From contig OX460916.1 in assembly GCA_949788275.1 (NCBI GenBank), forward strand, positions 930,001-994,000: DNA of 64,000 bases. The letters are read 5' to 3'. Of the stretch, positions 1 through 64,000 are shown in pieces. The position numbers were made by a program, and so were the translations under genes. This DNA is from Weeksellaceae bacterium. GTDB taxonomy: Bacteria > Bacteroidota > Bacteroidia > Flavobacteriales > Weeksellaceae. The notes below the pieces were generated by a model. It searched no databases. It saw only the letters and a program-made list of their open reading frames with translations, and was not told the DNA's origin. Each line of letters starts with the position of its first letter. Positions within the stretch are counted from its first letter, which is position 1.

Positions 1-3000
1 ACCATGACGACCTATGCCATTAGTTTACTACCTTCTTTAGAGACTAGTTTTCCTGAAAGTAATGATCTGCAAGAGGTGGTTCTAACTGGATACCAAAAAA
101 TTGAAAAACGGAAGTTAACCGCTGCCGTCTCTACCTTAAAAATGGAAGATATTCAGCAGGTTGGTGTGGCTAGTGTCGATCAATTATTAAGTGGTCAAGT
201 TGCTGGTGTTGCTGTGTCTACGCAAACTGGTGCGCCAGGTGGTCCTGCGAAAATCCGTATTCGTGGTACGGCTTCGCTTTCAGGTCCTCAAGATCCATTA
301 TGGGTGATTGATGGTTTACCCTTGGAAGGGAATGATGTTCCTAATTTTAGCGATAAAGACAATATCGATCAATTGCAAAATTTTTCCATTGCGGGTTTAA
401 ACCCCGATGATATTGCTGATATCACTATTCTGAAAGACGCTGCTGCTACAGCTATATATGGTGCGCGTGCGGCCAATGGGGTAATTGCTATTACAACCAA
501 GCGTGGTAAAAAAGGCTCAATGGTGGTTAATTTTTCAGCCAATACGTTTGTCACAGCTCGTCCCGATTTCGATAAATTAAACTTATTGAATTCGTCTCAG
601 AAAGTCGATCTTGAATTAATGCTTGCTGGTCGTTCAGATTTAACTTACCGTACCGATAAAGGAGAAGTTATGCGTTTACTTAGCGGAGCTGGTGAACTAG
701 ATGCTTTTCGTGCCAATGGTTTCGGTGGTTTAAGTGCTGTTACCCAAAATAGCATTAATGCCTTACGTCAACATAATACAGATTGGGGGAAATTATTGTA
801 CCGTAATGCGATTAACAAGCAATATGGTTTAAGCCTTTCTGGTGGAAACGAACGTTCAGATTATTACTTCTCTTTGGGGTATTATGATGAGCAAGGAACA
901 ACCATTGGTACAAACTTTCAACGGTATAATCTAACCCTGAAGAACAATTATAAATTATCGGATAAATTCAATGTCGGTATCGCTATATTCGGAACACAAA
1001 GTGAAAAGAAATCTTTTGTATCCGATACCGATGCTTCAATTAACCCTTCGAATTATTCACGTAATGCCAATCCGTACTTAAATCCTTTAAATACCGATGG
1101 TTCTTACAATTACGATAAAGATATCGATGGCTATTCAGACCGTTATGTTCCTTATAATTACCTAGAAGAGCGTGAAAATACATCGTATGATTTAACCAAT
1201 CGCTCGTTAAAGGCGATTATGGATTTAGAATATGATGTCGCGAAAGGACTGAAATTAACATCTCAGTTAGGGATTCAATACGATAGCAATAAAACCGAGA
1301 AATTTGCTGATAAAGAAACGTACTTTACGCGTAAAATGCGAGAGGCTACGCGTTATTACCAAAATGGAAATTACCATTATTTCTTACCCGTAGGTGGAGT
1401 TATGCAAAACTGGGACAATGAATTTTTCCAATACAATTGGAAAGCTCAAGCGACCTATAGCACGACGATTAATTACCGCCACGAATTCGATTTAATGGCG
1501 GGTACTGAAATCCGTAAAACCGATAATAAAACCATTCATACCAAAGCTTTCGGTTTCGATAAGAATACGTTACAGTCTTCCCCTATCATTTTTCCAAATG
1601 GAGATCGTTCTTCAGAAAAAGAATACGAAGCGTACAAAAGACAACGAGTAGAAAATGCTTATACATCGCTATTTGCAACAGCTTCTTATACCTTAGATAA
1701 AAAATATACAGTTTTCGGAAGTGTGCGTTATGATGGATCCGATCTCTTTGGAGTAGATCCGAAGTATAAGTACTTACCACTTTGGGCTGTTTCTGGTTCT
1801 TGGTTAGTATCGAAAGAAGCATTTATGGACAATGTTGGTTTTGTTTCCAATTTACGTTTACGTGCTTCGTATGGTTTACAAGGAAATATCGATCGTAATA
1901 CCTCACCTTTCTTTGTCGGTGAATATAGACAAACTACCATTTTACCAGGTTCCAAAGAAGATGTAATTACGGTGATTTCTCCACCAAACGAGAAATTGCG
2001 TTGGGAGAAAACAACCAATACCAACTTTGGTTTCGATTTAGGTTTATTTAATAATCGAATCAGTATGACCATGGATTTCTACCACCGTAAAGGAACAGAT
2101 CTTCTTGGAATGCGCGAATTACCGCGCGAAAACGGTTTCGAATACACCATGATGAACTGGGCACAAGTAACGAACAAAGGTTTTGAATTTGCGATTACAA
2201 CACGTAATATCGATACCAAAAACTTTAAATGGTCAACCACCATTAATTTTGCTCAAAACAAGAGTAATCTAGATCGCGTTGAACAACGTGACCAAAGTTA
2301 TTTACCAACAGGTGTTGGCAAACCAGTAAACGGTGCATACGCCTTAAAAACAGCAGGAATTGACGCCGAAGGAAATCCACTTTTTTGGAAAGGAGGCGAA
2401 AAAGTAAGCGCCAAAGATTTCTTCGGACTATTTGATCCTTATGGTGATTTTATGCCAGGAATGTTGGCTGAATCAAAATTAACAGCCGCTGAAATTCGCG
2501 ATTTATTCACCTATGTAGGCGATAAAGACCCTAAATTTACCGGAGGTATTATCAATAATTTCAAAATTCATAATTTCGATTTAACCGTTTCTGCTGCTTT
2601 CAACTTAAAGCAAACCGTTATGCGTACACCTTCTTACCGAGGAATGGAATTCGATCCCGGAAGAAACTATTCAACCGATATTTTCCAAGCAGGACAAACC
2701 TTACCGGGTATTTCAAGCCCTTCGCCAGACAATGGTGATGGATGGATGGCAAACAAATGGTTTGCAGGAAATCGAGCAGATACCTACCGTTTATTAGATA
2801 TTTGGGCCAAGGAAATTAGTTATTTACGTATTAGTAGTATTCGTGTAGGCTATACGTTACCTGTTCACTTTGCACAAGGAACGGGTATTAAAAATGCTCG
2901 AATTAGCATGGAAGCGCGTAACCTATTTGTATTCAGCAATGGACACACCGGTTATTTCGACCCAGAAACCTACGGAAACATCTATGCACAGCCTATTACA

Positions 3001-3036
3001 AAGTCAATAACTTTGGGTGTTAATCTTACATTTTAA
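1..3036 (+). CDS. SusC/RagA-family TonB-dependent outer-membrane transporter (5' truncated)
   Basis: This is an outer-membrane nutrient importer energised by TonB that works with the SusD lipoprotein encoded next. The reading frame is open from base 1. The first visible residues look like the end of the N-terminal carboxypeptidase-regulatory domain and no signal peptide is present, so the gene begins left of the window and the ATG at 4 is internal. Residues about 25-165 are the plug: EVVLTGYQKIEKR, a variant of the usual DEVVVVGYG signature, then KIRIRGTASLSG, LWVIDGLPL and DAAATAIYGARAANGVI. The remainder is a beta-barrel rich in alternating aromatic strands that ends in a terminal phenylalanine (GVNLTF). 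The substrate cannot be told from sequence. It ends 11 bases before susD, so the two are co-transcribed. Confidence 0.95.
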   Translation, partial: TMTTYAISLLPSLETSFPESNDLQEVVLTGYQKIEKRKLTAAVSTLKMEDIQQVGVASVDQLLSGQVAGVAVSTQTGAPGGPAKIRIRGTASLSGPQDPLWVIDGLPLEGNDVPNFSDKDNIDQLQNFSIAGLNPDDIADITILKDAAATAIYGARAANGVIAITTKRGKKGSMVVNFSANTFVTARPDFDKLNLLNSSQKVDLELMLAGRSDLTYRTDKGEVMRLLSGAGELDAFRANGFGGLSAVTQNSINALRQHNTDWGKLLYRNAINKQYGLSLSGGNERSDYYFSLGYYDEQGTTIGTNFQRYNLTLKNNYKLSDKFNVGIAIFGTQSEKKSFVSDTDASINPSNYSRNANPYLNPLNTDGSYNYDKDIDGYSDRYVPYNYLEERENTSYDLTNRSLKAIMDLEYDVAKGLKLTSQLGIQYDSNKTEKFADKETYFTRKMREATRYYQNGNYHYFLPVGGVMQNWDNEFFQYNWKAQATYSTTINYRHEFDLMAGTEIRKTDNKTIHTKAFGFDKNTLQSSPIIFPNGDRSSEKEYEAYKRQRVENAYTSLFATASYTLDKKYTVFGSVRYDGSDLFGVDPKYKYLPLWAVSGSWLVSKEAFMDNVGFVSNLRLRASYGLQGNIDRNTSPFFVGEYRQTTILPGSKEDVITVISPPNEKLRWEKTTNTNFGFDLGLFNNRISMTMDFYHRKGTDLLGMRELPRENGFEYTMMNWAQVTNKGFEFAITTRNIDTKNFKWSTTINFAQNKSNLDRVEQRDQSYLPTGVGKPVNGAYALKTAGIDAEGNPLFWKGGEKVSAKDFFGLFDPYGDFMPGMLAESKLTAAEIRDLFTYVGDKDPKFTGGIINNFKIHNFDLTVSAAFNLKQTVMRTPSYRGMEFDPGRNYSTDIFQAGQTLPGISSPSPDNGDGWMANKWFAGNRADTYRLLDIWAKEISYLRISSIRVGYTLPVHFAQGTGIKNARISMEARNLFVFSNGHTGYFDPETYGNIYAQPITKSITLGVNLTF

Positions 3037-3047
3037 CAAGAATCAGC

Positions 3048-4367
3048 ATGAAAAAAATAATCTATTTTATAGGCCTTGTCGCTATTAGTCTTCAAACCAT
3101 TAGTTGTGACGATTTTCTAGACATTGAACCAGAGGGAAAAGTAATTCCTAAAACGGTTGAAGATTACCGTAAAGTAATCACTTCTGCCTACTCTAAATAC
3201 CCAACACATAAATCGTTAACCTCACTTCGTACAGACGAATTGGGGGTTTCGCCAGAATCAAATGATTATGTGTCTTACCGTGAATTGTTCATGTGGAAAG
3301 ACAGTGGCTTAGATCCGGTTTCAAACGAATATCCTTGGTTAAGTTTCTACAATGTTATTTTTTACACCAATCAAATTATTAATGAAGGGGTAAAGACAAT
3401 GGCCAACTCTCCTCAGAAAGATCAAATCCTTGCCGAAGCACATGCTCTAAGGGCTTATGCTTATTTCGATTTGGTGAATCTATTTGGAAAACCATACAAC
3501 AAAGCTACTTCATCAGTCGATAAAGGAGTTCCCTTAAACTTAAGTGTCGATTTAGAGCAAGTTTTGGCAGCATCAACGGTAGAAGAAATCTACCAACAAG
3601 TCCACAAGGATTTAGCTGCATCAAAGAAACTAATGACGGTTGAAAAACAGATAGAAGGCATCAATTACCGTTTTTCTAAAGTCGCTTTAGCTGCTTTTGA
3701 ATCTCGCGTTTTCTTATACCAAAACAACTGGACAGAAGCTTTAAAAAGCGCAAATACTGCTTTAAGCATCAAAAATCAATTGGTTAATTTAAATGCATCG
3801 AAAATTTTACCTAACCACTATACATCGGTAGAGTCTATTATGGCGTTAGAGATGACCTTTGATAGCCCTATTAAAAATTTGGGCTTTATCTCAGACGAGC
3901 TATTCAACGCTTACCACCCAACAGGTGATTTACGCTTCCCTCTATACTTTGAGAAAAAAGGGAGCGAGTACAAAATAATCAAAGGCGGTGCGAGTGAATT
4001 TAAAGTTTCATTCAGAGTGGCTGAATTATACTTTATTAAAGCCGAATCGTTATTAAAAACAGAACAATTAGAACAAGCCAAAGAAACGCTAAAGCAGGTT
4101 CTAATCAATCGCTATACCGCAGAAACGTACACACCATTGGCGGCATCACTTGATGCGATGAACAAAGACCAAATGATGTCGTTTATTTTAGACGAGCGTT
4201 TCCGCGAATTCGCACTGGAAGGTCAACGTTGGTTCGACCTGAGACGTGCGCATCAAAAGAGAATTATTCATGTATTAGACGGAAAAGAATATACCCTAAT
4301 CGAAAACGACCCAAGGTACACCATTTCAATTCCAGACAACGCAAAGCAAAATAATCCTTATTTATAA
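3048..4367 (+). CDS. SusD/RagB-family nutrient-binding outer-membrane lipoprotein
   Basis: This is the surface lipoprotein that caps a SusC barrel and captures substrate. It starts with a lipoprotein signal (MKKIIYFIGLVAISLQTISC) with the lipidated Cys at residue 20, followed by DDFLDIEPEGK, the typical SusD mature N-terminus. TPR-like helices follow (AEAHALRAYAYFDLVNLFG) and the C-terminal signature LDERFREFALEGQRWFDLRR is present. At 439 residues it is at the short end for the family. It follows susC by 11 bases and is closed by a strong terminator. No glycoside hydrolase or protease lies beside the pair in this window, so the substrate class is open. Confidence 0.95.
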   Translation: MKKIIYFIGLVAISLQTISCDDFLDIEPEGKVIPKTVEDYRKVITSAYSKYPTHKSLTSLRTDELGVSPESNDYVSYRELFMWKDSGLDPVSNEYPWLSFYNVIFYTNQIINEGVKTMANSPQKDQILAEAHALRAYAYFDLVNLFGKPYNKATSSVDKGVPLNLSVDLEQVLAASTVEEIYQQVHKDLAASKKLMTVEKQIEGINYRFSKVALAAFESRVFLYQNNWTEALKSANTALSIKNQLVNLNASKILPNHYTSVESIMALEMTFDSPIKNLGFISDELFNAYHPTGDLRFPLYFEKKGSEYKIIKGGASEFKVSFRVAELYFIKAESLLKTEQLEQAKETLKQVLINRYTAETYTPLAASLDAMNKDQMMSFILDERFREFALEGQRWFDLRRAHQKRIIHVLDGKEYTLIENDPRYTISIPDNAKQNNPYL

Positions 4368-4377
4368 CATTTTTTTA

Positions 4378-4412
4378 CCGCCTAAGATTTATTTCTTAGG
4401 CGGTTTTTTTTT
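4378..4412 (+). terminator. Rho-independent terminator of the susCD unit
   Basis: A perfect 10-bp stem (CCGCCTAAGA at 4378-4387, TCTTAGGCGG at 4394-4403) with a 6-base AT-rich loop is followed by nine T residues. It lies 10 bases after the susD stop and ends 18 bases before the response-regulator start, so the latter must have its own weak promoter or rely on read-through. Confidence 0.92.
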
Positions 4413-4430
4413 GTATTTTTACCAAAAAAA

Positions 4431-5195
4431 ATGAAGATTGCGATAGTAGAAGATGAGCTTTTAGCTTCCACCTACCTCAAAACACTCCTAGAAAAGCAAA
4501 CGGTGATTTCTGTCAACGAAATCTATACACTTCGTTCGGTTCAGCAATCCGTTGCATTCTTCAAAGAAAACAAGGTCGATTTAATCTTTATGGACATTCA
4601 TTTAGGCGATGGAAAAAGCCTAGAAATCTTCAAAGAAGTAGAAATTTTTACCCCCATCATTTTTATTACGGCTTACGATTCTTACGCCATTCAGGTTTTC
4701 AAACAATTTACCATCGATTATATTCTAAAACCTTTCGAGGAAGAAGAATTTATTCAAGCTCTTCATAAATACAATCAGATCCGCGAGAGCTACGATATCA
4801 CACCAACGCTGCAATCCTTAGCAACCGTAGAAAATAATCAACCCGCTACGCTTAAAAATCGTTTCTTAGTCTATAATGGGCATAAGTTACGTTCCATAGA
4901 ACAACACGATGTCGCTTATTTCCTAGCCTCGGGTAAACACCTCTTTCTACATACAACCGATGGAAATAGCTTTATTTACGACGATACCATCAAAGACATC
5001 ATTCATAAACTCGATGGCAAAATATTCTTTAAAATTAACCGCAAGTTCGTTGTGCATATAAACGCCATTGCCGAAATCATTAAACATTCCAGTCAACGCA
5101 TCGAAATTATTCTTGCACCACATCCAGAAGGAGAAAGTCCTATATTAATCAGTAAAGCGCAATTGGCCGATTGGAAGCTATGGTTAAATACCTAA
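4431..5195 (+). CDS. LytTR-family response regulator (orphan)
   Basis: This is a two-component response regulator that would bind DNA directly. The receiver domain (about 1-120) has acidic residues at 7-9 (VEDE), phospho-acceptor Asp55 (LIFMDIHLGDG), the switch Thr/Ser (IFITAYDS) and the conserved Lys (DYILKPFE). A LytTR domain follows at about 150-250 (RFLVYNGHKLRSI, VAYFLASGKHLFL, FFKINRKFVVHINAI). LytTR regulators in this phylum usually sit beside a LytS-like histidine kinase. None is visible within several kb, so the partner kinase is elsewhere or the protein is kinase-independent. It follows susCD on the same strand but is separated by a strong terminator. No clear Shine-Dalgarno site precedes the ATG. 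Confidence 0.93.
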   Translation: MKIAIVEDELLASTYLKTLLEKQTVISVNEIYTLRSVQQSVAFFKENKVDLIFMDIHLGDGKSLEIFKEVEIFTPIIFITAYDSYAIQVFKQFTIDYILKPFEEEEFIQALHKYNQIRESYDITPTLQSLATVENNQPATLKNRFLVYNGHKLRSIEQHDVAYFLASGKHLFLHTTDGNSFIYDDTIKDIIHKLDGKIFFKINRKFVVHINAIAEIIKHSSQRIEIILAPHPEGESPILISKAQLADWKLWLNT

Positions 5196-5222
5196 AAACG
5201 GTTTTTATAACGCTTTTTCACT

Positions 5223-5349
5223 TTGGGCGCCCCTTCGACTTGGTGTTTTGATCAACACCAAGTCGAAGGTCGGGCTTTCCGCACTCGCTTTTTGGTGTCG
5301 CTTCGCTCTGCCAAAAAGCTCAAACAAATGCTTCAATCCCTCGCGCAAA
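5223..5349 (-). repeat. Two-hairpin intergenic element, copy A
   Basis: This copy reads in reverse: it begins with TTGGGCG and ends with CAATCCCTCGCGCAAA. It has a long variable hairpin (CCTTCGACTTGGTGTT pairing with AACACCAAGTCGAAGG), the conserved GGGCTTTCCGCACTCG core, and a second hairpin (CTTTTTGG/CCAAAAAG). It lies just downstream of the LytTR regulator. The open frame crossing it (5248-5484) is an artefact. Confidence 0.85.
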
Positions 5350-5467
5350 TCCGTTTTTAATTTAGAACACAGGAAAGGAATTTCCGAAGATCATAGGAGA
5401 ATTTTCAGTTCGTATAGTCCGATGTTTTTAGCGGTCATTCCCCCGTTCAAATTGTTCTGTTTTAAGA

Positions 5468-5475
5468 TAAATTTG
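5468..5475 (+). promoter_or_regulatory. Candidate -7 box (TAAATTTG) for the OmpA-family lipoprotein gene
   Basis: An exact match to the Bacteroidota -7 consensus TAnnTTTG lies about 60 bases upstream of the 5535 start. No well-spaced TTG -33 element is seen (a TTG at 5452 is only 13 bases away), so the call is tentative. Confidence 0.4.
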
Positions 5476-5534
5476 TTAAAATAAAAGATTTATAGCCCAT
5501 ATTTTTTTACATTTATTTCAAATTAACAAAAAAG

Positions 5535-6545
5535 ATGAAAAGAGCAATTAGTTTATTAGGCATCGGAATACTCTTATTTTCATGTAATTCCTCAACCAAG
5601 GACCCCAAGAATGAAGAAGTGGTAAACCATGATACCACCGTCGATTCGATCGATCAACCAGCCGCTAAGGATACCCGCTTTGCGATAGAAGACATTCCTT
5701 ATTCCGATGCTGATTTAGGAGAATTCCCTTTTTTCTCGGCTCCCGAAGGCGCGACATACATTAACAATGTAAAAGTAAAAGCATTCGATTTTATTGTTTT
5801 TGTTACACCCAATGCTATTTTTGAAGTTGAGGGGAAGACTTTTCGCGCTTGGGTGCATGAAGATCGGGACCAAAAAGTGGATATATCGGGGCGTTATTTA
5901 TTCAAAAGCTATCACGATGCCATTCTAAAAGCCGGTGGAGTTCAGGTTTTTGAGGGCGTTTTAGAAAACGACCGTTTAAATCGTTACAATACGCTATGTA
6001 CCTATGCAGGTTCCGATGGAACGTTCACGCCTACAGGCGATCAGCAAATAGCGACCTATGTTATTCGCCGCAAAGAGGGGAATATTTACATTGCACTCGA
6101 AAAGAAAGATTTTCCTTCGACGTCCATTCAAATCGTTCAGGAAAAACCTTTTCAACAAACCATTACTAAAATAACTTCAAAGGATATTGTCAACGATTTG
6201 AACGAAAAAGGTAAATCGATTCTATATATTAATTTCGACGTTGATCAATCAACCATTACCTCTGAAGGGAAAGAAGTCGTAAATCAAATTTCTGAAGCTT
6301 TAAAACAGGATACTTCGTTAAAAATTGCCATTGAAGGACATACCGATAATACAGGAAATAGTGCCCATAATAAAAACCTTTCCAATAACCGTGCGAATGC
6401 GGTTATGCAAGTATTAACGGCAAGTGGAATCGATAAAAACAGATTAACAGCAAAGGGATTAGGTGCAGACAACCCCTTGTTAGCGAATGATTCCGAAGAG
6501 AATAAGGCGAAGAACCGACGAGTAGAACTAATTAAAGTTCAGTAA
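5535..6545 (+). CDS. OmpA-family outer-membrane lipoprotein, peptidoglycan-associated
   Basis: This lipoprotein should tether the outer membrane to peptidoglycan. The signal ISLLGIGILLFSC gives a lipidated Cys near residue 17, followed by a low-complexity linker and a roughly 170-residue N-terminal domain I do not recognise. Residues about 229-335 form a classic OmpA C-terminal domain (YINFDVDQSTI, IEGHTDNTGN, NLSNNRANAVMQVL, NRRVELIK) including the Asp and Arg that bind diaminopimelate. It is transcribed alone from a probable TAAATTTG promoter, and a copy of the intergenic repeat lies behind it, facing the convergent helicase gene. Confidence 0.92.
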   Translation: MKRAISLLGIGILLFSCNSSTKDPKNEEVVNHDTTVDSIDQPAAKDTRFAIEDIPYSDADLGEFPFFSAPEGATYINNVKVKAFDFIVFVTPNAIFEVEGKTFRAWVHEDRDQKVDISGRYLFKSYHDAILKAGGVQVFEGVLENDRLNRYNTLCTYAGSDGTFTPTGDQQIATYVIRRKEGNIYIALEKKDFPSTSIQIVQEKPFQQTITKITSKDIVNDLNEKGKSILYINFDVDQSTITSEGKEVVNQISEALKQDTSLKIAIEGHTDNTGNSAHNKNLSNNRANAVMQVLTASGIDKNRLTAKGLGADNPLLANDSEENKAKNRRVELIKVQ

Positions 6546-6617
6546 TGTCCTTTGGCTAATAGTCGGATCTATTTTCCTAAAAGGCCTCTATTTTCAAATT
6601 ACCATATAAAGGATGTC

Positions 6618-6725
6618 GCGTTAGGGATAGGAACGGCATCCTTTGCGCCAATAGATTTTTTCAAAAAAGCCTTTATTGCCTGCGCAAAGATACAGTGGAT
6701 AGCCCGCCCGAAGGGAACGCCCAAA
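6618..6725 (+). repeat. Two-hairpin intergenic element, copy B
   Basis: Forward copy between the convergent OmpA-lipoprotein and helicase genes. It begins GCGTTAGGGATAG and ends CGCCCAAA. Hairpin 1 pairs TTTGCGC plus CAATA with TATTG plus GCGCAAA across a T/A-rich loop. The conserved GGATAGCCCG core follows, then a short second hairpin (CCCG/AAGGG). Confidence 0.85.
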
Positions 6726-6756
6726 TAATCAAGTGTTTTTTTTAAAAAAAACAGCA

Positions 6757-6784
6757 CAAAAAAAGGAACTTTTTAAAAGTTCCT
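6757..6784 (-). terminator. Rho-independent terminator of the DEAD-box helicase gene
   Basis: Read on the minus strand, the perfect inverted repeat AGGAACTTTT/AAAAGTTCCT (6764-6784) is followed by a run of T residues (A-run 6757-6764 on the plus strand), about 25 bases after the helicase stop. Confidence 0.88.
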
Positions 6785-6808
6785 TGTCTTATATTAGGGG
6801 GATGTTTA

Positions 6809-7957
6809 TTAAAATCCGTGTAGATCGATATGATCTGTAGCAATCATTTCAACGCGTCGGCCCATTTTCTTTTGTATAATTTTAAAGTGGTGTTCGTCTT
6901 CCTCGGTAATCAAAGAAATGGCTTTTCCTTGTTCGTTGGCACGTCCTGTTCGCCCTATACGGTGAACATAGTCTAAAGGTGAACGGGGCAATTCGTAATT
7001 GATTACATAGGGTAAGGCTTCAATATGAATACCACGACCAATTAAATCGGTTGCAATAAGGACTTCGGTATCACCCAATTTAAAATCTTCTAGGTTGTCC
7101 ATACGGGCACCTTGAGATTTCTTTCCATGAATGGCTAAGGCTTGAATACCGTTTTTCTTTAATTTTTCGACCAAATTTTCGGCTGTTCGTGTTGATGAGA
7201 CAAAAATTAATACAGGCGATATGTTTTCTTCCTTGATTAAATAGCGTAAAAATGGTCCTTTATTTTCGGCAGAAACCCAGTAAGCAACTTGCTCAATCGA
7301 TTCTAAGTTGTTGGTTTCTTCTTCGGTTTTTACCTCGATAATTTCAGGGTTAATCCCCAATGTTTTCTTAATCTGCTCAACTTTTTCGTTTAAGGTTGCC
7401 GAAAATAGAATGGTTTGCTTTTTGGCAGGAACCATGGCTAGAATTTGATTCATCTCTTCTTCAAATCCCAATTGGAACATTTTATCGGCTTCGTCAATAA
7501 TTAAATACTCAAGGGCTTTAATCGATAAGGCTTTTTGCTCGATAAGGTCTAATAAACGACCCGGTGTTGCAATTAAAATTTCGGTACCATACATGTTTTT
7601 CATCTGCGGATTAATAGACACACCACCATAAACAGCCATACTTTGTACGGGACGTCTTAAGGCCGATTGTAAATCTTGGTAGGTTTGTTCTATCTGTACT
7701 GCTAACTCACGGGTAGGCACTAAAACCAAGGCTTTAATGTCTCGGCTTTTTTCATAATTGTGGTGTTGAATCTTTTGCAACAAAGGCGCTACAAAACAAA
7801 GTGTTTTTCCAGAACCGGTTTTCGCGATTCCCATCACATCTTTTCCTTTCAGAATAGGAGGGATGGCCTGTGTTTGAATTTCAAAAGGTTTTAGTAACCC
7901 TAAATTATGAATAGCTTTGGTGAGATGAGATGATAATCCTAACGATTGAAATGACAT
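6809..7957 (-). CDS. DEAD-box ATP-dependent RNA helicase, RhlE-like
   Basis: This cytoplasmic RNA helicase unwinds short duplexes in ribosome assembly or RNA decay. All core motifs are visible in order: Q motif (PFEIQTQAI), motif I AKTGSGKT, Ia PTRELA, GG, Ib TPGRLLD, II DEAD (IIDEADKM), III SAT, IV LIFVSSTRT, V ATDLIGRGI and VI HRIGRTGR. At 382 residues it is a minimal helicase with almost no C-terminal extension. That fits the compact RhlE-type enzymes of this phylum rather than DeaD/CsdA, which carry an RNA-binding tail. It is a single gene with its own terminator and a TAnnTTTG box just upstream. Confidence 0.95.
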   Translation of the reverse strand: MSFQSLGLSSHLTKAIHNLGLLKPFEIQTQAIPPILKGKDVMGIAKTGSGKTLCFVAPLLQKIQHHNYEKSRDIKALVLVPTRELAVQIEQTYQDLQSALRRPVQSMAVYGGVSINPQMKNMYGTEILIATPGRLLDLIEQKALSIKALEYLIIDEADKMFQLGFEEEMNQILAMVPAKKQTILFSATLNEKVEQIKKTLGINPEIIEVKTEEETNNLESIEQVAYWVSAENKGPFLRYLIKEENISPVLIFVSSTRTAENLVEKLKKNGIQALAIHGKKSQGARMDNLEDFKLGDTEVLIATDLIGRGIHIEALPYVINYELPRSPLDYVHRIGRTGRANEQGKAISLITEEDEHHFKIIQKKMGRRVEMIATDHIDLHGF

Positions 7958-7973
7958 AAATTGATTTAAAAGG

Positions 7974-7981
7974 CAAAGGTA
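7974..7981 (-). promoter_or_regulatory. Candidate -7 box (TACCTTTG) for the DEAD-box helicase
   Basis: On the minus strand TACCTTTG matches TAnnTTTG exactly and lies 16 bases before the ATG, giving a very short leader. The -33 element is weak. Confidence 0.45.
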
Positions 7982-8167
7982 ATCTTTTAAGATGGATTGA
8001 TAAACGTTCAGGTCGCAACAATCGCATTAAATCCCAAATTTATTTGTTTTATAGAAAGACGAGCTTTTTTAGAAGGAGATTAATTTTAGAATGAGTTCAC
8101 ATTCATCTTAAAGAAGAATGTTGTAACTTGGTAAGACTAACCATTCAACGAATAAAAAAAACTATTG

Positions 8168-8779
8168 ATGAAAAAAATCTATGCTTTTAGCTTATTTATG
8201 CTCTTTACGGCGACACACGCCCAGGTGGTTAAATTGTCGTCGGGTTTAATGTACTCCAATGTGAAAATTAACGACATGGATCTAGGGAGTTCTAAATTGA
8301 GTACAGCGCCTATTTTACTGGGGGTTGATTATTTTGAGCAAACGAATTATTACTTGTCCAGTGAAGTAGGTTACTTAAAAATAGGGAATAAAGGGGTTGC
8401 CACAATGGCTGAAATAGACCCGAATGGAAATGTTCGTGATGGTGATCTTCAGAAAGAAACCTTCGACATGATTCATCTAAACACCACCATTCGGTATAAA
8501 TTAAATTTTCAAACCAATGCGCATGCTTTTATTGGAGCAGGGCCTAGTATGAATATACTCACCAACCGTGATTTTAAAGACGAAGTTTACAAAGACATAG
8601 CTGAAATGCCAAAGATCTTGATGGGCGTTAAAACGGAGATTGGTTTTTCCTATGAAATCGATCGTTTCCGAGCTTCGCTGAGTGGTGTATATCTTCCCCG
8701 TTTTAAACAGCGAAATGATTTAATTAAATATGGTTTTGATGGTATTTCAACCATGGTTTCTTTAGGGTATCGCTTATAA
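8168..8779 (+). CDS. Predicted outer-membrane beta-barrel protein (OMP_b-brl/porin-like)
   Basis: The product is a small exported protein of about 203 residues. A signal peptide (MKKIYAFSLFMLFTATHAQ) leads into alternating hydrophobic/polar segments (YYLSSEVGYLKIG, NAHAFIGAGPSMNIL, FRASLSGVYLPRF) and a final strand ending STMVSLGYRL, as in eight-stranded porin-like barrels of Bacteroidota. The start is placed at the ATG at 8168 rather than the TTG one codon earlier, because the ATG gives a standard signal peptide. No function beyond an outer-membrane location can be given. Confidence 0.8.
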   Translation: MKKIYAFSLFMLFTATHAQVVKLSSGLMYSNVKINDMDLGSSKLSTAPILLGVDYFEQTNYYLSSEVGYLKIGNKGVATMAEIDPNGNVRDGDLQKETFDMIHLNTTIRYKLNFQTNAHAFIGAGPSMNILTNRDFKDEVYKDIAEMPKILMGVKTEIGFSYEIDRFRASLSGVYLPRFKQRNDLIKYGFDGISTMVSLGYRL

Positions 8780-8874
8780 GCTTGTAATGGTTCAAGGTGC
8801 TGAAAATTAAGGCATTGTTTCATTTGTTTTTCATTCAAAGTACGTACCTTGTGTAAGAATCAACTCGACCTACG

Positions 8875-9654
8875 ATGGAAAATTTTAAAACGAAAGTTAT
8901 TTGGATTACCGGGGCCTCGTCGGGCTTTGGTGAAGCCATGGCCTATGCTTTTGCGAAAGAAGGCGCCCAGCTCATCTTGTCGGCCAGACGGATAGACGAA
9001 CTAGAAAGAGTTAAGGCCAATATTGACCGTGCAGCTGTACTACCGCTCGATCTTTTAAAACCCGAATTATTCGACGCTAAAGTGAATACGGCTTTGGCTA
9101 TTTATGGCCATATCGATCTCGTTATTCATAATGGTGGTCTTGCTCAGAATTCCCTCGCTCTGGATACATCCACAGAAGTAGAACAAAAGATTATGCAAGT
9201 CGATTTTTTTAGTTATACCCAATTGACCAAGTTGCTCTTGCCTCATTTCATAGCGCGTCGAGCAGGCCATATCGTGGTTGTATCTGGTGTATTGGGAAAA
9301 GTAGCCATGCCTTTTAGAACGTCTTATTGCGCTGCTAAGGCTGCTTTACACGGTTATTTTGATAGTTTAAGAGCTGAAGTTCTTCCTCACAATATCTTTG
9401 TAACGGTCTTAATTCCTAGTTTTCTTAAAACCTCGCTTACAGCCCATGCCGTAGGCGTAAAATCACTTGAGACCCCCATATCAACAGGTTGTTCCGTTGA
9501 TAAAGCAGCAAAGCAAGTGGTTAAAGCCGTAAAACGGAGGAAGTTTCAAGCCGTAATTGGCGATTTCGATAAAGGTCGTTTACTTTTATGGATAGGCGGC
9601 ATTTGGCCAAGCCTCGCTATAAAAATGATTTTAAAACAAACCAAGGCCAGTTAA
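8875..9654 (+). CDS. Short-chain dehydrogenase/reductase (SDR, DHRS7-like)
   Basis: This is an NAD(P)-dependent oxidoreductase of the classical SDR family. It has the cofactor motif TGASSGFG near residue 13, an NAG variant (HNGG), the catalytic Ser (VVVSGVLGK) and Tyr-Lys (SYCAAK). The arrangement and the C-terminal half (FVTVLIPSFLKTSL) resemble DHRS7/YqjQ-type SDRs, but the substrate is unknown. Its stop codon sits one base from the end of the convergent thioesterase gene, so the two transcripts probably overlap at their 3' ends. A TTTG-N18-TACCTTGT arrangement just upstream is a plausible but imperfect promoter. Confidence 0.9.
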   Translation: MENFKTKVIWITGASSGFGEAMAYAFAKEGAQLILSARRIDELERVKANIDRAAVLPLDLLKPELFDAKVNTALAIYGHIDLVIHNGGLAQNSLALDTSTEVEQKIMQVDFFSYTQLTKLLLPHFIARRAGHIVVVSGVLGKVAMPFRTSYCAAKAALHGYFDSLRAEVLPHNIFVTVLIPSFLKTSLTAHAVGVKSLETPISTGCSVDKAAKQVVKAVKRRKFQAVIGDFDKGRLLLWIGGIWPSLAIKMILKQTKAS

Positions 9655-9655
9655 A

Positions 9656-10078
9656 TTATTTTATCCGCATCATGGTTACCAACGAAGTCGCTGCATGGGT
9701 TTCCTTTCCGGTGGTTTCAGTAACGGCATAAATTTCGGTTCGGATAACGCTGATCTTTTTACCCCCTTTCACCACATAGGATTTAGAGAGCAAGTAATCC
9801 CCAATAGCCGGACGAAGATAGTTAACCTTTAGTTCCACCGTAACCACATAACAATCGTCTTCATGATGACTTACAGCGGCATAACCCGATGATACATCGA
9901 CCAAAGAAGCAATCATTGCACCGTTAAACATACCGTGTTTTCGCGTCATCATGGTTTGCTTGGGTATTTTAATAGACACAAAATCGGTATCGACTTCTAT
10001 TAATGTAGCATTATAAAATTGCAGTGTTTCAGATCGATTAAAACTGGCTTCTATCAGGGCTTTTTTCTCTGCTGTCAT
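9656..10078 (-). CDS. PaaI-type hotdog-fold thioesterase
   Basis: This 140-residue single hotdog domain should hydrolyse acyl-CoA thioesters. The family pattern is visible: HGMFNGAMIASLVDVSSGYAA carries the His-Gly and the catalytic acidic residue, followed by TVELKVNYLRPA and the strand KISVIRTEIYAV. It converges on the SDR gene with one base between the stops. Neighbours do not reveal the substrate, and the SDR next door need not be functionally linked because it is on the other strand. Confidence 0.88.
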   Translation of the reverse strand: MTAEKKALIEASFNRSETLQFYNATLIEVDTDFVSIKIPKQTMMTRKHGMFNGAMIASLVDVSSGYAAVSHHEDDCYVVTVELKVNYLRPAIGDYLLSKSYVVKGGKKISVIRTEIYAVTETTGKETHAATSLVTMMRIK

Positions 10079-10361
10079 CGGGGATCATTTTAACACAAAG
10101 ATTAAAAGAATACACTGAGTATAGCAAATGAAGTTGTAAACCGTTTCACCTAAAATTAAATTTAAAACTATTTTATTTATTTTTTCTCTCTAAAATAAAC
10201 ATTTTCATTCGGCTTAACTTCTACCATTGAATCACTTATTCAATTCCCAACTTGCATCAGTTTTTTTGCACCACACAACAAGAGGAGATGATGGCAAAGT
10301 TTTCTAAAGTTTTTATCTATCTTTATGCCTTTCATCGTATATAAATTTTTAGATTCATCGT

Positions 10362-11561
10362 ATGGTATTTGATATTTTCGAAACCTTAACCTTCGCTTGT
10401 TTAGTGCTCTTATTGGGTTTTTTTATCGTTAAAAAAGTTAAATTTTTTCAAGATTATAATATTCCCGAACCAGTTGTGGGTGGTTTTTTCGTTGCCATAG
10501 GACTTTATTTAATGTACCATTTTACAGGGAAAAGTTTTACTTTCGAAACAACATTACAGTCTTCAATGATGTTGGTGTTTTTCTCTTCCATTGGATTAAG
10601 TGCCGATTTTGCTCGACTTAAGAAAGGAGGGAAACCCTTGGTTATCTTTGTGCTTTTAACGGGAAGTTTTATCTTTTTACAAAATGTATTCGGTATCTCT
10701 GTGGCTAAACTAGTGGGGTTAGACCCAAGTTATGGCTTAATTGCTGGATCAATTACGCTAACAGGAGGACATGGAACAGGTGCTGCTTGGGCAGACGACT
10801 TAACCAAAACCTTTGGGATTAGTGGAGCAACCGAGTTAGCTATGGCGTGTGCAACCTATGGTTTAGTGATGGGAGGAATTATCGGTGGTCCGGTGGCAAA
10901 ATATTTATTAAAAAAGAATAAATTAAAGCAAAAGGTGACGGAAGATGGTAATGAACAAGAACAAGAGAATTTCGAGAATCCTGCTTTTAAACGCCGCATT
11001 AATGTGCGAAATATGATTGAGACCCTAACGATGCTAGCGATTTGTGTAGCCTTAGGTCAATTCTTATATCTATTCTTTAAAGGGAGTTGGATAGAGTTAC
11101 CCAATTTTGTGTGGTGTTTATTTATTGGTGTCATTATCCGCAATGTGATGGCTCATATGACAACTTATATCGTGAATGATCATGCGGTCGATGTCTTAGG
11201 AAATACAGGTTTATACCTTTTCTTAACCATCGCATTAATGTCGTTGCAACTATGGCATTTAGCAGGTTTAGCAACACAAGTATTAATCGTTTTATTGTTA
11301 CAAACAGCTTTAATGGTTTGTTTTGCCATCTTTGTCACCTATCGGGTAATGGGCAAAGATTACGACGCCATTGTTTTAAGTGCGGGTCACTGTGGTTTCG
11401 GACTTGGAGCAACGCCTACAGCCGTAGCCAATATGCAAGCCATTACCGATAAATACGGCCCATCGCATAAAGCTTTTTTAATCGTTCCTATGGTGGGTGC
11501 ATTTTTTGTCGATATCTTGAATAATGTCTTTATTAAACTCTTTGTTAGTTTCTTGGCCTAG
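10362..11561 (+). CDS. gltS: Sodium/glutamate symporter GltS
   Basis: This inner-membrane Na+-coupled glutamate carrier has 399 residues, the normal family length, and about ten to twelve hydrophobic segments in two inverted halves. Each half has the family's Gly-rich re-entrant signature: TGGHGTGAAWADDL in the first and GHCGFGLGATPTAVANM in the second. A charged cytoplasmic loop (KKNKLKQKVTEDG) separates the halves. It is transcribed alone and followed by a copy of the intergenic repeat. A TATCTTTA sequence 40-50 bases upstream could be its -7 box. Confidence 0.93.
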   Translation: MVFDIFETLTFACLVLLLGFFIVKKVKFFQDYNIPEPVVGGFFVAIGLYLMYHFTGKSFTFETTLQSSMMLVFFSSIGLSADFARLKKGGKPLVIFVLLTGSFIFLQNVFGISVAKLVGLDPSYGLIAGSITLTGGHGTGAAWADDLTKTFGISGATELAMACATYGLVMGGIIGGPVAKYLLKKNKLKQKVTEDGNEQEQENFENPAFKRRINVRNMIETLTMLAICVALGQFLYLFFKGSWIELPNFVWCLFIGVIIRNVMAHMTTYIVNDHAVDVLGNTGLYLFLTIALMSLQLWHLAGLATQVLIVLLLQTALMVCFAIFVTYRVMGKDYDAIVLSAGHCGFGLGATPTAVANMQAITDKYGPSHKAFLIVPMVGAFFVDILNNVFIKLFVSFLA

Positions 11562-11576
11562 TTGAATGGTTTATCA

Positions 11577-11703
11577 TTGGGCAGTCCCTTCGGGCCGCGC
11601 TATACGCTATATCTTTTTGGATGGTAGTTGAAGGTGGGGCTACGATGTAGCCCATGAAGCTCGAGGAATCCAAAAAAGGATGCCGCTGCTATCGCTACTG
11701 CGC
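11577..11703 (-). repeat. Two-hairpin intergenic element, copy C
   Basis: Reverse copy between convergent gltS and the small minus-strand gene at 11826. Read on the minus strand it has GATAGCAGCGGCATCC, a variable stem (CTTTTTTGGAT with ATCCAAAAAG) enclosing a long copy-specific loop, the ATATAGCGTATAGC core, and a short GGCCCGAAGGG hairpin near the end. Confidence 0.8.
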
Positions 11704-11825
11704 ATCCGGTTAAAAAAAAGAACTTAAGTGGCCAAATGCTGTGGTGTTGTGTTCTAAACCCATCGCTTAAGAATAGGCTTCCAAACTAGGAATAACATCA
11801 TTGATTTTTGTGTTTTTACGGACGA

Positions 11826-12035
11826 TTAGGCGTGGGTTTGATGCTCTAAAACGCGAATTTGCTCCTTTAGAAAGCGCAAGTATTTTCGATAATCTTCAAC
11901 ACGAATGGCCATGCGTGTATAGTCTAAACGAATCGGTGTTTCATTTAAGGTTTGGTACAATTGGGGATATTTCTCCTGTATAGTCTGTGTCACCTGATAA
12001 ATTTCGGTCAGAATAACATTTAATTTCGTTTTCAT
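11826..12035 (-). CDS. Small conserved Bacteroidota protein, function unknown
   Basis: This is a 69-residue soluble protein starting MKTKLNVILTEIYQV. The frame is open further upstream, but the ATG at 12035 begins a compact, highly charged helical protein and the extra N-terminal residues look non-coding. I believe similar short proteins (MKTKLN...IQEKYPxLYQTLNETP) occur widely in flavobacteria without assigned function. It contains no Cys and no signal or membrane segment. It is transcribed alone. Confidence 0.65.
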   Translation of the reverse strand: MKTKLNVILTEIYQVTQTIQEKYPQLYQTLNETPIRLDYTRMAIRVEDYRKYLRFLKEQIRVLEHQTHA

Positions 12036-12153
12036 AACAGTAATTTTATTCAATTTAAGAATAAAAGAGCACACACGCCTCATTTTTTATGATAAATATC
12101 ATAATTACCTAAGATGTATTACCACAGCATTCAGTTACAAAGAAGGTCTTTGT

Positions 12154-12567
12154 TTAAGAGATATCCATCTCGTTTCCACATTGTTTACACTTATAAACGG
12201 TTTTGTAGAATAGGGGATAGGTTAAAAATGCAAATGAAAAAATCAATGATAGCATGCCTTTGATTCCTCGGAACGACTTGAAATGATCGTAAAAGTCAGT
12301 CGAATTACAGTCGGGACAATGAACAACCTGATTGTCACTATCCACAAATTTATTCTGTTCAATTTCCTCTAAGACCAGTAAAGCCCGATCTATATCAAAT
12401 CGATTTATTTTTAGTTTTATACCGCCAACAGCATTGGCGTATAAAGCATTCAGTGTAACCATGTTTTCATCAAATACATAGCAAGCAATCTCCTCACTTT
12501 CTAGTTTAGAGCGAATCATATGCGCTTCAATAGCGCTATCACATGTTTTTAAAGTAACTAATTCCAT
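12154..12567 (-). CDS. DUF2007-domain protein with C-terminal zinc ribbon and membrane segment
   Basis: The N-terminal half (about 1-70) matches the DUF2007 (putative signal-transducing protein) pattern: LVTLKTCDSAIEAHMIRSKL, then a GGIKLKI strand and a D-x-x-RALLVLEE helix. The second half has a split zinc ribbon, CPDC at about residue 84 and CKQCG near the end. A hydrophobic stretch (GMLSLIFSFAFLTYPLF) between the pairs looks like one membrane segment. A transmembrane helix inside a zinc ribbon is unusual but recurs in DUF2007 proteins of this phylum. The role is unknown. Confidence 0.75.
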   Translation of the reverse strand: MELVTLKTCDSAIEAHMIRSKLESEEIACYVFDENMVTLNALYANAVGGIKLKINRFDIDRALLVLEEIEQNKFVDSDNQVVHCPDCNSTDFYDHFKSFRGIKGMLSLIFSFAFLTYPLFYKTVYKCKQCGNEMDIS

Positions 12568-12659
12568 GGGTTAATTTTTTTCTTTCATCAGTAAATAAAG
12601 CAATTCTTTTGCAAAGTATTCGAAATGAAAGTTACACTATTTAACGGTCATTCTTAATA

Positions 12660-12688
12660 TTGTCTTAACCCTTTATTGAATATCTTGT
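12660..12688 (+). promoter_or_regulatory. Candidate promoter of the SGNH hydrolase gene
   Basis: TTG at 12660-12662, an 18-base spacer and TATCTTGT at 12681-12688 match the spacing of the Bacteroidota promoter. The last two bases of the -7 box do not match the consensus. Confidence 0.4.
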
Positions 12689-12705
12689 GGCGGTAAAAAA
12701 CGACT

Positions 12706-13776
12706 ATGAAATTCGTATTATTCATCATCCTATTCGGTTTAAACGCCGTACTATTTGGTCAAGAAATCATTTATAAAACACAGGACTCTTTTACTATTCA
12801 AGGAAAGGTTTCAGAAAACGGTCCCCGTTTTACTCGGATTGATCCTTTGAAATACAGCAGACTACCACAAGCTGTTAAAAAACGACTAGCTTATCCTGCT
12901 GGCCTTTTTGTTCATTTTTTATCCAACACTACGCAGGTTAACCTACAATGGTCAACCAAGGAAATCTCGCATGGCGTGAATATGAATGGCATAATGGCTA
13001 GGGGAATGGATTTATACATTAAAGAAGGTAATCAGTGGATATTCGCCGGAGTTGCACGTCCTACCGATCAAAAGCAAGTGAGTAACTTTACAATGGTAAA
13101 AAATAGGGATAACAGCCTTAGAGAATTTTTAATCTATCTACCTCTCTGGGCTGAAGTAACCGATATGAAAATAGGTATTGATGCAAACGCAAGCTTTCAA
13201 GACCAAAAGCGTTTGTTTAAGAAAAAAGTTGTGGTGTATGGATCTAGCATTGTTCATGGAGCATCGGCTTCACGTTCAGGAATGACCTATCCTGCCATTA
13301 TTGAGCGAAATACCAATTACCAACTGATTAACCTAGGGGTTAGCGGAAGCGCCAAGATGGAAACTGAAGTGGCGGATATGTTGAAAGATGCCCAAGATGT
13401 TGATCTTTTTATCTTAGACTGTGTTCCCAATGCGTCTCCCGAAGAAATCACCGAACGTACCCAACATTTTGTGAAGCATATCCGTCGATTTCATCCGAAA
13501 ACCCCCATTCTGATGATCGAATCGACTATTCGCCCAATAAGTTTGTTTGATCATGAATGGAATGCACGAGTTCATCAGCAAAACGAACGTTTTTACAATG
13601 AATATCAACAGTTAAAAGCCCAAGGCGATGTAAATCTTCATCTCCTTAGAGCCGAAAATTTATTGGGTTCTGATAATGAGGGAACAACCGACGGTAGTCA
13701 TCCCAATGATTTGGGGTTCAGCCGCATGGTAAACATCATTCAGCCAGCTATTGAAGCCATTTTTAACGATGAATAA
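12706..13776 (+). CDS. Exported SGNH/GDSL-type hydrolase (carbohydrate-esterase-like)
   Basis: This is a periplasmic or secreted esterase. A signal peptide (MKFVLFIILFGLNAVLFGQ) leads into a beta-sandwich-like N-terminal domain (about 25-165), then an SGNH hydrolase domain. Blocks: catalytic Ser in VVVYGSSIVHGAS, block II Gly in NLGVSGSAKM, block III Asn in LDCVPNAS, and block V Asp/His in DGSHPND. The layout resembles two-domain SGNH esterases of Bacteroidota that remove acyl groups from polysaccharides. The substrate is inferred only by family. Its last 14 bases overlap the end of the convergent NAGPA-like gene. Confidence 0.9.
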   Translation: MKFVLFIILFGLNAVLFGQEIIYKTQDSFTIQGKVSENGPRFTRIDPLKYSRLPQAVKKRLAYPAGLFVHFLSNTTQVNLQWSTKEISHGVNMNGIMARGMDLYIKEGNQWIFAGVARPTDQKQVSNFTMVKNRDNSLREFLIYLPLWAEVTDMKIGIDANASFQDQKRLFKKKVVVYGSSIVHGASASRSGMTYPAIIERNTNYQLINLGVSGSAKMETEVADMLKDAQDVDLFILDCVPNASPEEITERTQHFVKHIRRFHPKTPILMIESTIRPISLFDHEWNARVHQQNERFYNEYQQLKAQGDVNLHLLRAENLLGSDNEGTTDGSHPNDLGFSRMVNIIQPAIEAIFNDE

Positions 13777-14689
13777 TGAACAAAGCATTTCTAATTTTCC
13801 GTTGTCCATCATGATCAAACTGTTTATTATCGGTGGGGTAATTAACAACACCTGTCTTCGAGCGTCTATCATTTTTAATCCATAAGGTCGTTGAACCACC
13901 ACCGTCGAGGTTTAAAGCATCTTTCGGATTGAAATGTTTTACCAAAAAAGCCGTTAGTTCTTTGGCGTTCATTCCAGCGGCTTGTTGACTTCTACCATCC
14001 ACAGCGATTAGTAGCACAGACCCATCTTCAAGTATCGCAATGGCCGAACGGGGATGGCGAACTCCTTGATGGCGATCGGGATTTTCGTAGGCCAGTTGAT
14101 GGAGGTTGATGGTACTTTTAGCTTTTACAAAATGGGCTCCCGATGTTTGGTAATTTTCAATTAAAAGCGGTGAACCCGAAATAATGTCTGAAGCATTCAA
14201 GGCTTGGTAGATGGAATTATTTCCCCGGATTATTCCTATTGCTTTATCCTTCATATAAAAAGCACCCTCATGCTTCCAAGCATAACGCGAATTGGATGCT
14301 ACTTCGACGCTATCGATCAAATTATTATCAAGCTTTAGAAATGAAGTCGATTTTTTCCCCGTTTGTTCTTTTTCATAATAGGTTCCGTTTAAACCCACTT
14401 TTGAGTTGACTATTCTTAGGGCCATAGACGATAGAGAGTCTACCAGTCCATCATCATAAAGCTTTAACCGGTAGTTGGATTTATGGGGTTGAAAATGAAT
14501 AACATTTACATTTTGATAAGCATTCATTTCGTCTACAAATTGTGAAGATAGTTCGTAGTGAAGAAGCCCTTTTTCAAGTTGTTGAACGGTCCATGCTTGG
14601 CTTAACGCCAATGGATTTAATTGTTTAGAACAACTACTTGTAAAAAAATGGAAGCTGATAAATAAACATCCTAGGTATAAAAAACGCAT
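13763..14689 (-). CDS. Phosphodiester glycosidase (NAGPA/DUF2233) family lipoprotein
   Basis: The lipoprotein signal ends FTSSC with the lipidated Cys near residue 20. The C-terminal two-thirds match the NAGPA domain: AIAILEDGSVLLIAVDGR, then AAGMNAKELTAFLVKH, the signature ALNLDGGGSTTLWI, and a final RKIRNALFI strand. Family members cleave sugar-1-phosphodiester bonds, as in wall or capsule polymers. The protein should face the periplasm. It converges with the SGNH hydrolase and overlaps it by 14 bases, so two envelope carbohydrate enzymes share a terminator-free 3' junction. Confidence 0.88.
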   Translation of the reverse strand: MRFLYLGCLFISFHFFTSSCSKQLNPLALSQAWTVQQLEKGLLHYELSSQFVDEMNAYQNVNVIHFQPHKSNYRLKLYDDGLVDSLSSMALRIVNSKVGLNGTYYEKEQTGKKSTSFLKLDNNLIDSVEVASNSRYAWKHEGAFYMKDKAIGIIRGNNSIYQALNASDIISGSPLLIENYQTSGAHFVKAKSTINLHQLAYENPDRHQGVRHPRSAIAILEDGSVLLIAVDGRSQQAAGMNAKELTAFLVKHFNPKDALNLDGGGSTTLWIKNDRRSKTGVVNYPTDNKQFDHDGQRKIRNALFIIHR

Positions 14690-14808
14690 CCTATATGATT
14701 TAGTTAATAGAAAGAGCGAATATAATCAGCAGGTGTTAAGTCAAGATGAAGGAAATATTACCATTAGGTAGTATTACGAAAAGCGAATAAATCATTTCTC
14801 AATAAAAT

Positions 14809-15177
14809 TTATTGTGGCGTTGCTCTTTGCATACCATTTATCCAAGTCGTATAAAATACGCCACCTAAAGCATAAGCTACAACGTCGAATGGATCTGCGG
14901 TGTATTGATCCGAATATAAAGGTAGAATACCTTCAAATACCACCGATAAGTAGACCACCAAGAATAGGGTAAACCACGAAGGATAAATGTAATTAGGGGT
15001 TTTAAAGATAAACCGATTACTTATATAGTTGCATAGATAAGTGATGAGGCCTACACAGATAAAATCGGTTAAGTACCCATTAATGATTGGCCAATTGACA
15101 TTGAAATAACGCAATAAATAGACCCCAAAGTATAATAAAATGGACGCCAATAATAAAGGGTGGCTGAGGCGAAACAT
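14809..15177 (-). CDS. Small multi-pass inner-membrane protein
   Basis: This 122-residue protein has about four hydrophobic helices (LLLASILLYFGVYLL, YLTDFICVGLITYLC, WFTLFLVVYLSVVFEGIL, VVAYALGGVFYTTWI). Conserved-looking polar residues sit in the loops (FEGILPLY, DPFDVVAYALGG). The arrangement recalls VanZ-like and related small membrane proteins of Bacteroidota, but I cannot assign a family with confidence. It starts 9 bases after the stop of the 48-codon gene upstream on the same strand, so the two form a small operon. Confidence 0.72.
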   Translation of the reverse strand: MFRLSHPLLLASILLYFGVYLLRYFNVNWPIINGYLTDFICVGLITYLCNYISNRFIFKTPNYIYPSWFTLFLVVYLSVVFEGILPLYSDQYTADPFDVVAYALGGVFYTTWINGMQRATPQ

Positions 15178-15185
15178 GCTTTCGA

Positions 15186-15332
15186 CTACAGAACAAACGC
15201 CATAATGATTAAAATAAAACCGGTCACCATCAAAGCAAATACCGAAAATACATTAAATGCTATGCGTGAAAAATCACTTGCTGCATTCCCTTCGTTTATT
15301 TTCTTGGCTTCCTTCTCTCTATCTGTTTTCAT
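15186..15332 (-). CDS. 48-residue single-pass membrane protein (short gene)
   Basis: Reading the minus strand from the ATG at 15332 gives a clean 48-codon frame. A charged N-terminus (MKTDREKEAKKINEG) is followed by one hydrophobic helix (FSVFALMVTGFILIIMAFVL) and a TAG stop. Three things support it as real: the charge-then-helix layout of a small membrane protein; a perfect TAnnTTTG box (TACTTTTG, 15356-15363) about 24 bases upstream; and its position 9 bases before another membrane-protein gene on the same strand. The overlapping plus-strand frame at 15160-15378 has none of these. Function is unknown. Confidence 0.7.
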   Translation of the reverse strand: MKTDREKEAKKINEGNAASDFSRIAFNVFSVFALMVTGFILIIMAFVL

Positions 15333-15355
15333 AATTTCAACGATGCTTGTTACCA

Positions 15356-15363
15356 CAAAAGTA
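15356..15363 (-). promoter_or_regulatory. -7 box TACTTTTG for the two small membrane-protein genes
   Basis: On the minus strand this is an exact TAnnTTTG match placed 24-31 bases before the ATG of the 48-codon gene. The -33 region is weak. Confidence 0.45.
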
Positions 15364-15516
15364 AGGAATATAACTTAGAAGAAGCATGTCGTATTGACCG
15401 CTGGATTTTTTAGGAATTCAAAAAAAATTAATTCATTATAAATAAGTAGCTAAGGATTAAATTTTAGACTTATGATTATCCTATGTATTTCATTTTTTAA
15501 TTATATTTCTTAAAAA

Positions 15517-15987
15517 ATGAAACCTTTAATCGTATTCCTTCTGGTTTTTAGCCTCTCTTCTTTTGCCAGTCGACTATGGCGCGGAACTTTTCAATTGGAA
15601 AAATCCATACGCTTTGGTTTGTCGGCCATGCTGTTATTTTCGTCGTTAGGGCATTTTCTCTATAGCCAAGGAATGGCTCTTATGATTCCTGAAATCATCC
15701 CCTATAAGCTTGAAATTGTGTATATAACCGGTTTATTTGAAATAGCATTGGCGGTTGGGCTGTTGATTCCAAACTTTCGAAAGCTTACCGGGTGGGTATT
15801 CATTTTCTTTTTAATCGCCGTGTTACCCGCTAATATTCGTGCATCCATATTTCATTTAAATTTTCAAACCGCTCAATTCGATGGGTATGGCCTTTCTTAT
15901 TTATGGTTTAGAATTCCGTTGCAGCTCTTTTTTATAGCCTGGACGTATTTTTCGTGTATCCGCCCGAATAAAAAGCCCATTCACTAA
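15517..15987 (+). CDS. DoxX-like family inner-membrane protein
   Basis: This 156-residue protein has four hydrophobic helices. The family pattern is visible in FGLSAMLLFSSLGHFLY, the second helix start (ALMIPEIIP), the Gly/Glu-rich third helix (YITGLFEIALAVGLLIP) and FLIAVLPANIRAS. DoxX-like proteins are associated with quinone or thiol redox and sulfur oxidation, but this member's role is not known. It converges on the amine oxidase gene with 10 bases between stops. Confidence 0.85.
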   Translation: MKPLIVFLLVFSLSSFASRLWRGTFQLEKSIRFGLSAMLLFSSLGHFLYSQGMALMIPEIIPYKLEIVYITGLFEIALAVGLLIPNFRKLTGWVFIFFLIAVLPANIRASIFHLNFQTAQFDGYGLSYLWFRIPLQLFFIAWTYFSCIRPNKKPIH

Positions 15988-15997
15988 TGGTTTTTTC

Positions 15998-17209
15998 TTA
16001 TAAAAGATGATTGACATGAACGGCAGTCTCCATCGCACCCTGAATAAAACCATAGTGCATAGAAGTATTCATAGCTTCCCCAATAAAGAAAACAGTGTTC
16101 ATGACTGGTTGAGCAGCAATTTCTCTTTTCCCTAAATCACCTGGTTTAGGATAGCTATAAGTTCCTTGTATATAATCTTCGTTCGTCCAATCCTGAAAGA
16201 CACTTCCAAGAAATAGGTTAGAAGCATTTTTACCTGAAATTTGCGCTATCTCCTGAATCATTTTTTCTTGGTATAGCATAGGGTTCTTATAATAATTTTC
16301 CGCATATTTTCCCATTATCAAAGTAATCAATTGGTAATTGTTTTCTGTTTCAGCTCCAAGGGCGTAATAGGGGGCAAATTGTAATTCATAAGCCGTATTT
16401 TTTACACTCATTTTTTCACGAAAGAAAAGAAAGACTTTCAGTCCTTTTCCCATGCCAATGGAATGAATAGCATCTAATTTTTCCGTCGACAGAGAAGGAG
16501 TAAATAGAATTTTACCTTGTTGCAACTGAGAAATTGGAACACTGACAATCACTTTATTAAAGAAGAGACTTGTACCTGAGTTATCAATTAATTCAACCTG
16601 ATTTTCTGAATAATTGATTTGGTTAATTGGCGTTGAAAGATGGATAATTCTTTTGGGGATTTTACTAAAGTAGGCTTGCACAAATTCAGACATGGTCGTG
16701 TTATTTAATGCATAATCATCGGGAGAAATTTGTTTGGTAAGCTTTGTGAATTCAATGGTTGAAAATGTTTCGCTCGAAGCGGCCATATCCACCAGTATAG
16801 CCTCCATAAAATGAAGGAGTTTAGGATCTTTAGAGAATGCTGCTATGGTTTTTGAAAGAGGTTGATCCTCATCAAAAACTTGAGTAGAAAGATAGGTATA
16901 AAAATCTTGAACTATTTCTGGTTGCTTATGTTCGTTGTTTTCAGCAAAATCAAAACGCTCTAAATGATATTCTTCTTTGTGCTCCTTTAAAATCTGTGTC
17001 AGAAGATTTTCCTTTCCATCGATTTGATGCAACCACTGAGCACCGAGATCAATTTGTTGCCCATTGAATTCCCCACTTTTTATTCGACCACCAATTTCAG
17101 AATGAGCTTCAAATAATTCAACAGAATACCCTTTTTTAAGCAGTAAATGAGTCATGTATAAACCTGAAACACCAGCTCCAATGACGGCAATTTTATCTTT
17201 TATATTCAT
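15998..17209 (-). CDS. Flavin-containing amine oxidase (MAO/PAO-like)
   Basis: This is a FAD-dependent oxidoreductase of the monoamine/polyamine oxidase type. The N-terminal Rossmann motif is IAVIGAGVSGLYMTHLLLKKG, with the downstream acidic residue (VELFEAH) and GG-R motif (EIGGRIKSG), then LGAQWLH. The C-terminal FAD motif VFFIGEAMNTSMHYGFIQGA is also clear. Its 403 residues fit the family, and no signal or membrane anchor is present, so it is cytoplasmic. It is a single gene with a good upstream promoter (TTG-N18-TAGTTTCG). The amine substrate is unknown. Confidence 0.9.
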   Translation of the reverse strand: MNIKDKIAVIGAGVSGLYMTHLLLKKGYSVELFEAHSEIGGRIKSGEFNGQQIDLGAQWLHQIDGKENLLTQILKEHKEEYHLERFDFAENNEHKQPEIVQDFYTYLSTQVFDEDQPLSKTIAAFSKDPKLLHFMEAILVDMAASSETFSTIEFTKLTKQISPDDYALNNTTMSEFVQAYFSKIPKRIIHLSTPINQINYSENQVELIDNSGTSLFFNKVIVSVPISQLQQGKILFTPSLSTEKLDAIHSIGMGKGLKVFLFFREKMSVKNTAYELQFAPYYALGAETENNYQLITLIMGKYAENYYKNPMLYQEKMIQEIAQISGKNASNLFLGSVFQDWTNEDYIQGTYSYPKPGDLGKREIAAQPVMNTVFFIGEAMNTSMHYGFIQGAMETAVHVNHLL

Positions 17210-17226
17210 CTTGGCATTAATTCTTA

Positions 17227-17255
17227 CGAAACTACATCATTATTATTCGAATCAA
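17227..17255 (-). promoter_or_regulatory. Candidate promoter of the amine oxidase gene
   Basis: On the minus strand TTG (17253-17255), an 18-base spacer and TAGTTTCG (17227-17234, 5 of the 6 specified positions of TAnnTTTG) give the right geometry, 18 bases before the ATG. Confidence 0.5.
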
Positions 17256-17555
17256 GTATATTTACTTTTAAATAAAGAATCTCAATCGTAACTCATATTC
17301 AGAAAATCCATATTCAATCCGAGGTCAGTGTAAAGTTTAAATTGGAGTAGCGGGGGGTATTTATTATAAAATACATCATAAAATAATTTAACCAGACCAT
17401 TTAATAAATTGCCGCCAATTTTTCTTATTGTTTATGAGTCGATTAAAACGATTCATAAAAAAATTGTAAATACTTTATACGATTTATGCAATAATTGTTA
17501 AAATAGTTTGTTTAATGTGCAGGGTTTAGAACAGACTCTCTATAACACAGGCATT
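17256..17555. other. AT-rich divergent intergenic region
   Basis: This region separates the divergent amine oxidase and acyltransferase genes. It contains a short inverted repeat around TATTTATTATAAAATA. I see no convincing plus-strand -7 box and no coding frame. The acyltransferase frame is open from a TTG at 17508, but the first 16 codons do not look like protein. Confidence 0.5.
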
Positions 17556-18437
17556 ATGCAACTTCTTATTTTCATCTTGGTTTACCCATTTTTATGGTGT
17601 ATTTCTATATTACCATTTAAACTGCTTTATTTATTATCCGATTTCATCTATCTAATTTTATACAAATTACTGGGTTACCGCATTTCAACGGTGCGTAAAA
17701 ATTTAAATATTGCCCTACCTCATCTTTCCGATGAAGAACGCAAAGAAATCGAAATTAAATTTTACCACCATTTTTGTGATACCATGGTCGAGATGATCAA
17801 GACGATGTCGATTTCTGAAAAAGAAATGGCCAAACGTTTTACGCTCGACAATATCGAGTTAGTAAAAGAAATGGAAGCCAAAGGTAAAAGCGTTAGTTTA
17901 ATATGCGCTCACTATGCAAGCTACGAATGGTTATTGGTGATGAATAAATCTTTATCCATCAAGGGATTTGGAATATATAAAAAATTACGCAATCGATACT
18001 TCGACCGTATGGTTCGAAAAATTCGCGGCCGATTCGGCGGTGTCTTAATCGATTCAAAAGATGCCATTAAATGCATCAAGGAAAATCAAAAGAAGGGTAT
18101 TCAAGGGTATTATGGTATGGTCAGTGATCAATCGCCCAAGTTGAGAAGGGTCAATCATTACACCAAATTCTTTGGTGCCGAAGTTCCTGTTTTTACGGGA
18201 GCCGAATTTTTAGCCAAAGGATTCGATATGAATATTATGTTCGTCAAAGGCCGTAAAATTAAGCGCGGTTATTATGCCGCCGAATTCATCTCCTTAAAAA
18301 AGGATCCAAAAGATTATCCGAATTTTGAAATTATGGACGAATTTTTTGCCCTCTTAGAAGACCAAATTCGGGAAGCTCCAGAATACTACCTATGGACGCA
18401 TAAACGTTTTAAACATCAACGAAATACAGAAGAATAA
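17556..18437 (+). CDS. Lysophospholipid/lipid A acyltransferase family protein (LpxL/HtrB-like)
   Basis: This membrane-anchored acyltransferase adds a secondary acyl chain to lipid A or a related lipid. The start is set at ATG 17556, giving MQLLIFILVYPFLWCISILP, a normal N-terminal membrane anchor. The frame extends to a TTG at 17508, but those 16 codons are not typical. The catalytic HX4E motif is HYASYE (CAHYASYEW), followed by the acceptor-site region and GYYGMVSDQSPKL. The basic C-terminus (LWTHKRFKHQR) is typical of the family. At 293 residues it has the normal length. It is a single gene. Confidence 0.88.
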   Translation: MQLLIFILVYPFLWCISILPFKLLYLLSDFIYLILYKLLGYRISTVRKNLNIALPHLSDEERKEIEIKFYHHFCDTMVEMIKTMSISEKEMAKRFTLDNIELVKEMEAKGKSVSLICAHYASYEWLLVMNKSLSIKGFGIYKKLRNRYFDRMVRKIRGRFGGVLIDSKDAIKCIKENQKKGIQGYYGMVSDQSPKLRRVNHYTKFFGAEVPVFTGAEFLAKGFDMNIMFVKGRKIKRGYYAAEFISLKKDPKDYPNFEIMDEFFALLEDQIREAPEYYLWTHKRFKHQRNTEE

Positions 18438-18482
18438 CCAAGTCTTTTTTCGATTTGCCCTCGATAAAACTTCTGAAAAACT

Positions 18483-18513
18483 TTCGTGTAAGGATCTTTA
18501 TTCGTGTAAGGAT
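18483..18513. repeat. Two-copy 13-bp direct repeat
   Basis: TTCGTGTAAGGAT occurs at 18483-18495 and again at 18501-18513 (period 18), just after the acyltransferase gene and before repeat copy D. No function is apparent. Confidence 0.6.
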
Positions 18514-18534
18514 GAACGTCTAAGTACTATACAT

Positions 18535-18658
18535 TTTGGGCGTGCCCTTTGCTTGTTGTCTTCGTCAACAACAAGCAAAGGTCGGGCTTTCCGCACTCGC
18601 TTTCGGTTCCGTTCCACTTCACCCAAAGCTCAAACAAATGCTTCAATCCCTCACGCAA
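18535..18658 (-). repeat. Two-hairpin intergenic element, copy D
   Basis: Reverse copy after the acyltransferase gene. The long hairpin is CCTTTGCTTGTTG pairing with CAACAAGCAAAGG. It differs from copy H (CCTTTACTTGTTG/CAACAAGTAAAGG) by one base pair changed on both arms. The GGGCTTTCCGCACTCGC core, a short second hairpin (CTTT/AAAG) and the CAATCCCTCACGCAA end follow. Confidence 0.85.
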
Positions 18659-18719
18659 AATAAGTTGTCGTTCTAAGAAGTCTTTAGAAAGATGCGATGT
18701 CAAATAAAGACCTTCAGCG

Positions 18720-18755
18720 TTTGCATATTTTTATACGAAAAATTGATTTACTTTG
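18720..18755 (+). promoter_or_regulatory. Candidate promoter of the GNAT acetyltransferase gene
   Basis: TTTG at 18720-18723, a 24-base spacer and TTACTTTG (18748-18755, 5 of the 6 specified positions of the -7 consensus). The downstream ATG at 18771 then has a short leader, which argues against the in-frame TTG at 18753 as the start. Confidence 0.4.
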
Positions 18756-18770
18756 TACAAAGAAATCACA

Positions 18771-19682
18771 ATGACCACAGCGCAAGTTCAAATTGATCAT
18801 ACAACCTACAGTCTTCATATTAACTGTCATCATAACGACGTGCTTCGCACTGAATTCAATCGATTGACAAAAGAAACATGGGGTTTCGATTTTGAAGCCT
18901 TTTATCAATCAGGATACTGGGGAGAGGATTGCATCCTTTATTCATTGTTCGATGGAGATCGTATTGTTTCGCATACAACCGTTACACTTTTCGAAATGCG
19001 CTCCGATACTGATCAAAAAACCATTGCTCAATTAGGGACAGTGATGACCGATTCGGATTATCGAAATCGTGGATTAAGCCGTTTTTTAATGGAACGTATT
19101 GAAGTTGATTTTCTTAATGTAGCAGCGGGCATGTTTTTATTTGCGAATAATTCGGTTCTCGATTTTTACCCAAAATTCGGTTTTTTACCCTTGCCTGAAT
19201 TTCAAGCTATTCAATCCGTTAATGTTCAACCAACGGGTTTAAATTGGCGAAAATTGGATTTAAGTAGCCCGATTGATCTTGAATTATTTGAACAATTTGT
19301 TCCTTTTTCAGCCGTTAATAAGCAATTCTCTCTCTATAATTACGGAATTGAATTTTTCTACTGTTATGCCTATCCTGAATTTGAATACCGTGATGCGATT
19401 TTTTATATAGAAGAACTACAGTGTGTTGTTGTCGCTACCATAGATGGTCATACATTAACCATATACAATGTTTGTGCAAGTGAAATCATTCCTTTCGATT
19501 TAGTTATTCATACGCTGGCTTCTGAACAAGTTACCGATGTTGTTTTAGGGTTTACACCAGGTCAAGCGGGCTTTGAAATGAAGCATTATAAAGAAAACGA
19601 TTTAACGCTTTATGTCACGAAAAACTTAGTCGATTCCTTCACGCATTGTCCATTACAAGTCCCTCTATTAGCACATACATAA
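18771..19682 (+). CDS. GNAT-family N-acetyltransferase
   Basis: The N-terminal half holds an acetyl-CoA-binding GNAT fold: IVSHTTVTLFEM, then AQLGTVMTDSDYRNRGLSRFLMERI with the R/Q-x-x-G-x-G/A-like loop (RNRGLS), then FLFANNSVLDFYPKFGFLPL. The C-terminal 140 residues lack an obvious second GNAT signature but could be a degenerate repeat. The acceptor substrate is unknown. The ATG at 18771 is preferred over the TTG at 18753, which overlaps the likely -7 box. It is a single gene, converging on the exopolysaccharide operon. Confidence 0.85.
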   Translation: MTTAQVQIDHTTYSLHINCHHNDVLRTEFNRLTKETWGFDFEAFYQSGYWGEDCILYSLFDGDRIVSHTTVTLFEMRSDTDQKTIAQLGTVMTDSDYRNRGLSRFLMERIEVDFLNVAAGMFLFANNSVLDFYPKFGFLPLPEFQAIQSVNVQPTGLNWRKLDLSSPIDLELFEQFVPFSAVNKQFSLYNYGIEFFYCYAYPEFEYRDAIFYIEELQCVVVATIDGHTLTIYNVCASEIIPFDLVIHTLASEQVTDVVLGFTPGQAGFEMKHYKENDLTLYVTKNLVDSFTHCPLQVPLLAHT

Positions 19683-19812
19683 ATTGGACAATAAGGGAAT
19701 TAGCTGTTGTAGGCACCTAGTTCTAAATGAACACTTTTTTAGGCAGCATTGGTTGAAAAACTTCCATTGATTGACAACCGTCTTTTATGTGTTTGAAGGA
19801 CCGTAGCGTTTT

Positions 19813-19923
19813 GCGGCAGGGATAGTAGCGGCATCCTTTGCTGCCACCTCTATATTGAATTCAACCGCAAAGCTTTTGCAGCAAAGATATAGCGCATAGC
19901 CCGGCGCGTAGCGGCCGCCCAAA
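19813..19923 (+). repeat. Two-hairpin intergenic element, copy E
   Basis: Forward copy between the convergent GNAT gene and the DUF1573 gene. GCGGCAGGGATAGTAGCGG is followed by hairpin 1 (CTTTGCTGC/GCAGCAAAG, long AT-rich loop), GATATAGCGCATAGCCCG, a short hairpin with arms CGC/GCG, and the end CGCCCAAA. Confidence 0.85.
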
Positions 19924-19959
19924 TGACCATAAAAAAGCATCTCTTTCGAGATGCCGTTT

Positions 19960-20475
19960 TTAGTACTCTTCGCTATTTATATAATAGCCTTTGTTATTTT
20001 CATTTCCATCAACTAGTTGCTTTGTTCCTCCATTTTTCTGGCTTTCTTCTCTAAAAACATCTTCGTAATCTTTAATGTGTACTTGGTCGGGCACTACATT
20101 CACATCGAATATTAGCTCTTGATGTTCATCTTCATCGAAATTACCATAGAGCGAAATATAATGTTTGGCGTATCCTACGGTCATATTCGCCTTGTATTTT
20201 AGCCGAATAAAACCTTGTTCGCCTGCTGGAATTGTTTTTGTTGTCCCATTCTCTATGGTTAAACAGGCGCAAGAGGTAAAGATATCGCTAATTAATAATG
20301 GCGCTTTACCAGTGTTTTTTAGGTTATAAACAATGTCCAGTTCTTGACCGAAAAGAATTGGATGATAATGGCGGTCGTTATCTTCTATTAAAACACTTGT
20401 TTTTTGATCTCGTAAATCACCACAAGCTATTAGTAACAGTAGAAGTGTTAAGCTAAATGCAATACATTTTTTCAT
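19960..20475 (-). CDS. DUF1573-domain lipoprotein
   Basis: This 171-residue lipoprotein has the signal MKKCIAFSLTLLLLLIAC and a lipidated Cys at 18. The Ig-like DUF1573 domain is clear: IVYNLKNTGKAPLLISDIF, then SCACLTIENGTTKTIPAGEQ, and FIRLKYKANM. DUF1573 proteins are common at the Bacteroidota cell surface, often next to exopolysaccharide or secretion genes, and their role is unknown. It is the last gene of the 28045-19960 operon, 3 bases after the DUF4838 gene, so it is very likely translationally coupled to it. Confidence 0.9.
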   Translation of the reverse strand: MKKCIAFSLTLLLLLIACGDLRDQKTSVLIEDNDRHYHPILFGQELDIVYNLKNTGKAPLLISDIFTSCACLTIENGTTKTIPAGEQGFIRLKYKANMTVGYAKHYISLYGNFDEDEHQELIFDVNVVPDQVHIKDYEDVFREESQKNGGTKQLVDGNENNKGYYINSEEY

Positions 20476-20478
20476 AAG

Positions 20479-22575
20479 TTAAATGTTTAAGAATTGGATT
20501 TCGTCACTAGCCCATTGGCTTTTAGGTTTTTGTGTGTTGATGATATGCAATTGAAACCCTTTTGTTGAAGGAATTTTATTGGCATCGAATTGATAGACGG
20601 TTATTTGGTCGTCAATTATTCTTTTTTCTGCTTGAACAGATGATCCATTTGGCAATTGTATGTAGACTTTAGAGGGTGGATAGATGTTGTGATCGGGGTC
20701 GTTTAAAAATCGGATTTGGATTTGATTGACCCCGGGATTTAATTGGTTAATGGTTAAGTGAAGGTCGGTGTTTACAATGGTCCAACCCATTAAAAAATCG
20801 AAAGGAAATCCCAATTTTTTATCCGTTAAGCCTTCCATATTCAGAGAAGGTGTAAGAATATCGGTGGGTGATAATTGATTGCTAGCTAGTGGGTAATCCA
20901 GCCATTTTTCCCATTGTTTTACATAGGATTGTAACTGATTTCGTTCACTATAGTTCTTTATGGCGTATGTTGATGGTGCTTTTTGTAGATGGGTAAGTGG
21001 TTGTATCGCGTTTTCGGTAACGCTTAACATTTGATTGATCTCTTTAAAAGCGCCCTTTTCTGAAAAACCTTTTGAATAGGCTATCTGTAGCTGGGTAAAG
21101 CTGAGTGCTGTGTACATTTTTTCTAAAGATAAACGCTCATTGCCATTGGTATTTGCGAGTTGTTTTCCTAAGCTAGAATAAAAAATATGAAACTTATCGA
21201 TGTTTAAATATTTGTTTTCTACGGTGTTAAACCCTTCGTAAAGACCATAAGGCGTGTTCTTTTTTCTAAAATTAGTTTCTAAATCCATATAATATGTATA
21301 CAGAAGTTGATGGCTTTGGGGGTAGTAGCGTTGAAAATAGCGTTTGGCGAGCACATCGATATCAATGGTAGAATCGCGCATTAGGGCAGAGAGAATGTAG
21401 GTCTTTACATCATCGAAAGGGGCATAGTCATAACCGCTAGCATTGATGAAAAATCCTTTTACACCAAGATGTTTAAATTGTTTGGATTGCTCCTGAAATC
21501 CATATAAAATAGGAATAGGGGTTAGGTAATCATCAAAATTTGCAGCATAATCCCAAAGGTAAATGGTTTTCGTTTGCTTTTTCCATTGATCGAGTTGACT
21601 TTTAAAAACTTGATAATGGGGATTATTTTCTGGAATGCGTTGTCCTTTTGGAAGGTCTATTGTACTTAAGAAAACCCCAACATTTGGTTCTAAGGCTTGT
21701 ACGGTTGCTTGCTTTGTTGTGCGATAAGCTAGCATAAAAAATTGTGCAGTCGGAAATTTTTTCGCCAGTTGATTATTTAAATTGAGCACGGCCGGACTGG
21801 CATTGTTTGTTGTGTTTTTAGCTGCTTGGCATTGATGACATTCACAAACCAAATCGTTATCATTCGGCGCTAGCATAAATTTAACCATGGGCTGATGACC
21901 ATATTGATCAATGATATAGCGATTAATTTGTTCGTAAAGTGTTACTGAGCTAAAACACAGCTGTTTGTTATTCGATTTGCCATTGATTTGTGCCCAAATT
22001 CGTTGATCGGACCAATCGACAATTTTATCCAATTGGTGACCCCAGATTCCCCAATCGGCATCGATGGAATGATTCCCCAAAATATGAGCGTACTCTAGAT
22101 GGGTATTGGGAGAGAAGAAGGGTTCGCGATAAGCAAAATCAAAGTTTTTACGGCTTGTTTCAAAACGAACCGTAGAAGGAGGTAGATCAGCAATAGCTAC
22201 ACCTGTATTTTCTTCACCAATCTTTGCTATTAACTCGTAGATTAGCCATAAGGCGATATCGTCTGATTTCGCAATGAGCGAGAGGTGTTGACCTAATCGT
22301 ACTATTTCGTAAGAAGACATTAGCTTGGTATCTACTCCAATGGAAAGACTTATTGCTTCTTTTGAAAAACCGTCAACCGATTCTTTTCTATGAATGAATG
22401 GCCCACTTTTACTTCGTTTATGAAGATGAGTATAGAGGTAATTCGCCCATTTTAATTCGCTATGATCGTTGGATATAATGACAAATTCTGTCGATTTCAA
22501 CGCATATGGATCGGTGGCTAGACAGTTAGAAAACAGGCTTATAATGGTTAGGATATAAAAATTAAAACGAAACAT
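20479..22575 (-). CDS. DUF4838-domain protein, exported glycoside-hydrolase-like
   Basis: This is a 698-residue exported protein. A hydrophobic N-terminus (MFRFNFYILTIISLFSNC) is followed by a small alpha/beta domain like the N-terminal domain of GH67/GH20-type enzymes, then a predicted TIM-barrel with DUF4838 hallmarks: DADWGIWGHQL, FMLAPNDNDLVCECHQCQ, FFMLAYRTT, IYLWDYAANF, GVKGFFINASGYDYAPF and LMRDSTIDIDVLAKRYF. The CxCxxC cluster may bind a metal. A C-terminal beta domain follows. In this operon it occupies the position that the PgaB-type hydrolase/deacetylase has in Pga systems, so I infer that it trims or modifies the exported polymer. It overlaps the upstream gene by 14 bases. Confidence 0.82.
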   Translation of the reverse strand: MFRFNFYILTIISLFSNCLATDPYALKSTEFVIISNDHSELKWANYLYTHLHKRSKSGPFIHRKESVDGFSKEAISLSIGVDTKLMSSYEIVRLGQHLSLIAKSDDIALWLIYELIAKIGEENTGVAIADLPPSTVRFETSRKNFDFAYREPFFSPNTHLEYAHILGNHSIDADWGIWGHQLDKIVDWSDQRIWAQINGKSNNKQLCFSSVTLYEQINRYIIDQYGHQPMVKFMLAPNDNDLVCECHQCQAAKNTTNNASPAVLNLNNQLAKKFPTAQFFMLAYRTTKQATVQALEPNVGVFLSTIDLPKGQRIPENNPHYQVFKSQLDQWKKQTKTIYLWDYAANFDDYLTPIPILYGFQEQSKQFKHLGVKGFFINASGYDYAPFDDVKTYILSALMRDSTIDIDVLAKRYFQRYYPQSHQLLYTYYMDLETNFRKKNTPYGLYEGFNTVENKYLNIDKFHIFYSSLGKQLANTNGNERLSLEKMYTALSFTQLQIAYSKGFSEKGAFKEINQMLSVTENAIQPLTHLQKAPSTYAIKNYSERNQLQSYVKQWEKWLDYPLASNQLSPTDILTPSLNMEGLTDKKLGFPFDFLMGWTIVNTDLHLTINQLNPGVNQIQIRFLNDPDHNIYPPSKVYIQLPNGSSVQAEKRIIDDQITVYQFDANKIPSTKGFQLHIINTQKPKSQWASDEIQFLNI

Positions 22576-25426
22576 TGATTTGAAAATAGAGGGTGTAAAA
22601 ATTTCTGTAGTTTAAAATCGTTTGAATTTCGGTTGGGGTCGGGCTATTTTCATCGCCATACAATGGAATATTTTGTTGATTTTTAAAATTGTACCAAGTT
22701 CCCAAAAGATTGGCCGAAATATTTTTTGTCAATAAACGCCCTATTCCTGCACCTACTTGCGTATTGGTTATGGAGAAGGTGTTTAAGTTTTGGAGGTCAA
22801 TTAGGTCAACATCAGGACTAGAACCAATTCCGGCAAGAAACAGGAGGTAGTTTTTAGGTGAGCCCATCGCATATTTACCATTTAAGGTTAAGTTGTACAG
22901 CCATTTACTTTCTAATGAAAATTGATTTAACTTTGCATTTACACGAAAATCGTCAAATTCTTTGGTGGCACTCACTAAAAGATTAAATAGGTTTTCATCG
23001 GTTGGTAATTTTCGATAACCCAAGCCGCCTTCTACTTCCCAATTTTTATCGAATAAATAGGTCATAGATGCGTTGGCAACAATTTTTGGGAAATAATCGT
23101 TGGCTCCTCCTAGAGAAACCTGGCTCGACCATCGATTATCCCATGTTTTATTCCATTCCACAATTCCTTGTACGCCCTGACCTCCTGAACGTCCCGTGTA
23201 GTTAACGCGTCCCGTCCAATGATTGTCTTCCCCTATGCGGGTATATTCTAACGAGGTTGTGGTTTGTATAGAAACATCGTCTCCGAAGCGCGCGCGCGCA
23301 TGGGTAATACCAATTTCATTTTTTAATCCCTTGTGATAAAGGTAATTTAAGTGTTGCCTAAAAGCGGGCACTTCCATTAAGGTTGGCTCGTAATGTTGTT
23401 GATAATAATAGGCGGAATCGTATTTTTTTTGTTGTTCGTAAGCTAAGCCTTTCAAATACTTAATTTCTTTATTCTTAGGGTTTAAGTACAAGGCGTTACT
23501 GGTTAATTCGATTACCTTTTCAGCATTTTTTTCTTTGAGTAATTGTTCTGAATAGCGGGCAACAGATTCTGAGTAAGCATTGGATGCCTTTTCGTGATAA
23601 GGATTGGCGATGGTTTCCGATTGGATTAAAGCGATGGCATCCTCGTAATTATTCTCACCGAATTGCAAAGCTTCAGCCAATTTTAATTTAAAGTGGGTAT
23701 CTGTTGTATAGGCATTGGATGCGATTTGAGCGTATTTCTTCATTTCAACCCAATCGTTCATCGCTCCTGTAAAATTAATAGCGTATAAAAGCGCTTGCTG
23801 ATTTAAAGGATCTTGAATTAGCCAACGTTCGGTATAGCTTAAAGCTGTGGGGTAAGCATATTTTTCAGCCGATTCTTTGATGGCTTTAACCATTAATTCT
23901 TCATAGCCCGATAAAGCATAGAGTTTCTGATCGATTTGCAATTGCTTTAAACCATCTTCATAAGCAGTAAGGGCATCATTAATCCGGTTCTGCAGGTAGT
24001 ATAGTTCCGCTTTTTTAAAGAATAAATTGCCTTGTTTAGGTTGTTTAACAAGGAGTTGATTCAGCATAAGTTCGGCTTCTCTGTAATTTCCCATTTGCAA
24101 ATACGCATTGTATAATCCGTTTTGGGCAAGATTCTGTTGTTCATTATCCCCATAGCGTTGAACGATTTTCCATTGGTCAATAGCCATCGCATAGTCGGTA
24201 TTCTGCATGGATTCTCTGGCCTCTTCCGCGATGATTTGGACATAGGCTGCCTTTAGATCGATATCACTAGGGTAAGTCGCGTATAACTTCCGTGTAAACG
24301 ACTTTGTTTTGTTCACATCGCCTTTGGCTTTGTAAAGGGCGAGTTCTTTAAAGTCCATATCTTTTGAATTCCCTTTGGCTTTTCGATGGCGTTGAAGGGT
24401 AGCCAAAGCTTCATCGTATTGCTGTTGAGAGACCAATTGATGATAAACGATAGCAAAAGCTTCGGTGTCACCAGCATTTTTTTCAAATATTTTCCCAAAG
24501 AGAATAGCGGTGTCGTTATTCTTTGCAGACTGAGCCGCTTCGGTTAAAAAGTAGGTGTACTGTTGACGAAGGTAGTCCGATGAATTTAATTTTAATTGTT
24601 GATTGATATACGCCAAACCTGTATCATATTGTTTGCTTTGGTCGAACAAACTAATTTTCTTTTTCACCAATTCCAGGTTTCGAGGAAACTGATTCAGTCC
24701 TCGTTCGGTTATGGCTAGGGCATTACTATAATCGCCTATTTTAATGTAGTTATTAATTAAATCAAGGTGATAGCCCAAGTTTTTCGGATTCAACTTTAGG
24801 AGTTCTTTATTCAGTTCAATCACATCATCCAATTGGCCCAATTGACGTTTTTCTTGAAAGGCCAATTCGGTTTGGTAACCCACATCTTTAAGAATGGTAG
24901 GATCTTCTGGAAATATCTCGGCCAGTCTTTTTAATAAACGATCGGCTTCTGAAGCATTGCCTTGTTCGCGATATAAACTTATTTTTTTACGCCATAATTC
25001 TTTTGAATAGGGGCTTGATTGTAATAATTCGTTGACATAAGCGATGGCGCTTGAATAGCGTTTGCTCTCGGTTTCAACATGGAGTAATAAGCGTTTAGAA
25101 TCGGTATTCGTGGGCTTAATCGACAACGATTTGTTCAGCTCATAGCGGGCTTTTGGGTATTGTTTTTTTTCAATATAATACTTTCCTAAGAGCATTCGAA
25201 ACTCAGAATCATTGGGGTATTTTTTGATGGCTTTATCGAGCCATGTTTTGGCAGTATTCCAATCGCCCTTTTTGTACAATTGACTAACCTTCTCGTTGAT
25301 GTCATCCTTATCGTTTAAGTCAACTGTTTGTTGAGCAAATGAAAAAGAACTGCATAACAATAAAAGTAGGAAACCATTTTTCTTAATGGTTGGATTTATA
25401 AGTTGATAGGGGCTAAATATTTTCAT
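22562..25426 (-). CDS. TPR-repeat outer-membrane protein with C-terminal YaiO-family beta-barrel
   Basis: This 954-residue exported protein has a signal peptide ending SSFSFAQQ, then some 20 TPR-like helical pairs (about 30-700), and a C-terminal barrel of the YaiO outer-membrane family (about 720-954; NHWTGRVNYTGRSGG, WSSQVSLGGANDYFPK, WEVEGGLGYRKLP, terminal FQINVSF). Periplasmic TPRs fused to an outer-membrane barrel are the PgaA/BcsC/AlgK-AlgE design for exporting a polysaccharide. Sitting directly after a processive GT2 gene (1 base between stop and start), it is most likely the exporter of that polymer. Confidence 0.9.
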   Translation of the reverse strand: MKIFSPYQLINPTIKKNGFLLLLLCSSFSFAQQTVDLNDKDDINEKVSQLYKKGDWNTAKTWLDKAIKKYPNDSEFRMLLGKYYIEKKQYPKARYELNKSLSIKPTNTDSKRLLLHVETESKRYSSAIAYVNELLQSSPYSKELWRKKISLYREQGNASEADRLLKRLAEIFPEDPTILKDVGYQTELAFQEKRQLGQLDDVIELNKELLKLNPKNLGYHLDLINNYIKIGDYSNALAITERGLNQFPRNLELVKKKISLFDQSKQYDTGLAYINQQLKLNSSDYLRQQYTYFLTEAAQSAKNNDTAILFGKIFEKNAGDTEAFAIVYHQLVSQQQYDEALATLQRHRKAKGNSKDMDFKELALYKAKGDVNKTKSFTRKLYATYPSDIDLKAAYVQIIAEEARESMQNTDYAMAIDQWKIVQRYGDNEQQNLAQNGLYNAYLQMGNYREAELMLNQLLVKQPKQGNLFFKKAELYYLQNRINDALTAYEDGLKQLQIDQKLYALSGYEELMVKAIKESAEKYAYPTALSYTERWLIQDPLNQQALLYAINFTGAMNDWVEMKKYAQIASNAYTTDTHFKLKLAEALQFGENNYEDAIALIQSETIANPYHEKASNAYSESVARYSEQLLKEKNAEKVIELTSNALYLNPKNKEIKYLKGLAYEQQKKYDSAYYYQQHYEPTLMEVPAFRQHLNYLYHKGLKNEIGITHARARFGDDVSIQTTTSLEYTRIGEDNHWTGRVNYTGRSGGQGVQGIVEWNKTWDNRWSSQVSLGGANDYFPKIVANASMTYLFDKNWEVEGGLGYRKLPTDENLFNLLVSATKEFDDFRVNAKLNQFSLESKWLYNLTLNGKYAMGSPKNYLLFLAGIGSSPDVDLIDLQNLNTFSITNTQVGAGIGRLLTKNISANLLGTWYNFKNQQNIPLYGDENSPTPTEIQTILNYRNFYTLYFQINVSF

Positions 25427-25427
25427 G

Positions 25428-26873
25428 TTAGGGGGCTTTTTTTATAGTAGAAACAGCTTGAGTCTGTGTAAAACCTTTTCGTGTCATTTTCCCCCACTTA
25501 AATTCTTTTTGAGTGAGGTATTGGATGTAGCCAGAAATGGTGAAAAACACGATAAAAGGATGATACAAAAAGGCTTCAAATGATGAGAATAAGATTAGCT
25601 GTACATATTCAGCCATAGTTTTGTAATGCTTTTTGATGGAAATATCCAAAGCAATGGTCAAAATAGAAATACATAACCCTATTAAATAGACATAGGTAAA
25701 CATGAGCCAGAAAGTTTTAAAATTCACCTGAGATGTTGCGAATAAGTAGATTAAAAATAATAATCCCACCGCTTCAATGAGGGGGGCTAAAAGTTCAAAA
25801 AATAGCGCATAAGGCATGGTTACTAGCCCCATTCTTCCATACTTTCTATTGAAAAGAAATTTTCGGTGTACAAAAAAGATCTGCAACAAGCCACGACCCC
25901 ATCTCGAACGCTGACGGTACAATACCTTTAACGTAGGCGGTCCTTCCGTCCAACAGCAGGTGTGCGGTGTGTTCACAATTCGATATTCCAGGTCATTATC
26001 GCGCATATAGGCTACCATACGTAAAGTCATATCCATATCCTCCGCATGTGAACCAGGATCGTATCCGCCTGCTGCAATTACTACATTGCGATCGAATAAC
26101 CCAAAACCACCTGATACATTCGGCATTGCGTTAAAGAAAGACCAGCCCATTTTTGTAATTAGATAGGAGCGGAGGTATTCGGTTTCTTGAAAGGTAGGAA
26201 TAAAACTTCGCGGCGGGCGTACTCGTGTAATACTGGCATGTTCCATATCACACCCATTCACCATTCGCATAGTTCCGCCCACAGCAATAACGGGTATTTT
26301 AGAATCTAAAACGGGTAATATAACCTTGGTTAAGGTATCTTTAGCGAGGATACAATCAACATCAGTATTAATAAAATAATCGTATTTAGCGATGTTTAAA
26401 CCAGCGTTCATCGCATCAGCTTTTGTACCACCATTTATCTTATCTACGACAGTTAATTTATTTAATAAGGGATTTGTCGATTTGAATATGCGCTTAATTG
26501 GCTTGCTCTGTACTTTCTCAATGACGTGATAAGGAACTTCGATTAACTCGAAAGCAGCTATTAGTAATTCCAAGGTAGCATCTTTACTTCCGTCATTCAC
26601 AATAATTACTTCATAGTTTGGATAGTCTAAATCTAAAAAAGCTTTGGTAGCATCCACTACAACCACTTCTTCGTTAAATGCACCTGCAATAATTGAAATC
26701 GGTGGGGCTATTTCTTGATGATCCAGCAATATTTGCTCTTCTTTTTTGGTGTACAGTACTTTATTTCTAATGCTGTTTAAATATCCAAATAAACCAAGTG
26801 TTAATGCTACAAAAATGAGGAATGTAGCATAGAAGAAAATAAGGTATTGGTAGAGATGAAAAATAGTATCCAT
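25428..26873 (-). CDS. Processive family-2 glycosyltransferase (PgaC/BcsA-like membrane synthase)
   Basis: This 481-residue inner-membrane polysaccharide synthase has one N-terminal membrane helix, a cytoplasmic GT-A domain and about four C-terminal helices. GT-A motifs: NDGSKD near 92, the DVD metal site near 172 (NTDVDCIL), the acceptor/TED-like motif HAEDMDMTL near 276, and QRSRWGRG near 323, equivalent to the Q(Q/R)xRW motif of processive enzymes. The layout fits hexosamine- or glucose-polymer synthases. The sugar is not determined. No PilZ domain is visible, so direct c-di-GMP control is unlikely. It lies 2 bases from the HEAT gene and 1 base from the TPR/YaiO gene. Confidence 0.92.
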   Translation of the reverse strand: MDTIFHLYQYLIFFYATFLIFVALTLGLFGYLNSIRNKVLYTKKEEQILLDHQEIAPPISIIAGAFNEEVVVVDATKAFLDLDYPNYEVIIVNDGSKDATLELLIAAFELIEVPYHVIEKVQSKPIKRIFKSTNPLLNKLTVVDKINGGTKADAMNAGLNIAKYDYFINTDVDCILAKDTLTKVILPVLDSKIPVIAVGGTMRMVNGCDMEHASITRVRPPRSFIPTFQETEYLRSYLITKMGWSFFNAMPNVSGGFGLFDRNVVIAAGGYDPGSHAEDMDMTLRMVAYMRDNDLEYRIVNTPHTCCWTEGPPTLKVLYRQRSRWGRGLLQIFFVHRKFLFNRKYGRMGLVTMPYALFFELLAPLIEAVGLLFLIYLFATSQVNFKTFWLMFTYVYLIGLCISILTIALDISIKKHYKTMAEYVQLILFSSFEAFLYHPFIVFFTISGYIQYLTQKEFKWGKMTRKGFTQTQAVSTIKKAP

Positions 26874-26875
26874 AA

Positions 26876-28045
26876 TTAATTTGCAATAGGTTGTTCATGC
26901 TTAAAATAAACCTGGTCAAAAACCTTCCGGTCAAAGTCGTTCATATTCATTGACAATGTTTGCATATAGTTTTTTGCTTCATCTCCATATGTGCTTAGTG
27001 CATAAGCCAATTGTATTTTCATACTACTGTCATGGCTACCGCCATAGGTTTTAGCCAAGAATTCGAGTGTGTTGGGTGTTTTTAATTGCGATAACGTTTC
27101 AATTATAGCTTTTTGTAAAATTGTTTGCGCAGTCGAATACATAGCAATTAATTTGTTATCGGCTTCTGCATACCGTAATACGCCAAGGGTTTCTATGATC
27201 TGTTTTTTCACAAATACATTGCTTTCCTTAGTTAATCTTTCGGTAAGAAAACGAGCACAATCCACCTGTTTTAACAACCCAATTTCTTTAATAATAAAAA
27301 TTTTAAATTCGTCGCTTTTCGCATTTTTTACCCAACGCGTAAAAAGTGGTAATTCGGATGTTTTGGCTTTGTGAACGAAATAATGATGCAATCGAATTTC
27401 ATCCAATGCATTGAAATCGGTATCAAAGCTTTCTTCCAGAAATTTAAAAGGGTCGTGTTGATCATATTGTATCATCGCTGCTCTGGATTGTTTGCGAAAA
27501 TCTTTGTTTTTATGATGAACCGACTTTAATAAAATAGCTCCAGATAATAAATGCCCCAACTCATCCATATACCTCAACGCTTGTTTTCGTTGGCGTATAC
27601 TTCCTCTTAAAACGACCTTTTGCCAGTAAGCAGGTAATTGAAAATGATCCAAAACCAACATTAAATTGGGTTGATTTATAGCAACACCTTTTAACTTATT
27701 TTTTTTCAGAATATCAATTAAGGTTTCTGTGAAAATTGGTTTTTTATTCCGCTTATACAATCCATGGTTTAAACCCATAAATTCCTCAAATTCAACTTCA
27801 TCATAAAAAGTTGGCGATGTAACCACTTGTTCTACTTTTTCCCAATAAGCACTAATAAAATCTTCACGCGCTTTATCCCGTCGATGATGTCCAAAATTCA
27901 ATAAGAAAATTTGGGTTAAACTGAACAGAAATATAATCAGTAAAACAGAGACTAATATAACCGTCACTTTTATCACAAATGGAGCTCCTTGAAACTCAGA
28001 TATTAAAAAATAGAGGTAATAATTTAAATAAAAAGATAAATCCAT
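26876..28045 (-). CDS. Membrane-anchored HEAT-repeat protein (first gene of exopolysaccharide operon)
   Basis: This 389-residue protein has one strong N-terminal transmembrane segment (VTVILVSVLLIIFLFSLTQ) and a long cytoplasmic region of paired helices typical of HEAT repeats (for example FLTERLTKESNVFVKKQIIETLGVLRY and ANKLIAMYS). It shares an operon with the GT2 synthase 2 bases downstream. I infer an assembly or regulatory scaffold for the synthase. No catalytic motif is seen. The promoter must lie in the divergent region that also holds the triple GGACA repeat. Confidence 0.8.
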   Translation of the reverse strand: MDLSFYLNYYLYFLISEFQGAPFVIKVTVILVSVLLIIFLFSLTQIFLLNFGHHRRDKAREDFISAYWEKVEQVVTSPTFYDEVEFEEFMGLNHGLYKRNKKPIFTETLIDILKKNKLKGVAINQPNLMLVLDHFQLPAYWQKVVLRGSIRQRKQALRYMDELGHLLSGAILLKSVHHKNKDFRKQSRAAMIQYDQHDPFKFLEESFDTDFNALDEIRLHHYFVHKAKTSELPLFTRWVKNAKSDEFKIFIIKEIGLLKQVDCARFLTERLTKESNVFVKKQIIETLGVLRYAEADNKLIAMYSTAQTILQKAIIETLSQLKTPNTLEFLAKTYGGSHDSSMKIQLAYALSTYGDEAKNYMQTLSMNMNDFDRKVFDQVYFKHEQPIAN

Positions 28046-28185
28046 AATCAGTTTTTTTATTATTCAATTTAGTTTAGGTATTATGAAACTATAAAAAGTC
28101 AATTATTTTATAATTCCCCACTTTAAACACTGCAGTAAAACTAAAAACTATCCAATGGAAATTCATTATTTTTAGCAAGACAACT

Positions 28186-28219
28186 GGGTGGACATCAAGG
28201 GGACATTTAGGGGACATCC
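28186..28219. promoter_or_regulatory. Three-unit GGACA direct-repeat array (candidate operator)
   Basis: GGACA occurs at 28190, 28201 and 28212, spaced exactly 11 bases (about one helical turn), each with flanking G and AT context (GGGGACATTT). The array lies between the exopolysaccharide operon and the divergent TPR-HTH regulator. A two-unit version occurs at 60548-60569. Confidence 0.55.
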
Positions 28220-28320
28220 TGAATTTGTAAGAATTAATCGAGTATTTTTAAGTTAATTAGCACTTCTTTTAAAAATAACCTATTTTTATCTAAAAGACCC
28301 TTTACTAAACAATTGTCATC

Positions 28321-30042
28321 TTGAAACCAACAACCAATCCTATTCTTTTATTATCACTAATTTTCTTTTTTAGTATACCATCTTATGCTACAGTTGAGAA
28401 GATAAATTTAAATTTTGAGCAATTTATTGAGCAATATAAAAATACTCCCTTAAGTATTTCTGAGTTAAATAGCGTATTAAAACATGATGGGGTATTCCGT
28501 TCAATCGAAGAAGAGACAATTTTTTATACGTTAATTGCCCATTCATATGCTAATCAATACGATAAAATAAACCCTAAAAGCGATGATTTTTTTTTAAAAT
28601 CCTTAAAAATTTGGAAACATGAAGACAAAACCTCGCCCATTTATGTTTGGAGCATTATTGAATATGCAAACTACCTCTATAATTATAGAGATCTTCAAAA
28701 AGCCATGTATTATTTTACTGAAGCTTCCGAATTGCTTAAAAAAATAGATTCCAATAGCCTAATACTTTCTTGTTATATTCACAAGTCTATAGGCTTCTTT
28801 TTAGGGACTATAGAAGAGATAAGTCAAGGAATCGAGTTTTTAGAGAAAGCGAATAGAAATGCTGGGCATGACTCATCATGTAGAGCAGAAATATTAAACA
28901 ATATTGGTCTTTATTACTATCGTTTAGACAATAAAAACAAGGCAATGGCCTATTACGAGCAAGCAGAGAAATTCGCCCTTCAGGCAAATGATAGTCTCCG
29001 TTATGCTAAAATTCTAGGTAGTAAAGCCGATTTTTATAGCGATCAAGGGTTATACAAGCGAAGTTTAAATTATCTAGAAGAGAATTTGGCCATTTCTGAA
29101 CGTATACAATCATTAATGCATCTAATGTTTGTTAATCGGCAGCTAGCCCTTCTCTATATGAAGATGGAAGATTACAAAAGTGCCGAAAAATATTTAAACG
29201 AAGCCCTTCGGATCTCAAAAACGAAAGATTATCTACGTTCTGATGAATACGATATTTTGAAACTCAAAATTAATTTAAATCAAAAGCTGAACAAATCAAA
29301 TGAAGATAATCTGATTTTTAAACGCTTATTTGATTTAGAGGATTCCATTAAACTAACCGATGGGGAAAATGCAGTGAACTTACTGAATGTGAAATATCAG
29401 AAAAACATGTACGAACAACGTATTCAACTCAATCAATCTATACTTGAAAAACACAAATTTCAAAATCAAATCATCATCGTTATCACCTTACTCTTATTCA
29501 TTATATTAGGAATATTGATACGTGCATATCGCTTAAGAATGAAAAATAAAGCTATTGCTTTTAATCAAGAAATACTTCAATTGGAGGTAGATAAATTGGT
29601 GTCAGACAAAAGATTAGCTGAGACTAGTAAGGACCTCAATTCTTACCGTACTTATTTGTATGAAAAAAAATTGCAAATAGCAGAACTTAATCATCAAATA
29701 GAGATTCGAAATAAAAATTCTGCAGCAACAGCCTTACTCACAGAAAACAAATTGGAAGATTTATTAAAATCTCACCTAATGACTGAAGAAAGCTGGCAAA
29801 GTTTTAAACAAGCTTTTATTAAAGAGTACCCCATTTTTTATACCTATCTTAAAAAACATTATCCCAATCTAACAGAATCTAATCTGCGAATTATTTTCTT
29901 AACGAAATTAGAATTAAATAATTACGAAATCGCTAATTTATTAGGGGTTAGTTATGATGCTGTAAAAAAAGCGAAGCAACGCCTCAAGAAGAAAGTTGAA
30001 GAAGATTCTGTGGAAGATTTTATAAGAGGTTTAGATGAATAA
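28321..30042 (+). CDS. Membrane-bound TPR regulator with C-terminal helix-turn-helix
   Basis: The product has 573 residues. A signal peptide (ILLLSLIFFFSIPSYA) is followed by periplasmic TPR repeats (about 100-340; NNIGLYYYRLDNKNKAMAYY, RSLNYLEENLAISERI), one transmembrane helix at about 381-403, a coiled coil, and a cytoplasmic HTH (about 516-560; LRIIFLTKLELNNYEIANLL, GVSYDAVKKAKQRL). This one-component design lets a periplasmic sensor act directly on DNA. The start is a TTG at 28321. No in-frame ATG would preserve the signal peptide. Divergent from the exopolysaccharide operon with the GGACA array between, it is the likely local regulator. A second protein of the same architecture is encoded at 46414. 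Confidence 0.88.
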   Translation: MKPTTNPILLLSLIFFFSIPSYATVEKINLNFEQFIEQYKNTPLSISELNSVLKHDGVFRSIEEETIFYTLIAHSYANQYDKINPKSDDFFLKSLKIWKHEDKTSPIYVWSIIEYANYLYNYRDLQKAMYYFTEASELLKKIDSNSLILSCYIHKSIGFFLGTIEEISQGIEFLEKANRNAGHDSSCRAEILNNIGLYYYRLDNKNKAMAYYEQAEKFALQANDSLRYAKILGSKADFYSDQGLYKRSLNYLEENLAISERIQSLMHLMFVNRQLALLYMKMEDYKSAEKYLNEALRISKTKDYLRSDEYDILKLKINLNQKLNKSNEDNLIFKRLFDLEDSIKLTDGENAVNLLNVKYQKNMYEQRIQLNQSILEKHKFQNQIIIVITLLLFIILGILIRAYRLRMKNKAIAFNQEILQLEVDKLVSDKRLAETSKDLNSYRTYLYEKKLQIAELNHQIEIRNKNSAATALLTENKLEDLLKSHLMTEESWQSFKQAFIKEYPIFYTYLKKHYPNLTESNLRIIFLTKLELNNYEIANLLGVSYDAVKKAKQRLKKKVEEDSVEDFIRGLDE

Positions 30043-30057
30043 AATAATTGGTTAAGC

Positions 30058-30639
30058 TTAGTAATACAATCGAAAACCCATTCGTTGGCACAGGGCATGA
30101 TGCTTTTCAAACAATGCTTCAACCAATTCCACTACATTATCTTCCGCTTGGTATAGCGCAAAAAAATACTGGTCTAATACTGTACTCAATGCAGTCGACT
30201 CTTTTACATAGCCCGAAACTGCTTTAGCACCCGTAATATCTAAGAAAAATTGAAACGTTTCTTCTTCTAAGTCGAGCATTTTGGTATTGGCAAAATGAAC
30301 AATTTTTCCTTTTAGCTTTCCTTCGAATAGTAGGGCAACCTCTTCCAAACTATATAAGTAACCATCAATTTCAATTTGACTATCCACACCATCCACCACC
30401 AAATAAATAATTTTATAAACCTTAAAGTTTCTGTCTTCATAAACCAGCGTACTAAGCCTTTCCTCAAAGCCCTCCATGGTATCACAGGTTTGGTAAACAT
30501 TGGTAATACCAAAATTAAGCGCTAAGTGCGATAAAAAATTGAGTATCACACTTGGCTGATGATGATCAACATCATCAACAAGCTCTAAGCAAAACAGCTT
30601 AAAATCATCAAACTCCTCGTCGTATAATTGTATATCCAT
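30058..30639 (-). CDS. Hypothetical protein resembling DUF6642/CHAT-like family, probable loss of catalytic residues
   Basis: This 193-residue soluble protein has no signal or membrane segment. From memory it resembles DUF6642, a caspase/CHAT-like family. The order is an N-terminal Rossmann-like half (YQTCDTMEGFEERL), a strand IIYLVVDG where the family has a His in an FHG context, the helix GYLYSLEEVALLFEG, a strand KIVHFANTKML where the family has a Cys (xGSCSTL), then FQFFLDITGAKAVSGY. Both presumed catalytic positions appear substituted. The family link is my inference. The ATG at 30639 is chosen over the upstream in-frame ATG at 30672 because the intervening DNA is a 22-bp palindrome containing a perfect -7 box. 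Confidence 0.6.
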   Translation of the reverse strand: MDIQLYDEEFDDFKLFCLELVDDVDHHQPSVILNFLSHLALNFGITNVYQTCDTMEGFEERLSTLVYEDRNFKVYKIIYLVVDGVDSQIEIDGYLYSLEEVALLFEGKLKGKIVHFANTKMLDLEEETFQFFLDITGAKAVSGYVKESTALSTVLDQYFFALYQAEDNVVELVEALFEKHHALCQRMGFRLYY

Positions 30640-30644
30640 CTGTA

Positions 30645-30667
30645 CAAAGATAAACAAGTTTATCTTT
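30645..30667 (-). promoter_or_regulatory. -7 box overlapped by a 22-bp perfect palindrome
   Basis: AAAGATAAA (30646-30654) and TTTATCTTT (30659-30667) flank a 4-base centre. On the minus strand the right arm contains TATCTTTG (30645-30652), an exact TAnnTTTG match directly before the 30639 start codon. The layout suggests an operator lying on its own promoter. Confidence 0.55.
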
Positions 30668-30680
30668 TGCACTGCTTATT

Positions 30681-30764
30681 AGGGTGTTCTCTATGCACGT
30701 TCTTTTTTCATACCTTTTCACTTCGCCTAAAAGAGCAAATCGATGCTACCATCCCTAATGTGAC
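30681..30764 (-). repeat. Decayed remnant of the intergenic element
   Basis: GGGTGTTC near the left, TTTTCACTTCGCC...AAAAG in the middle and GATGCTACCATCCCTAATGTGACG at the right match the reverse-type element (GGGCGTTC, TTTCACTCCACC, ATGCTACAATCCCTTGCGC) without its long hairpin. It lies in a divergent intergenic region, unlike the intact copies. Confidence 0.45.
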
Positions 30765-30980
30765 GTATATCTCTATAAGTTTTTAAAATAGAACCATCTA
30801 GTAGGTTTCTTTCACATGCTCATTTCTCCTATACTACAGAAAGACTTTTTAGGTTATTAAATTATTAAAATCAGTAGAAATGTTTTTTTTATAATTTTTT
30901 TTATATATTAGGGCTAAATATAAGCAGAGGAATTTCTTTATCGATCGAGTTTTATATTAAAAAAATTAGCACCATAATTT

Positions 30981-31367
30981 ATGAAACTTTATTTTGTATT
31001 CAAGCCTAGCTTTATTTTTTACGCATTTGCATTATTGTGTATTATTAGCTGTAAAAATAACGTATTAACCAATCATGAACCCAAGACCATGCAACAACCT
31101 AAGATAACCCAAGACGATCTAGTAAAAGAAAAGCCTTTGTCTATAAAAACAGATCATGGTTATATCGATATGTATGCTGTGATTATCTATACAGAAGATG
31201 CTTCTGCCTTAAGGTCTAAAGGAATTTTGGTTCAAACAGAAACAAGCAAGTTTGTAACCGCACTCATTAAAAAGGATGATTTGGTGATTTTAAACACCAT
31301 GGAAAGTGTGGAGTCGGTGCATTTACCTCAACACGAGTATCCAACAACAAATGATTTATTGAATTAA
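30981..31367 (+). CDS. Lipoprotein homologous to the propeptide of the downstream subtilase (candidate free inhibitor)
   Basis: This 128-residue lipoprotein has the signal IFYAFALLCIISC and a lipidated Cys at about 24. Its C-terminal half aligns without gaps to residues about 84-133 of the subtilase encoded 51 bases downstream. Shared blocks are IIYTE, LVQTE, FVTAL and DD, with about 25 identities in 54 positions counted by eye. In the protease this region is the N-terminal propeptide (I9-like, RRM-type fold) that folds and inhibits the enzyme. A lipid-anchored free copy could protect the producer's own envelope or act as a chaperone in trans. This role is inferred. The gene is very probably co-transcribed with the protease. 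Confidence 0.82.
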   Translation: MKLYFVFKPSFIFYAFALLCIISCKNNVLTNHEPKTMQQPKITQDDLVKEKPLSIKTDHGYIDMYAVIIYTEDASALRSKGILVQTETSKFVTALIKKDDLVILNTMESVESVHLPQHEYPTTNDLLN

Positions 31368-31380
31368 ATAACGAATAAAT

Positions 31381-31417
31381 AATTAACACAAAAAAATTAA
31401 CACAAAAAAAATTAACA
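31381..31417 (+). repeat. A-rich tandem leader repeat before the protease start
   Basis: ATTAACA occurs three times in a row, each separated by a run of A. The last copy directly precedes the ATG at 31419. It may act as an A-rich translation enhancer, the usual substitute for a Shine-Dalgarno site in this phylum. The copies could also arise by slippage. Confidence 0.5.
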
Positions 31418-31418
31418 A

Positions 31419-34400
31419 ATGATTAAAAATTTACAATCCTTGGGTGGTTTACGCCTAAATGTAAAACGAAGTACAGCACTTTATTCTTCCCTATTCTTAT
31501 TATTGTCTGGCATTGGGATGGCTCAATATAAAATTGACCCTCTGTTCGAAACGATGTTACAGGATCAAAATAGTAAAAAACTACAAGAAGTTCCTGGAAA
31601 TGGTTTAATTCAAGAATCTGAATTAGCGGTTTCAAGTATTATAGCTCCTGATGGAAGTGTTAAAGAATTGTACCATGCAATTATTTATACAGAGAATCCG
31701 CAAGCCTTAAAAAACGCTGGTTATTTGGTTCAAACAGAACACAAAGGATTTGTTACAGCGCTTTTATCGTCTGATGATATCAACAGTCTTAGAGATAATA
31801 ATACGGTGTCTTCTGTAATGAGCCCTAAAATTGACCGTCTTAAGAACCAAGATAATGTGATTACCAGTGGCGCAAATTTGCTTCATAATGGCACTTTAAA
31901 TAATATGAGCTATACCGGTAAAGGAGTGTTAGTAGGAATTTTTGATACGGGTATCGATTTTACACACCCTGATTTTATCGATCCTGTGAATAAAACAAAA
32001 TCAAGAATCTATAAAATTTGGGACCAGACCTTAACGGCGAAAGCAGGTGAAGCTGCACCCGCTGGGTTTGATTTTGGTGTAGAATATAACCAAACACAAA
32101 TTAATGATGAGATAGATGGTAGTCCTGCCAACTTTGTTCGCCAATTAGACAAACATGGACATGGTACTCATGTTGCTGGTACAGCTGCCGGAAATGGAGC
32201 AGCACTGGAGGGGACACCTCATAAGGGAATGGCCCCAGAAGCAACATTGGTCATTGTAAAAGGAGGTGATGGCAGTTTTCCAACCACAAATACCATTGCT
32301 GCGATGGAATATTTTAAAAAAGTATCTGCTGAACTAAATCAACCTATTGTTGTGAATATGAGTATCGGTGGACAGGGTAGTCCACATGATGGAAAAGCGG
32401 CCCATGAATTGGTAATCAATGAATTTACGAAATCTGGACCTGGTCGCGTTGCTGTTATTTCTGCTGGGAATGAGGGGGATGGAAATATTCACCAACGATT
32501 GGAATTAACTCCTAGTGGAAAAAAGACGTTTGAAATTGAAATTGATGAATATAGAGAAAATTTTACAGGCTCTTTATTCTCTTTTGTTGGATTTGCTAAA
32601 GGAGATGAAAATCAAACAAATATCCGAGCTAAACTAACAATGCCTGACGGAAATATATACACCCAAGAAGCAGGGAGTCAAGGGACATACTATATTAAAA
32701 ATGAAAAAGGGACTAATGCTGCTAAATTTGATTTATACAATTTCGTTGATTCTGCATCTAAAAAACGTTATGTCCAATTGGTTGCTACTCGATTAATTGC
32801 TATGGATTTTCAAGGGACGTATAATTTAGAAATTGAAAATTTATCAACAAATCCTTTAACATTTGACGGTTGGCTGGCTTCTACAAACTATGACTTACAT
32901 GATATAACCCTTCCAAAAGGTGATAATAACTATACAATAGGATCACCTGGTACGGCTGACGAAGCGATAACTGTAGCCAACTATGTGGCTAGTAATGCGT
33001 TTGCTGTCAATAGTAGTGTGGCTGATATGAATGGTACGTATACTGCACCGTATAAAATAAATTCATTAAATTCAAGCAGTTCTAAAGGCCCTCGTGCCGA
33101 TGAAGCACTAAAGCCCGATATTACAGCGGCTGGTACTTTCGTGATTTCTGCTAAACCTAAGAATACCAATGATTCTTATATCATCGACGGGAAATATTAT
33201 TCTCAAATGACAGGAACGAGTATGTCTTCTCCAGCTGTAGCAGGTGGTGTAGCTTTGCTTTTACAAGCAAACAATACCATTACTGCCAAAGAAGTGAAAA
33301 AACGTCTAACCGATAATGCGACTAAAGATAACTTTACGACGAACCAATACACCAATGAATTTGGGTATGGTAAGATGAACATCTATAGAGCCGTTAATCA
33401 AGAGATAAATAAAACGAATGGAAATTCTTCATGTCCATTAAGTAGCAATGTGATCCTTTCAAATGATATAGTTGATTACGTGATAGGAAAGGATTATGGC
33501 GTGAGTTTATTAAATTATTCAACTTCGAAAGTTGCCGTGAAACTTACCTCAAATGTAACGGGTCGTTTAGGGAGTGCCTTGGTGTTTCTAGGTGATTATA
33601 ATAAACATCCTGAAGCAGTTGTCCCGTTAATGATAGAAGTTCGAAAAGTCGGTGAAAATGGAAGTGTTGGTGAGCTTTTAGGTACTAAAACGGTCGCCAA
33701 TGTAAAAACATTGGAACAATCGGGTTGGAACGCTATTAATTTTTCAGATTTAAATATTCCCGTTACAGCTGGTCAAGATTTTTATCTTACGCTTTCTGCA
33801 TTAGCTGGGAATTTAGTATTAGTGAGTGATACAAAGGATATTACAAATCGAACGTATATTGCAAGACCTGGTGAGGATTATAAGCTAAATGGAAATTACA
33901 ATGCTAAGGTACGCGCATTAGTTTATGAAAACGAGGTTGGTGTGAAACAATTAGCAACAGCGAGTAAAGAATCTAAACTAGCTGTTTCTTTAGGAGATAA
34001 TTACTTTATCAATGGGTGTGAAATGATTACCAAAGTAGAAGGTTCTGGAAATTCACCTGTGAATGGAAGTGTAACTGCTAAAGCATGGGTAGACGCTACA
34101 TTGAAGGACTTTGTTGGTCGTCGAGTGGAAGTGAAAGCAGATGATAATAATACAACGGCTACTGGAAAAGTTACTTTGTATTTTACGCAAGCTGATTTTG
34201 ACAAATTCAATGAAACCGCAACCGTAAAATTACCTCAATCCGCGACAGATACAGAAAATAAGAAAAATATTATTGTTCATTATTATGCTGGTACAAGTGC
34301 TGACAATTCTGGGTCACCAGAGAGTTATTCTTCTCCTGTTGTAAATACGGCTATTGCTGCTGATAAAGCTGTTTGGAATGATTCGTATAAATATTGGGAA

Positions 34401-34712
34401 GTTACCGTAGATGCTATCGGTTTTGGGGGCTATTTATTATCGACCAATAAAACCTTAGCTACAGCTGATAACACATTGAATCAATTAGCCATTTACCCGA
34501 ACCCAGTTCAGAATGAGTTGAATGTTCAACTGCCGAGTAATATAAAAGAGGCACAATTAAGATTAGTGGATGTCACTGGACGTACTGTGTTAACTGGAAA
34601 AGTAACCAATTCTTCGTCTAAATTAAATGTACAGTCATTATCGAAAGGTGTTTACATCATGGAGATTTCAACAACACAAGGTACAACAACTAAAAAAGTA
34701 ATTAAAAACTAA
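31419..34712 (+). CDS. Secreted subtilisin-like serine protease (S8) with T9SS sorting domain
   Basis: This is a 1097-residue protease exported through Sec and then T9SS. The signal peptide ends GIGMAQ (about residue 36). The propeptide is about 84-135. The S8 triad is Asp176 (GIFDTGIDFTHPDF), His248 (KHGHGTHVAGTAAG) and Ser601 (GTSMSSPAVAGG), with the Asn of the oxyanion site in ISAGNEGDG. A long insertion between His and Ser holds a beta domain (about 370-500). Beta-rich domains follow the catalytic part, and the last 75 residues are a type-A T9SS signal (IYPNPVQNELNVQL...KGVYIMEIS...KKVIKN). It lies 51 bases after the lipoprotein carrying a copy of its propeptide and is closed by a strong terminator. 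Confidence 0.95.
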   Translation: MIKNLQSLGGLRLNVKRSTALYSSLFLLLSGIGMAQYKIDPLFETMLQDQNSKKLQEVPGNGLIQESELAVSSIIAPDGSVKELYHAIIYTENPQALKNAGYLVQTEHKGFVTALLSSDDINSLRDNNTVSSVMSPKIDRLKNQDNVITSGANLLHNGTLNNMSYTGKGVLVGIFDTGIDFTHPDFIDPVNKTKSRIYKIWDQTLTAKAGEAAPAGFDFGVEYNQTQINDEIDGSPANFVRQLDKHGHGTHVAGTAAGNGAALEGTPHKGMAPEATLVIVKGGDGSFPTTNTIAAMEYFKKVSAELNQPIVVNMSIGGQGSPHDGKAAHELVINEFTKSGPGRVAVISAGNEGDGNIHQRLELTPSGKKTFEIEIDEYRENFTGSLFSFVGFAKGDENQTNIRAKLTMPDGNIYTQEAGSQGTYYIKNEKGTNAAKFDLYNFVDSASKKRYVQLVATRLIAMDFQGTYNLEIENLSTNPLTFDGWLASTNYDLHDITLPKGDNNYTIGSPGTADEAITVANYVASNAFAVNSSVADMNGTYTAPYKINSLNSSSSKGPRADEALKPDITAAGTFVISAKPKNTNDSYIIDGKYYSQMTGTSMSSPAVAGGVALLLQANNTITAKEVKKRLTDNATKDNFTTNQYTNEFGYGKMNIYRAVNQEINKTNGNSSCPLSSNVILSNDIVDYVIGKDYGVSLLNYSTSKVAVKLTSNVTGRLGSALVFLGDYNKHPEAVVPLMIEVRKVGENGSVGELLGTKTVANVKTLEQSGWNAINFSDLNIPVTAGQDFYLTLSALAGNLVLVSDTKDITNRTYIARPGEDYKLNGNYNAKVRALVYENEVGVKQLATASKESKLAVSLGDNYFINGCEMITKVEGSGNSPVNGSVTAKAWVDATLKDFVGRRVEVKADDNNTTATGKVTLYFTQADFDKFNETATVKLPQSATDTENKKNIIVHYYAGTSADNSGSPESYSSPVVNTAIAADKAVWNDSYKYWEVTVDAIGFGGYLLSTNKTLATADNTLNQLAIYPNPVQNELNVQLPSNIKEAQLRLVDVTGRTVLTGKVTNSSSKLNVQSLSKGVYIMEISTTQGTTTKKVIKN

Positions 34713-34779
34713 GCTAAATTTTAGTGAGTGACATAGGTGTAATGCCAAAAGTTCACGTAGCTAAATATTGAAGTAATTT

Positions 34780-34812
34780 AACCCAATGATATTTTTATCA
34801 TTGGGTTTTTTT
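34780..34812 (+). terminator. Rho-independent terminator of the protease operon
   Basis: AACCCAATGATA and TATCATTGGGTT form a 12-bp perfect stem around a short T-rich loop, followed by a run of T residues, about 70 bases after the protease stop. Confidence 0.92.
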
Positions 34813-34917
34813 ATAGAAAATCTTTCCCCTTTGTTTATATGGATTGGCATGATATTTCTTAATCGAAAACTTTTCGGAGAATTCTGTCTCACTAATTGTT
34901 TTCCATAATTTGTTGGT

Positions 34918-34965
34918 GCGTTAAAGATAGAGCGTATAGCCTGACTCGTAGAGGTAAACGCTCAA
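34918..34965 (+). repeat. Two-hairpin intergenic element, copy F (internally deleted)
   Basis: GCGTTAAAGATAGAGCG joins directly to TATAGCCTGACTCGTAGAGGTAAACGCTC. Both ends and the AGCC core are present, but hairpin 1 is missing. It lies between the convergent protease and MFS transporter genes. Confidence 0.65.
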
Positions 34966-34974
34966 TCATAAATC

Positions 34975-36519
34975 TTATTTCTCGATTAAGCGACGTCTTA
35001 ATCCGCGAACTGATTTCCCTTGTAAAAGACGATAAAAGATGACTTTTCGACGGTAATTTATCCGCCCAAAATGGTGGCTAAGGACATAGATTTGAATCAA
35101 AATACCCGCTAAAACAACGTACCCAAATACATTTTTTATCGAGACCATCATCGCATTGATTTGCAGATTTCTATAAACGCTTGGTGTCGCAGTGTCTATG
35201 GTACTTCCAAGGTTGTTGATACTCGTCCACTGGAATTTATATTGCGCCCACGATAGGATAGCCGAGCCTATAGCAACTGAAGCAAAGGTGCGGACTAAAA
35301 GCATGATGCCTATGGCTGACATCATGTCTTGCATATTCAGACGTGCTATAGCGTAATACCAAATACCGATAAAGAGAACCGTCATCGCAAATCCACGTAA
35401 AATCATAGGAAAATACCAAATGCTGTAATTGAGTTCAGGGACAATCATAAAATAGAGTAGGAGCGTGTAGAGGGTATAGGAAAAGAAACCGATAAAGACA
35501 TAGATTTTTAAAGAAATTCTTTTTCCTAAAAAAACACCCGTAAATACTGCTGCTAAGAGAATTCCAGGAATCATCATTAAATAAAATTGATTCTGGTGGA
35601 TTAAATCGTACCCTAAAACACCAATGGTAAAGGTGTTTAAAATAACATTGGTGGCTAGAAATAGCCCTAGAAAGATAAGCATTAATAAACCATGGCGTAT
35701 ATCGCTAAACTGCATAATCTTCATGCTTATAAAAGGCCTTTTTAGTCGAGTTTGGCGGTAGATAAACCAAGTCGTCAGAACAAAGAAGGCGACGAAAGCG
35801 TAGACTATTTTTCCCGATGATAACCAGCCTTGTTGTTTGGCATACGTAAGCGAATAGGCCAAAGATAAGGAGGCTAATAGGTACAAGAGTAGGCTAAACC
35901 AATCGACAAACCAAAGCGGGACAGGCTTAGCAAAATGTTTGTTATGTTGAAAGATAATGCAGAGTAATGCACAGAAGCCAAAGGTAGCCGTTAAGATGAT
36001 AGGGGCGTATTCCCAACCATCGGCCGACGCAATTTTAAATAAGAACCAGTTGGCAACTTGGGTATATATTAAGATTAAACTGTAAAAGACCATATAGAAA
36101 CGGATCCTGTTTCCATCTTTGGATAGAATGGCTAACATGGGTAAAATAAGCTCCATCATGACCGCCATTTTGAAAAAACCGATAATAACCGTACTTAAAA
36201 TAATGACTTCGGCATTATCTGTGGTGCCACAAATAAACGTAAAAATAGCCATGATTGTAAAACCAAAAACCATGATCTGCTTACTCTTGAAAAACATTTT
36301 TATCCGAATAAAAATAGGAACAATGGCCGCCATTCCAATGGTGTTGGCATAATTCGCCATCATTACATCTTCGGTTAAAATTCCGGCACCACCTACGATG
36401 TACTGTAAATTATTAATAAATACACCATTGGCCGCTGTTATAGGGAAGAATAAAAAGAGAATAAGAAGCAACTGAAGGATTTTGGGAACCCAGCTTGCAA
36501 ATGGTCCTTGGTTGTACAT
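34975..36519 (-). CDS. MFS transporter, DHA2/EmrB-like inner-membrane efflux pump
   Basis: This 514-residue protein has about 14 hydrophobic helices, as in DHA2-type drug:proton antiporters. It begins with the cytoplasmic lead QGPFASWVPKILQL and ends with a basic tail. The classic MFS motif A is not strictly conserved, as is common for Bacteroidota members. It is the last gene of a TolC-HlyD-MFS operon, starting 5 bases after the HlyD stop. With those partners it forms an EmrAB-TolC-type tripartite pump. The substrate is unknown, but an AraC regulator gene just upstream suggests an inducible pump. Confidence 0.88.
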   Translation of the reverse strand: MYNQGPFASWVPKILQLLLILFLFFPITAANGVFINNLQYIVGGAGILTEDVMMANYANTIGMAAIVPIFIRIKMFFKSKQIMVFGFTIMAIFTFICGTTDNAEVIILSTVIIGFFKMAVMMELILPMLAILSKDGNRIRFYMVFYSLILIYTQVANWFLFKIASADGWEYAPIILTATFGFCALLCIIFQHNKHFAKPVPLWFVDWFSLLLYLLASLSLAYSLTYAKQQGWLSSGKIVYAFVAFFVLTTWFIYRQTRLKRPFISMKIMQFSDIRHGLLMLIFLGLFLATNVILNTFTIGVLGYDLIHQNQFYLMMIPGILLAAVFTGVFLGKRISLKIYVFIGFFSYTLYTLLLYFMIVPELNYSIWYFPMILRGFAMTVLFIGIWYYAIARLNMQDMMSAIGIMLLVRTFASVAIGSAILSWAQYKFQWTSINNLGSTIDTATPSVYRNLQINAMMVSIKNVFGYVVLAGILIQIYVLSHHFGRINYRRKVIFYRLLQGKSVRGLRRRLIEK

Positions 36520-36524
36520 AATGG

Positions 36525-37574
36525 TTATTTCAGGGTAATATTAACATTCATTCCTGCACGTAATTGGGCTAAGTCTTTGGCCGAATTGTTCGCTGTAAAC
36601 TCGATTCGGACAGGAATTCGTTGTTGAACTTTAATAAAATTACCGGTTGAATTATCCACCGGTACAGCGGCATAACGAGAGCCTGTTGCGGCAGAAATGG
36701 CTGTAATTTCGCCCTCGAAGGTTTTCCCGTCTAGTGCATCCACCATCACATTCATTTTGTCGCCAATGTTAACTTTATGCATTTGTTTCTCCAGAAAATT
36801 TGCGGTAACCCAAGTCTGTCCATTTAAAACAATGGTGGCAACTTGTTGTCCGGCTTGTATTAACTGGCCGTCACTAATAAGCCTTCTTCCCATAATGCCG
36901 TCATACGGAGCTGTAATTACGGTGTAGGATAAGTTGAGCCTCGCCATATCCAACATCGATTTGGTGCGTTTTATTTCGGCGTCAATAATATCGTAACGCC
37001 CTTCGGCTTCGGTAATCGATAAATTAGCAGTGCTTTTTTGCTTGATCAAAACATCGTAAGAGGCTTTTAAGGCTTGGTATTCCGTTTTTACCTGGTCGTA
37101 TTGTTGACGCGTAACCGCTTCGGCGGTTAGCAGATTTTCGTAGCGTTTTAGATTTTGTTCGGCATTCCATAATCGGGCTTTAGCCCCTTCAATATTGGCA
37201 TCAACAACAGAAACATTATTAGAAACGGTATTTACACTCGATGAAGCGACATGGCGTTGAGCTTTTGCGTTCATGTAGGCCGCTTCGGCTTGATCGACTT
37301 GGGTGATGATTTCACGGTTGTCGAAAATAACCAATGTATCCCCTTTTTTAACCGGTTGATGTTCTATAAAGCGAATTTCTTTAATATAGGCGGGAATGCG
37401 TGTATTAATGGGGTTAATAAATTGCTCCACTTGGGCAGAATTGGTGTAGTTATCATCCATAATATGAAAGTATTTGGTGATAATAAAATACAGGCCCACA
37501 CAGATAATCATAAAAGTGCTGACGTTGGCCATAATTAAGCGGATTTTCTTTTTGTTTCGTTTAGTCTTTTCCAT
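36525..37574 (-). CDS. HlyD/EmrA-type periplasmic adaptor of an efflux pump
   Basis: This 349-residue membrane-fusion protein starts with a basic segment and one transmembrane helix (VSTFMIICVGLYFIITKYF), which fits an EmrA-like signal-anchor rather than an RND-type lipoprotein adaptor. A biotinyl-lipoyl half-motif (RIPAYIKEIRFIEHQPVKKG) is followed by a helical hairpin (about 80-200), the second lipoyl half (VITAPYDGIMGRRLISDG) and the beta-barrel domain. It lies 9 bases after the TolC-family gene and 5 bases before the MFS gene, so the three are co-expressed. Confidence 0.92.
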   Translation of the reverse strand: MEKTKRNKKKIRLIMANVSTFMIICVGLYFIITKYFHIMDDNYTNSAQVEQFINPINTRIPAYIKEIRFIEHQPVKKGDTLVIFDNREIITQVDQAEAAYMNAKAQRHVASSSVNTVSNNVSVVDANIEGAKARLWNAEQNLKRYENLLTAEAVTRQQYDQVKTEYQALKASYDVLIKQKSTANLSITEAEGRYDIIDAEIKRTKSMLDMARLNLSYTVITAPYDGIMGRRLISDGQLIQAGQQVATIVLNGQTWVTANFLEKQMHKVNIGDKMNVMVDALDGKTFEGEITAISAATGSRYAAVPVDNSTGNFIKVQQRIPVRIEFTANNSAKDLAQLRAGMNVNITLK

Positions 37575-37583
37575 GGGAATTGT

Positions 37584-38897
37584 TTATAGCGTACCAGTGG
37601 TTTTAATGAGTTTATAGTATTGAAATAACACGGCAACTTGTGCATTGCTTAATTGCAATTCGGCAGAAAGTTTTTCGTTGGATGCATCGATCATATCGAT
37701 CAAGAGCGCTAATTGATTCATGTATTTTGCTTCAATGATTTTATAATTGGCTTTGGCGAGGTTTCTGCTTTCGTCGTATATAGCCGCTTGTTGAATAGAT
37801 TCTTTGAATTTGATATAGGCCGATTCAACCTCAATATCCAAGTTTTTTTCTTGCAATACCTGAGCCTCACTCACCATATTTAATTGAAATTCACCTTGCT
37901 TAATTTTGGTTTTGGTCTTATACAATTGATCGATGTTATAGGAAATGGATACACCAACATTCCATGTGTTGGAATAGACATCCATAGGAACAGCTTTGTT
38001 TAACAAGGGGCGTTGCATAGAATAACCAGAAAATAGGGCGACGGTTGGAATTTGATCGGTTTTAATAATCTCTATTCCTTTCTTAGCCATATCGATGGTG
38101 GTTTGAGACGACTTTATAACGGGGCTGTTTTCTACAGCGAGTTGTTTATAGAAATCTTTATCTTGCTCCAGCATTCCATAAGGGGCAATGGGCTGTGTTA
38201 TAATTTCGGTTTGATGCGGTAATCCTAAAGCAACAACCAATTGATAGTTGATGATATGGCGGTTATTTTTAATGGTTAATAGCGCCTGATCTAAGCTTTT
38301 GAGCTGTAATTCGGCCCGAATAACCTCGTTATGAGTCACCATACCTTGTTCATAGAATGTACGAATGTTTTTCATTCGTTCTTCGGCTAACTGACGGTTT
38401 TGCTGGTACACTTCTTCTTGATTTTGAAGCTTTATAAGGTCTAAGTAGTTCGAGATAACAAGGAATTTAATAGCCTGTACATCTTTTTCTAAATCGAGCT
38501 CGCCCAATTGTACTTGCAGCTCTTCGGCTTCAATCGCTTTTTTTACCAAACCGCCTTTATAGACTAATTGCGTAGCTTGAAGGGCAAAATTATTGCCAAA
38601 ATGAGGCATCTCGGCCGTCATCACCTTACTCCAGTCGCCATCTAATATTAAGGCATCGCTGAGGTAAAATGCATTGGCATCAAATTTTACATTGGGTAAT
38701 TTTTGAAGCTGTGCTACTTCCACCTTTTGTTTATCCACCTCAAGTTTCTTTCGTCCTACTTGTAAAACCGGATGATTGGCCATGGCGAGTTGTGTAATTT
38801 CCTCAATGCCGAGTGTTCGTTGTTCCGTTTGAGCAAAGATCACTTCGCTACTACCAACAACGAATAGAGCGACCAATAGAGCGTCCCTTAGTTTCAT
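37584..38897 (-). CDS. TolC-family outer-membrane efflux protein
   Basis: This is an outer-membrane channel of the tripartite pump. Two repeats of long helices are visible (LGIEEITQLAMANHPVL and the second at about residue 240), with KLEVDKQKVEVAQLQKLPNV typical of OEP domains. The frame is open to 38924. However, a perfect -7 box (TAAATTTG on the minus strand) covers 38922-38929, so transcription should begin near 38914. The ATG at 38897 then gives a good signal peptide (MKLRDALLVALFVVGSSEVI, then FAQ). The alternative ATG at 38915 would be leaderless. Confidence 0.9.
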   Translation of the reverse strand: MKLRDALLVALFVVGSSEVIFAQTEQRTLGIEEITQLAMANHPVLQVGRKKLEVDKQKVEVAQLQKLPNVKFDANAFYLSDALILDGDWSKVMTAEMPHFGNNFALQATQLVYKGGLVKKAIEAEELQVQLGELDLEKDVQAIKFLVISNYLDLIKLQNQEEVYQQNRQLAEERMKNIRTFYEQGMVTHNEVIRAELQLKSLDQALLTIKNNRHIINYQLVVALGLPHQTEIITQPIAPYGMLEQDKDFYKQLAVENSPVIKSSQTTIDMAKKGIEIIKTDQIPTVALFSGYSMQRPLLNKAVPMDVYSNTWNVGVSISYNIDQLYKTKTKIKQGEFQLNMVSEAQVLQEKNLDIEVESAYIKFKESIQQAAIYDESRNLAKANYKIIEAKYMNQLALLIDMIDASNEKLSAELQLSNAQVAVLFQYYKLIKTTGTL

Positions 38898-38921
38898 GAA
38901 TCGTAAATTAAGCATAGAGTG

Positions 38922-38929
38922 CAAATTTA
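38922..38929 (-). promoter_or_regulatory. -7 box TAAATTTG of the efflux operon
   Basis: An exact TAnnTTTG match on the minus strand. No TTG at the usual -33 spacing is visible, which would fit a promoter that needs an activator such as the adjacent AraC protein. This element sets the probable start of the TolC gene. Confidence 0.5.
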
Positions 38930-39038
38930 CGTTGATATACCAGGGACTAGGATAGTAGCAGGTAGTAAAAAGATGTTTGAAAGTAGTATTTTCCTAAATC
39001 AATATAGGCCAAGTTACCTTGTATTACGCGCGAGGAAA

Positions 39039-39881
39039 TCATCCTAATGTACTGAAATAGTTTTTGCGATAATCGGTGGGATTGGTCGATGTGTTTTTCT
39101 TAAAGAAATGGCTAAAGGTGTAGCCATCGCTAAAGCCTAGTTCATGTGCGATTTGATAAATGGTTTTATCGGAATCAATCAGGATGGCTTTGGCTTCTTT
39201 GATTAAAAATTCAGAGATTATTTGTCGAGCTGTTTTTCCAGTCACATTCTTCAGCGTCACGGTTAAATGTCTCACAGTAATAAATTGTTTTTCGGCATAA
39301 AAACGAACATCTTGTTCATTTCTAAAATGGACTTCCACATTCCTTAGGAATTGTAAGGTAATGAGTTCGGCGCGGGATATCTTTTCATGAATGGCTTTTG
39401 AAATAGAATCGTAACCAGCAATTAATTGAATGATTCCCGAGAACACCGACCCCAATATATTTTTGGTATTGGGATTCTGATCGCCATTGGCTAAAATACG
39501 TTCAAATAAGTGGGCAAAAGCATCGAGTTCATCCAATTGAGCAGGGGTAAGTACCATGTTTTGACCAGCATATGCTTTAAAATAGGTATAACTCTGTAAA
39601 CTGTTGGTCTTTAAACTTAAACGATTAGTGAATGCTTGGGTGAAGGAGATAATATAGACCTCGAGATCATCGCTTAAGTAAGTGAATTCAAAAACGGCTT
39701 TTTTATCGATAAATCCTAACAGAGGTGCTTCTACTTCAATGGTCTCTACTTGTCTTTCGTAGACCATTCGGCCTTTCTTCAAAATAAAGAAAGAAATATC
39801 TTTGGGATAAAAAGGGTGATTAAGCGTGACTTGTGCTTTAAAGTCTTCCGCCGTTCGAATGCGTATTCCATAATCGTTCAT
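39039..39881 (-). CDS. AraC-family transcriptional regulator, probable regulator of the efflux operon
   Basis: This 280-residue protein has an N-terminal effector domain (about 1-170) without a recognisable cupin motif, and a C-terminal AraC HTH pair (about 180-275; FITVRHLTVTLKNVTGKTA, KTIYQIAHELGFSDGYTFSH, FFKKNTSTNPTDYRKNYF). It lies directly upstream of and in the same direction as the TolC-HlyD-MFS genes, the common layout for AraC-controlled pumps of this phylum. It starts 26 bases after the hipA stop, so read-through from hipBA is possible. Confidence 0.9.
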   Translation of the reverse strand: MNDYGIRIRTAEDFKAQVTLNHPFYPKDISFFILKKGRMVYERQVETIEVEAPLLGFIDKKAVFEFTYLSDDLEVYIISFTQAFTNRLSLKTNSLQSYTYFKAYAGQNMVLTPAQLDELDAFAHLFERILANGDQNPNTKNILGSVFSGIIQLIAGYDSISKAIHEKISRAELITLQFLRNVEVHFRNEQDVRFYAEKQFITVRHLTVTLKNVTGKTARQIISEFLIKEAKAILIDSDKTIYQIAHELGFSDGYTFSHFFKKNTSTNPTDYRKNYFSTLG

Positions 39882-39907
39882 AGCAGTGGTGAATAGAGGT
39901 TGATGAA

Positions 39908-41176
39908 TTAGTCGTTCAAAAGATTAAACTCTTTTTCAATCGCCGTAATTACTTTATTGGGCAGCGATAAGGCTTCACATAAAGGTCTAAACTGTTTTGT
40001 TTGTGCCTTTATATGTTCAATGATACCATGGGCATCTTTAATGGTGAATGCTTCGGCTAGTATCCGTAAGTCTTGGACGGTAATTTCCCTTCTTTTTCCT
40101 TGGATGGACAAGGCTCTTGCAACCCGTAAGTAATCCTTTAAGGCATCTAAGGGATAGGTCAAATCGTAAGCAGGTGCAAGTTTCCATTTATCGTTTACAT
40201 CATCGTACATAAAGCTTATGTTCTTTAAATGATCGTCTATGTTGGCAAAAACCACATTAAAGACCATGCGGCGGAAAAGCGTTTGAATATCTTTATGGGG
40301 TACGCCCAGGTCAATGGCCAATTTAAAAATATTCTCGTAGCTCGAATGCGTTGGTTGGTTAAAATTCCATCCGGTTAATCCAGAAGCGGTTAACACATGT
40401 TTCTTCTCGCCATCTTGTCGATCGAATCGCAAGGTGGCAAAATGTTTATCGTCGATTAATTTTGACGGCATCATAGGAATGCCTGCTGCTGTAGCGAGTT
40501 GATAGTAGACATATTCCACTTTTTCTTTGGAATAGGCCTGTGCATCATCAATTCCCAATTTAATGAGGTAATGATTATAATCGGCTGAATAGACCAAATC
40601 GCCTGGAACAATAGTACCAGTGATCTTATGTTCCGAAACCAGTATTTTTGGGCGAGCACCACCGGCCGAAGTTCCTATTTTAAAAATATTGAGCAAAGCC
40701 ATATCGCTTAGCCCTTTTTCTTGAATTGCTGTTTTTACATCCAACACTTTGCGAACAACCTGCGTCATTTCCGCTACATCAATGGTGGTTGGTGAGTGAA
40801 TTTCTTTTGCCGGCAAATACTCAAGAGCGCCCATTCCTCTTCGCCCAACATAAGTTAACTGTTCCAAGGGAGAAACGGTAAATAGATTTCGGTGTGTAGC
40901 CTCTAGCCATTCTTTAAAAACGATATTCCCAAATGAATCGGGAAGCGAATCGGCGAACATCGGTGGTAATCCCCGAAATGTTTCTCCTTCAAAATTCGTA
41001 AACACTTGGACATGCTTTACCTTTCGAATGATGTAGGGAAATAAGTGGGTATAGCGATTACGCGCTAAAAACGACGGATTGTATTGAAATGAAGCTTTGC
41101 GTAAGTCCTCATCATAGCCAATTTTACCAATTTCAATTTCTTTAAAAAAGACGGTGATAATTTGATTTTTTGCCAT
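39908..41176 (-). CDS. hipA: HipA-family serine/threonine kinase toxin
   Basis: This is the toxin of a type II toxin-antitoxin module, which in E. coli phosphorylates glutamyl-tRNA synthetase and causes persistence. The N-terminal domain is intact (FFKEIEIGKIGYDEDL; FRGLPPMFADSLPDSFGN; LTYVGRRGMGALEYLP). The kinase part has the Gly-rich loop IGTSAGGARPKILV, catalytic Asp/Asn in FANIDDHLKNISF and the metal site LAPAYDLTYP. At 422 residues it is full length with every expected motif, so it should be active. It follows hipB by 3 bases. Confidence 0.93.
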   Translation of the reverse strand: MAKNQIITVFFKEIEIGKIGYDEDLRKASFQYNPSFLARNRYTHLFPYIIRKVKHVQVFTNFEGETFRGLPPMFADSLPDSFGNIVFKEWLEATHRNLFTVSPLEQLTYVGRRGMGALEYLPAKEIHSPTTIDVAEMTQVVRKVLDVKTAIQEKGLSDMALLNIFKIGTSAGGARPKILVSEHKITGTIVPGDLVYSADYNHYLIKLGIDDAQAYSKEKVEYVYYQLATAAGIPMMPSKLIDDKHFATLRFDRQDGEKKHVLTASGLTGWNFNQPTHSSYENIFKLAIDLGVPHKDIQTLFRRMVFNVVFANIDDHLKNISFMYDDVNDKWKLAPAYDLTYPLDALKDYLRVARALSIQGKRREITVQDLRILAEAFTIKDAHGIIEHIKAQTKQFRPLCEALSLPNKVITAIEKEFNLLND

Positions 41177-41179
41177 AAC

Positions 41180-41443
41180 TTAATACATTGATTGGGAAGA
41201 GTTCGTTGGTCGCTGATCCTGTATAAAATCATTAATTGATTTCATTTCATCAAAAAACTGCAGCACCTTTAGCAGCGTATCCAAGGTGACATTCTCGCCA
41301 TTCTCTAATTTGGCAATGGTTAATCGAGAAACGCCTAATTCCTCTGCTAATCTCTGCTGAGACAGGTTTTCTCTTTTTCGGAGCGCTTTACACCAATCAC
41401 CAAAATTCTGTTTGGTCTCTTTAATGGTCGTTGAATTAAACAT
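41180..41443 (-). CDS. hipB: HipB-type XRE antitoxin
   Basis: This 87-residue HTH protein (KQNFGDWCKALRKRENLSQQ, then RLAEELGVSRLTIAKLENGE) is the XRE antitoxin that binds DNA and restrains HipA. The C-terminal tail after the HTH (FNDFIQDQRPTNSSQSMY-like) is the short flexible segment usual in HipB. The gene order hipB then hipA, with 3 bases between, is standard. A 12-bp palindrome just before the start codon is the probable autoregulatory operator. Confidence 0.92.
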   Translation of the reverse strand: MFNSTTIKETKQNFGDWCKALRKRENLSQQRLAEELGVSRLTIAKLENGENVTLDTLLKVLQFFDEMKSINDFIQDQRPTNSSQSMY

Positions 41444-41449
41444 AAATGT

Positions 41450-41470
41450 ATAGTAAACTATTCAAAGTTA
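41450..41470 (-). promoter_or_regulatory. hipBA promoter and operator
   Basis: On the minus strand TAACTTTG (41463-41470) is an exact TAnnTTTG -7 box. Immediately downstream, ATAGT-AA-ACTAT (41450-41461) is a 12-bp inverted repeat covering the likely transcription start, where HipB could block initiation. Confidence 0.6.
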
Positions 41471-41550
41471 GTCAATAATTAGTTAAATGTATGTTTTAAT
41501 AGACTTATTTAACGATATAAGTTGCTTATAAACCTTTCATATTACCGCGT

Positions 41551-42435
41551 ATGCACCCCGAATCTATCGCCGAATTCTATCAACGTATCTGGTTGAAGGA
41601 AACAACCCGTTTAAATCATCACGAACAGCGTGCCTATTTTAACGTATTTATACGGGGTGCTTCTTGTCAGCAGCCGTCGACCATTCAGCATCACAATTTT
41701 TATAAAATATCCTTATTGATTGGGAAAGGGTTTGTTCATTACCCCAATCGTTCCATAGCGATTAATCGACCAGCCATTTTAATTTCAAATCCCCTAATTC
41801 CCTATGCTTGGGAGCCGCTTACGGAGGAACAGACCGGTTATTTTTGCTTATTCAATGAAGCTTTTATTCGGCCTGAAGAAAGAAGCCATAGTTTTGGGCA
41901 ATCGCCTCTTTTTAAGGTCGGGGATGATAAAGTGTTTTTTCTAGACGAATACCATCGAGCAGAGATCACAGAAATCTTTGTTAAAATGCTTGAGGAGATA
42001 GCCTCCAATCATCAACAGAAATGGGCAATTTTACGTGCCTATACCCACTTAATTATGTATAAAGTGATGGCGATGCATCCCGCTACGGATTACACCACTA
42101 ATACGACCAATGCAGAACGAATCGTTGCCTTGTTTTTAACCCTGTTAAACCAACGCTTTTCACTGGAAGAACCGTCGTTAAAAACGGCCAAGGATTATGC
42201 CGTCCAATTGTCGGTTCATGTCAATCATTTAAATCGGGTACTAAAGCAGTATACGGGTAAAACAACCTCGATGCATATCGCAGAGCGAACCATTATAGAA
42301 GCGAATTCCCTGCTCAGAAATACGCCGCTTACAGTGAATGAAGTCGCTTATCGTTTAGGATTTGAATACCCCTCTTATTTCAGTCGTTTCTACAAAAAAC
42401 ACACCGGAAAGTCGCCCTCGAATTCATTCTTATAA
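41551..42435 (+). CDS. AraC-family transcriptional regulator
   Basis: This 294-residue regulator has an N-terminal AraC-type ligand-binding cupin-like domain (YKISLLIGKGFVHYPNRSIA; NPLIPYAWEPL) and a C-terminal double HTH (about 195-290; AVQLSVHVNHLNRVLKQYTG, TVNEVAYRLGFEYPSYFSRF, YKKHTGKSPSNSF). It precedes the exported CMD-domain protein by about 100 bases on the same strand, a pairing that suggests it controls that gene. It is divergent from hipBA. Confidence 0.92.
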   Translation: MHPESIAEFYQRIWLKETTRLNHHEQRAYFNVFIRGASCQQPSTIQHHNFYKISLLIGKGFVHYPNRSIAINRPAILISNPLIPYAWEPLTEEQTGYFCLFNEAFIRPEERSHSFGQSPLFKVGDDKVFFLDEYHRAEITEIFVKMLEEIASNHQQKWAILRAYTHLIMYKVMAMHPATDYTTNTTNAERIVALFLTLLNQRFSLEEPSLKTAKDYAVQLSVHVNHLNRVLKQYTGKTTSMHIAERTIIEANSLLRNTPLTVNEVAYRLGFEYPSYFSRFYKKHTGKSPSNSFL

Positions 42436-42538
42436 CACCATTGTTTGATTTGTATTGAAGAGGGTTTGATTTGTCTGCTTGTCCATTTTAAACACTTGTT
42501 AACTTTACGCTATTCAATCAACTCCTAAAGGAAAGGGT

Positions 42539-43408
42539 ATGAGAAAAATAGCATTTATACTATCCATAACGGCAGCAACCACACAGGTTTATGCCCAAGA
42601 AACGAAAGATCATATGAAATCAGAACGGTATGCAAGAGGCTTAGAAAAGCTTATGGAAATCGACGGTGAAGCGGGGGAGAAGGTGGTAAAAAGCTTCGAT
42701 GATTTATCGCCAGAATTAGGGCAATTTATCATTGAATTTGCTTTTGGCGATGTCTATTCAGCGAATACAATGGACGTTAAGTTACAAGAGATAGCAGTCG
42801 TTTCGGCTTTAATTGCCCAAGGCCTCCTTCCTCAGCTAAAAGTTCATCTCTATGCGGCACTTCACGTTGGTAACACAGTCAATGAAATAAAAGGAGTTAT
42901 TCTTCAAATGGCGAGTTACGTAGGTTACCCCAAAGTGATTAACGCCATGAATGCCTTTCGCGAGATCTTGGCAGAGCGTAAAGCCAAAGGGATTATCGAT
43001 CTAGAAGGCAGAACAGCAACCGTCGACACACGAGCACGAGAAGTAAAAGGAGCAGAAGCGCTATCGCGTATCAATGCGCAGCAAGCCGAAGACTTATTGA
43101 GCAATAGGGCCAACTTATGGCCTCAGTTAAGTCGTCTCATCATCGACCATGCCTATGGCGATCTCTATTCCAGTGATTTGCTGCCTCCAAAAACCAGGCA
43201 AATTGCAACTATAGCCGCTTTGGCCGCTATAGGTACAGCAGAACCCCAGCTGAGGTTTCATATTCAAGCCGGTTTAAATGTTGGTGTAACGGTGGATGAA
43301 ATGAACAGCATTATCCTCTTAATGGTTGTTTATGCTGGTTTTCCAGCGGCGATTAATCATTTAAACATCCTCAATCAACTAGTGGCAGAAAGGTCAGCAT
43401 TAAAATAA
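42539..43408 (+). CDS. Exported protein with two carboxymuconolactone decarboxylase (CMD) domains
   Basis: A signal peptide (MRKIAFILSITAATTQVYAQ) is followed by two tandem CMD folds (about 30-145 and 170-287). The repeat is visible in LPQLKVHLYAALHVGNTVNE versus EPQLRFHIQAGLNVGVTVDE, and IEFAFGDVYSANTMD versus IDHAYGDLYSSDLLP. No AhpD-like Cys-x-x-Cys is present, so it is the gamma-CMD type rather than a peroxidase. A periplasmic tandem-CMD protein is atypical because most are cytoplasmic. Substrate unknown. The preceding AraC gene probably regulates it. Confidence 0.88.
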   Translation: MRKIAFILSITAATTQVYAQETKDHMKSERYARGLEKLMEIDGEAGEKVVKSFDDLSPELGQFIIEFAFGDVYSANTMDVKLQEIAVVSALIAQGLLPQLKVHLYAALHVGNTVNEIKGVILQMASYVGYPKVINAMNAFREILAERKAKGIIDLEGRTATVDTRAREVKGAEALSRINAQQAEDLLSNRANLWPQLSRLIIDHAYGDLYSSDLLPPKTRQIATIAALAAIGTAEPQLRFHIQAGLNVGVTVDEMNSIILLMVVYAGFPAAINHLNILNQLVAERSALK

Positions 43409-43428
43409 AGCTCCGTATGGTAGGATTT

Positions 43429-43540
43429 GCGCTAAGGATAGCAGCGATATCCTTTGTTGGGTTCTTCCGTTTCCCTTATTGCCCTTATTTCAAACCCAAC
43501 AAAGATTTAGCGGATAGCCTGACCCGTAGGGGGAGCGCCA
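43429..43540 (+). repeat. Two-hairpin intergenic element, copy G
   Basis: Forward copy: GCGCTAAGGATAGCAGCG, hairpin 1 (TTTGTTGGGTT/AACCCAACAAA, pyrimidine-rich loop), GATTTAGCGGATAGCCTG, a short second hairpin (CCC/GGG around CGTA), and the end GCGCC. It is followed 41 bases later by copy H in the opposite orientation. Confidence 0.85.
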
Positions 43541-43580
43541 TTATAAAAAATCATAGAACGATTTTTTACGCGCAAGAATG

Positions 43581-43706
43581 TTTTGGGCGTTCCCTTTACT
43601 TGTTGTCTTCGTCAACAACAAGTAAAGGGCGGGCTTTTCGCACTCGCTTTTGGTTCCGTTTCCCTCCACCAAAAGCTCAAACAGATGCTTCAATCCCTAA
43701 CGCAAA
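43581..43706 (-). repeat. Two-hairpin intergenic element, copy H
   Basis: Reverse copy: TTTTGGGCGTT, long hairpin CCCTTTACTTGTTG/CAACAAGTAAAGGG, the GCGGGCTTTTCGCACTCGC core, second hairpin CTTTTGG/CCAAAAG, and the end CAATCCCTAACGCAA. From 43629 to 43704 it matches copy I (51803-51923) at 75 of 76 positions, yet its long hairpin has different arms. Confidence 0.88.
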
Positions 43707-44626
43707 TTCGGTTTAAGAATTCCGTTTAAGATTGCAGAAGAAAAAGTCTTTTCTTTCTTTTTCTCCAGTGGCTGACAACCAGTAAATACAATAATCATGG
43801 TCATACTTCCTAAGATACCAACAGGACTATTAATGATGCTTTTTCCATCAATCACAATAAGTGTTAATATGGGAACTGTAGCATTGAAACTGCCATGAAA
43901 GAGGGTGGGTGCGATAACCGATTTCGTTATTTCGCGAATATAATTAAACAAGAAGGAGCTAACGATGCAAAACAAAATCATAAGAATTCCACCTAATAAA
44001 TGATTTTCTTTTAAGCTATGGCCTTTTAGAATGATAGGAAAATGCCATAATCCCCATATAAAACCTATAAAAATTGAACGACGAAATCGTCCTAACTCTT
44101 CATTGTGTTTAAACAAGTAACCACGCCATCCCAATTCTTCACCCAAGGCGGCTGGGAAATTAACAATTGCCCCCATATAAGCTGCGAATAAAATAAGAGG
44201 TATGAGTATGTAATCAAAATGGGGCGGAAGATCATTAATTTCATGACCCGATTGACCACTTAATTCGTTGAAACGGACAATTAGCTCTGCTTCATTTAAG
44301 CTCATTCTACCTACCCCATTCAAATGAAATAGGTTTCCAAATAGATAAACCAAAGTTAAAAACGTACATACGAAAAAAACGGTAATTAACGGTACAGAAA
44401 TTAGGAGTCTAATAGATTTTCGTGGAACGCGAAAATAAGAGACCAGCGTTTTCCGGTTAAACTTCTCGAGTATAAGCGTTGCTACTAAGGGACCAGCCAT
44501 ATACCAAGTACCGATAATGAAAACGGTCATTAGTGGGTTTGAAACGCCATTTAACACCAGAAGACTCGACCAGCTAAATGTGTAAGCCAATAAGATAAAT
44601 ACTACATTCTTTCGTTTTAAAAGCAT
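43697..44626 (-). CDS. CPBP-family intramembrane glutamic protease
   Basis: This 309-residue multi-pass protein has the Rce1/CPBP motifs: motif 1 EELGWRGYLF, motif 2 FIWGLWHFPII and motif 3 LFHGSFNATV. The pair of Glu and the His residues form the active site. Such proteases process prenylated or bacteriocin-like peptides, or give immunity to them. The substrate here is unknown. It is a single gene whose last few bases overlap the edge of repeat copy H, so the gene's 3' end and the element are adjoining. Confidence 0.9.
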   Translation of the reverse strand: MLLKRKNVVFILLAYTFSWSSLLVLNGVSNPLMTVFIIGTWYMAGPLVATLILEKFNRKTLVSYFRVPRKSIRLLISVPLITVFFVCTFLTLVYLFGNLFHLNGVGRMSLNEAELIVRFNELSGQSGHEINDLPPHFDYILIPLILFAAYMGAIVNFPAALGEELGWRGYLFKHNEELGRFRRSIFIGFIWGLWHFPIILKGHSLKENHLLGGILMILFCIVSSFLFNYIREITKSVIAPTLFHGSFNATVPILTLIVIDGKSIINSPVGILGSMTMIIVFTGCQPLEKKKEKTFSSAILNGILKPNLR

Positions 44627-44745
44627 AAAGCAAATTTTAATGCATCATGGCTTTTGTAGGTTAAAGTGTTGTTAGTGAGTGACTAATTTATGTAATTTTA
44701 ATGAATTGTTCTGCGTTAATTGCATAAAGGAATCACTTTTTTTTA

Positions 44746-45813
44746 TTAAGGCAGTAGTTTTTTTAAATTATTTGTAATGCTTTCTTTTACAATTGACCCG
44801 TTTTTATAACTCTTTATTGTATACGTGTTGTTGACGTTTTTAGTGATATAAATACCCTCTTGGGGCTTACCCTCTTCATCGTAAATCAGACTCCCAATTA
44901 ACGTCTCTAGGGTATAGGGAACCATAAAAGACTCAAAAACATTCTCTAAACCTTCTGCAGCTTCGGTAGGATTGGAAAGTAATATGTCTAGACGACTCAA
45001 AAATGAATCCATAGGTCCATTAAATTTAAAAGAAAATTGCATAAACAAAGGCATTAAAATATGATCTTTCGAATCTAAATCTTGCCTAGCATTGGATAAC
45101 CAATTCATTTGTTGAAGTTGTTTTTGTTCATCCACGTAATAAATGGTAGAAGACTTAGGGGTAGCTTCCGCAACGTCTGTAAATAAAGGTGTACTGGTTG
45201 CAATCTTTTTCCCATTGCGTAAATAATCAGCGATAACGTACCCATTTTTCTGATAGACTTGTAGTCCATCTCCGGTCTCTAAACTATGTATATGTAAAGA
45301 TTCACCCTCCAATAGCATAGAAATTCTATTAAAATAATGCATTCCAAAAACATCGATGTTTAAACCTTTTTTTTGCCCATTTTTGTAGACGTCTGTCAAT
45401 AACATTTGGTTAGCGACCATGCGGTAATCATTTCCATCCCAAATATTACCGTCGATATAGGTTGTTTTTAATGCATATTCTATCGGTGGTTGGTATTGAT
45501 CTTTAGCAATAAAATCAACCGCATACCTCGTCTTTCGTTTTCCGTCTTCATAGTAATCAACAAAAGGCAATTCGCCTAATAATTTTTCTTTGGTTACTAA
45601 ATAACCGTTGTAAGGCTGTCCATTTTTTATTTCTAATCGATAGGACTTTTGAGGTTTTTCTAAAATTAAAATTTTAGTAGTTTCTTTGAAGTGGGCATTA
45701 ATATCGTTCATAAATTCAACATTGTAAATGGTTGAATTGTCTTGTGCTGAAAGCGCTGGACAAGTGAATAAGCAGGCTAGAATTAAGAAAATAAATACAA
45801 TTTTATGAGACAT
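44746..45813 (-). CDS. Exported protein of unknown function with MORN-like hairpin repeats
   Basis: This 355-residue protein has a signal peptide (IVFIFLILACLFTCPALSAQ). The rest has short beta-hairpin units of the form YxNGxKKG/YEDGKR (VDYYEDGKRKT, VYKNGQKKGLNIDVF, YLRNGKKIATST), like MORN or toxin-antitoxin YwqK-type repeats, and a helical C-terminal part (about 225-300). I recognise no enzyme motif. It is a single gene with a 10-bp direct repeat in its leader. Confidence 0.7.
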   Translation of the reverse strand: MSHKIVFIFLILACLFTCPALSAQDNSTIYNVEFMNDINAHFKETTKILILEKPQKSYRLEIKNGQPYNGYLVTKEKLLGELPFVDYYEDGKRKTRYAVDFIAKDQYQPPIEYALKTTYIDGNIWDGNDYRMVANQMLLTDVYKNGQKKGLNIDVFGMHYFNRISMLLEGESLHIHSLETGDGLQVYQKNGYVIADYLRNGKKIATSTPLFTDVAEATPKSSTIYYVDEQKQLQQMNWLSNARQDLDSKDHILMPLFMQFSFKFNGPMDSFLSRLDILLSNPTEAAEGLENVFESFMVPYTLETLIGSLIYDEEGKPQEGIYITKNVNNTYTIKSYKNGSIVKESITNNLKKLLP

Positions 45814-45817
45814 AATT

Positions 45818-45853
45818 TTGGTTGATGGTTAGTAAGATTAAAATTGGTTGATG
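45818..45853 (-). repeat. 10-bp direct repeat in the leader of the unknown exported protein gene
   Basis: TTGGTTGATG lies at 45818-45827 and 45844-45853 (period 26), just before the minus-strand start codon. A TATATTTG -7 candidate lies further upstream at 45910-45917, so the repeats would be in the transcript leader. Confidence 0.5.
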
Positions 45854-45917
45854 AACACGATGTTTGTTCATTAAATTTTCACGGCATAGAATTGAGGCAT
45901 ACTTTTAGTCAAATATA

Positions 45918-46270
45918 AGATTTTGTTGTCAGCATTTAGTTAAATGAAGGCGGAAGATAGAGGTGGAGCGAAGAGAACATGCGTATACGTCGAACCAATT
46001 ATGTATTCCGTTAAAAATCGATTTTTGTTATAGATAAACCTCTTTTTGTAATTGGTAAAAGGATTGTTTAAAGGGTGGGAAACCTGTGCGTTATCATAGT
46101 ATGTCCACTTATGTAAAAAGATAGTTGTATTTATTTTAAAATAATTGTAATATTGGGACAAGATATTTGGAATTGAATGGATCAATTAAGTTAGATCTTC
46201 AGATTAAAAATCGAAAAAGCACTTATATGAAATACAATACGAAGGTAAAAATAACCATATAAATCAACAT
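45918..46270. other. AT-rich intergenic stretch without a convincing gene
   Basis: Minus-strand codons are open over part of it (45940-46185), but the translation is unlike a protein. On the plus strand I see only a GATATTTG -7-like box near 46160 and a terminator at 46271-46300, which together could frame a short RNA of about 110-130 nt. Confidence 0.4.
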
Positions 46271-46300
46271 AAAGCATCTTATATATAGGATGCTTTTTTT
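46271..46300 (+). terminator. Rho-independent terminator with no coding gene in front
   Basis: AAAGCATC and GATGCTTT pair around an AT-rich loop and are followed by seven T residues. No plus-strand gene ends here. The nearest plus-strand stop lies far upstream, so it may end a small RNA. Confidence 0.7.
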
Positions 46301-46413
46301 ACGTTTAAGCATAGCTGTATTTAATAAAAATACAGAAAAAAGTACATTCTGAGCCTTGGAAAACCATTTCAATGACTTAGGCATAGATAACCATCACACA
46401 TTAATTTTTGCAT

Positions 46414-47886
46414 ATGAAATTGAGCTTTTTCGTCTTTTTGGTAATGATTTTACATCTAAATGGGCAAACTTCGATAGAAAAAAGCATAGACTCTTTGATT
46501 GAACGTTCTACAGATCAATTTGTTGCGGTTCAATTTAAAGAAGCATTGCTAACCACAAACAACGCCTTAAAATTATCAGAAGAGCATCATTATTCAAAAG
46601 GAATTGCAACAGCCAATATTTATATCGCTCGGTTATTACTCGAATTAGGGATTTATAATCGTAGTTTACTATATCTTAAAAATGCAGAAGAGCAACCCTA
46701 TATTAAAAAAGATTTTTTTCTACAAGCTGAGCTTTATCGAATTCGCGGAAGAATTTACGAGAACCTGAAAATGGGCTCACTATCATTGAGAGAATTTCGA
46801 AAACAACTAAGCGTAGCAATTAAAATTAAAAGTGAAAACCGTAAAAATATTTCTAAATTTTGGGCGCATCAAAATATAGCCCAAGTTTTTGAACGAACTC
46901 GTAATCAAGATTCAGTCTTGTTCCATGTTACACAAATGGAAAGTTTATTACCTCATTTTAAGGAAGAGGAAGAACTTTTTTTATTTACAAGCACCTATGT
47001 GAAAATCGCTGAAATGGCTTTTCTCGAAAAGGATTATACACGGTGTAGATTCTATCTCGATAAATCCATGGTATTGTTAGATCGATATCACTCTAATTTT
47101 AAATTCGATATCTTGAAAATCTATGGTGATTTGGAAGCTGAACAAGACCATATAGAAGAAGCAGCCCTGTATTACGAGGAAGCATTCAATAATGCATTGG
47201 CTTTAGATGTGAAAGACCAGGCCAGGTATTTATCTAAAATTGTTGCTGATTATTACCATGACAATCAGCTAGATCCGCTTATTACCAATAAATATCTCTA
47301 TCAATATCAAAGACTTAATGATTCGTTAGAAACTGAAAGTAAACAAGCAACAGAAACTCTCGTGAGTCAAATATTAGATCAAGAGGCCGAAGAATCCACC
47401 AAGCAACAGAATTTTTTTCTCTATTTAATTGCCGGTATAATCGCCATATCGTGTGCTATTATAGGCTTCTTATTTTTAAGCTACCATCGAAAGAAAATCA
47501 GGTATATCTATAAAAATAAGTTGTTGATAAAAGAACAATCCAAAGCAGATGAATTAGCACAACTTACTGATGTAAATACATTCAATGAACTTATCCGAAT
47601 GGCAAAAAAAAATAATCCCGAGTTCTTAATTCTTTTTAAAGAACGCTATCCTACTTTTGTTGCGAATTTAAAAGCCTTAGATCCTAAAGTCCGAAGTAGT
47701 GAATTGGCTTTCTGTGCAATGGCATATCTTAACTTTTCCACCAAAGATATCGCCGAATATACGTTTGTAACAATCCGTGCTGTACAAATTCGTAAAAATA
47801 GAATGCGAAAGAAATACAGCATTAATTCCAAAGAAGATTTCAATAGCTGGATGCGTAAACTTGGTGATGAAACAATTCATAATTAG
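46414..47886 (+). CDS. Membrane-bound TPR regulator with C-terminal helix-turn-helix (second copy of this architecture)
   Basis: This protein of about 490 residues has a signal peptide (MKLSFFVFLVMILHLNGQ), periplasmic TPR helices (about 30-310; TANIYIARLLLELGIYNRSL), one transmembrane helix at about 333-355 (FFLYLIAGIIAISCAIIGFL), a linker, and a cytoplasmic HTH at about 422-475 (SELAFCAMAYLNFSTKDIAE, TFVTIRAVQIRKNRMRKK). The ATG at 46414 is used instead of the TTG two codons earlier. It resembles the 28321 protein in design but is clearly diverged. It may regulate the exported-protein genes that follow at 48659. Confidence 0.87.
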   Translation: MKLSFFVFLVMILHLNGQTSIEKSIDSLIERSTDQFVAVQFKEALLTTNNALKLSEEHHYSKGIATANIYIARLLLELGIYNRSLLYLKNAEEQPYIKKDFFLQAELYRIRGRIYENLKMGSLSLREFRKQLSVAIKIKSENRKNISKFWAHQNIAQVFERTRNQDSVLFHVTQMESLLPHFKEEEELFLFTSTYVKIAEMAFLEKDYTRCRFYLDKSMVLLDRYHSNFKFDILKIYGDLEAEQDHIEEAALYYEEAFNNALALDVKDQARYLSKIVADYYHDNQLDPLITNKYLYQYQRLNDSLETESKQATETLVSQILDQEAEESTKQQNFFLYLIAGIIAISCAIIGFLFLSYHRKKIRYIYKNKLLIKEQSKADELAQLTDVNTFNELIRMAKKNNPEFLILFKERYPTFVANLKALDPKVRSSELAFCAMAYLNFSTKDIAEYTFVTIRAVQIRKNRMRKKYSINSKEDFNSWMRKLGDETIHN

Positions 47887-48265
47887 GGAAGTATTTTAAT
47901 TTTAAACCAAAATAAAAAAACGCATTTAAGTATTATTGTTTTATCCGATTTAGCGCATTTTAAATTTTCACGAAAATACTTTGTTTTATTTATATGTCAA
48001 TAATGTATAATAGAATTAATTTCTATTAACCGTCACATCCTTAAAATATATTTTCGAAACCTTTCTAAGAAATATTTCTTGTTTTTTTTACCCCATTCAA
48101 TTTATTTTAAGCATCTGTTTTGCCCATTTTTCATCCGATTTTGAATTTAATTTAGATGAGTCGTCGACTAAATTGAGTCTTAAATAGTTGTTATATAGTA
48201 ACTTGAAAAATGTGATAGGCGTGTGATACCGCTGTTTTGGGATGGTTATAAAAAAAAATTAAAGA
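47887..48265. other. AT-rich intergenic region upstream of a strong promoter
   Basis: No coding frame or clear hairpin-plus-T-run is visible. The stretch separates the TPR-HTH regulator from the promoter at 48266. Confidence 0.4.
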
Positions 48266-48296
48266 TTTGTCGCTGTAAGAAGAGTTGTTATATTTG
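48266..48296 (+). promoter_or_regulatory. Strong Bacteroidota-type promoter (TTTG-N19-TATATTTG)
   Basis: TTTG at 48266-48269 and a perfect -7 box TATATTTG at 48289-48296 with a 19-base spacer. This is one of the two best promoter matches in the window (the other is at 53401). The predicted transcript begins near 48303 and therefore carries an unusually long leader of about 355 bases before the first gene at 48659. Confidence 0.7.
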
Positions 48297-48302
48297 CAGC
48301 CG

Positions 48303-48658
48303 CTAATTTATTTAATCTAGATTTTTTTATTTGTTTTTTAATTAAATGAATAAGTAGGGATTGAAAATTATATAAAGTAACCTAAGTATTATTGTGTAAC
48401 TGTATTTTACATATAGAAAAGCTCCTTTTTAAAGTAACACCAAAATTTAATTAACCTTTGTATACACTCATGAAAATTCATCATTTTTCCATTTACCTTT
48501 CCTATAGGAATTTTAATCAAATAACGCAAATAGGGAACGGGAATAGTAAATCTTTATTCTTTAATCATACCAAGTCTTTTGTGCCTAACTCGTTAGAAGA
48601 TTCTGTTTTCGTTCTATGCACAAAGCATCATCCTCAATTAATCTTAATGTAAACTAAT
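48303..48658 (+). other. Long 5' leader of the surface-protein module
   Basis: About 355 bases lie between the predicted transcription start and the next clear gene. A 64-codon frame (48458-48652, internal ATG at 48470) lies in it and ends 6 bases before the next gene, but its sequence has no features of a known protein. It could be a leader peptide or part of a structured regulatory RNA. Confidence 0.4.
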
Positions 48659-50380
48659 ATGAAAATCTATATTTACTTTTTAATAACCCTGTGTTTAGGC
48701 GTTTCCAGTTTTGCCCAAGGTATTGGTGAATCCTATGTCAGTAGACCTGCTAAGTTTGTTTCGGCAGATAAATCAGCCGAAGTCGGTCAGATGTCTTCTA
48801 TTATGGATGGTGAAGGCCTAACTGGAAATATAGCCAGTCAAAATGGGGAATACCAATTATATTGGCTGCAATCGAATAATCCAGTCACTTTTACCTTTGA
48901 TATGGCTCAATCTTCAAAGATAAATGCCTTTGTATATTATGGCCCGTGGGGATTTAATGAAGGCGCTAGAAATGTCGATGTTTCGTTTTACAGTGGCGTT
49001 AGTCATTTAGGAACAGAGCGGATTGTTTTTCCGAAACGTTATTCAAGCCGACAGGTAGCTAGTTTATCAAAAACCTATGTGAATGTAACGCGTGTATTGG
49101 TTAAAATAATCGATGATTACGAAGATAGCGATGCTAAACGTACATCACTTTCCGAAGTGGCTTTTGGTGATTTCGTTCTAGATCAACCTACCTTAAGTTT
49201 TCAATCGACATTCTGTGCGGCACAAGGAAAGGCCAAGATCACTAATTTTAACCCTTTATTTACCTATTCATTTTCTCCAGCAGGTCCACAAGTAACAGCC
49301 AGTGGCGATATTATTAATTTTGTTGTTGGGGTTACCTATAAAGTTACCGCCAAAAAAGGGGATGAAAGTTCTCCAGCCAGTAATGCATTCACCTTAGACG
49401 ACAATTGTGCCAATTGTACAAAGCCAGCAACGAGCGGTACGCCGACTGGGTTTTCATCGGTGGGCATTACAACCCAATCCAAGCAAGATAATTGGCCAAA
49501 TACCATCCCGAATGGATTTGTCGCTTTAGAATCAAGTGAAAAAGGGCTTGTAATTTCCCGAGTTCAAAATTCAACCAAGATTGTCGAGCCTAAAGAAGGA
49601 ATGATTATCTATGATATAGATGCTAAATGTGTTAAACTATACAACGGTGCTGCATGGAATTGTATTAAAAATACCTGTGGTACCAGTAAACTAACACCAC
49701 GTAATGTACGCATTGGTCATTATGCTGGTTATAGTATTGGCGATAACCAACATCAAACATTCAAGAATCAATTGTTAAACAAGGTGAATTACGGACCAAC
49801 TGGAAAATTTAAAGGCGTAACCGGATTCGATTTTACCAGTATTTCAACACAAAACATCGATAACCTTGATTTAATTAATCAATTTGATATCATCGTTATA
49901 GGCTATGCCAACATTACGGCTTCGAATGTTCTTAAAATAAAACAGTTTGCCGATCAAGGTGGTGCTGTTATGGTATTATTAGATAGTAATTTAAATACAG
50001 GCTTACATCAAGCATTTGGTGGAACAGGAACTGTAACGGCTGGTCAAGTGAATGCCAAAACAAACAATAATGCATTAAATGTGGGACTTTTCGGTGATAG
50101 TCGCAATGTCAATTTAATTGGTATGCAGACCATGGCACGCGTTACGAGTATCCCAAGCGATGCGATTCTGCTGGGAACAGAATCAATTGCAAGTAATAAT
50201 CCTGCAGCATGGATCACTGGATCAAAACAAAATGTATTTTTTGTGTGGGATGAAGGGATCTTTAGACATGGTTCGGTTGCAGGACTTGTCATTGATACAC
50301 CTCAAGAAATTTTTATTCATAATATGATGGCCTATATCTTACAAAGAGCAGGTTTTCAACCCAATGTTCCACTTCAATAA
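48659..50380 (+). CDS. Exported multi-domain surface-type protein (discoidin-like N-terminus)
   Basis: This 573-residue protein has a signal peptide (YIYFLITLCLGVSSFAQG). Domains by eye: a discoidin/F5-8C-like beta-sandwich (about 20-172; STIMDGEGL-like start, TFTFDMAQSSKINAFVYYG, SLSEVAFGDF); an Ig-like segment (about 175-250); a Cys-containing region with EGMIIYDIDAKCVKLYNG and AAWNCI, a pattern I recall in many Chryseobacterium surface proteins; and a C-terminal alpha/beta domain (about 350-573; FDIIVIGYANITASNVLKIK, GGAVMVLLDSNLN) like a GATase/ThuA-type fold. No T9SS signal is seen at the C-terminus. It heads a four-gene run. Confidence 0.75.
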   Translation: MKIYIYFLITLCLGVSSFAQGIGESYVSRPAKFVSADKSAEVGQMSSIMDGEGLTGNIASQNGEYQLYWLQSNNPVTFTFDMAQSSKINAFVYYGPWGFNEGARNVDVSFYSGVSHLGTERIVFPKRYSSRQVASLSKTYVNVTRVLVKIIDDYEDSDAKRTSLSEVAFGDFVLDQPTLSFQSTFCAAQGKAKITNFNPLFTYSFSPAGPQVTASGDIINFVVGVTYKVTAKKGDESSPASNAFTLDDNCANCTKPATSGTPTGFSSVGITTQSKQDNWPNTIPNGFVALESSEKGLVISRVQNSTKIVEPKEGMIIYDIDAKCVKLYNGAAWNCIKNTCGTSKLTPRNVRIGHYAGYSIGDNQHQTFKNQLLNKVNYGPTGKFKGVTGFDFTSISTQNIDNLDLINQFDIIVIGYANITASNVLKIKQFADQGGAVMVLLDSNLNTGLHQAFGGTGTVTAGQVNAKTNNNALNVGLFGDSRNVNLIGMQTMARVTSIPSDAILLGTESIASNNPAAWITGSKQNVFFVWDEGIFRHGSVAGLVIDTPQEIFIHNMMAYILQRAGFQPNVPLQ

Positions 50381-50391
50381 AATTGCACACC

Positions 50392-50910
50392 ATGAAAAAA
50401 TATATCATCTTAAGTCTTTTTTGTAGCCTTGTTTTAAACACTGTTCAAGCACAAGTCGCTATCGGAAAATCATCGATCCAAGGGGTGAGTACCTTAATGG
50501 AATTCGATCAAAAACCAACCAATACCAATGGGATTATATTACCCGCTGTTAAATCTTTACCTACTGTAACGGCTAATGATAACGGTACCTTTTTATTCGA
50601 CAGAGCTTCGAAGAAAGTAAGAATGTACGAGAATAATCAATGGATTGATTTGTCTGAAAATCCTGGTGATACCAGTCAATTGGTCAACAACTCGACAAAC
50701 GAAATTGGTGGCGGAGTAATCATAGGGGCAGATAAAACGTTAGCAAAAGGGGTTTTGGTCTTAGAATCAGCTAACAAAGCCATGGTTTTACCGCAGATTA
50801 AAGATCCACATTTAACAGTAAAAAACCCATATCCAGGAATGATTTGTTACGATACAACCCTTAAAACAGTAGCCGTTTTTGATGGAATACTGTGGAATTA
50901 TTGGAAATAA
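50392..50910 (+). CDS. Small exported protein of a flavobacterial surface family
   Basis: This 172-residue protein has a signal peptide (YIILSLFCSLVLNTVQAQ). Two similar halves each end in a beta unit with an aromatic cap: NGTFLFDRASKKVRMYENNQ with WIDLSE, and GMICYDTTLKTVAVFDG with ILWNYWK. This pattern recurs in a family I remember from Chryseobacterium. It follows the discoidin-like gene by 11 bases, and the HTH gene starts 2 bases after its stop, so all three are co-transcribed. The start is ATG 50392, not the TTG at 50383. The role is unknown; a structural or adhesive surface subunit is plausible. Confidence 0.72.
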   Translation: MKKYIILSLFCSLVLNTVQAQVAIGKSSIQGVSTLMEFDQKPTNTNGIILPAVKSLPTVTANDNGTFLFDRASKKVRMYENNQWIDLSENPGDTSQLVNNSTNEIGGGVIIGADKTLAKGVLVLESANKAMVLPQIKDPHLTVKNPYPGMICYDTTLKTVAVFDGILWNYWK

Positions 50911-50912
50911 GA

Positions 50913-51335
50913 ATGGAAATTAAGAAAATCCATCTAGGCCAACTCATTCAATTGCGGGTAGAAGAATTAGAGATTGATATTCAACGAATTGAAAAATTCT
51001 TTAAAACATCTGAACAAGCGATTGTTCAGATGTACACTCAACCAAGCTTAGATACGGATGTTTTGCTTAAATGGAGTAAGCTTCTACAATATGATTTTTT
51101 TCGAATTTATTGCCAGCATTTAATTTTGTTTGCACCATTTTCAGAACAAAACAACAAAAAAAATCAACAATCGCAATTACCGGTATATAAGAAGAATCTC
51201 TATACAAAAGAGTTAATTGATTTTGTGTTAACACAAATTAATACAGGTAAGAAAACGAAGTCAGAGGTGATTATTGACTACAGAATCCCAAAGACAACCC
51301 TCTATAAGTGGATCAATAAATACAAAAAAATATAA
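50913..51335 (+). CDS. Small protein with C-terminal transposase-like helix-turn-helix
   Basis: This 140-residue protein has an N-terminal helical domain (MEIKKIHLGQLIQLRVEELE, FKTSEQAIVQMY, LDTDVLLKWSKLLQYDFF) that resembles a HigB/XRE-like or anti-sigma-type bundle. The C-terminal HTH (KSEVIIDYRIPKTTLYKWIN, KYKKI) is of the IS3 OrfA/HTH_29 kind, but no transposase catalytic region follows. The ATG at 50913, 2 bases after the preceding stop, is a better start than the in-frame ATG at 50892 inside the upstream gene. I infer a local transcription factor. Confidence 0.68.
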   Translation: MEIKKIHLGQLIQLRVEELEIDIQRIEKFFKTSEQAIVQMYTQPSLDTDVLLKWSKLLQYDFFRIYCQHLILFAPFSEQNNKKNQQSQLPVYKKNLYTKELIDFVLTQINTGKKTKSEVIIDYRIPKTTLYKWINKYKKI

Positions 51336-51444
51336 TTGAATGCTGTCACAAACCACGTTCAATAAAATAATTTAACACCAACTTAAACCTATTTATTTTA
51401 ACTACCAATCAATAATGATTGGTGGTTTTTTCAAATAATATAAA

Positions 51445-51765
51445 ATGGATAGACCAAATTATCATCAAATATACTTAGACATTATTCATGAATTATGTCC
51501 ACATCAGCTCGAAAAATACTCCCGGTTTTTCTTAAAAAGTAACCTGACCTATTTTGAGGTAATTGCCCTCAACGATCTTATATTTAATCCTCTAAATGAT
51601 GAGAATACTACAGAAAATCAAAAGTTTAAAGCCTACCATAAAGACACTATCTTTACCGTACTCAACTATCAAAAACTAAACAACATAAGCAATTCTAAGC
51701 TATCTCGCGATTTTAACATTAGTAGAAATACCATTGCAAAATGGAAAAAACATTACATACCTTAA
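51445..51765 (+). CDS. Small helix-turn-helix protein of a Chryseobacterium-type family
   Basis: This 106-residue protein begins MDRPNYHQIYLDIIHELCPH and ends in an HTH with SNSKLSRDFNISRNTIAKWK. The ending is the same kind of HTH as in the 50913 gene. I recall this family (starting near 'NYxRIYxDIL' and ending 'RNTVxKWK') as frequent in Chryseobacterium, located next to surface-protein genes. No transposase catalytic motif is present. A short AT-rich hairpin region (ACCAATCA/TGATTGGT, 51403-51424) separates it from the previous gene. Confidence 0.7.
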   Translation: MDRPNYHQIYLDIIHELCPHQLEKYSRFFLKSNLTYFEVIALNDLIFNPLNDENTTENQKFKAYHKDTIFTVLNYQKLNNISNSKLSRDFNISRNTIAKWKKHYIP

Positions 51766-51802
51766 ATTCTATACCTTACTTATACGTTTAAGTATTGTAT
51801 TA

Positions 51803-51923
51803 GGGGCGTTCCGTGTCTTTGTTGTTGATAGCAACAACAAAGACACGGCGGGCTTTCCGCACTCGCTTTTGGTTCCGTTTCCCTCCACCAAAAGCTCAAA
51901 CAGATGCTTCAATCCCTAACGCA
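51803..51923 (-). repeat. Two-hairpin intergenic element, copy I
   Basis: Reverse copy: GGGGCGTT, hairpin CCGTGTCTTTGTTGTT/AACAACAAAGACACGG (6-base loop), GCGGGCTTTCCGCACTCGC, second hairpin CTTTTGG/CCAAAAG, and the end CAATCCCTAACGCA. The right part matches copy H at 75 of 76 bases, but only the loop-proximal TTGTTG of the long hairpin is shared. Confidence 0.88.
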
Positions 51924-51973
51924 TCTTGTTGTGCATCATTTTGTTAATTAATTTGTTCCAAGTCTTTTATCTC

Positions 51974-52015
51974 AGGGTGCTTCTGTAGCACATCCATGCT
52001 TTGAATCCCTCAAGG
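51974..52015 (-). repeat. Possible decayed fragment of the intergenic element
   Basis: GTGCTTCTGTAGCAC (small hairpin) followed by ATGCTTTGAATCCCTCAAGG resembles the ATGCTTCAATCCCT end of reverse copies. The match is short and could be chance. Confidence 0.3.
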
Positions 52016-52266
52016 TCGATTTCTAATTCTTATCAACTCCTACTTTTCGTATCCACGTTATTTCAGTTGCTTCTTTTTTACTAGTTTCTGATAATCAGCT
52101 TAAACAGCGTTTTTCGTATTTTGAATAAGGGGATGTTTTTGTTTTTTGAAAGAATATTTTGAATCGATTTGATCCTAAAATACGTGCCTGATTAGCAGAA
52201 AATAGAAGTATATTACAATAAAGTAAACAAGAATATTTACTTTTATACCTTAATTAGATACAAACG

Positions 52267-53145
52267 ATGGCTTCAGGAATTTTCGCAATTTTAGACGATA
52301 TCGCTGCATTAATGGACGATGTAGCAGTAACCAGTAAAATAGCCGCTGGTAAAACGGCTGGCATTTTAGGCGACGATTTAGCTGTTAATGCCGAAAAGGC
52401 CACGGGTTTTCTTTCTTCTCGTGAAATCCCTGTTTTATGGGCTATCACAAAGGGTTCTTTGATCAATAAACTCATTATTGTTCCCATTGCTCTTTTACTC
52501 AATATTTTTTTCCCTATAGCCATTAAATACATCTTAATTTTAGGTGGTTTTTATTTGGCGTATGAAGGGGTAGAGAAAATTATTCATTATCTATTCCATC
52601 GTTCAAAAAAAGGGCATGAAGTATTAGAAGAGCGAGCAGAAGAGGGGAATACAGCCGAAAAAGCGAAGATTAAGTCGGCTATTACAACCGATTTTATTCT
52701 CTCAATCGAGATTGTTATTATCGCTCTGGGTACTGTTCTAGACCAAAGCTTGCCTATTCAAATCATCACCGTATGTATTATTGCATTAGTCGCCACCATT
52801 GGGGTGTATGGGATTGTTGCTCTAATTGTTCGCATGGATGATATGGGCTACCATTTAATCAAAAAATCCCACGATAAAGGTCTCTTTTCTACCATGGGCC
52901 ATTTATTGGTTAAATCACTTCCATTGGTCATCAAAGCCTTGGGTGTTGTAGGAACAGTGGCATTGGTATTGGTTTCTGGTGGAATCTTTGAGCATAACAT
53001 CGATTTCTTGCATCATCTATTTCCTGCTATTCCAAATTTGGTTAAACAATTTGGTCTGGGGTTAATCGCAGGATTAGTGGTATTCGCCTTATCTATTCCC
53101 ATTCAAAAACTTATTCACTTGCTCAAACCACAGTCAAAAATATAA
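52267..53145 (+). CDS. DUF808-family (YedI-like) inner-membrane protein
   Basis: This 292-residue protein has the DUF808 start MASGIFAILDDIAALMDDVA, followed by KIAAGKTAGILGDDLAVNAE, and several transmembrane helices (IIVPIALLLNIFFPIAIKYI, FILSIEIVIIALGTVLDQ, VIKALGVVGTVALVLVSGG, FGLGLIAGLVVFALSI). The repeated DD motifs at the N-terminus are typical. Family function is unknown. It is a single gene with its own terminator. Confidence 0.93.
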   Translation: MASGIFAILDDIAALMDDVAVTSKIAAGKTAGILGDDLAVNAEKATGFLSSREIPVLWAITKGSLINKLIIVPIALLLNIFFPIAIKYILILGGFYLAYEGVEKIIHYLFHRSKKGHEVLEERAEEGNTAEKAKIKSAITTDFILSIEIVIIALGTVLDQSLPIQIITVCIIALVATIGVYGIVALIVRMDDMGYHLIKKSHDKGLFSTMGHLLVKSLPLVIKALGVVGTVALVLVSGGIFEHNIDFLHHLFPAIPNLVKQFGLGLIAGLVVFALSIPIQKLIHLLKPQSKI

Positions 53146-53148
53146 ATA

Positions 53149-53174
53149 CATCAACACTCCATTGATTGTTGATG
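53149..53174 (+). other. Small hairpin after the DUF808 stop
   Basis: CATCAACA and TGTTGATG pair around a 10-base loop directly after the stop codon. It lacks a T-run and precedes the true terminator, so it may be a 3'-end stabilising hairpin. Confidence 0.5.
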
Positions 53175-53185
53175 CATCCTTTTAA

Positions 53186-53221
53186 AAAACCTTGGTCTTT
53201 ATTGGTCCAAGGTTTTTTTTG
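53186..53221 (+). terminator. Rho-independent terminator of the DUF808 gene
   Basis: AACCTTGG (53188-53195) and CCAAGGTT (53207-53214) form the stem, followed by eight T residues. Confidence 0.85.
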
Positions 53222-53242
53222 TTTCTAAATTTTCCCGTGAGT

Positions 53243-53326
53243 GCGCTAGGGATTGCAATGGATATCCTTTTGGTGAGGCGATTAGCCTCATCAAAAGATT
53301 GGAATGGAAAGCCCGTTAAAGCGCCC
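53243..53326 (+). repeat. Two-hairpin intergenic element, copy J
   Basis: Forward and shortest intact copy: GCGCTAGGGATTGCAATGG, hairpin 1 TTTTGGTGAGGC/GCCTCATCAAAA, AGATTGGAATGGAAAGCCCG, end GCGCCC. The one non-Watson-Crick pair in the stem is G-T, which would be a G-U pair if the forward strand is transcribed. Confidence 0.85.
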
Positions 53327-53400
53327 ATACAATAAAAAAAGCGAATGTTTACGCGTCATGAATTTTATCCGGACTAGTCATTGTTTAGAAACTGGTATAA

Positions 53401-53429
53401 TTGACCTTGCCGGATAGAATTTACATTTG
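53401..53429 (+). promoter_or_regulatory. Promoter of the bioDBA operon
   Basis: TTG at 53401-53403, an 18-base spacer and a perfect -7 box TACATTTG at 53422-53429, about 16 bases before the bioD ATG. The short leader leaves no room for a riboswitch. No clear BirA-type palindrome is visible. Confidence 0.7.
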
Positions 53430-53444
53430 CTTTAAAATAAAGTG

Positions 53445-54056
53445 ATGCAACAATTATTTGTAACAGGCATAGGAACAGGTGTGGGTAAAACGATCGTTTC
53501 TGCATTTTTAACCTCCTTTTTTGAGGCGGCCTATTGGAAACCAATTCAGTCGGGTGATTTAGAACAAAGCGATAGTGATCTCGTTCAAAAACTTGTTGGG
53601 GAGGATCGAATAATCTTTCCTGAACGGTATCGATTGGCTTATGCTGCTTCGCCTCATCAGTCGGCGGCAATGGAAAATAAAGTTATTCGTGTTGCTGATT
53701 TTAGTCTACCGGTAACTTCTACGACTCCTTTAGTGGTTGAAGGTGCTGGAGGTCTCTTTGTCCCCCTGAATGAAGATGAGTTGATGATTGATTTAATCGT
53801 CCATTTACAGCTTCCTACCGTTTTGGTTATTCAAGACTATTTGGGCTGTATTAACCATAGTTTATTGACGATAGAGGCTTTGGTAAGTCGTGGAATTGAA
53901 ATAGCGTATGTGGTGTTTAATGGAGAGTTTGTGAGAGAAACAAAATCGATAATCCAGAAAAATATTCCTCTACATACCGTGCAATTAACATTGCCTTTTT
54001 TGGAGGAATTAACCCCTGATGCACTACAAAAAGTTGTTGAATCACAAAAAAAATAA
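53445..54056 (+). CDS. bioD: Dethiobiotin synthetase
   Basis: This ATP-dependent enzyme closes the ureido ring from 7,8-diaminopelargonate and CO2 in the penultimate step of biotin synthesis. Walker A is TGIGTGVGKTIVSAF. The substrate and nucleotide loops include YWKPIQSGD, AYAASPHQSA and VEGAGGLFVPLN. The length (203 residues) is normal. The start is the ATG at 53445, one codon after an in-frame GTG, because the promoter leaves a short leader. It is followed 9 bases later by bioB, so the operon order is bioD-bioB-bioA. Confidence 0.94.
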   Translation: MQQLFVTGIGTGVGKTIVSAFLTSFFEAAYWKPIQSGDLEQSDSDLVQKLVGEDRIIFPERYRLAYAASPHQSAAMENKVIRVADFSLPVTSTTPLVVEGAGGLFVPLNEDELMIDLIVHLQLPTVLVIQDYLGCINHSLLTIEALVSRGIEIAYVVFNGEFVRETKSIIQKNIPLHTVQLTLPFLEELTPDALQKVVESQKK

Positions 54057-54065
54057 TTTCAAAAG

Positions 54066-55061
54066 ATGCGTAAAGAAAAAGTAATCCGCCACAATTGGAC
54101 CAAAGAAGAATTGAAGGCTATTTATACAAAACCATTGCTTGAATTGGTGTACGAAGCGGCCACGGTTCATCGGCAATGGCATAAAGCAGATGAAGTCCAG
54201 ATTTCGACTTTATTGTCGGTTAAAACGGGAGGATGTCCCGAAGATTGTTCCTATTGTGGGCAAGCAGCTCGTTACCAAACAGCGATTAATGTACAGGCTT
54301 TATTGCCTACAGCAACCGTATTGGCTCATGCACAGAAAGCAAAAGACAGTGGCTCTTCTCGGTTTTGTATGGCCGCAGCCTGGCGTGAAGTAAGGGATAA
54401 CCGCGATTTTGACCGGATTATTGAAATGGTCAAAGGGGTGAATGAATTGGGATTGGAAGTATGTTGTACATTGGGTATGTTAACGGAAAGTCAAGCGGAG
54501 CGCTTACAAGCGGCTGGTTTGTATGCCTACAATCATAATTTAGATACATCGGAAGAGTTTTATGATGAAATTATTTCAACCCGTAAATTCGACCAACGTC
54601 TAGAAACCATTCAACATGTTCGCAAGGCCGGTATCACGGTTTGTTCGGGAGGGATCATAGGTTTAGGGGAAACGGAAACGGATCGGGTATCGATGCTGCT
54701 CTCTTTGGCGACTATGGAAACCCATCCAGAGTCTGTGCCCATTAATGCTTTAGCCCGAGTGAAAGGTACCCCGTTAGAAAATAACCCGAAAGTAGATACT
54801 TGGGAAATGGTGCGCATGATTGCCACTGCTCGAATTGCCATGCCTGCGGCAATGGTTCGACTGAGTGCTGGACGCATAGAAATGACAGAAGAGGAGCAAG
54901 GGTGGTGTTTTATGGCTGGGGCTAATTCTATTTTTACAGGCGAACGTGAAACCTTATTGGTAACCCCTAATCCAGGCGTTACAGAAGATAGACAAATGCT
55001 GAAGAATTTAGGGCTAAAACCAATGGTGAATTATAAAAAAGAATCATGCAAGACGAATTAA
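54066..55061 (+). CDS. bioB: Biotin synthase (radical SAM)
   Basis: This enzyme inserts sulfur into dethiobiotin to make biotin. It is a radical SAM enzyme with the CxxxCxxC cluster at Cys57, Cys61 and Cys64 ([12 protein letters not shown]). Ligands of the second [2Fe-2S] cluster are also visible: [17 protein letters not shown], and Arg in ALARVKGT and VRLSAGRI. At 331 residues it is full length. Its 3' end overlaps bioA by 16 bases, which couples translation of the two. Confidence 0.96.
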
Positions 55062-56314
55062 TACAACGGGATCAACGGGTAAATTGGCATCCGTATACAC
55101 AAATGAAACACGATGTGTCTATTCCGATTGTTCGAGGCGAAGGAAGCTATTTGTTTGATGCCAATGGAAAGCGCTACATCGATGCTGTTTCCTCGTGGTG
55201 GGTAACGTTACATGGCCATGCCCATCCTTCGATTACTCAACGCGTATCGGAACAGTTAGCTACGCTCGAGCAAGTGATTTTTGCGGGGTTCACCCATCCA
55301 ACCGCCATTGAATTATCCGAACGTTTATTGGCGCTCTTACCCGATAATCAGACCAAGGTATTTTATACAGACAATGGATCGACAGCCATTGAAGTGGCTT
55401 TAAAAATGTGTGTGCAATACCATTATCAAAATCAACAGTCTAAAACCAAAATACTGGCTTTTAAGAATGGTTATCACGGGGATACATTTGGAGCAATGTC
55501 GGTGAGTGGACGTGGTCTATGGACAGCTCCATTTGGCGAATTGCTTTTTGACGTCATTTTTATTGACGTGCCCACACAAGCGAACTTGGCCCAAACCAAA
55601 GCCTTCATCGCTACCCATGCTCATGAAATTGCGTGTTTTGTCTATGAGCCTTTGGTACAGGGAGCAGGAGGTATGCTGATGCATAAAGCGGCAGATTTAT
55701 CGGAACTGATGGAATTTTGTAAACATCAAGGGATTTTACTGATTCAAGATGAAATTTTTGTCGGTTTTGGAAGGACTGGAAAATTGTTTGCTGTAGACCA
55801 TTTAACCGAAACACCCGATATCATGTGTTTTTCAAAAGGATTAACAGGTGGAACTATGCCTTTAGGGATAACAACGGCGACCCAAGCCATCTATGATGCC
55901 TTTTATGCGGACGATAAGACCAAGGCTTTGTTTCATGGACATTCGTTTACGGCTAATCCATTAGCTTGTGCAGCGGCTTTGGCGAGTTTAGATCTATTAT
56001 TGAATGCGGAGACAACGCATAATATACAACGGATTGTTGCTCAACACCAAGGATTTGTTGCTTTACTGAAACACCATCCCAAAATAAAAGAGGTCCGCTT
56101 TCAAGGAACGATTTTCGCGCTGGAATGGAAAACAGATGAAAATACCTCTTATTTTAGTGATATGAATCAAGCGCTTTACCCATTTTTCTTAGAACGTGGA
56201 ATCTTGATGCGGCCCTTGGGCAATATCATTTATCTTGTTCCGCCTTATTGTATAAGCGAAACTGATTTAGGGTTTGTGTATAAAACCATCTTAGAGGCTT
56301 TGGACCAGATTTAA
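55046..56314 (+). CDS. bioA: Adenosylmethionine-8-amino-7-oxononanoate aminotransferase
   Basis: This is a PLP-dependent class III aminotransferase that makes 7,8-diaminopelargonate using SAM as amino donor. It has HPYTQMKHD (the BioA N-terminal signature), [14 protein letters not shown]-like ([14 protein letters not shown]), the PLP Asp in [14 protein letters not shown], and PLP Lys264 ([14 protein letters not shown]). At 422 residues it is the usual length. It is the last gene of the bioDBA operon. No bioF, bioC or bioH lies nearby in the window, so earlier steps are encoded elsewhere or pimeloyl precursors are obtained otherwise. Confidence 0.95.
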
Positions 56315-56487
56315 TACGCTAATAATTGAAAAAGATGGTTCGGTTATCATAAAAATCTATTATACATACAAATAATTATCAATTTTTCTAATGACTGTAT
56401 AAAATCAAACACTACCGATTTTATTATTTTCCAGAAGCAAACGTCAATCTTTGCAGGACAAATAAGTCATTATAAAAATTAGATAAC

Positions 56488-58020
56488 ATGAAGAATTCAT
56501 TCGTACTTGCGGCGATCCTATTATCGGTCACTAATGGGTTTTCACAAACCTTAACTACCAATACAGGCGCTCCTGTAGGCAATAATCAAGATTCCAAAAC
56601 CATCGGGAATAACGGCCAAGTTTTATTAGAAGATGTGCATTTAATTGAAAAATTAGCGGCTTTTGATCGGGAGCGTATTCCAGAGCGTGTGGTGCATGCG
56701 CGTGGTGCTGGCGCTTTTGGCGAATTTGTTGCTGCCGCCGATTTTTCAGACGTCACCATGGCGTCACTTTTCGCTAAGGCCGGAAAGACAACGCCTTTAA
56801 TGATTCGTTTCTCAACCGTCACACACCAACAAGGTTCACCTGAAACGTATCGGGATCCAAGAGGTTTCGCGGTTAAATTTTATACCGATCAAGGAAACTA
56901 TGATTTAGTGGGAAACAATTTACCCGTTTTCTTTATTCGCGATGCCATTAAATTTCCCGATATGGTTCATGCGTTCAAACCATCACCATTAACGAATGGT
57001 GCATCAGATCCGAATCGGGTTTTCGACTTCTTTTCCAACTTACCCGAATCAACCCATATGTTAACCTGGTTGTTTTCGGATTATGGAATCCCTGCTAACT
57101 TCCGTCAGATGGAAGGAAATGGTGTGCATGCCTATAAATGGGTTAACGCCAAAGGGGACGTTACCTATGTTAAATACAAATGGGTGCCACAGCAAGTCGT
57201 TAAAAATTTAACCCAAGAAGAGGCTAACCAAATTCAATCCACTTCTATAGAACATGCTACCCTGGATTTACGAAATGAAATTGAGCAAGGTAATTTTCCA
57301 AAATGGGATTTATTTGTGCAGTTGTTGAAAAGAGAAGATTTTGATCAATTGGATTTTAATCCACTCGATGTGACCAAGATTTGGCCAGAACAATTAATCA
57401 AGTCTGTGAAAGTCGGAACAATGACATTAAATGAAAATCCTACGAATTATTTTCAACAAGTGGAACAAGCCGCGTTTTCACCAACAACTTTAGTCCCTGG
57501 TATAGAGCCATCTGAAGATAAATTGCTTCAGGGTCGTTTATTTTCTTACGCCGATACCCAACGTCACCGTTTAACGGGAAACTTTCAGCAAATACCTGTC
57601 AATGCGCCGAAAACCAATGTCACTACCTATAACCAAGATGGATTTATGTCGTTGCGTCCACAAACGGGGGATGTGAACTATCAGCCCTCGACCAATAAAC
57701 CGGAAGTGGTAGATGAGGCCAAGTATATGTATTCTAAATCGACCTTTCCTGTTGGAACAACAACGGTACAACACGTGATTGATAAACAAAATAATTTTGC
57801 GCAAGCGGGTGAATTATACCGTTCGTTTTCAAAAAAAGACCAAGATCATTTGATTAAGAATTTAAGTGGTGCGCTAAAACAAGTGAAAAACCCCGTGATT
57901 GTAGCAAAAATGATTGCGCATTTTTATCAAGCGGATCGTTCGTTTGGGATGCGTTTAGCCAAAGAGGTTAAAATGGATCGTGGTACGATTGAACAATTGA
58001 TGAACCAACCAACTAAATAA
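56488..58020 (+). CDS. Exported heme catalase
   Basis: This catalase decomposes hydrogen peroxide. A signal peptide (MKNSFVLAAILLSVTNGFSQ) places it in the periplasm, as in KatB-like exported catalases. The small-subunit clade-3 core of 510 residues has the catalytic His70 in RVVHARGAGAFGEF, the distal Asn region GNNLPVFFIRDAIKFPDM, and the proximal heme Tyr in RLFSYADTQRHRL. The ankyrin gene follows 7 bases later, matching the katB-ankB order of Pseudomonas aeruginosa. The leader contains AT-rich short palindromes (such as ATAATTAT) but no box I can assign to OxyR or PerR. Confidence 0.95.
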   Translation: MKNSFVLAAILLSVTNGFSQTLTTNTGAPVGNNQDSKTIGNNGQVLLEDVHLIEKLAAFDRERIPERVVHARGAGAFGEFVAAADFSDVTMASLFAKAGKTTPLMIRFSTVTHQQGSPETYRDPRGFAVKFYTDQGNYDLVGNNLPVFFIRDAIKFPDMVHAFKPSPLTNGASDPNRVFDFFSNLPESTHMLTWLFSDYGIPANFRQMEGNGVHAYKWVNAKGDVTYVKYKWVPQQVVKNLTQEEANQIQSTSIEHATLDLRNEIEQGNFPKWDLFVQLLKREDFDQLDFNPLDVTKIWPEQLIKSVKVGTMTLNENPTNYFQQVEQAAFSPTTLVPGIEPSEDKLLQGRLFSYADTQRHRLTGNFQQIPVNAPKTNVTTYNQDGFMSLRPQTGDVNYQPSTNKPEVVDEAKYMYSKSTFPVGTTTVQHVIDKQNNFAQAGELYRSFSKKDQDHLIKNLSGALKQVKNPVIVAKMIAHFYQADRSFGMRLAKEVKMDRGTIEQLMNQPTK

Positions 58021-58027
58021 TCCTTTT

Positions 58028-58540
58028 ATGAGAGCAATCGCTTTAGGAATTTCCCTGCTGTTATCTTTTGTAGTCCATGCCCAGATTTCAGTGTTTGAAG
58101 CTGTAAAGACCAATGATATAGAAACACTTCATCGCTTAAAACAGGAGAACGTGGATTTTAATCAACCCGATGCAAGAGGTTTCTCGCCTCTTATTTTGGC
58201 CGTATACAACAATCAAGAAAAAGCTTTTAGGTTTTTAATCACCGAAAAAGTAGATGTTAATCAGTCGGATTTTAGTGGAAATACAGCTCTAATGGGGGCC
58301 TGTTTTAAAGGATATTCCCAGACGGTCATGCACTTAATACATGCGGGTGCAGATGTGAATCAACGCAATTCTAATGGAGCGACTGCTCTTATTTTTGCGG
58401 CGACTTTTGGGCATTCCAAAATTGTAGAAGAATTATTGCTCCATGGAGCTGATTCCTATTTAAAAGATCAATGGGGTAAGACCGCTTTAGATCATGCAGT
58501 CATCCAAGAAAATGAGGCCATTGTCTTGCTCTTAATGTAA
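58028..58540 (+). CDS. Exported ankyrin-repeat protein, catalase partner (AnkB-like)
   Basis: This 170-residue protein has a signal peptide (MRAIALGISLLLSFVVHAQ) and four ankyrin repeats (DARGFSPLILAVYNNQEKAF, DFSGNTALMGACFKGYSQTV, NSNGATALIFAATFGHSKIV, DQWGKTALDHAVIQENEAIV). Ankyrin proteins encoded next to periplasmic catalases (P. aeruginosa AnkB) are needed for full catalase activity, probably for heme loading or anchoring. That role is inferred from this gene pair, 7 bases apart. Confidence 0.9.
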   Translation: MRAIALGISLLLSFVVHAQISVFEAVKTNDIETLHRLKQENVDFNQPDARGFSPLILAVYNNQEKAFRFLITEKVDVNQSDFSGNTALMGACFKGYSQTVMHLIHAGADVNQRNSNGATALIFAATFGHSKIVEELLLHGADSYLKDQWGKTALDHAVIQENEAIVLLLM

Positions 58541-58547
58541 GGTAAAC

Positions 58548-58585
58548 AACAAGAGGGATTTAATCAATTTTAAATCTCTCTTGTT
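58548..58585 (+). terminator. Stem-loop at the end of the catalase-ankyrin unit
   Basis: AACAAGAGGGATTTAA (58548-58563) pairs with TTAAATCTCTCTTGTT (58570-58585), with one mismatch and a 6-base loop. There is only a short T-rich tail, so termination may be partial. Confidence 0.6.
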
Positions 58586-58669
58586 ATTTGAAATAATCTC
58601 CCCAATAGTCTTAGGGGAAGGTAAATAGATCCCTCGGTAATACCAAGTCATCTCTTTATATTTAGCATG

Positions 58670-59986
58670 TTAATGAATCTTTAAGATAGTCATAGAAGCA
58701 CCTTGTCCTTGGTTCAGTTGAATTAGATTAACGTTTTGTGGGTCACCAAATAGCTGCAATGAAATCTTTGAACCTGGAGGGATATTGACAAGCACATTCG
58801 CTGCGTAATTTGCTCTGGGAGAATTAGAAATAACCGCCGATTTTAACAAAGGTGATCCATCTATTAATAGACGTGTACCAATCGTTTTTTCCTCCATTAA
58901 GTTAACGGTATATGTAACCCAATAGGTACCACCTTTCAAGATGATTATTCCATCGGAGCTACTGCTATAGAAACCTGTAACTCCACCGATATTAATCCAA
59001 AGGAGGTTTACTCCAGCAGATGTGATATTTCCATTGAATAACGGATTTTCGGCGTAGGCATAGGCTAGTGTATTATTTCCTGTGACGCCTTGAATACCTT
59101 GAGGGCCTGTTTCTCCTTTTTCACCAGGAAGACCTTGAACGCCTTGCGGTCCTATAGCCCCATTTTCTCCTTGTGCGCCTTTGGTTCCCTGAATACCTTG
59201 AGGGCCCGTTTCTCCTTTTTCACCAGGAATACCTTGAATGCCTTGCGGTCCTATAGCGCCTTTTTCTCCTTGTGCGCCTTTGGTTCCCTGAATACCTTGA
59301 GGGCCGGTTTCTCCTTTTTCACCAGGAATACCTTGAATGCCTTGCGGTCCTATAGCGCCTTTTTCTCCTATAGCGCCTTTGGTTCCCTGAATACCCTGAG
59401 GGCCGGTTTCTCCTTTTTCACCAGGAATACCTTGAATGCCTTGCGGTCCTATAGCGCCTTTTTCTCCTTGTGCGCCTTTGGTTCCCTGAATACCTTGAGA
59501 GCCAGTTTCTCCTTTTTCACCAGGTATACCTTGAACACCTTGGGGCCCTATAGCGCCTTTTTCTCCTTGCGGTCCTGGTAATGAACTGCCGGAGGTTTTT
59601 GCATAAAGGGCATAAGGAACGCTAAGCATTTGCGATGTACCCGAAATGGTATAATTTGAACCACCTTTAAGGTCGGTTTCTGTATGAATAAAATACGTAT
59701 CGGATCCCCAATCAATCGTTGAAAGGCTTCCTTGGACAATATTCCCATTCCCTATTTGTATATTCACTAAACCATTTTGATTGGTTAATGGGCGCTGAGT
59801 CTCGCTGTAAACAGCGGTTCCATTGATTCCTCCTTTTATAATTGTTAGCCGCATACCAACGGTTGTGTTGGTAATCAGTTCATTGGTTGAATTGCGTAAA
59901 ACGGCTTGATAGCTCATAGCATCCGGTGATTGGGCCTGTAGCATACTGGCAACAGCTATCGTTGAAATTGTAAAAAAATGTTTCAT
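58670..59986 (-). CDS. Collagen-like surface protein with BclA-type C-terminal domain
   Basis: This 438-residue protein has a signal peptide (ISTIAVASMLQAQS), an N-terminal domain usual in Bacteroidota surface proteins (about 20-135; SYQAVLRNSTNELITNTTVG, LLSVP-like MLSVPYALYAKTSG), a collagen-like Gly-x-x region (about 138-303) of tandem 33-residue units, and a C-terminal jelly-roll (about 304-438) like the BclA/C1q tip (GGTYWVTYTVNLM, TIGTRLLIDGSPL, GSKISLQLFGDPQNV, GQGASMTILKIH). I infer a trimeric rod with a globular tip on the cell surface. It pairs with the T9SS protein gene upstream. Confidence 0.88.
   Translation of the reverse strand: MKHFFTISTIAVASMLQAQSPDAMSYQAVLRNSTNELITNTTVGMRLTIIKGGINGTAVYSETQRPLTNQNGLVNIQIGNGNIVQGSLSTIDWGSDTYFIHTETDLKGGSNYTISGTSQMLSVPYALYAKTSGSSLPGPQGEKGAIGPQGVQGIPGEKGETGSQGIQGTKGAQGEKGAIGPQGIQGIPGEKGETGPQGIQGTKGAIGEKGAIGPQGIQGIPGEKGETGPQGIQGTKGAQGEKGAIGPQGIQGIPGEKGETGPQGIQGTKGAQGENGAIGPQGVQGLPGEKGETGPQGIQGVTGNNTLAYAYAENPLFNGNITSAGVNLLWINIGGVTGFYSSSSDGIIILKGGTYWVTYTVNLMEEKTIGTRLLIDGSPLLKSAVISNSPRANYAANVLVNIPPGSKISLQLFGDPQNVNLIQLNQGQGASMTILKIH
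59079..59575 (-). repeat. 99-bp tandem coding repeat (33-residue collagen-like unit)
   Basis: About five units, the terminal ones partial, encode GPQGIQGIPGEKGETGPQ...GTKGAQGEKGAI. The inner units are almost identical in DNA, which favours slippage or recombination and length variation between strains. The open plus-strand frame across it (59090-59581) is the antisense shadow of this repeat. Confidence 0.9.
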
Positions 59987-60004
59987 ATATTTTTTAATGA
60001 TGGA

Positions 60005-60493
60005 TTAATTGGGGGTACTTCCTTTTTTCAGAACTCTAAATGTTTTTAGTGTTTTCTCATCTTTCATGACTTTTAATAGATAGGTCGATGAAGGATAAAT
60101 GGCCATTTGAATAGCTGTTACAGGAGAATTGACTAGACCTGAAGCCAGGAATTGACCATTCATATTCAATAGAGCATAGCTATACGACAAATAATCTTTT
60201 GAATCTATTTTTAGATGCAAGGCATTGGTAACAGGATTGGGATAAATTTGAAGACTCAAACGAATCTCGGGTAGATCGTCACCGAGTACGACGCTTATTT
60301 CATAGGGTTGTTGTACTCCAGCGCTTAAACTTCCTTGGGATGAACGTATGGTTTCATAAAAAGGTTGCCCTATACTATAGGAAACTTCACCGTCGATAGC
60401 GGTAATATTTTCTCCAGAAGTGATAAGGGTTGTTTGTCCAAAAGCGGAGACAGCAAAAGCGAAAAGCGGTATAAGTAGAATGCTTATTTTCAT
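60005..60493 (-). CDS. Small T9SS-sorted exported protein
   Basis: This 162-residue protein has a signal peptide (LLIPLFAFAVSAFGQT), a short N-terminal domain (about 20-65; EVSYSIGQPFYETI and GSLSAGVQQPYEISVV, a pattern I recall next to collagen-like proteins in flavobacteria), and a type-A T9SS domain (about 75-157; SLQIYPNPVTNALHLKIDS, YALLNMNGQFLASG, STYLLKVM, FRVLKK). It lies 18 bases before the collagen-like gene, so they are co-transcribed. A two-unit GGACA repeat is about 55 bases before its start. Confidence 0.85.
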   Translation of the reverse strand: MKISILLIPLFAFAVSAFGQTTLITSGENITAIDGEVSYSIGQPFYETIRSSQGSLSAGVQQPYEISVVLGDDLPEIRLSLQIYPNPVTNALHLKIDSKDYLSYSYALLNMNGQFLASGLVNSPVTAIQMAIYPSSTYLLKVMKDEKTLKTFRVLKKGSTPN

Positions 60494-60509
60494 ACAATGA
60501 ATTTATCAA

Positions 60510-60517
60510 CAAAGGTT
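60510..60517 (-). promoter_or_regulatory. Candidate -7 box of the T9SS/collagen-like unit
   Basis: On the minus strand AACCTTTG matches five of the six specified TAnnTTTG positions, 17-24 bases before the ATG. The GGACA repeats lie 31-60 bases further upstream, a normal activator position. Confidence 0.4.
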
Positions 60518-60547
60518 GCCTATGCTTTGTGTAATTCCTAAAAGAAG

Positions 60548-60569
60548 GGGGGGACATTGGGGTGGACAA
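60548..60569. promoter_or_regulatory. Two-unit GGACA direct repeat (candidate operator)
   Basis: GGACA at 60553 and 60565 (12-base spacing) in G-rich context, closely resembling the three-unit array at 28186-28219. Both arrays lie upstream of minus-strand envelope operons. Confidence 0.45.
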
Positions 60570-60570
60570 A

Positions 60571-60950
60571 TGCAAAATGAGTGCGTATCTTATTGTTATT
60601 GAGCAGGTTGTTTTTTCGTTGAATTCGTCTAATCGTGGTTTGAAAGAATGAATAGGTCTGTATGTATCAAACATTGGAAGATCTTTTGTTGATCCTTCGT
60701 GCGCTCGCTGGGTTCATTTTTAGGATAAAATAGTTGTTTAGCTGATAGAATTAGACGCTACCTCAGCATGGTTTAGGAACCATAAACGATTGGAAATAAT
60801 CGTAACCTGATAATCGTGTTTGAAGAATGATGGTGGCCAAATAGGTCCAATTGAAGGAGGCAAGGAAATCGCTTGAAGAAAGGTGTAAAGAATAAGTGTG
60901 TTTGTATATTTTAAAAGCATCGTCCATTTTTACAGAATAGCCCGAATGTT
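60571..60950. other. Intergenic stretch with overlapping minus-strand open frames, no recognised gene
   Basis: Two overlapping minus-strand frames (60738-60920 and 60763-60957) encode peptides with weak hydrophobic patches. Neither has a promoter, a typical start context or a recognisable family. It may hold a decayed gene. Confidence 0.35.
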
Positions 60951-61064
60951 GCGCCAAGGATTGCAGTGGAAATCCTTGGCAACACTTCCGTTTTTTCCAT
61001 TGGAATATCTTCTTCTTGTTGCCAAGATTGGGAACGGAAAGCCTGACCCGTTAGGGAGGCGCCC
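60951..61064 (+). repeat. Two-hairpin intergenic element, copy K
   Basis: Forward copy: GCGCCAAGGATTGCAGTGG, hairpin 1 TTGGCAACA/TGTTGCCAA around a pyrimidine-rich loop, AGATTGGGAACGGAAAGCC, short hairpin CCC/GGG around GTTA, end GGCGCCC. It lies directly downstream of the small minus-strand membrane-protein gene. Confidence 0.85.
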
Positions 61065-61098
61065 TTTTTAGTTTACCAATGTGTCAATAAACGCTTAA

Positions 61099-61314
61099 TT
61101 ATGCTTTATTCTTGGTTGCAAATAAGAAAATTCGCAAAAGAATATAGGCGATTAAAAAGAAAAAACGGTTTTCGAATAAGGTAATAATTTGAATTGGAGG
61201 ATTATCCATAAGCATATTTCCTAACCAAATGGCTAGTAATGAAATCATAATCACAACACTCATTGAATGAGCTACTTTTCTCGCTTTTTGAATAGGTGTT
61301 AAAACGTCTTGCAT
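61099..61314 (-). CDS. Small two-helix membrane protein
   Basis: This 71-residue protein has a charged start (MQDVLTPIQKARKVAHS) and two hydrophobic helices (VVIMISLLAIWLGNMLM; FFLIAYILLRIFLFATK). I recognise no family, but the regular charge-helix-loop-helix layout supports a real protein. It starts 33 bases after the stop of the exonuclease gene, in the same direction, so the two probably form an operon. Confidence 0.65.
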   Translation of the reverse strand: MQDVLTPIQKARKVAHSMSVVIMISLLAIWLGNMLMDNPPIQIITLFENRFFFLIAYILLRIFLFATKNKA

Positions 61315-61347
61315 GGGGTACTATTTTAGTTTATATAAAATGATTGT

Positions 61348-61842
61348 TTAAAGTAATTGCATCGCAATCTGAGCACAAGCTTCTGCATCGGCAAGGGCAT
61401 TATGGTGTTGTGAAAGGTCGAAACCACAATCGGCTGCCACGGTAGGCAATTTATGATTGGGCAAATGTTTTAGCAGTTTTCGGGCGGCTTGTAAAGTGCA
61501 ATAAAACAAATACTCTCTATCCTGCATTTGATAGCATTGCAGCACCTGTTTTAAGCATTTTTCATCGAAACTTTTATTATGAGCGACCAAGGGTAACCCT
61601 TCAATAAGAGGTTCTATTTGTTGCCAAACTGTTGAAAACACCGCTTCATGATCGGTGTCTCTGGCCGTTAATCCGTGCACCTTCGTATTCCAATAGGTGT
61701 AATAATTGGGTTCGGGCTGTATCAAGTGATAAATTCGATCGGTAATAACACCGTTTCGAACGACTACAATACCAACCGAACATACACTGGTGGGTTGTTC
61801 ATTGGCCGTTTCAAAATCGATGGCAGCAAAATTGTGTAACAT
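61348..61842 (-). CDS. DEDDh 3'-5' exonuclease (DnaQ/ExoX-like)
   Basis: This 164-residue single-domain exonuclease contains ExoI motif FAAIDFETANEQPTSVCSVG (Asp, Glu), ExoII with Asp in LVAHNKSFDEKCL, and ExoIII HNALADAEACAQIA with the His and final Asp of DEDDh. Without a polymerase or UvrC part it is likely a stand-alone repair or RNA-processing exonuclease, similar to ExoX. It lies upstream of the small membrane-protein gene. Confidence 0.92.
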   Translation of the reverse strand: MLHNFAAIDFETANEQPTSVCSVGIVVVRNGVITDRIYHLIQPEPNYYTYWNTKVHGLTARDTDHEAVFSTVWQQIEPLIEGLPLVAHNKSFDEKCLKQVLQCYQMQDREYLFYCTLQAARKLLKHLPNHKLPTVAADCGFDLSQHHNALADAEACAQIAMQLL

Positions 61843-61999
61843 AGGATGCGAATTTACGCATTAAAAAGCAAAAGAAAGCGGCTTCTGTAAAACTTAGGTC
61901 AATCAGTTAAATATCAGTTGAATATACTTACTTTTACTCACTTTTTTGTTGTGAAATGAAATTAATTTATTTTCATCTTTTACTCAAAATGAATTCAGT

Positions 62000-62629
62000 A
62001 TGCTTTCAATGACTTCGGTGAAAAGAAAATTTATCTTAGGTATAATCGTGTTCTGTAGCAATGGCCTTTTTTCTAAACTCAATGCGCAAGAATCGGCACT
62101 CGAACAATCGATTTTTGGTATAGAAACAGGTATTTTAGGACTTTGGGCGTACAATGAAACCCGGATATCCGATCAAGTGGTCTTGCGTTCAGAAGTAGGC
62201 CTGTCCTCTAAAATCGTTCTTCGAATGGTTGATGAAACCAATTGGTTATGCAGCTTGTTTTTTACCTGTTACAGGTTCGAGTTAATCTTTGTTCCTGTAC
62301 TATCCGTAGAACCACGTTTTTATTACAACATCGATAAACGAAGAGAACAAAATAAAAAAACAATCGGAAATTCAGCCAATTTTATCGCCTTTAAAGCCCG
62401 TTATTATCCCAATTTTTTTACCATTTCAAATTTCCCTATAGAAACAGTTTCTTCTTTTACAACCACCACCAGTTGGGGCTTAAGGCGAGCTATAGGCATA
62501 TCAAAATTTCATTACGAAACCGCCCTTGGTTTTAGTTACAACTATTACTTGTCTAACTCCCAGTCGATCAATCACCAGAAAAACTATTTTTTACCCTACT
62601 TCAACTTCCGATTAGGCTACCGATTTTAA
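62000..62629 (+). CDS. Predicted outer-membrane beta-barrel protein of unknown family
   Basis: This 209-residue protein has a signal peptide (FILGIIVFCSNGLFSKLNAQ) and alternating strand-like segments with aromatic girdle residues (VVLRSEVGLSSKIVL, NFIAFKARYYP, FHYETALGFSYNYYL, FNFRLGYRF). Two Cys near residues 88-94 (WLCSLFFTCYR) could form a disulfide. A terminal Phe after GYR supports a barrel. Function unknown. It is a single gene with a repeat copy behind it. Confidence 0.7.
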   Translation: MLSMTSVKRKFILGIIVFCSNGLFSKLNAQESALEQSIFGIETGILGLWAYNETRISDQVVLRSEVGLSSKIVLRMVDETNWLCSLFFTCYRFELIFVPVLSVEPRFYYNIDKRREQNKKTIGNSANFIAFKARYYPNFFTISNFPIETVSSFTTTTSWGLRRAIGISKFHYETALGFSYNYYLSNSQSINHQKNYFLPYFNFRLGYRF

Positions 62630-62642
62630 TGGACTTAAGAAT

Positions 62643-62766
62643 TGGGCGCAACCATGTTGTGTTGTTTCATCAACAACACAACATGGTCGGGCTTTTCGCA
62701 CTCGCTTTTTAGTTCCGTTTCACTCCACCAAAAAGCTTAAACAAATGCTACAATCCCTTGCGCAAA
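62643..62766 (-). repeat. Two-hairpin intergenic element, copy L
   Basis: Reverse copy: TGGGCG, hairpin ACCATGTTGTGTTGTT/AACAACACAACATGGT with a short TCATC-like loop, GGGCTTTTCGCACTCGC, second hairpin CTTTTT/AAAAAG, and the end ATGCTACAATCCCTTGCGCAAA. Confidence 0.88.
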
Positions 62767-62801
62767 CGTAGGGGTGAGAAGAGCTATGGATGAATTATAC
62801 C

Positions 62802-62840
62802 AAAAAAGCGTTAATTCCCGAAAGAATTAACGCTTTTTTT
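62802..62840. terminator. Bidirectional Rho-independent terminator
   Basis: AAAAAAGCGTTAATTC and GAATTAACGCTTTTTTT form a near-perfect stem with a 6-base loop and T-runs on both strands. It serves the beta-barrel gene (plus) and the endonuclease I gene (minus). Confidence 0.93.
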
Positions 62841-62865
62841 ACTTTTATCCCAATGGATTATAACA

Positions 62866-64000
62866 CTATTTTACAATCATCTTGGTCGATTGTGTGCTGG
62901 TTGATACAATATAAACGCCTTGTGGTAAGTGGTTTAATCTCACTTTGTCGTTATTGCTTACCTGCTGAATACTTTGTACTAAACGCCCATTTAAATCGTA
63001 GATTTTAACCGTTTCCTTTTTATCTAGTCCTTGAATGATAAACTCACTGTTTCTAACCGGATTAGGTGATATCGTTAATTTAGTCGCTGCGTTATTTAAA
63101 TCCTCAGTTCCTAATTTGGTATAACAAGTCCATGAAAGGTTATCAAATGAAACGCGGTAGCTGGTTACATCATCAACAAGTTCTATAACAATGTCACCTT
63201 CGATGTTAATGTTATCAATCACTGTTGTTTTCGCTGTTTTCGAAAAAGGGATTTGACCAATAACTTCCCCATTAATTTTTAAGGTGTAGCTTCCGTCTTT
63301 ATCGCTAAATGGTAAGTAGGTTTTGACCGAGAACGAACCAATTCCTCCAGCAATGGTAGACGATTTTAAGGTTCCTTTCTTCATGTTAATCGCTTTATTG
63401 CTATCACCATCAATGTAGATCTGTTTATCTGTTCTGGCATTGGTTGCCGTCCAAACAATCCCATTATTCGACCATGTTCTATCGGTGTAAGACGATGCTG
63501 GTGGCGTACTTCCTGTAGAGGTTATAGCCTCAAAATCTTCGGTTCCACAGGTTGCGCCTGTCCCCGGTTCTGGAACTGTATTTTCTTCTGTTTTAGCTTT
63601 TAATACAAGACTGCTAGTCGATTTATTCCCTGAAGCATCTTTTGCTACCAGGTAGAACGTATAGTCGGTATTAGCGGTTAGGCCTTTAATGGTTGCTTCT
63701 GGCGTTGTAACCGTTGTGTTGTATACTTCGTTCACAAAAATATCGTAACCACTCACTGCGAAGTTATCGGTAGAAGCAGTCCATGCCAACGAAATAGACG
63801 AGCTGGTAGAAGCCGTTGCAACTAAGTTGGTTGGAATACTTGGTGCTTCGGTATCATCAGGATTTCCACCGCCATTGAATGTATCGGGCCAAGTATTAAT
63901 GGCATCAGGTCCACCCCATATAACCGTTGCTAAATACGGATTGTCGATAAATGGATTTCGATTGCCTTGCGTTTGAGCCACCACATTATTTCTGTTTTTT
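62866..64000 (-). CDS. Secreted endonuclease I with FN3 domain and T9SS signal (5' truncated at window edge)
   Basis: The frame is still open at the right edge. The upstream codons read RNNVVAQTQGNRNPFIDNP, the C-terminal signature of endonuclease I (EndA/VvN-type periplasmic or secreted nucleases), so the catalytic domain lies mostly outside the window. After it come a linker, a fibronectin type III domain (about 45-130 of the visible part; APSIPTNLVATASTSSSISL...YTFYLVAKDASGNKS), a jelly-roll-like domain (about 145-290; DFEAITSTG start), and a type-A T9SS sorting domain (ISPNPVRNSEFII...QGVYIVSTSTQSTKMIVK). A secreted, surface-displayed DNase is inferred. The GTG at 63984 is internal. Confidence 0.92.
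   Translation of the reverse strand, partial: KNRNNVVAQTQGNRNPFIDNPYLATVIWGGPDAINTWPDTFNGGGNPDDTEAPSIPTNLVATASTSSSISLAWTASTDNFAVSGYDIFVNEVYNTTVTTPEATIKGLTANTDYTFYLVAKDASGNKSTSSLVLKAKTEENTVPEPGTGATCGTEDFEAITSTGSTPPASSYTDRTWSNNGIVWTATNARTDKQIYIDGDSNKAINMKKGTLKSSTIAGGIGSFSVKTYLPFSDKDGSYTLKINGEVIGQIPFSKTAKTTVIDNINIEGDIVIELVDDVTSYRVSFDNLSWTCYTKLGTEDLNNAATKLTISPNPVRNSEFIIQGLDKKETVKIYDLNGRLVQSIQQVSNNDKVRLNHLPQGVYIVSTSTQSTKMIVK

Follow-up and report, generated by a model that had tools for sequence, protein, structure and literature searches.

A predicted lipoprotein homologous to the propeptide of the adjacent T9SS-type subtilase: a putative trans-acting prodomain in Bacteroidota

Introduction

In Tannerella forsythia, the KLIKK proteases, which comprise metallo- and serine proteases exported by the T9SS, are each preceded by the gene of a small lipoprotein, a potempin, reported to inhibit the protease encoded downstream of it (PMC4404884, PMC7296668). 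According to the account cited in PMC2873492, the secreted protease SpeB of Streptococcus pyogenes is accompanied by an adjacent gene for the inhibitor Spi, an analogue of the propeptide. Small subtilase inhibitors with a propeptide fold are POIA1, the yeast peptidase B inhibitor, SPI-1, TgMIC5 and SUB1-ProM, the last of which adjoins subtilase genes (PMC6993865). The full-length prodomain of CspB, when supplied in trans, blocks labelling of the active site, whereas versions without the residues P3-P1 or P4-P1 do not; in trans it also restores folding (PMC3567191).

The gene pair analysed here is located in a stretch of 64,000 nucleotides (the window) from a Weeksellaceae bacterium. A preliminary description had reported a lipoprotein of 128 residues encoded 51 bases upstream of a T9SS subtilase. 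Both open reading frames were recovered at the positions given in Table 1, the first with the lipobox cysteine Cys24 and the second with an S8 domain and a Por_Secre_tail.

Results

Organization of the locus

Both reading frames are located on one strand and in one frame with 51 bases between them, and they likely form a two-gene operon (Table 1).

Table 1. Features of the lipoprotein and protease genes (positions in the window).
Feature	Position	Strand	Evidence
Lipoprotein gene, 128 aa, predicted stand-alone prodomain (trans-propeptide)	30981..31367	+	ORF; homology to propeptide of next gene; AF2; Foldseek
Type II (lipoprotein) signal peptide, aa 1-23	30981..31049	+	read from sequence
Lipobox Cys24, predicted acylation site	31050..31052	+	sequence
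Block homologous to protease propeptide	31173..31331	+	26/53 identities; secondary structure ordered as in zymogen model
C-terminal tail H114-N128	31320..31364	+	register from hhalign to subtilisin BPN' propeptide and alignment of 43 stand-alones
AT-rich gap of 51 bases between lipoprotein and protease, terminator-free	31368..31418	+	sequence; terminator scan
T9SS-type, Csp-like subtilase (S8), 1097 aa	31419..34712	+	Pfam; NCBIfam; zymogen model
Sec signal peptide of protease, aa 1-35, estimated	31419..31523	+	read from sequence
Protease's own propeptide, aa 36 to ~142	31524..31844	+	alignments A2, A4; hhalign to stand-alones E 7e-22
Catalytic triad Asp176, His248, Ser601	31944..33221	+	invariant columns of alignment A4
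Beta-rich insertion in catalytic domain, jellyroll-like as in CspB, approximate limits	32484..32882	+	zymogen model strands aa 356-488; Foldseek match to CspB
Por_Secre_tail, T9SS C-terminal sorting domain	34491..34703	+	PF18962 57.3 bits; TIGR04183 53.9 bits
Terminator-like hairpin, 12 pairs, then T run, 3' of protease	34780..34807	+	terminator scan

In the protease, Pfam detected the domains Peptidase_S8 (4.8e-46) and Por_Secre_tail (2e-15). Among the NCBIfam models, TIGR04183 for the T9SS tail matched above its cut-off, and the CspBA/CspC-like matches were far under theirs. With the complete triad Asp176, His248 and Ser601, an active protease would be expected from the sequence. The Por_Secre_tail at its C-terminus, together with SprA of the T9SS encoded in the host genome, corresponds to a type A cargo of this system.

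The lipoprotein has a basic start and a hydrophobic stretch followed by Cys24 (IIS-C), and the lipobox cysteine is invariant across alignments A1, A5 and A6. At positions +2 to +6 it lacks an acidic run (CKNNVLT), and its two closest relatives likewise lack the acidic export motif (CQNKSIK, CHSNQAI); acidic surface-export signals known for comparison are QKDDE, SDDFE and SDDDD, according to a rule defined in other genera (PMC5080379). A periplasmic orientation of the lipoprotein is considered probable solely because this motif from other genera is absent. The lipoprotein also had a PADLOC match (E 0.008), which was judged to be due to chance.

Homology of the lipoprotein to the propeptide

An ungapped block of 53 residues, starting at YAVIIYT/YHAIIYT, contains 26 identities between the lipoprotein and the protease propeptide, whereas 60 shuffles gave at most 15 in an ungapped 53-mer. 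The ungapped alignment previously noticed by eye (about 25 identities over 54 residues) thus held up, and BLASTP of the lipoprotein against the protease gave 55.5 bits (E=5e-14, 33/94). When the lipoprotein was used as query against its whole own genome, it retrieved itself (5e-83) and the propeptide of the adjacent protease (3.4e-10) and nothing else. The comparison of the protease propeptide with the stand-alone proteins by hhalign yielded 99.4% (E 7e-22), and hhalign to the I9 set gave a probability of 89.5.

Neither the lipoprotein nor the protease propeptide matched PF05922 (Inhibitor_I9 / MEROPS I9) at E<=1, and the Pfam scan of the window lipoprotein returned no family, PF18425 (CspB_prodomain) included. 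PF18425 matched two other stand-alone proteins weakly (best 0.0077, under the gathering score) and was passed by one partner protease (L117, 25.7 bits vs cut-off 25); none of the short proteins was assigned to a family in the curated libraries scanned. As a separate gene which is homologous to a propeptide and is devoid of a catalytic domain, the lipoprotein gene has the make-up of the propeptide-like stand-alone inhibitors.

Predicted fold and C-terminal tail

A prodomain fold is predicted for the lipoprotein. The core of the AF2 model has a pLDDT >90, and the first Foldseek match was the CspB prodomain (4i0w_A, prob 1.00, but E 0.012, rmsd 2.7 over 64 columns). POIA1 and the ASP-ORF2 complex were also among the Foldseek matches, and no PDB match, by sequence or by fold, was recognised as a potempin. 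The order of the secondary structure elements equals that of the propeptide in the zymogen model of the protease, for which CspB is the closest solved fold, including the active site (4i0w, TM 0.78-0.79 on target, rmsd 3.8).

In the hhalign register to the subtilisin BPN' propeptide, the P1-equivalent of the lipoprotein is located at about T122, 6 residues before its end. According to the alignment, this position is reached by 43/43 stand-alone proteins, which end 0-13 (median 2) residues beyond it. Since the CspB prodomain needs P3-P1/P4-P1 for blocking in trans (PMC3567191), retention of the tail is more in keeping with inhibition than with a role confined to folding.

Distribution of the gene pair

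It had been proposed to search for the pair beyond this strain, and it was indeed found elsewhere: in 3/14 genomes of the genus, in the phylum Bacteroidota and, in named records, beyond it in KSB1. Both genes were missing in the other 11/14 genomes of the genus. In the three species the genes are 51, 24 and 32 bases apart and the flanking genes differ; the lipoproteins share 41-43% identity and keep the lipobox in three distinct gene neighbourhoods.

A profile search in Bacteroidota revealed about 49 short genes (50 frames) homologous to the lipoprotein. An S8 frame on the same strand adjoins 49/50 of these frames, 44 of them located upstream of the protease and 5 downstream. The 49 include one frameshifted start of a protease, and the sole frame without an S8 neighbour is situated at a contig end. 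This search overturned a narrower reading from an order-level search with a six-row alignment, in which the stand-alone gene appeared in the window's own genome only. A contig scan with the lipoprotein alone gave no match, and the named loci came from the scan with the protease alignment. Across 198 Bacteroidota genomes, nearly all matches to Pfam I9 were in long frames, and no clear stand-alone I9 gene was seen. A candidate in G164 (28% match) was dropped because the match was weak and the small gene does not adjoin a protease, and candidates in G034 and G071 were dropped because of weak matches.

The partner proteases are Csp-like and possess an S8 domain and mostly T9SS tails too, and all aligned ones keep their own propeptide. 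This counts against self-protection by the lipoprotein, as a second inhibitory propeptide beside that of the protease itself may seem redundant. Two pairs are signal-less (L118, L119). In Chryseobacterium and one other related genus, close relatives of the protease occur without the lipoprotein, and it is therefore not essential for this enzyme class. On the tree, the stand-alone label clusters (3 changes vs 33 in shuffles), which shows that the stand-alone genes are old; the AU test for a single clade of stand-alone proteins gave p=0.43 with 89 columns only.

Discussion

Proposed function and alternatives

It is rather probable that the lipoprotein acts as a lipid-anchored trans-prodomain which plugs the active site of the protease and protects the envelope during its passage to the T9SS. 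Being an independent, lipidated copy of a Csp-like subtilase prodomain, it would be made from the shared transcript just ahead of the protease and would sit in the outer membrane, probably at the periplasmic face. By plugging the active site it could block proteolysis until the enzyme exits through the T9SS, or on its return to the cell surface. Binding, inhibition, periplasmic location and self-protection are what we infer for the lipoprotein.

Alternatively, the anchored prodomain could be an external folding chaperone which helps the protease to attain or maintain its native state in the envelope, with inhibition being transient or secondary. Lif foldases act in this way on lipases. A chaperone role is possible, because the CspB prodomain restores folding in trans (PMC3567191) and because in two adjacent-gene pairs, PrcB-PrtP and ASP-ORF2, the partner is needed for an active protease: PrcB is a lipoprotein whose gene precedes that of the subtilase PrtP (dentilisin), and ORF2 of Aeromonas sobria is chaperone and inhibitor (IC50 84 nM). 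The upstream position of the lipoprotein gene would likewise let it be made before the protease. However, all aligned proteases keep their own propeptide, unlike ASP, close relatives in Chryseobacterium manage without the lipoprotein, and every stand-alone protein retains the tail, which CspB needs for blocking and not for a folded, labelable enzyme; folding as the main function is thus considered doubtful.

The other alternatives are less probable still. The lipoprotein might flip to the surface and hold the mature protease or tune its activity, since many lipoproteins are surface-exported in Bacteroidota and dentilisin is kept at the surface by lipoprotein partners. The missing acidic motif in the window lipoprotein and its two closest relatives makes this improbable, as does the fact that type A cargo of the T9SS normally has an anchoring route of its own. 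A protease of a host or competitor as the target, with mere linkage to the neighbouring gene, is highly improbable: the homology is specific to the prodomain family of the partner, the gene always stands beside such a gene, and a lipid anchor is predicted, although stand-alone propeptide-like inhibitors elsewhere act on several subtilases (PMC6993865). The slightest chance is given to a relic without function, left when the 5' end of the protease gene was partly duplicated and decayed to a small ORF. A lone short gene beside its apparent source would look like this, and the AU result is compatible with any number of origins, but reading frame and lipobox are conserved in three species and neighbourhoods, the roughly 49 homologues from other families are essentially all paired, and the clustering on the tree points to old genes.

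Since the two-gene arrangement recurs in distant bacteria, the trans-prodomain is probably a widespread mode of self-protection. Whether the whole family is dedicated to the protection against T9SS-exported Csp-like subtilases in Bacteroidota and KSB1 is evenly balanced; in this case the cis plug would mature the enzyme and leave, the trans plug would stay in the envelope, and L118 and L119 would represent a signal-less version for cytoplasmic subtilases. How broad T9SS-exported proteases are kept harmless in the periplasm is known mainly from Tannerella, and the conserved, recognisable gene pair makes this question testable in many species. The pair also yields a signature by which inhibitors cognate to secreted subtilases can be recognised in sequences, and a clean system in which cis and trans action of one prodomain fold, in folding and in inhibition, can be compared.

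Comparison with known systems

The layout of the potempin genes, in which the gene of a small lipoprotein immediately precedes that of a T9SS protease, is found here as well, and in both cases AT-rich sequence of about 50 bases lies at the end of the lipoprotein gene. The six KLIKK lipoproteins, however, lack significant similarity to each other and are not described as propeptide copies, whereas the present lipoprotein is a copy from the prodomain family of its own protease. SpeB-Spi shares the inhibitor resembling a propeptide and encoded beside a secreted protease, but SpeB is a cysteine protease (C10) without T9SS, and in the account cited above Spi is not described as a lipoprotein. POIA1 and the other stand-alone inhibitors differ in being eukaryotic and unlipidated, and among the classic three no significant sequence similarity is reported.

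The CspB prodomain (PF18425; clostridial Csp) is the closest solved fold for the lipoprotein and can both chaperone and inhibit in trans. In CspB this domain forms the N-terminus of the protease, whereas the present one is an extra, separate and lipidated copy. In A. sobria, the tail of ORF2 fills the active site of ASP, inhibiting it and aiding its folding. ASP, however, lacks its own propeptide and the ORF2 gene is located downstream, whereas residues 36-142 of the present protease form a complete prodomain. PopC of Myxococcus xanthus is a subtilisin-like protease restrained by a dedicated protein partner, PopD, but unlike the present protease it lacks a signal peptide and is not exported by the T9SS; among the pairs found here, the signal-less ones in L118 and L119 may resemble PopC-PopD more closely.

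The module had initially been regarded as not described. This does not apply to its principle, which is known from KLIKK/potempin and SpeB-Spi, and with SUB1-ProM as a further example the concept is not new. The origin from the subtilase's own prodomain family and the breadth of the distribution, by contrast, appear to be new, and as far as the literature search reached, so does a widespread lipoprotein family made of a propeptide.

Gene pair and predicted fold

The two open reading frames of the preliminary description were confirmed at the positions it had given, on the plus strand with 51 bases between them (see table). Secretion of the protease by the T9SS, as claimed there, agrees with its domains and with the presence of a gene for SprA, the T9SS channel protein, in the genome. 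The catalytic triad is complete (Asp176/His248/Ser601). The ungapped likeness of the lipoprotein to the propeptide of the protease was also borne out (26 of 53 residues identical, at most 15 in shuffled lipoproteins; BLASTP E=5e-14), and in a search of the whole genome this propeptide was the sole relative of the lipoprotein. Other S8 proteases of this genome form two tandem pairs (G000:C1:2577384-2580726 and 1110039-1113108), and none of them was seen to have a free copy of a propeptide next to it. A terminator scan detected no terminator between the lipoprotein and protease genes and a hairpin of 12 pairs with a T run 3' of the protease gene, which makes a putative two-gene operon likely.

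Features of the gene pair and its surroundings in the window
Feature	Position	Strand	Description
TPR protein	28321-30042		Upstream of the pair; C-terminus weakly similar to sigma-70 region 4; a likely regulator
DUF6642 protein	30058-30672		Divergent to the pair; 262 bits
Lipoprotein gene	30981-31367	+	128 aa; ORF reading
Protease gene	31419-34712	+	1097 aa; Peptidase_S8 and Por_Secre_tail
Efflux set	34975-38924	-	Convergent; MFS-like transporter, HlyD-like adaptor and TolC-like protein (by sequence appearance only)

The core model of the lipoprotein (pLDDT >90) shares the element order E-H-E-E-H-E with the modelled propeptide of the protease. Foldseek placed the prodomain of the clostridial protease CspB first and also found subtilisin propeptides, POIA1 and the ASP chaperone ORF2, with modest E-values (best 0.012), as is customary for a domain as small as a prodomain. 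Profile-profile comparison related the stand-alones, i.e. short prodomain homologues without a catalytic domain, to propeptides (99.4%, E 7e-22) and to I9 propeptides (89.5%); no model of the scanned Pfam and NCBIfam libraries named them. The protease zymogen model (mean pLDDT 68, moderate) resembles CspB (4i0w; TM 0.78-0.79 on target, rmsd 3.8), with a beta-rich insertion at the position of the CspB jellyroll, and the nearest NCBIfam models were CspBA and CspC, with scores far under their cut-offs. The record titled 'Limnohabitans sp. MAG' (L111), which is probably a Bacteroidota contig that was mis-binned or mislabelled, encodes a Csp-like protease that shares about 38% identity with that of the window across its full length.

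Distribution and evolution

Both genes were present in three of 14 genus genomes and neither in the other 11. The spacing of the three pairs is 51, 24 and 32 bases, and their flanks all differ: the window has a DUF6642 gene and an efflux set, G092 (L031) has genes for SDR and acetyltransferase proteins, and G125 (L032) has others. The pair thus behaves as one unit. The G092 and G125 lipoproteins are 41-43% identical to that of the window, with an invariant lipobox Cys. Two other genera of the family have closely related proteases that lack the upstream stand-alone gene. One of these genera is Chryseobacterium, where the protease shares 92-94% identity with its counterparts in C. cucumeris and Chryseobacterium sp. 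S0630; this assigns the window to the same family.

The preliminary description had held that its immunity model would weaken if the pair were not conserved outside this strain and had proposed a genome search for lipoprotein-propeptide/T9SS-S8 pairs. The pair was found in the two other genus genomes and in distant lineages, and the partner proteases mostly carry T9SS-type tails (Por_Secre_tail or related C-terminal models, some under the curated cut-off). At order level, the propeptide family was detected only in the family of the window; at phylum level, short copies adjoin proteases in distant lineages, including Melioribacter-like genomes (cf. record L112). The wider stand-alone profile A6, blind to neighbouring genes, was run on two orders (98 and 116 genomes) and on a phylum-wide sample of 395 genomes. 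Short frames matched in 22 of the 395 genomes, from ten families, and two further genomes gave weak matches. A same-strand S8 frame adjoined 49 of the 50 distinct short frames found by profile (short frame upstream in 44, downstream in 5), and the remaining one lies at a contig end. One of the 49 (L201 1801-2364) is a protease start with a frameshift, not a stand-alone gene.

Further pairs occur in named KSB1 records, including two in tandem (L115:3598-9885); adjacency there is no independent evidence, because these loci were retrieved via the protease. In G758, the stand-alone lipoprotein is split over two frames (L099:5086-5459; frameshift or sequencing error) beside an intact protease. A signal-less S8 protease directly followed by a small signal-less prodomain-like gene was seen in KSB1 (L118:4126-6299) and Mastigocoleus testarum (L119:4117-6256), possibly a cytoplasmic counterpart of the pair and perhaps akin to PopC-PopD.

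A tree built from 100 sequences and 89 columns requires 3 changes of the stand-alone label, compared to 33 in shuffles; these are therefore old lineages, not repeated recent duplications. A second origin is hinted at by the position of the window's stand-alone group, which clusters with the propeptides from its family (97 starred); a single origin was not rejected (p-AU 0.43).

Putative function

The best-supported reading is that the lipoprotein is a trans-prodomain which would remain in the envelope and plug protease molecules maturing too early or returning. It draws on homology, predicted fold, pairing, lipobox and C-terminal tail. With the register fixed via the subtilisin BPN' propeptide (one row of the I9 set), all 43 aligned stand-alones reach the P1-equivalent residue and end 0-13 (median 2) residues further. 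In CspB, the full-length prodomain in trans blocks the active site, whereas without P3-P1 or P4-P1 the enzyme is folded and still labelable (PMC3567191). By this analogy, the retained tail would be needed by an inhibitor, not by a pure foldase.

The main alternative is an external chaperone of the protease, as known from ASP-ORF2 (PMC5638518) and PrcB-PrtP (PMC8167434); however, the protease already carries its own propeptide, and the stand-alones have kept the tail. For the envelope-held trans-prodomain, the periplasmic face is favoured, since the residues from the lipobox Cys (CKNNVLT) contain no acidic run, unlike the surface-export signals QKDDE, SDDFE and SDDDD, which were defined in other genera (PMC5080379). 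Besides this orientation and co-transcription, we infer binding, inhibition and protection.

Comparison with known systems

The preliminary description knew of no account of such a module. This holds for a lipoprotein made of the subtilase's own prodomain and for its spread, of which no description was found in the literature searched (most subscription journals lay outside), but not for the arrangement or for the idea of a separate inhibitor. The KLIKK/potempin pairs of Tannerella forsythia have the same arrangement, with a small lipoprotein inhibitor encoded just upstream of a T9SS protease (PMC4404884, PMC7296668), and a separate propeptide-like inhibitor is already present in SpeB-Spi (PMC2873492) and SUB1-ProM (PMC6993865).

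Follow-up and report, generated by a model that had tools for sequence, protein, structure and literature searches.

Copies H (43585..43704, + strand) and I (51803..51923, + strand) of the window, that is the whole 64,000-nucleotide stretch of Weeksellaceae DNA that was analysed, are copies of a non-coding folded repeat of about 120 nt, a species-specific offshoot of the catalogued Flavo-1 family. New here are the fork orientation of this H-type family, the near-identity of its neighbouring copies, its avoidance of G-T pairs, and the decoupling of its hairpin from its core. We favour, at about even chances, an explanation by local copying of the element as single-stranded DNA in a fork-coupled manner, together with hairpin turnover at the DNA level, over a dedicated diversifier.

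The H strand of copy H reads from GGGCGTT to AACGCA and points to the inferred terminus, the T-rich flank at 43581-43584 lying outside the element. The 5' strand of its stem P1 (GCGTT, 43587..43591) is partnered by AACGC at 43699..43703. Hairpin 2 (HP2) follows with its 5' arm CCCTTTACTTGTTGT (43592..43606) and its 3' arm ACAACAAGTAAAGGG (43615..43629), and then the conserved 76-nt core (43629..43704), which carries the family tag GGGCTTTYCGCACTCGCTTTT, hairpin 1 (HP1, GCTTTTGG...CCAAAAGC, 43646..43676, as placed by folding) and the tail. Copy I is built likewise on the same strand, with the 5' strand of P1 (GCGTT) at 51806..51810 and its partner at 51918-51922, HP2 arms CCGTGTCTTTGTTGTTG (51811..51827) and CAACAACAAAGACACGG (51832..51848), and the core at 51848..51923. 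The near-identical arm reported in the earlier note is confirmed: from GCGGGCTTT to TAACGCA, 75 of the 76 core bases are equal, the lone change being T at 43638 in H versus C at 51857 in I. Immediately upstream of the core, both copies carry a perfect hairpin: that of H (CCCTTTACTTGTTGT-CTTCGTCA-ACAACAAGTAAAGGG) has 15 bp and the loop CTTCGTCA, that of I (CCGTGTCTTTGTTGTTG-ATAG-CAACAACAAAGACACGG) has 17 bp and the loop ATAG. These hairpins do differ, as had been claimed, but the statement that they share only TTGTTG was slightly overstated, since nine of the 13 pairs compared in register from the outer end are the same. The other four pairs, all within the outer eight, are changed in both arms and none in one arm only, and the loop and the stem length are also unlike. 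(The automatic in-register comparison of arms loses register in some pairs and was used for H-I and H-L023 alone.) H and I have a common single-stranded DNA structure, with DNA folding z scores of -5.4 and -6.9, equalled by none of 200 shuffles. H and I are not a special pair, as the same pattern is found in other pairs of the family.

Indeed, hairpin 2 and the core have separate histories within the close set of copies. In the 22 copies with a long hairpin that are nearest to H, divergence is much faster in the hairpin than in its flank, and the two arms change together, in line with the turnover that the earlier note had suspected (Mantel r = 0.83 between the arms and 0.06 between hairpin and core). 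In a segment-by-segment comparison of these copies, only base-paired segments are correlated, such as the 5' strand of P1 and the tail in which its 3' strand lies (r = 0.63). The hairpin-core correlation climbs to 0.29 once eight more divergent copies join (30 copies), and decoupling is thus claimed only within the close 22-copy set. Individual pairs illustrate it: L030 and L043 differ at 1/73 positions of the core and 14/39 of the hairpin, L034 and L046 at 2/75 and 13/39, and the L032 pair at 1/75 and 4/37. The hairpin of H is nearest to that of the copy at 18534..18659 (+ strand), from which it is separated by one compensated pair (A-T to G-C), and the cores of the two differ at 8/73 positions. 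In the sister hairpins CCCTTT[A/G/C/T]C, copies H, L022, L023 and L028 hold A, G, C and T, respectively, at one arm position, each of them compensated. A single pair in four compensated states indicates that change occurs pair by pair, so the replacement of an arm as a unit, which the earlier note had proposed, is possible and not required. Template switching would be expected to change the two arms in concert and to leave one-arm intermediates rare, and this pattern is present, with four both-arm changes versus none in one arm between H and I, and with 347 of 360 HP2 pairs of Watson-Crick type.

Near-identical cores are concentrated among neighbours. Cores differing by at most one base are found in 7/32 pairs of copies within 14.5 kb versus 3/3289 farther pairs, and the near pairs (<14.5 kb) concerned are on the same strand (7/20) and never on opposite strands (0/12, p=0.029). 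This concentration in same-strand neighbours implies that core near-identity may itself result from recent local copying or conversion. In such pairs the upstream flanks are unrelated, which suggests that it is mostly the element itself, and not a segment, that was copied, or that elements were homogenised locally; downstream flanks are common to some pairs (25/25 for L299-L300). As regards the pattern seen in H and I, the chief competing explanation is gene conversion. Conversion among neighbouring direct repeats would homogenise the 76-nt cores, the hairpins being older blocks beyond the tracts, with no process specific to the hairpin. We regard this as possible, though on the improbable side. 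It fits the close same-strand position of most near-identical cores, the independent histories of the unpaired segments, as in mosaics, and the fact that the hairpin of H is closest to that of the 18534-18659 copy when its core is not. However, conversion leaves the fork orientation described below unexplained, the 76-nt tract is short, and opposite-strand neighbours are never homogenised although inverted repeats can convert too. In addition, no donor for the hairpin of I was found among the 30 long hairpins, the best of which differs at 9/40 positions.

The H-type family is numerous in its own genome, where the core motif has 87 matches as an exact-tag pattern versus six for the reversed pattern; 40 copies came out of a DNA search of this genome. 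The exact tag has no match in 13 congeners, and a shorter tag (≤1 mismatch) has 82 matches in the own genome and is absent from the 319 other Weeksellaceae genomes searched. On these searches, the family appears to be a species-specific burst, found in one species of 320. Further copies in the window, all on the + strand, lie at 5222..5357 (with a CCTTCGACTTGGTGTT hairpin) and 62660..62766, besides the 18534..18659 copy. H-type copies typically sit just past a gene stop, often directly after a terminator T-run. At the flanks of H, 14 congeners have no DNA in common with this genome, and the DUF808 and BioB orthologues in relatives (68-74% and 73-85% amino acid identity, respectively) confirm this distance.

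Flavo-1 has been counted as one of the most abundant families of bacterial sRNA that have, to our knowledge, no known function. The reverse strand of H-type copies has the architecture of this family (Rfam RF01705), with stem P1 (GCGNN/NNCGC) enclosing an A, P2 (GGG/CCC), a second A, P3 (T[AT]/[AT]A), a spacer and P4 (G[CT]), then hairpin 1, a GGA/GAA spacer and a short hairpin 2. One regular grammar parses both classic Flavo-1 and H-type copies, and both are intergenic by habit. In contrast to Flavo-1, H-type copies possess another hairpin-1 module (GCACTCGCTTTTGG) and often a long hairpin 2, are oriented with the fork, and are limited to one species. Neither H nor I gave a Flavo-1 match, whether at Rfam's gathering score of 42 bits or at E<=1, and these copies are for this reason filed as an offshoot and not as members by Rfam's rule; the H-type copy L053 reaches just 22 bits. 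Intermediate copies, L092 and the congener copy G013:C28:156481-156563, do score as Flavo-1, the G013 copy with 49.9 bits and with a GGGCGTTCCCTTCGGGCGGGC end in common with the H-type. Classic Flavo-1 copies (RF01705 matches) are present in the window at 43426..43528 (+ strand, 57 bp upstream of H), 19811..19910 (+), 53229..53322 (+), 60935..61052 (+) and 11589..11715 (- strand), and the own genome holds at least 150 matches versus 4-22 in congeners.

The stems of these elements are near-strict Watson-Crick and covarying. In stems P1-P4 of about 99 copies, 1188 cells comprise 1173 Watson-Crick pairs, 3 G-T, no A-C and 12 others, and single positions hold C-G/G-C/T-A or A-T/T-A at nearly equal frequency. 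The HP1 arms of classic Flavo-1 copies give 626 Watson-Crick pairs, 3 G-T and 3 mismatches. These counts are to be read with the fact that the parser takes the best-pairing register and that classic copies were collected with a covariance model, a method biased towards well-paired stems. The HP2 arms of the 30 long-hairpin H-type copies, which are free of covariance-model bias because they were found via their core sequence, contain besides their Watson-Crick pairs 1 G-T, 3 A-C and 9 others. In a small control made of 14 tRNAs from the loci analysed, the acceptor and T stems hold 156 Watson-Crick pairs along with 10 G-T and 2 others. RNA stems are expected to tolerate G-U better than A-C. H-type and Flavo-1 stems, unlike this expectation, covary without any preference for G-T over A-C.

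This pairing bears on the view that Flavo-1 is what its catalogue entry says and that every copy is a structured RNA with a function, its stems evolving fast by ordinary compensatory mutation under selection. The strong covariation in all stems speaks for it, as do the Rfam entry as an sRNA and the rating as a probable RNA (Weinberg 2010). We nonetheless consider it unlikely, as G-T intermediates are virtually nil even though C-G and T-A coexist at single pairs. Moreover, transcriptome work on F. psychrophilum places Flavo-1 in both the sense and the antisense direction relative to transcripts, and frequently outside of any transcript, and a functional RNA does not predict a fork orientation.

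The orientation of the family follows replication. Cumulative GC skew, computed from 40 samples of 10 kb of the genome, has its maximum at 0.96-1.13 Mb (terminus) and its minimum at 2.63-2.8 Mb (origin), and the H strand reads toward the skew maximum in 67/87 copies (p=4e-7), the other 20 (23%) facing the wrong way; the H strand has the sequence of the lagging-strand template. The bias holds in copies outside the set on which the hypothesis was formed (33/47, p=0.008). The switch points that orientation alone yields (1104-1121 kb and 2734-2820 kb) fit the skew terminus and origin, at a level reached by none of 5000 permutations. Classic Flavo-1 copies, as an internal control, are without fork bias (75/149). 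The bias is not inherited from gene orientation, since 6/7 H-type copies lying against both flanking genes are fork-oriented; between convergent genes, 10/13 are. An apparent strong clustering near the terminus (36/41) was set aside as largely an ascertainment effect of similarity to H, the full set giving a mild enrichment of the terminus half (54/87, p=0.03). Both this enrichment and the 67 copies reading toward the terminus could be accommodated by selection on orientation, the element being a polar chromosome site (e.g. a fork-pause or segregation mark) and the bias not reflecting its mode of insertion. This is very unlikely in our opinion, given that the family is found in one species of 320, that flanks and subtypes are heterogeneous, that nearly a quarter of the copies point the wrong way, and that near-identical neighbouring copies suggest recent spread and not ancient placement.

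A comparable bias is documented for IS200/IS605 elements, whose orientation tracks replication as they transpose as single strands (PMC5371812). H-type elements resemble IS200/IS605 and TnpA_REP/REP systems by their folded hairpins of single-strand type, fork orientation, intergenic sites and high copy number. They differ from them as multi-stem elements of ~120 nt with neither an adjacent Y1 transposase nor the GTAG foot: the tetranucleotide GT[AG]G found at a hairpin foot is absent at the element ends, which begin with GGGCG and finish with CGCA. A RAYT/Y1 enzyme as cognate mobiliser was considered and rejected. The lone Y1 gene of the genome (720185-720529) has unrelated CCCCTTTAGGGG repeats of its own on its flanks and not the H-type element, which indicates that it is not the enzyme of the element, and Flavo-1 matches are absent from the surrounding 1.4 kb or so. 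Besides, 8/14 congeners bearing Flavo-1 are without a Y1 match. As to the hairpin, template switching is known to produce and maintain perfect hairpins by changing both arms (PMC8794818). H-type hairpins share with such quasi-palindrome mutation (Monttinen and Loytynoja 2022) the keeping of perfect stems, the concerted changes of both arms and the jumps of several pairs. The latter was inferred in RNA genes along phylogenies; H-type copies, by contrast, are paralogous repeats, for which exchange between copies is just as good a candidate.

In the fork-coupled explanation that we favour, the element would spread by copying or insertion in its single-stranded state, on the template of the lagging strand and frequently to a nearby site of its own replichore, by means of a candidate enzyme acting in trans. 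Its stems would be read or maintained as DNA. Hairpin 2 would turn over as DNA too: template switching would correct the quasi-palindrome and copies would swap hairpins, which would keep the arms complementary while the sequence of hairpin 2 drifts. H and I would then have arisen by recent local copying, or have been homogenised in the core, and be unlike in hairpin 2. Dedicated machinery rewriting the arms, one of the processes invoked in the earlier note, could account for the several pairs with hairpins differing at 13-14/39 positions beside cores differing at 1-2/~75, but is extremely improbable, as no sign of a candidate for it was seen, single compensated pairs in all four states set sister hairpins apart, and short-hairpin copies mostly retain one hairpin.

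To conclude, the scarcity of G-T pairs, the fork bias of a recently expanded offshoot and the near-identity of neighbours together suggest that the H-type offshoot, at least, exists as DNA at the fork, and that some relatives of the motif listed as 'Flavo-1 RNA' behave like DNA elements. A bolder proposal, which we hold to be rather doubtful, is that Flavo-1 and its H-type offshoot are structure-defined non-autonomous DNA elements and not RNA genes, copying themselves at the fork by an as yet undescribed mechanism, with one hairpin being remade into a perfect palindrome during copying. If the fork-associated life as DNA is true, a catalogued RNA family would be recast. Besides, the scores of copies in one genome would offer a natural test bed for how hairpins stay complementary as their sequence changes.

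Two H-type copies on opposite strands and 865 kb apart, L035 at genome 1588 kb and L036 at 724 kb, have in common an extra downstream hairpin, CTAGTTGGT...ACCAACTAG, and beyond it they still share sequence that has partly diverged. In the congeners, the top-scoring Flavo-1 copies (L068-L087) adjoin either a 1.3-kb multicopy sequence or contig ends, which are probably ribosomal RNA operons. Within the window, a 99-aa ORF (43417-43716) runs across the Flavo-1 copy and copy H, and is almost certainly spurious.

Tandem CCCCTTTAGGGG hairpins lie to either side of the one Y1 transposase gene that the genome has (locus L061, 1150-2230; genome about 720 kb). This layout is REPtron-like and has no relation to Flavo-1. 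Six DnaA-like ATPase matches of 248 aa with identical scores (G000:C1 136168, 680537, 766909, 1879285, 2173751 and 2938136) are probably IS21-type IstB copies.

Four H-type copies, L331, L332, L342 and L345 (genome 1818713, 1851165, 2538794 and 3156233, respectively), are interrupted in their tail at one common base, between CTTCTATC and TCTTAGG. The inserted sequence is identical in all four over the 430 nt read, and comprises ∼220 nt of non-coding DNA, after which an IS110-family (DEDD) transposase begins; the match of this partial protein to Pfam PF01548 (22.5 bits) lies below the cut-off. The insert appears to be an IS110-type element with the H-type repeat as its target, much as IS110 relatives target REPs.
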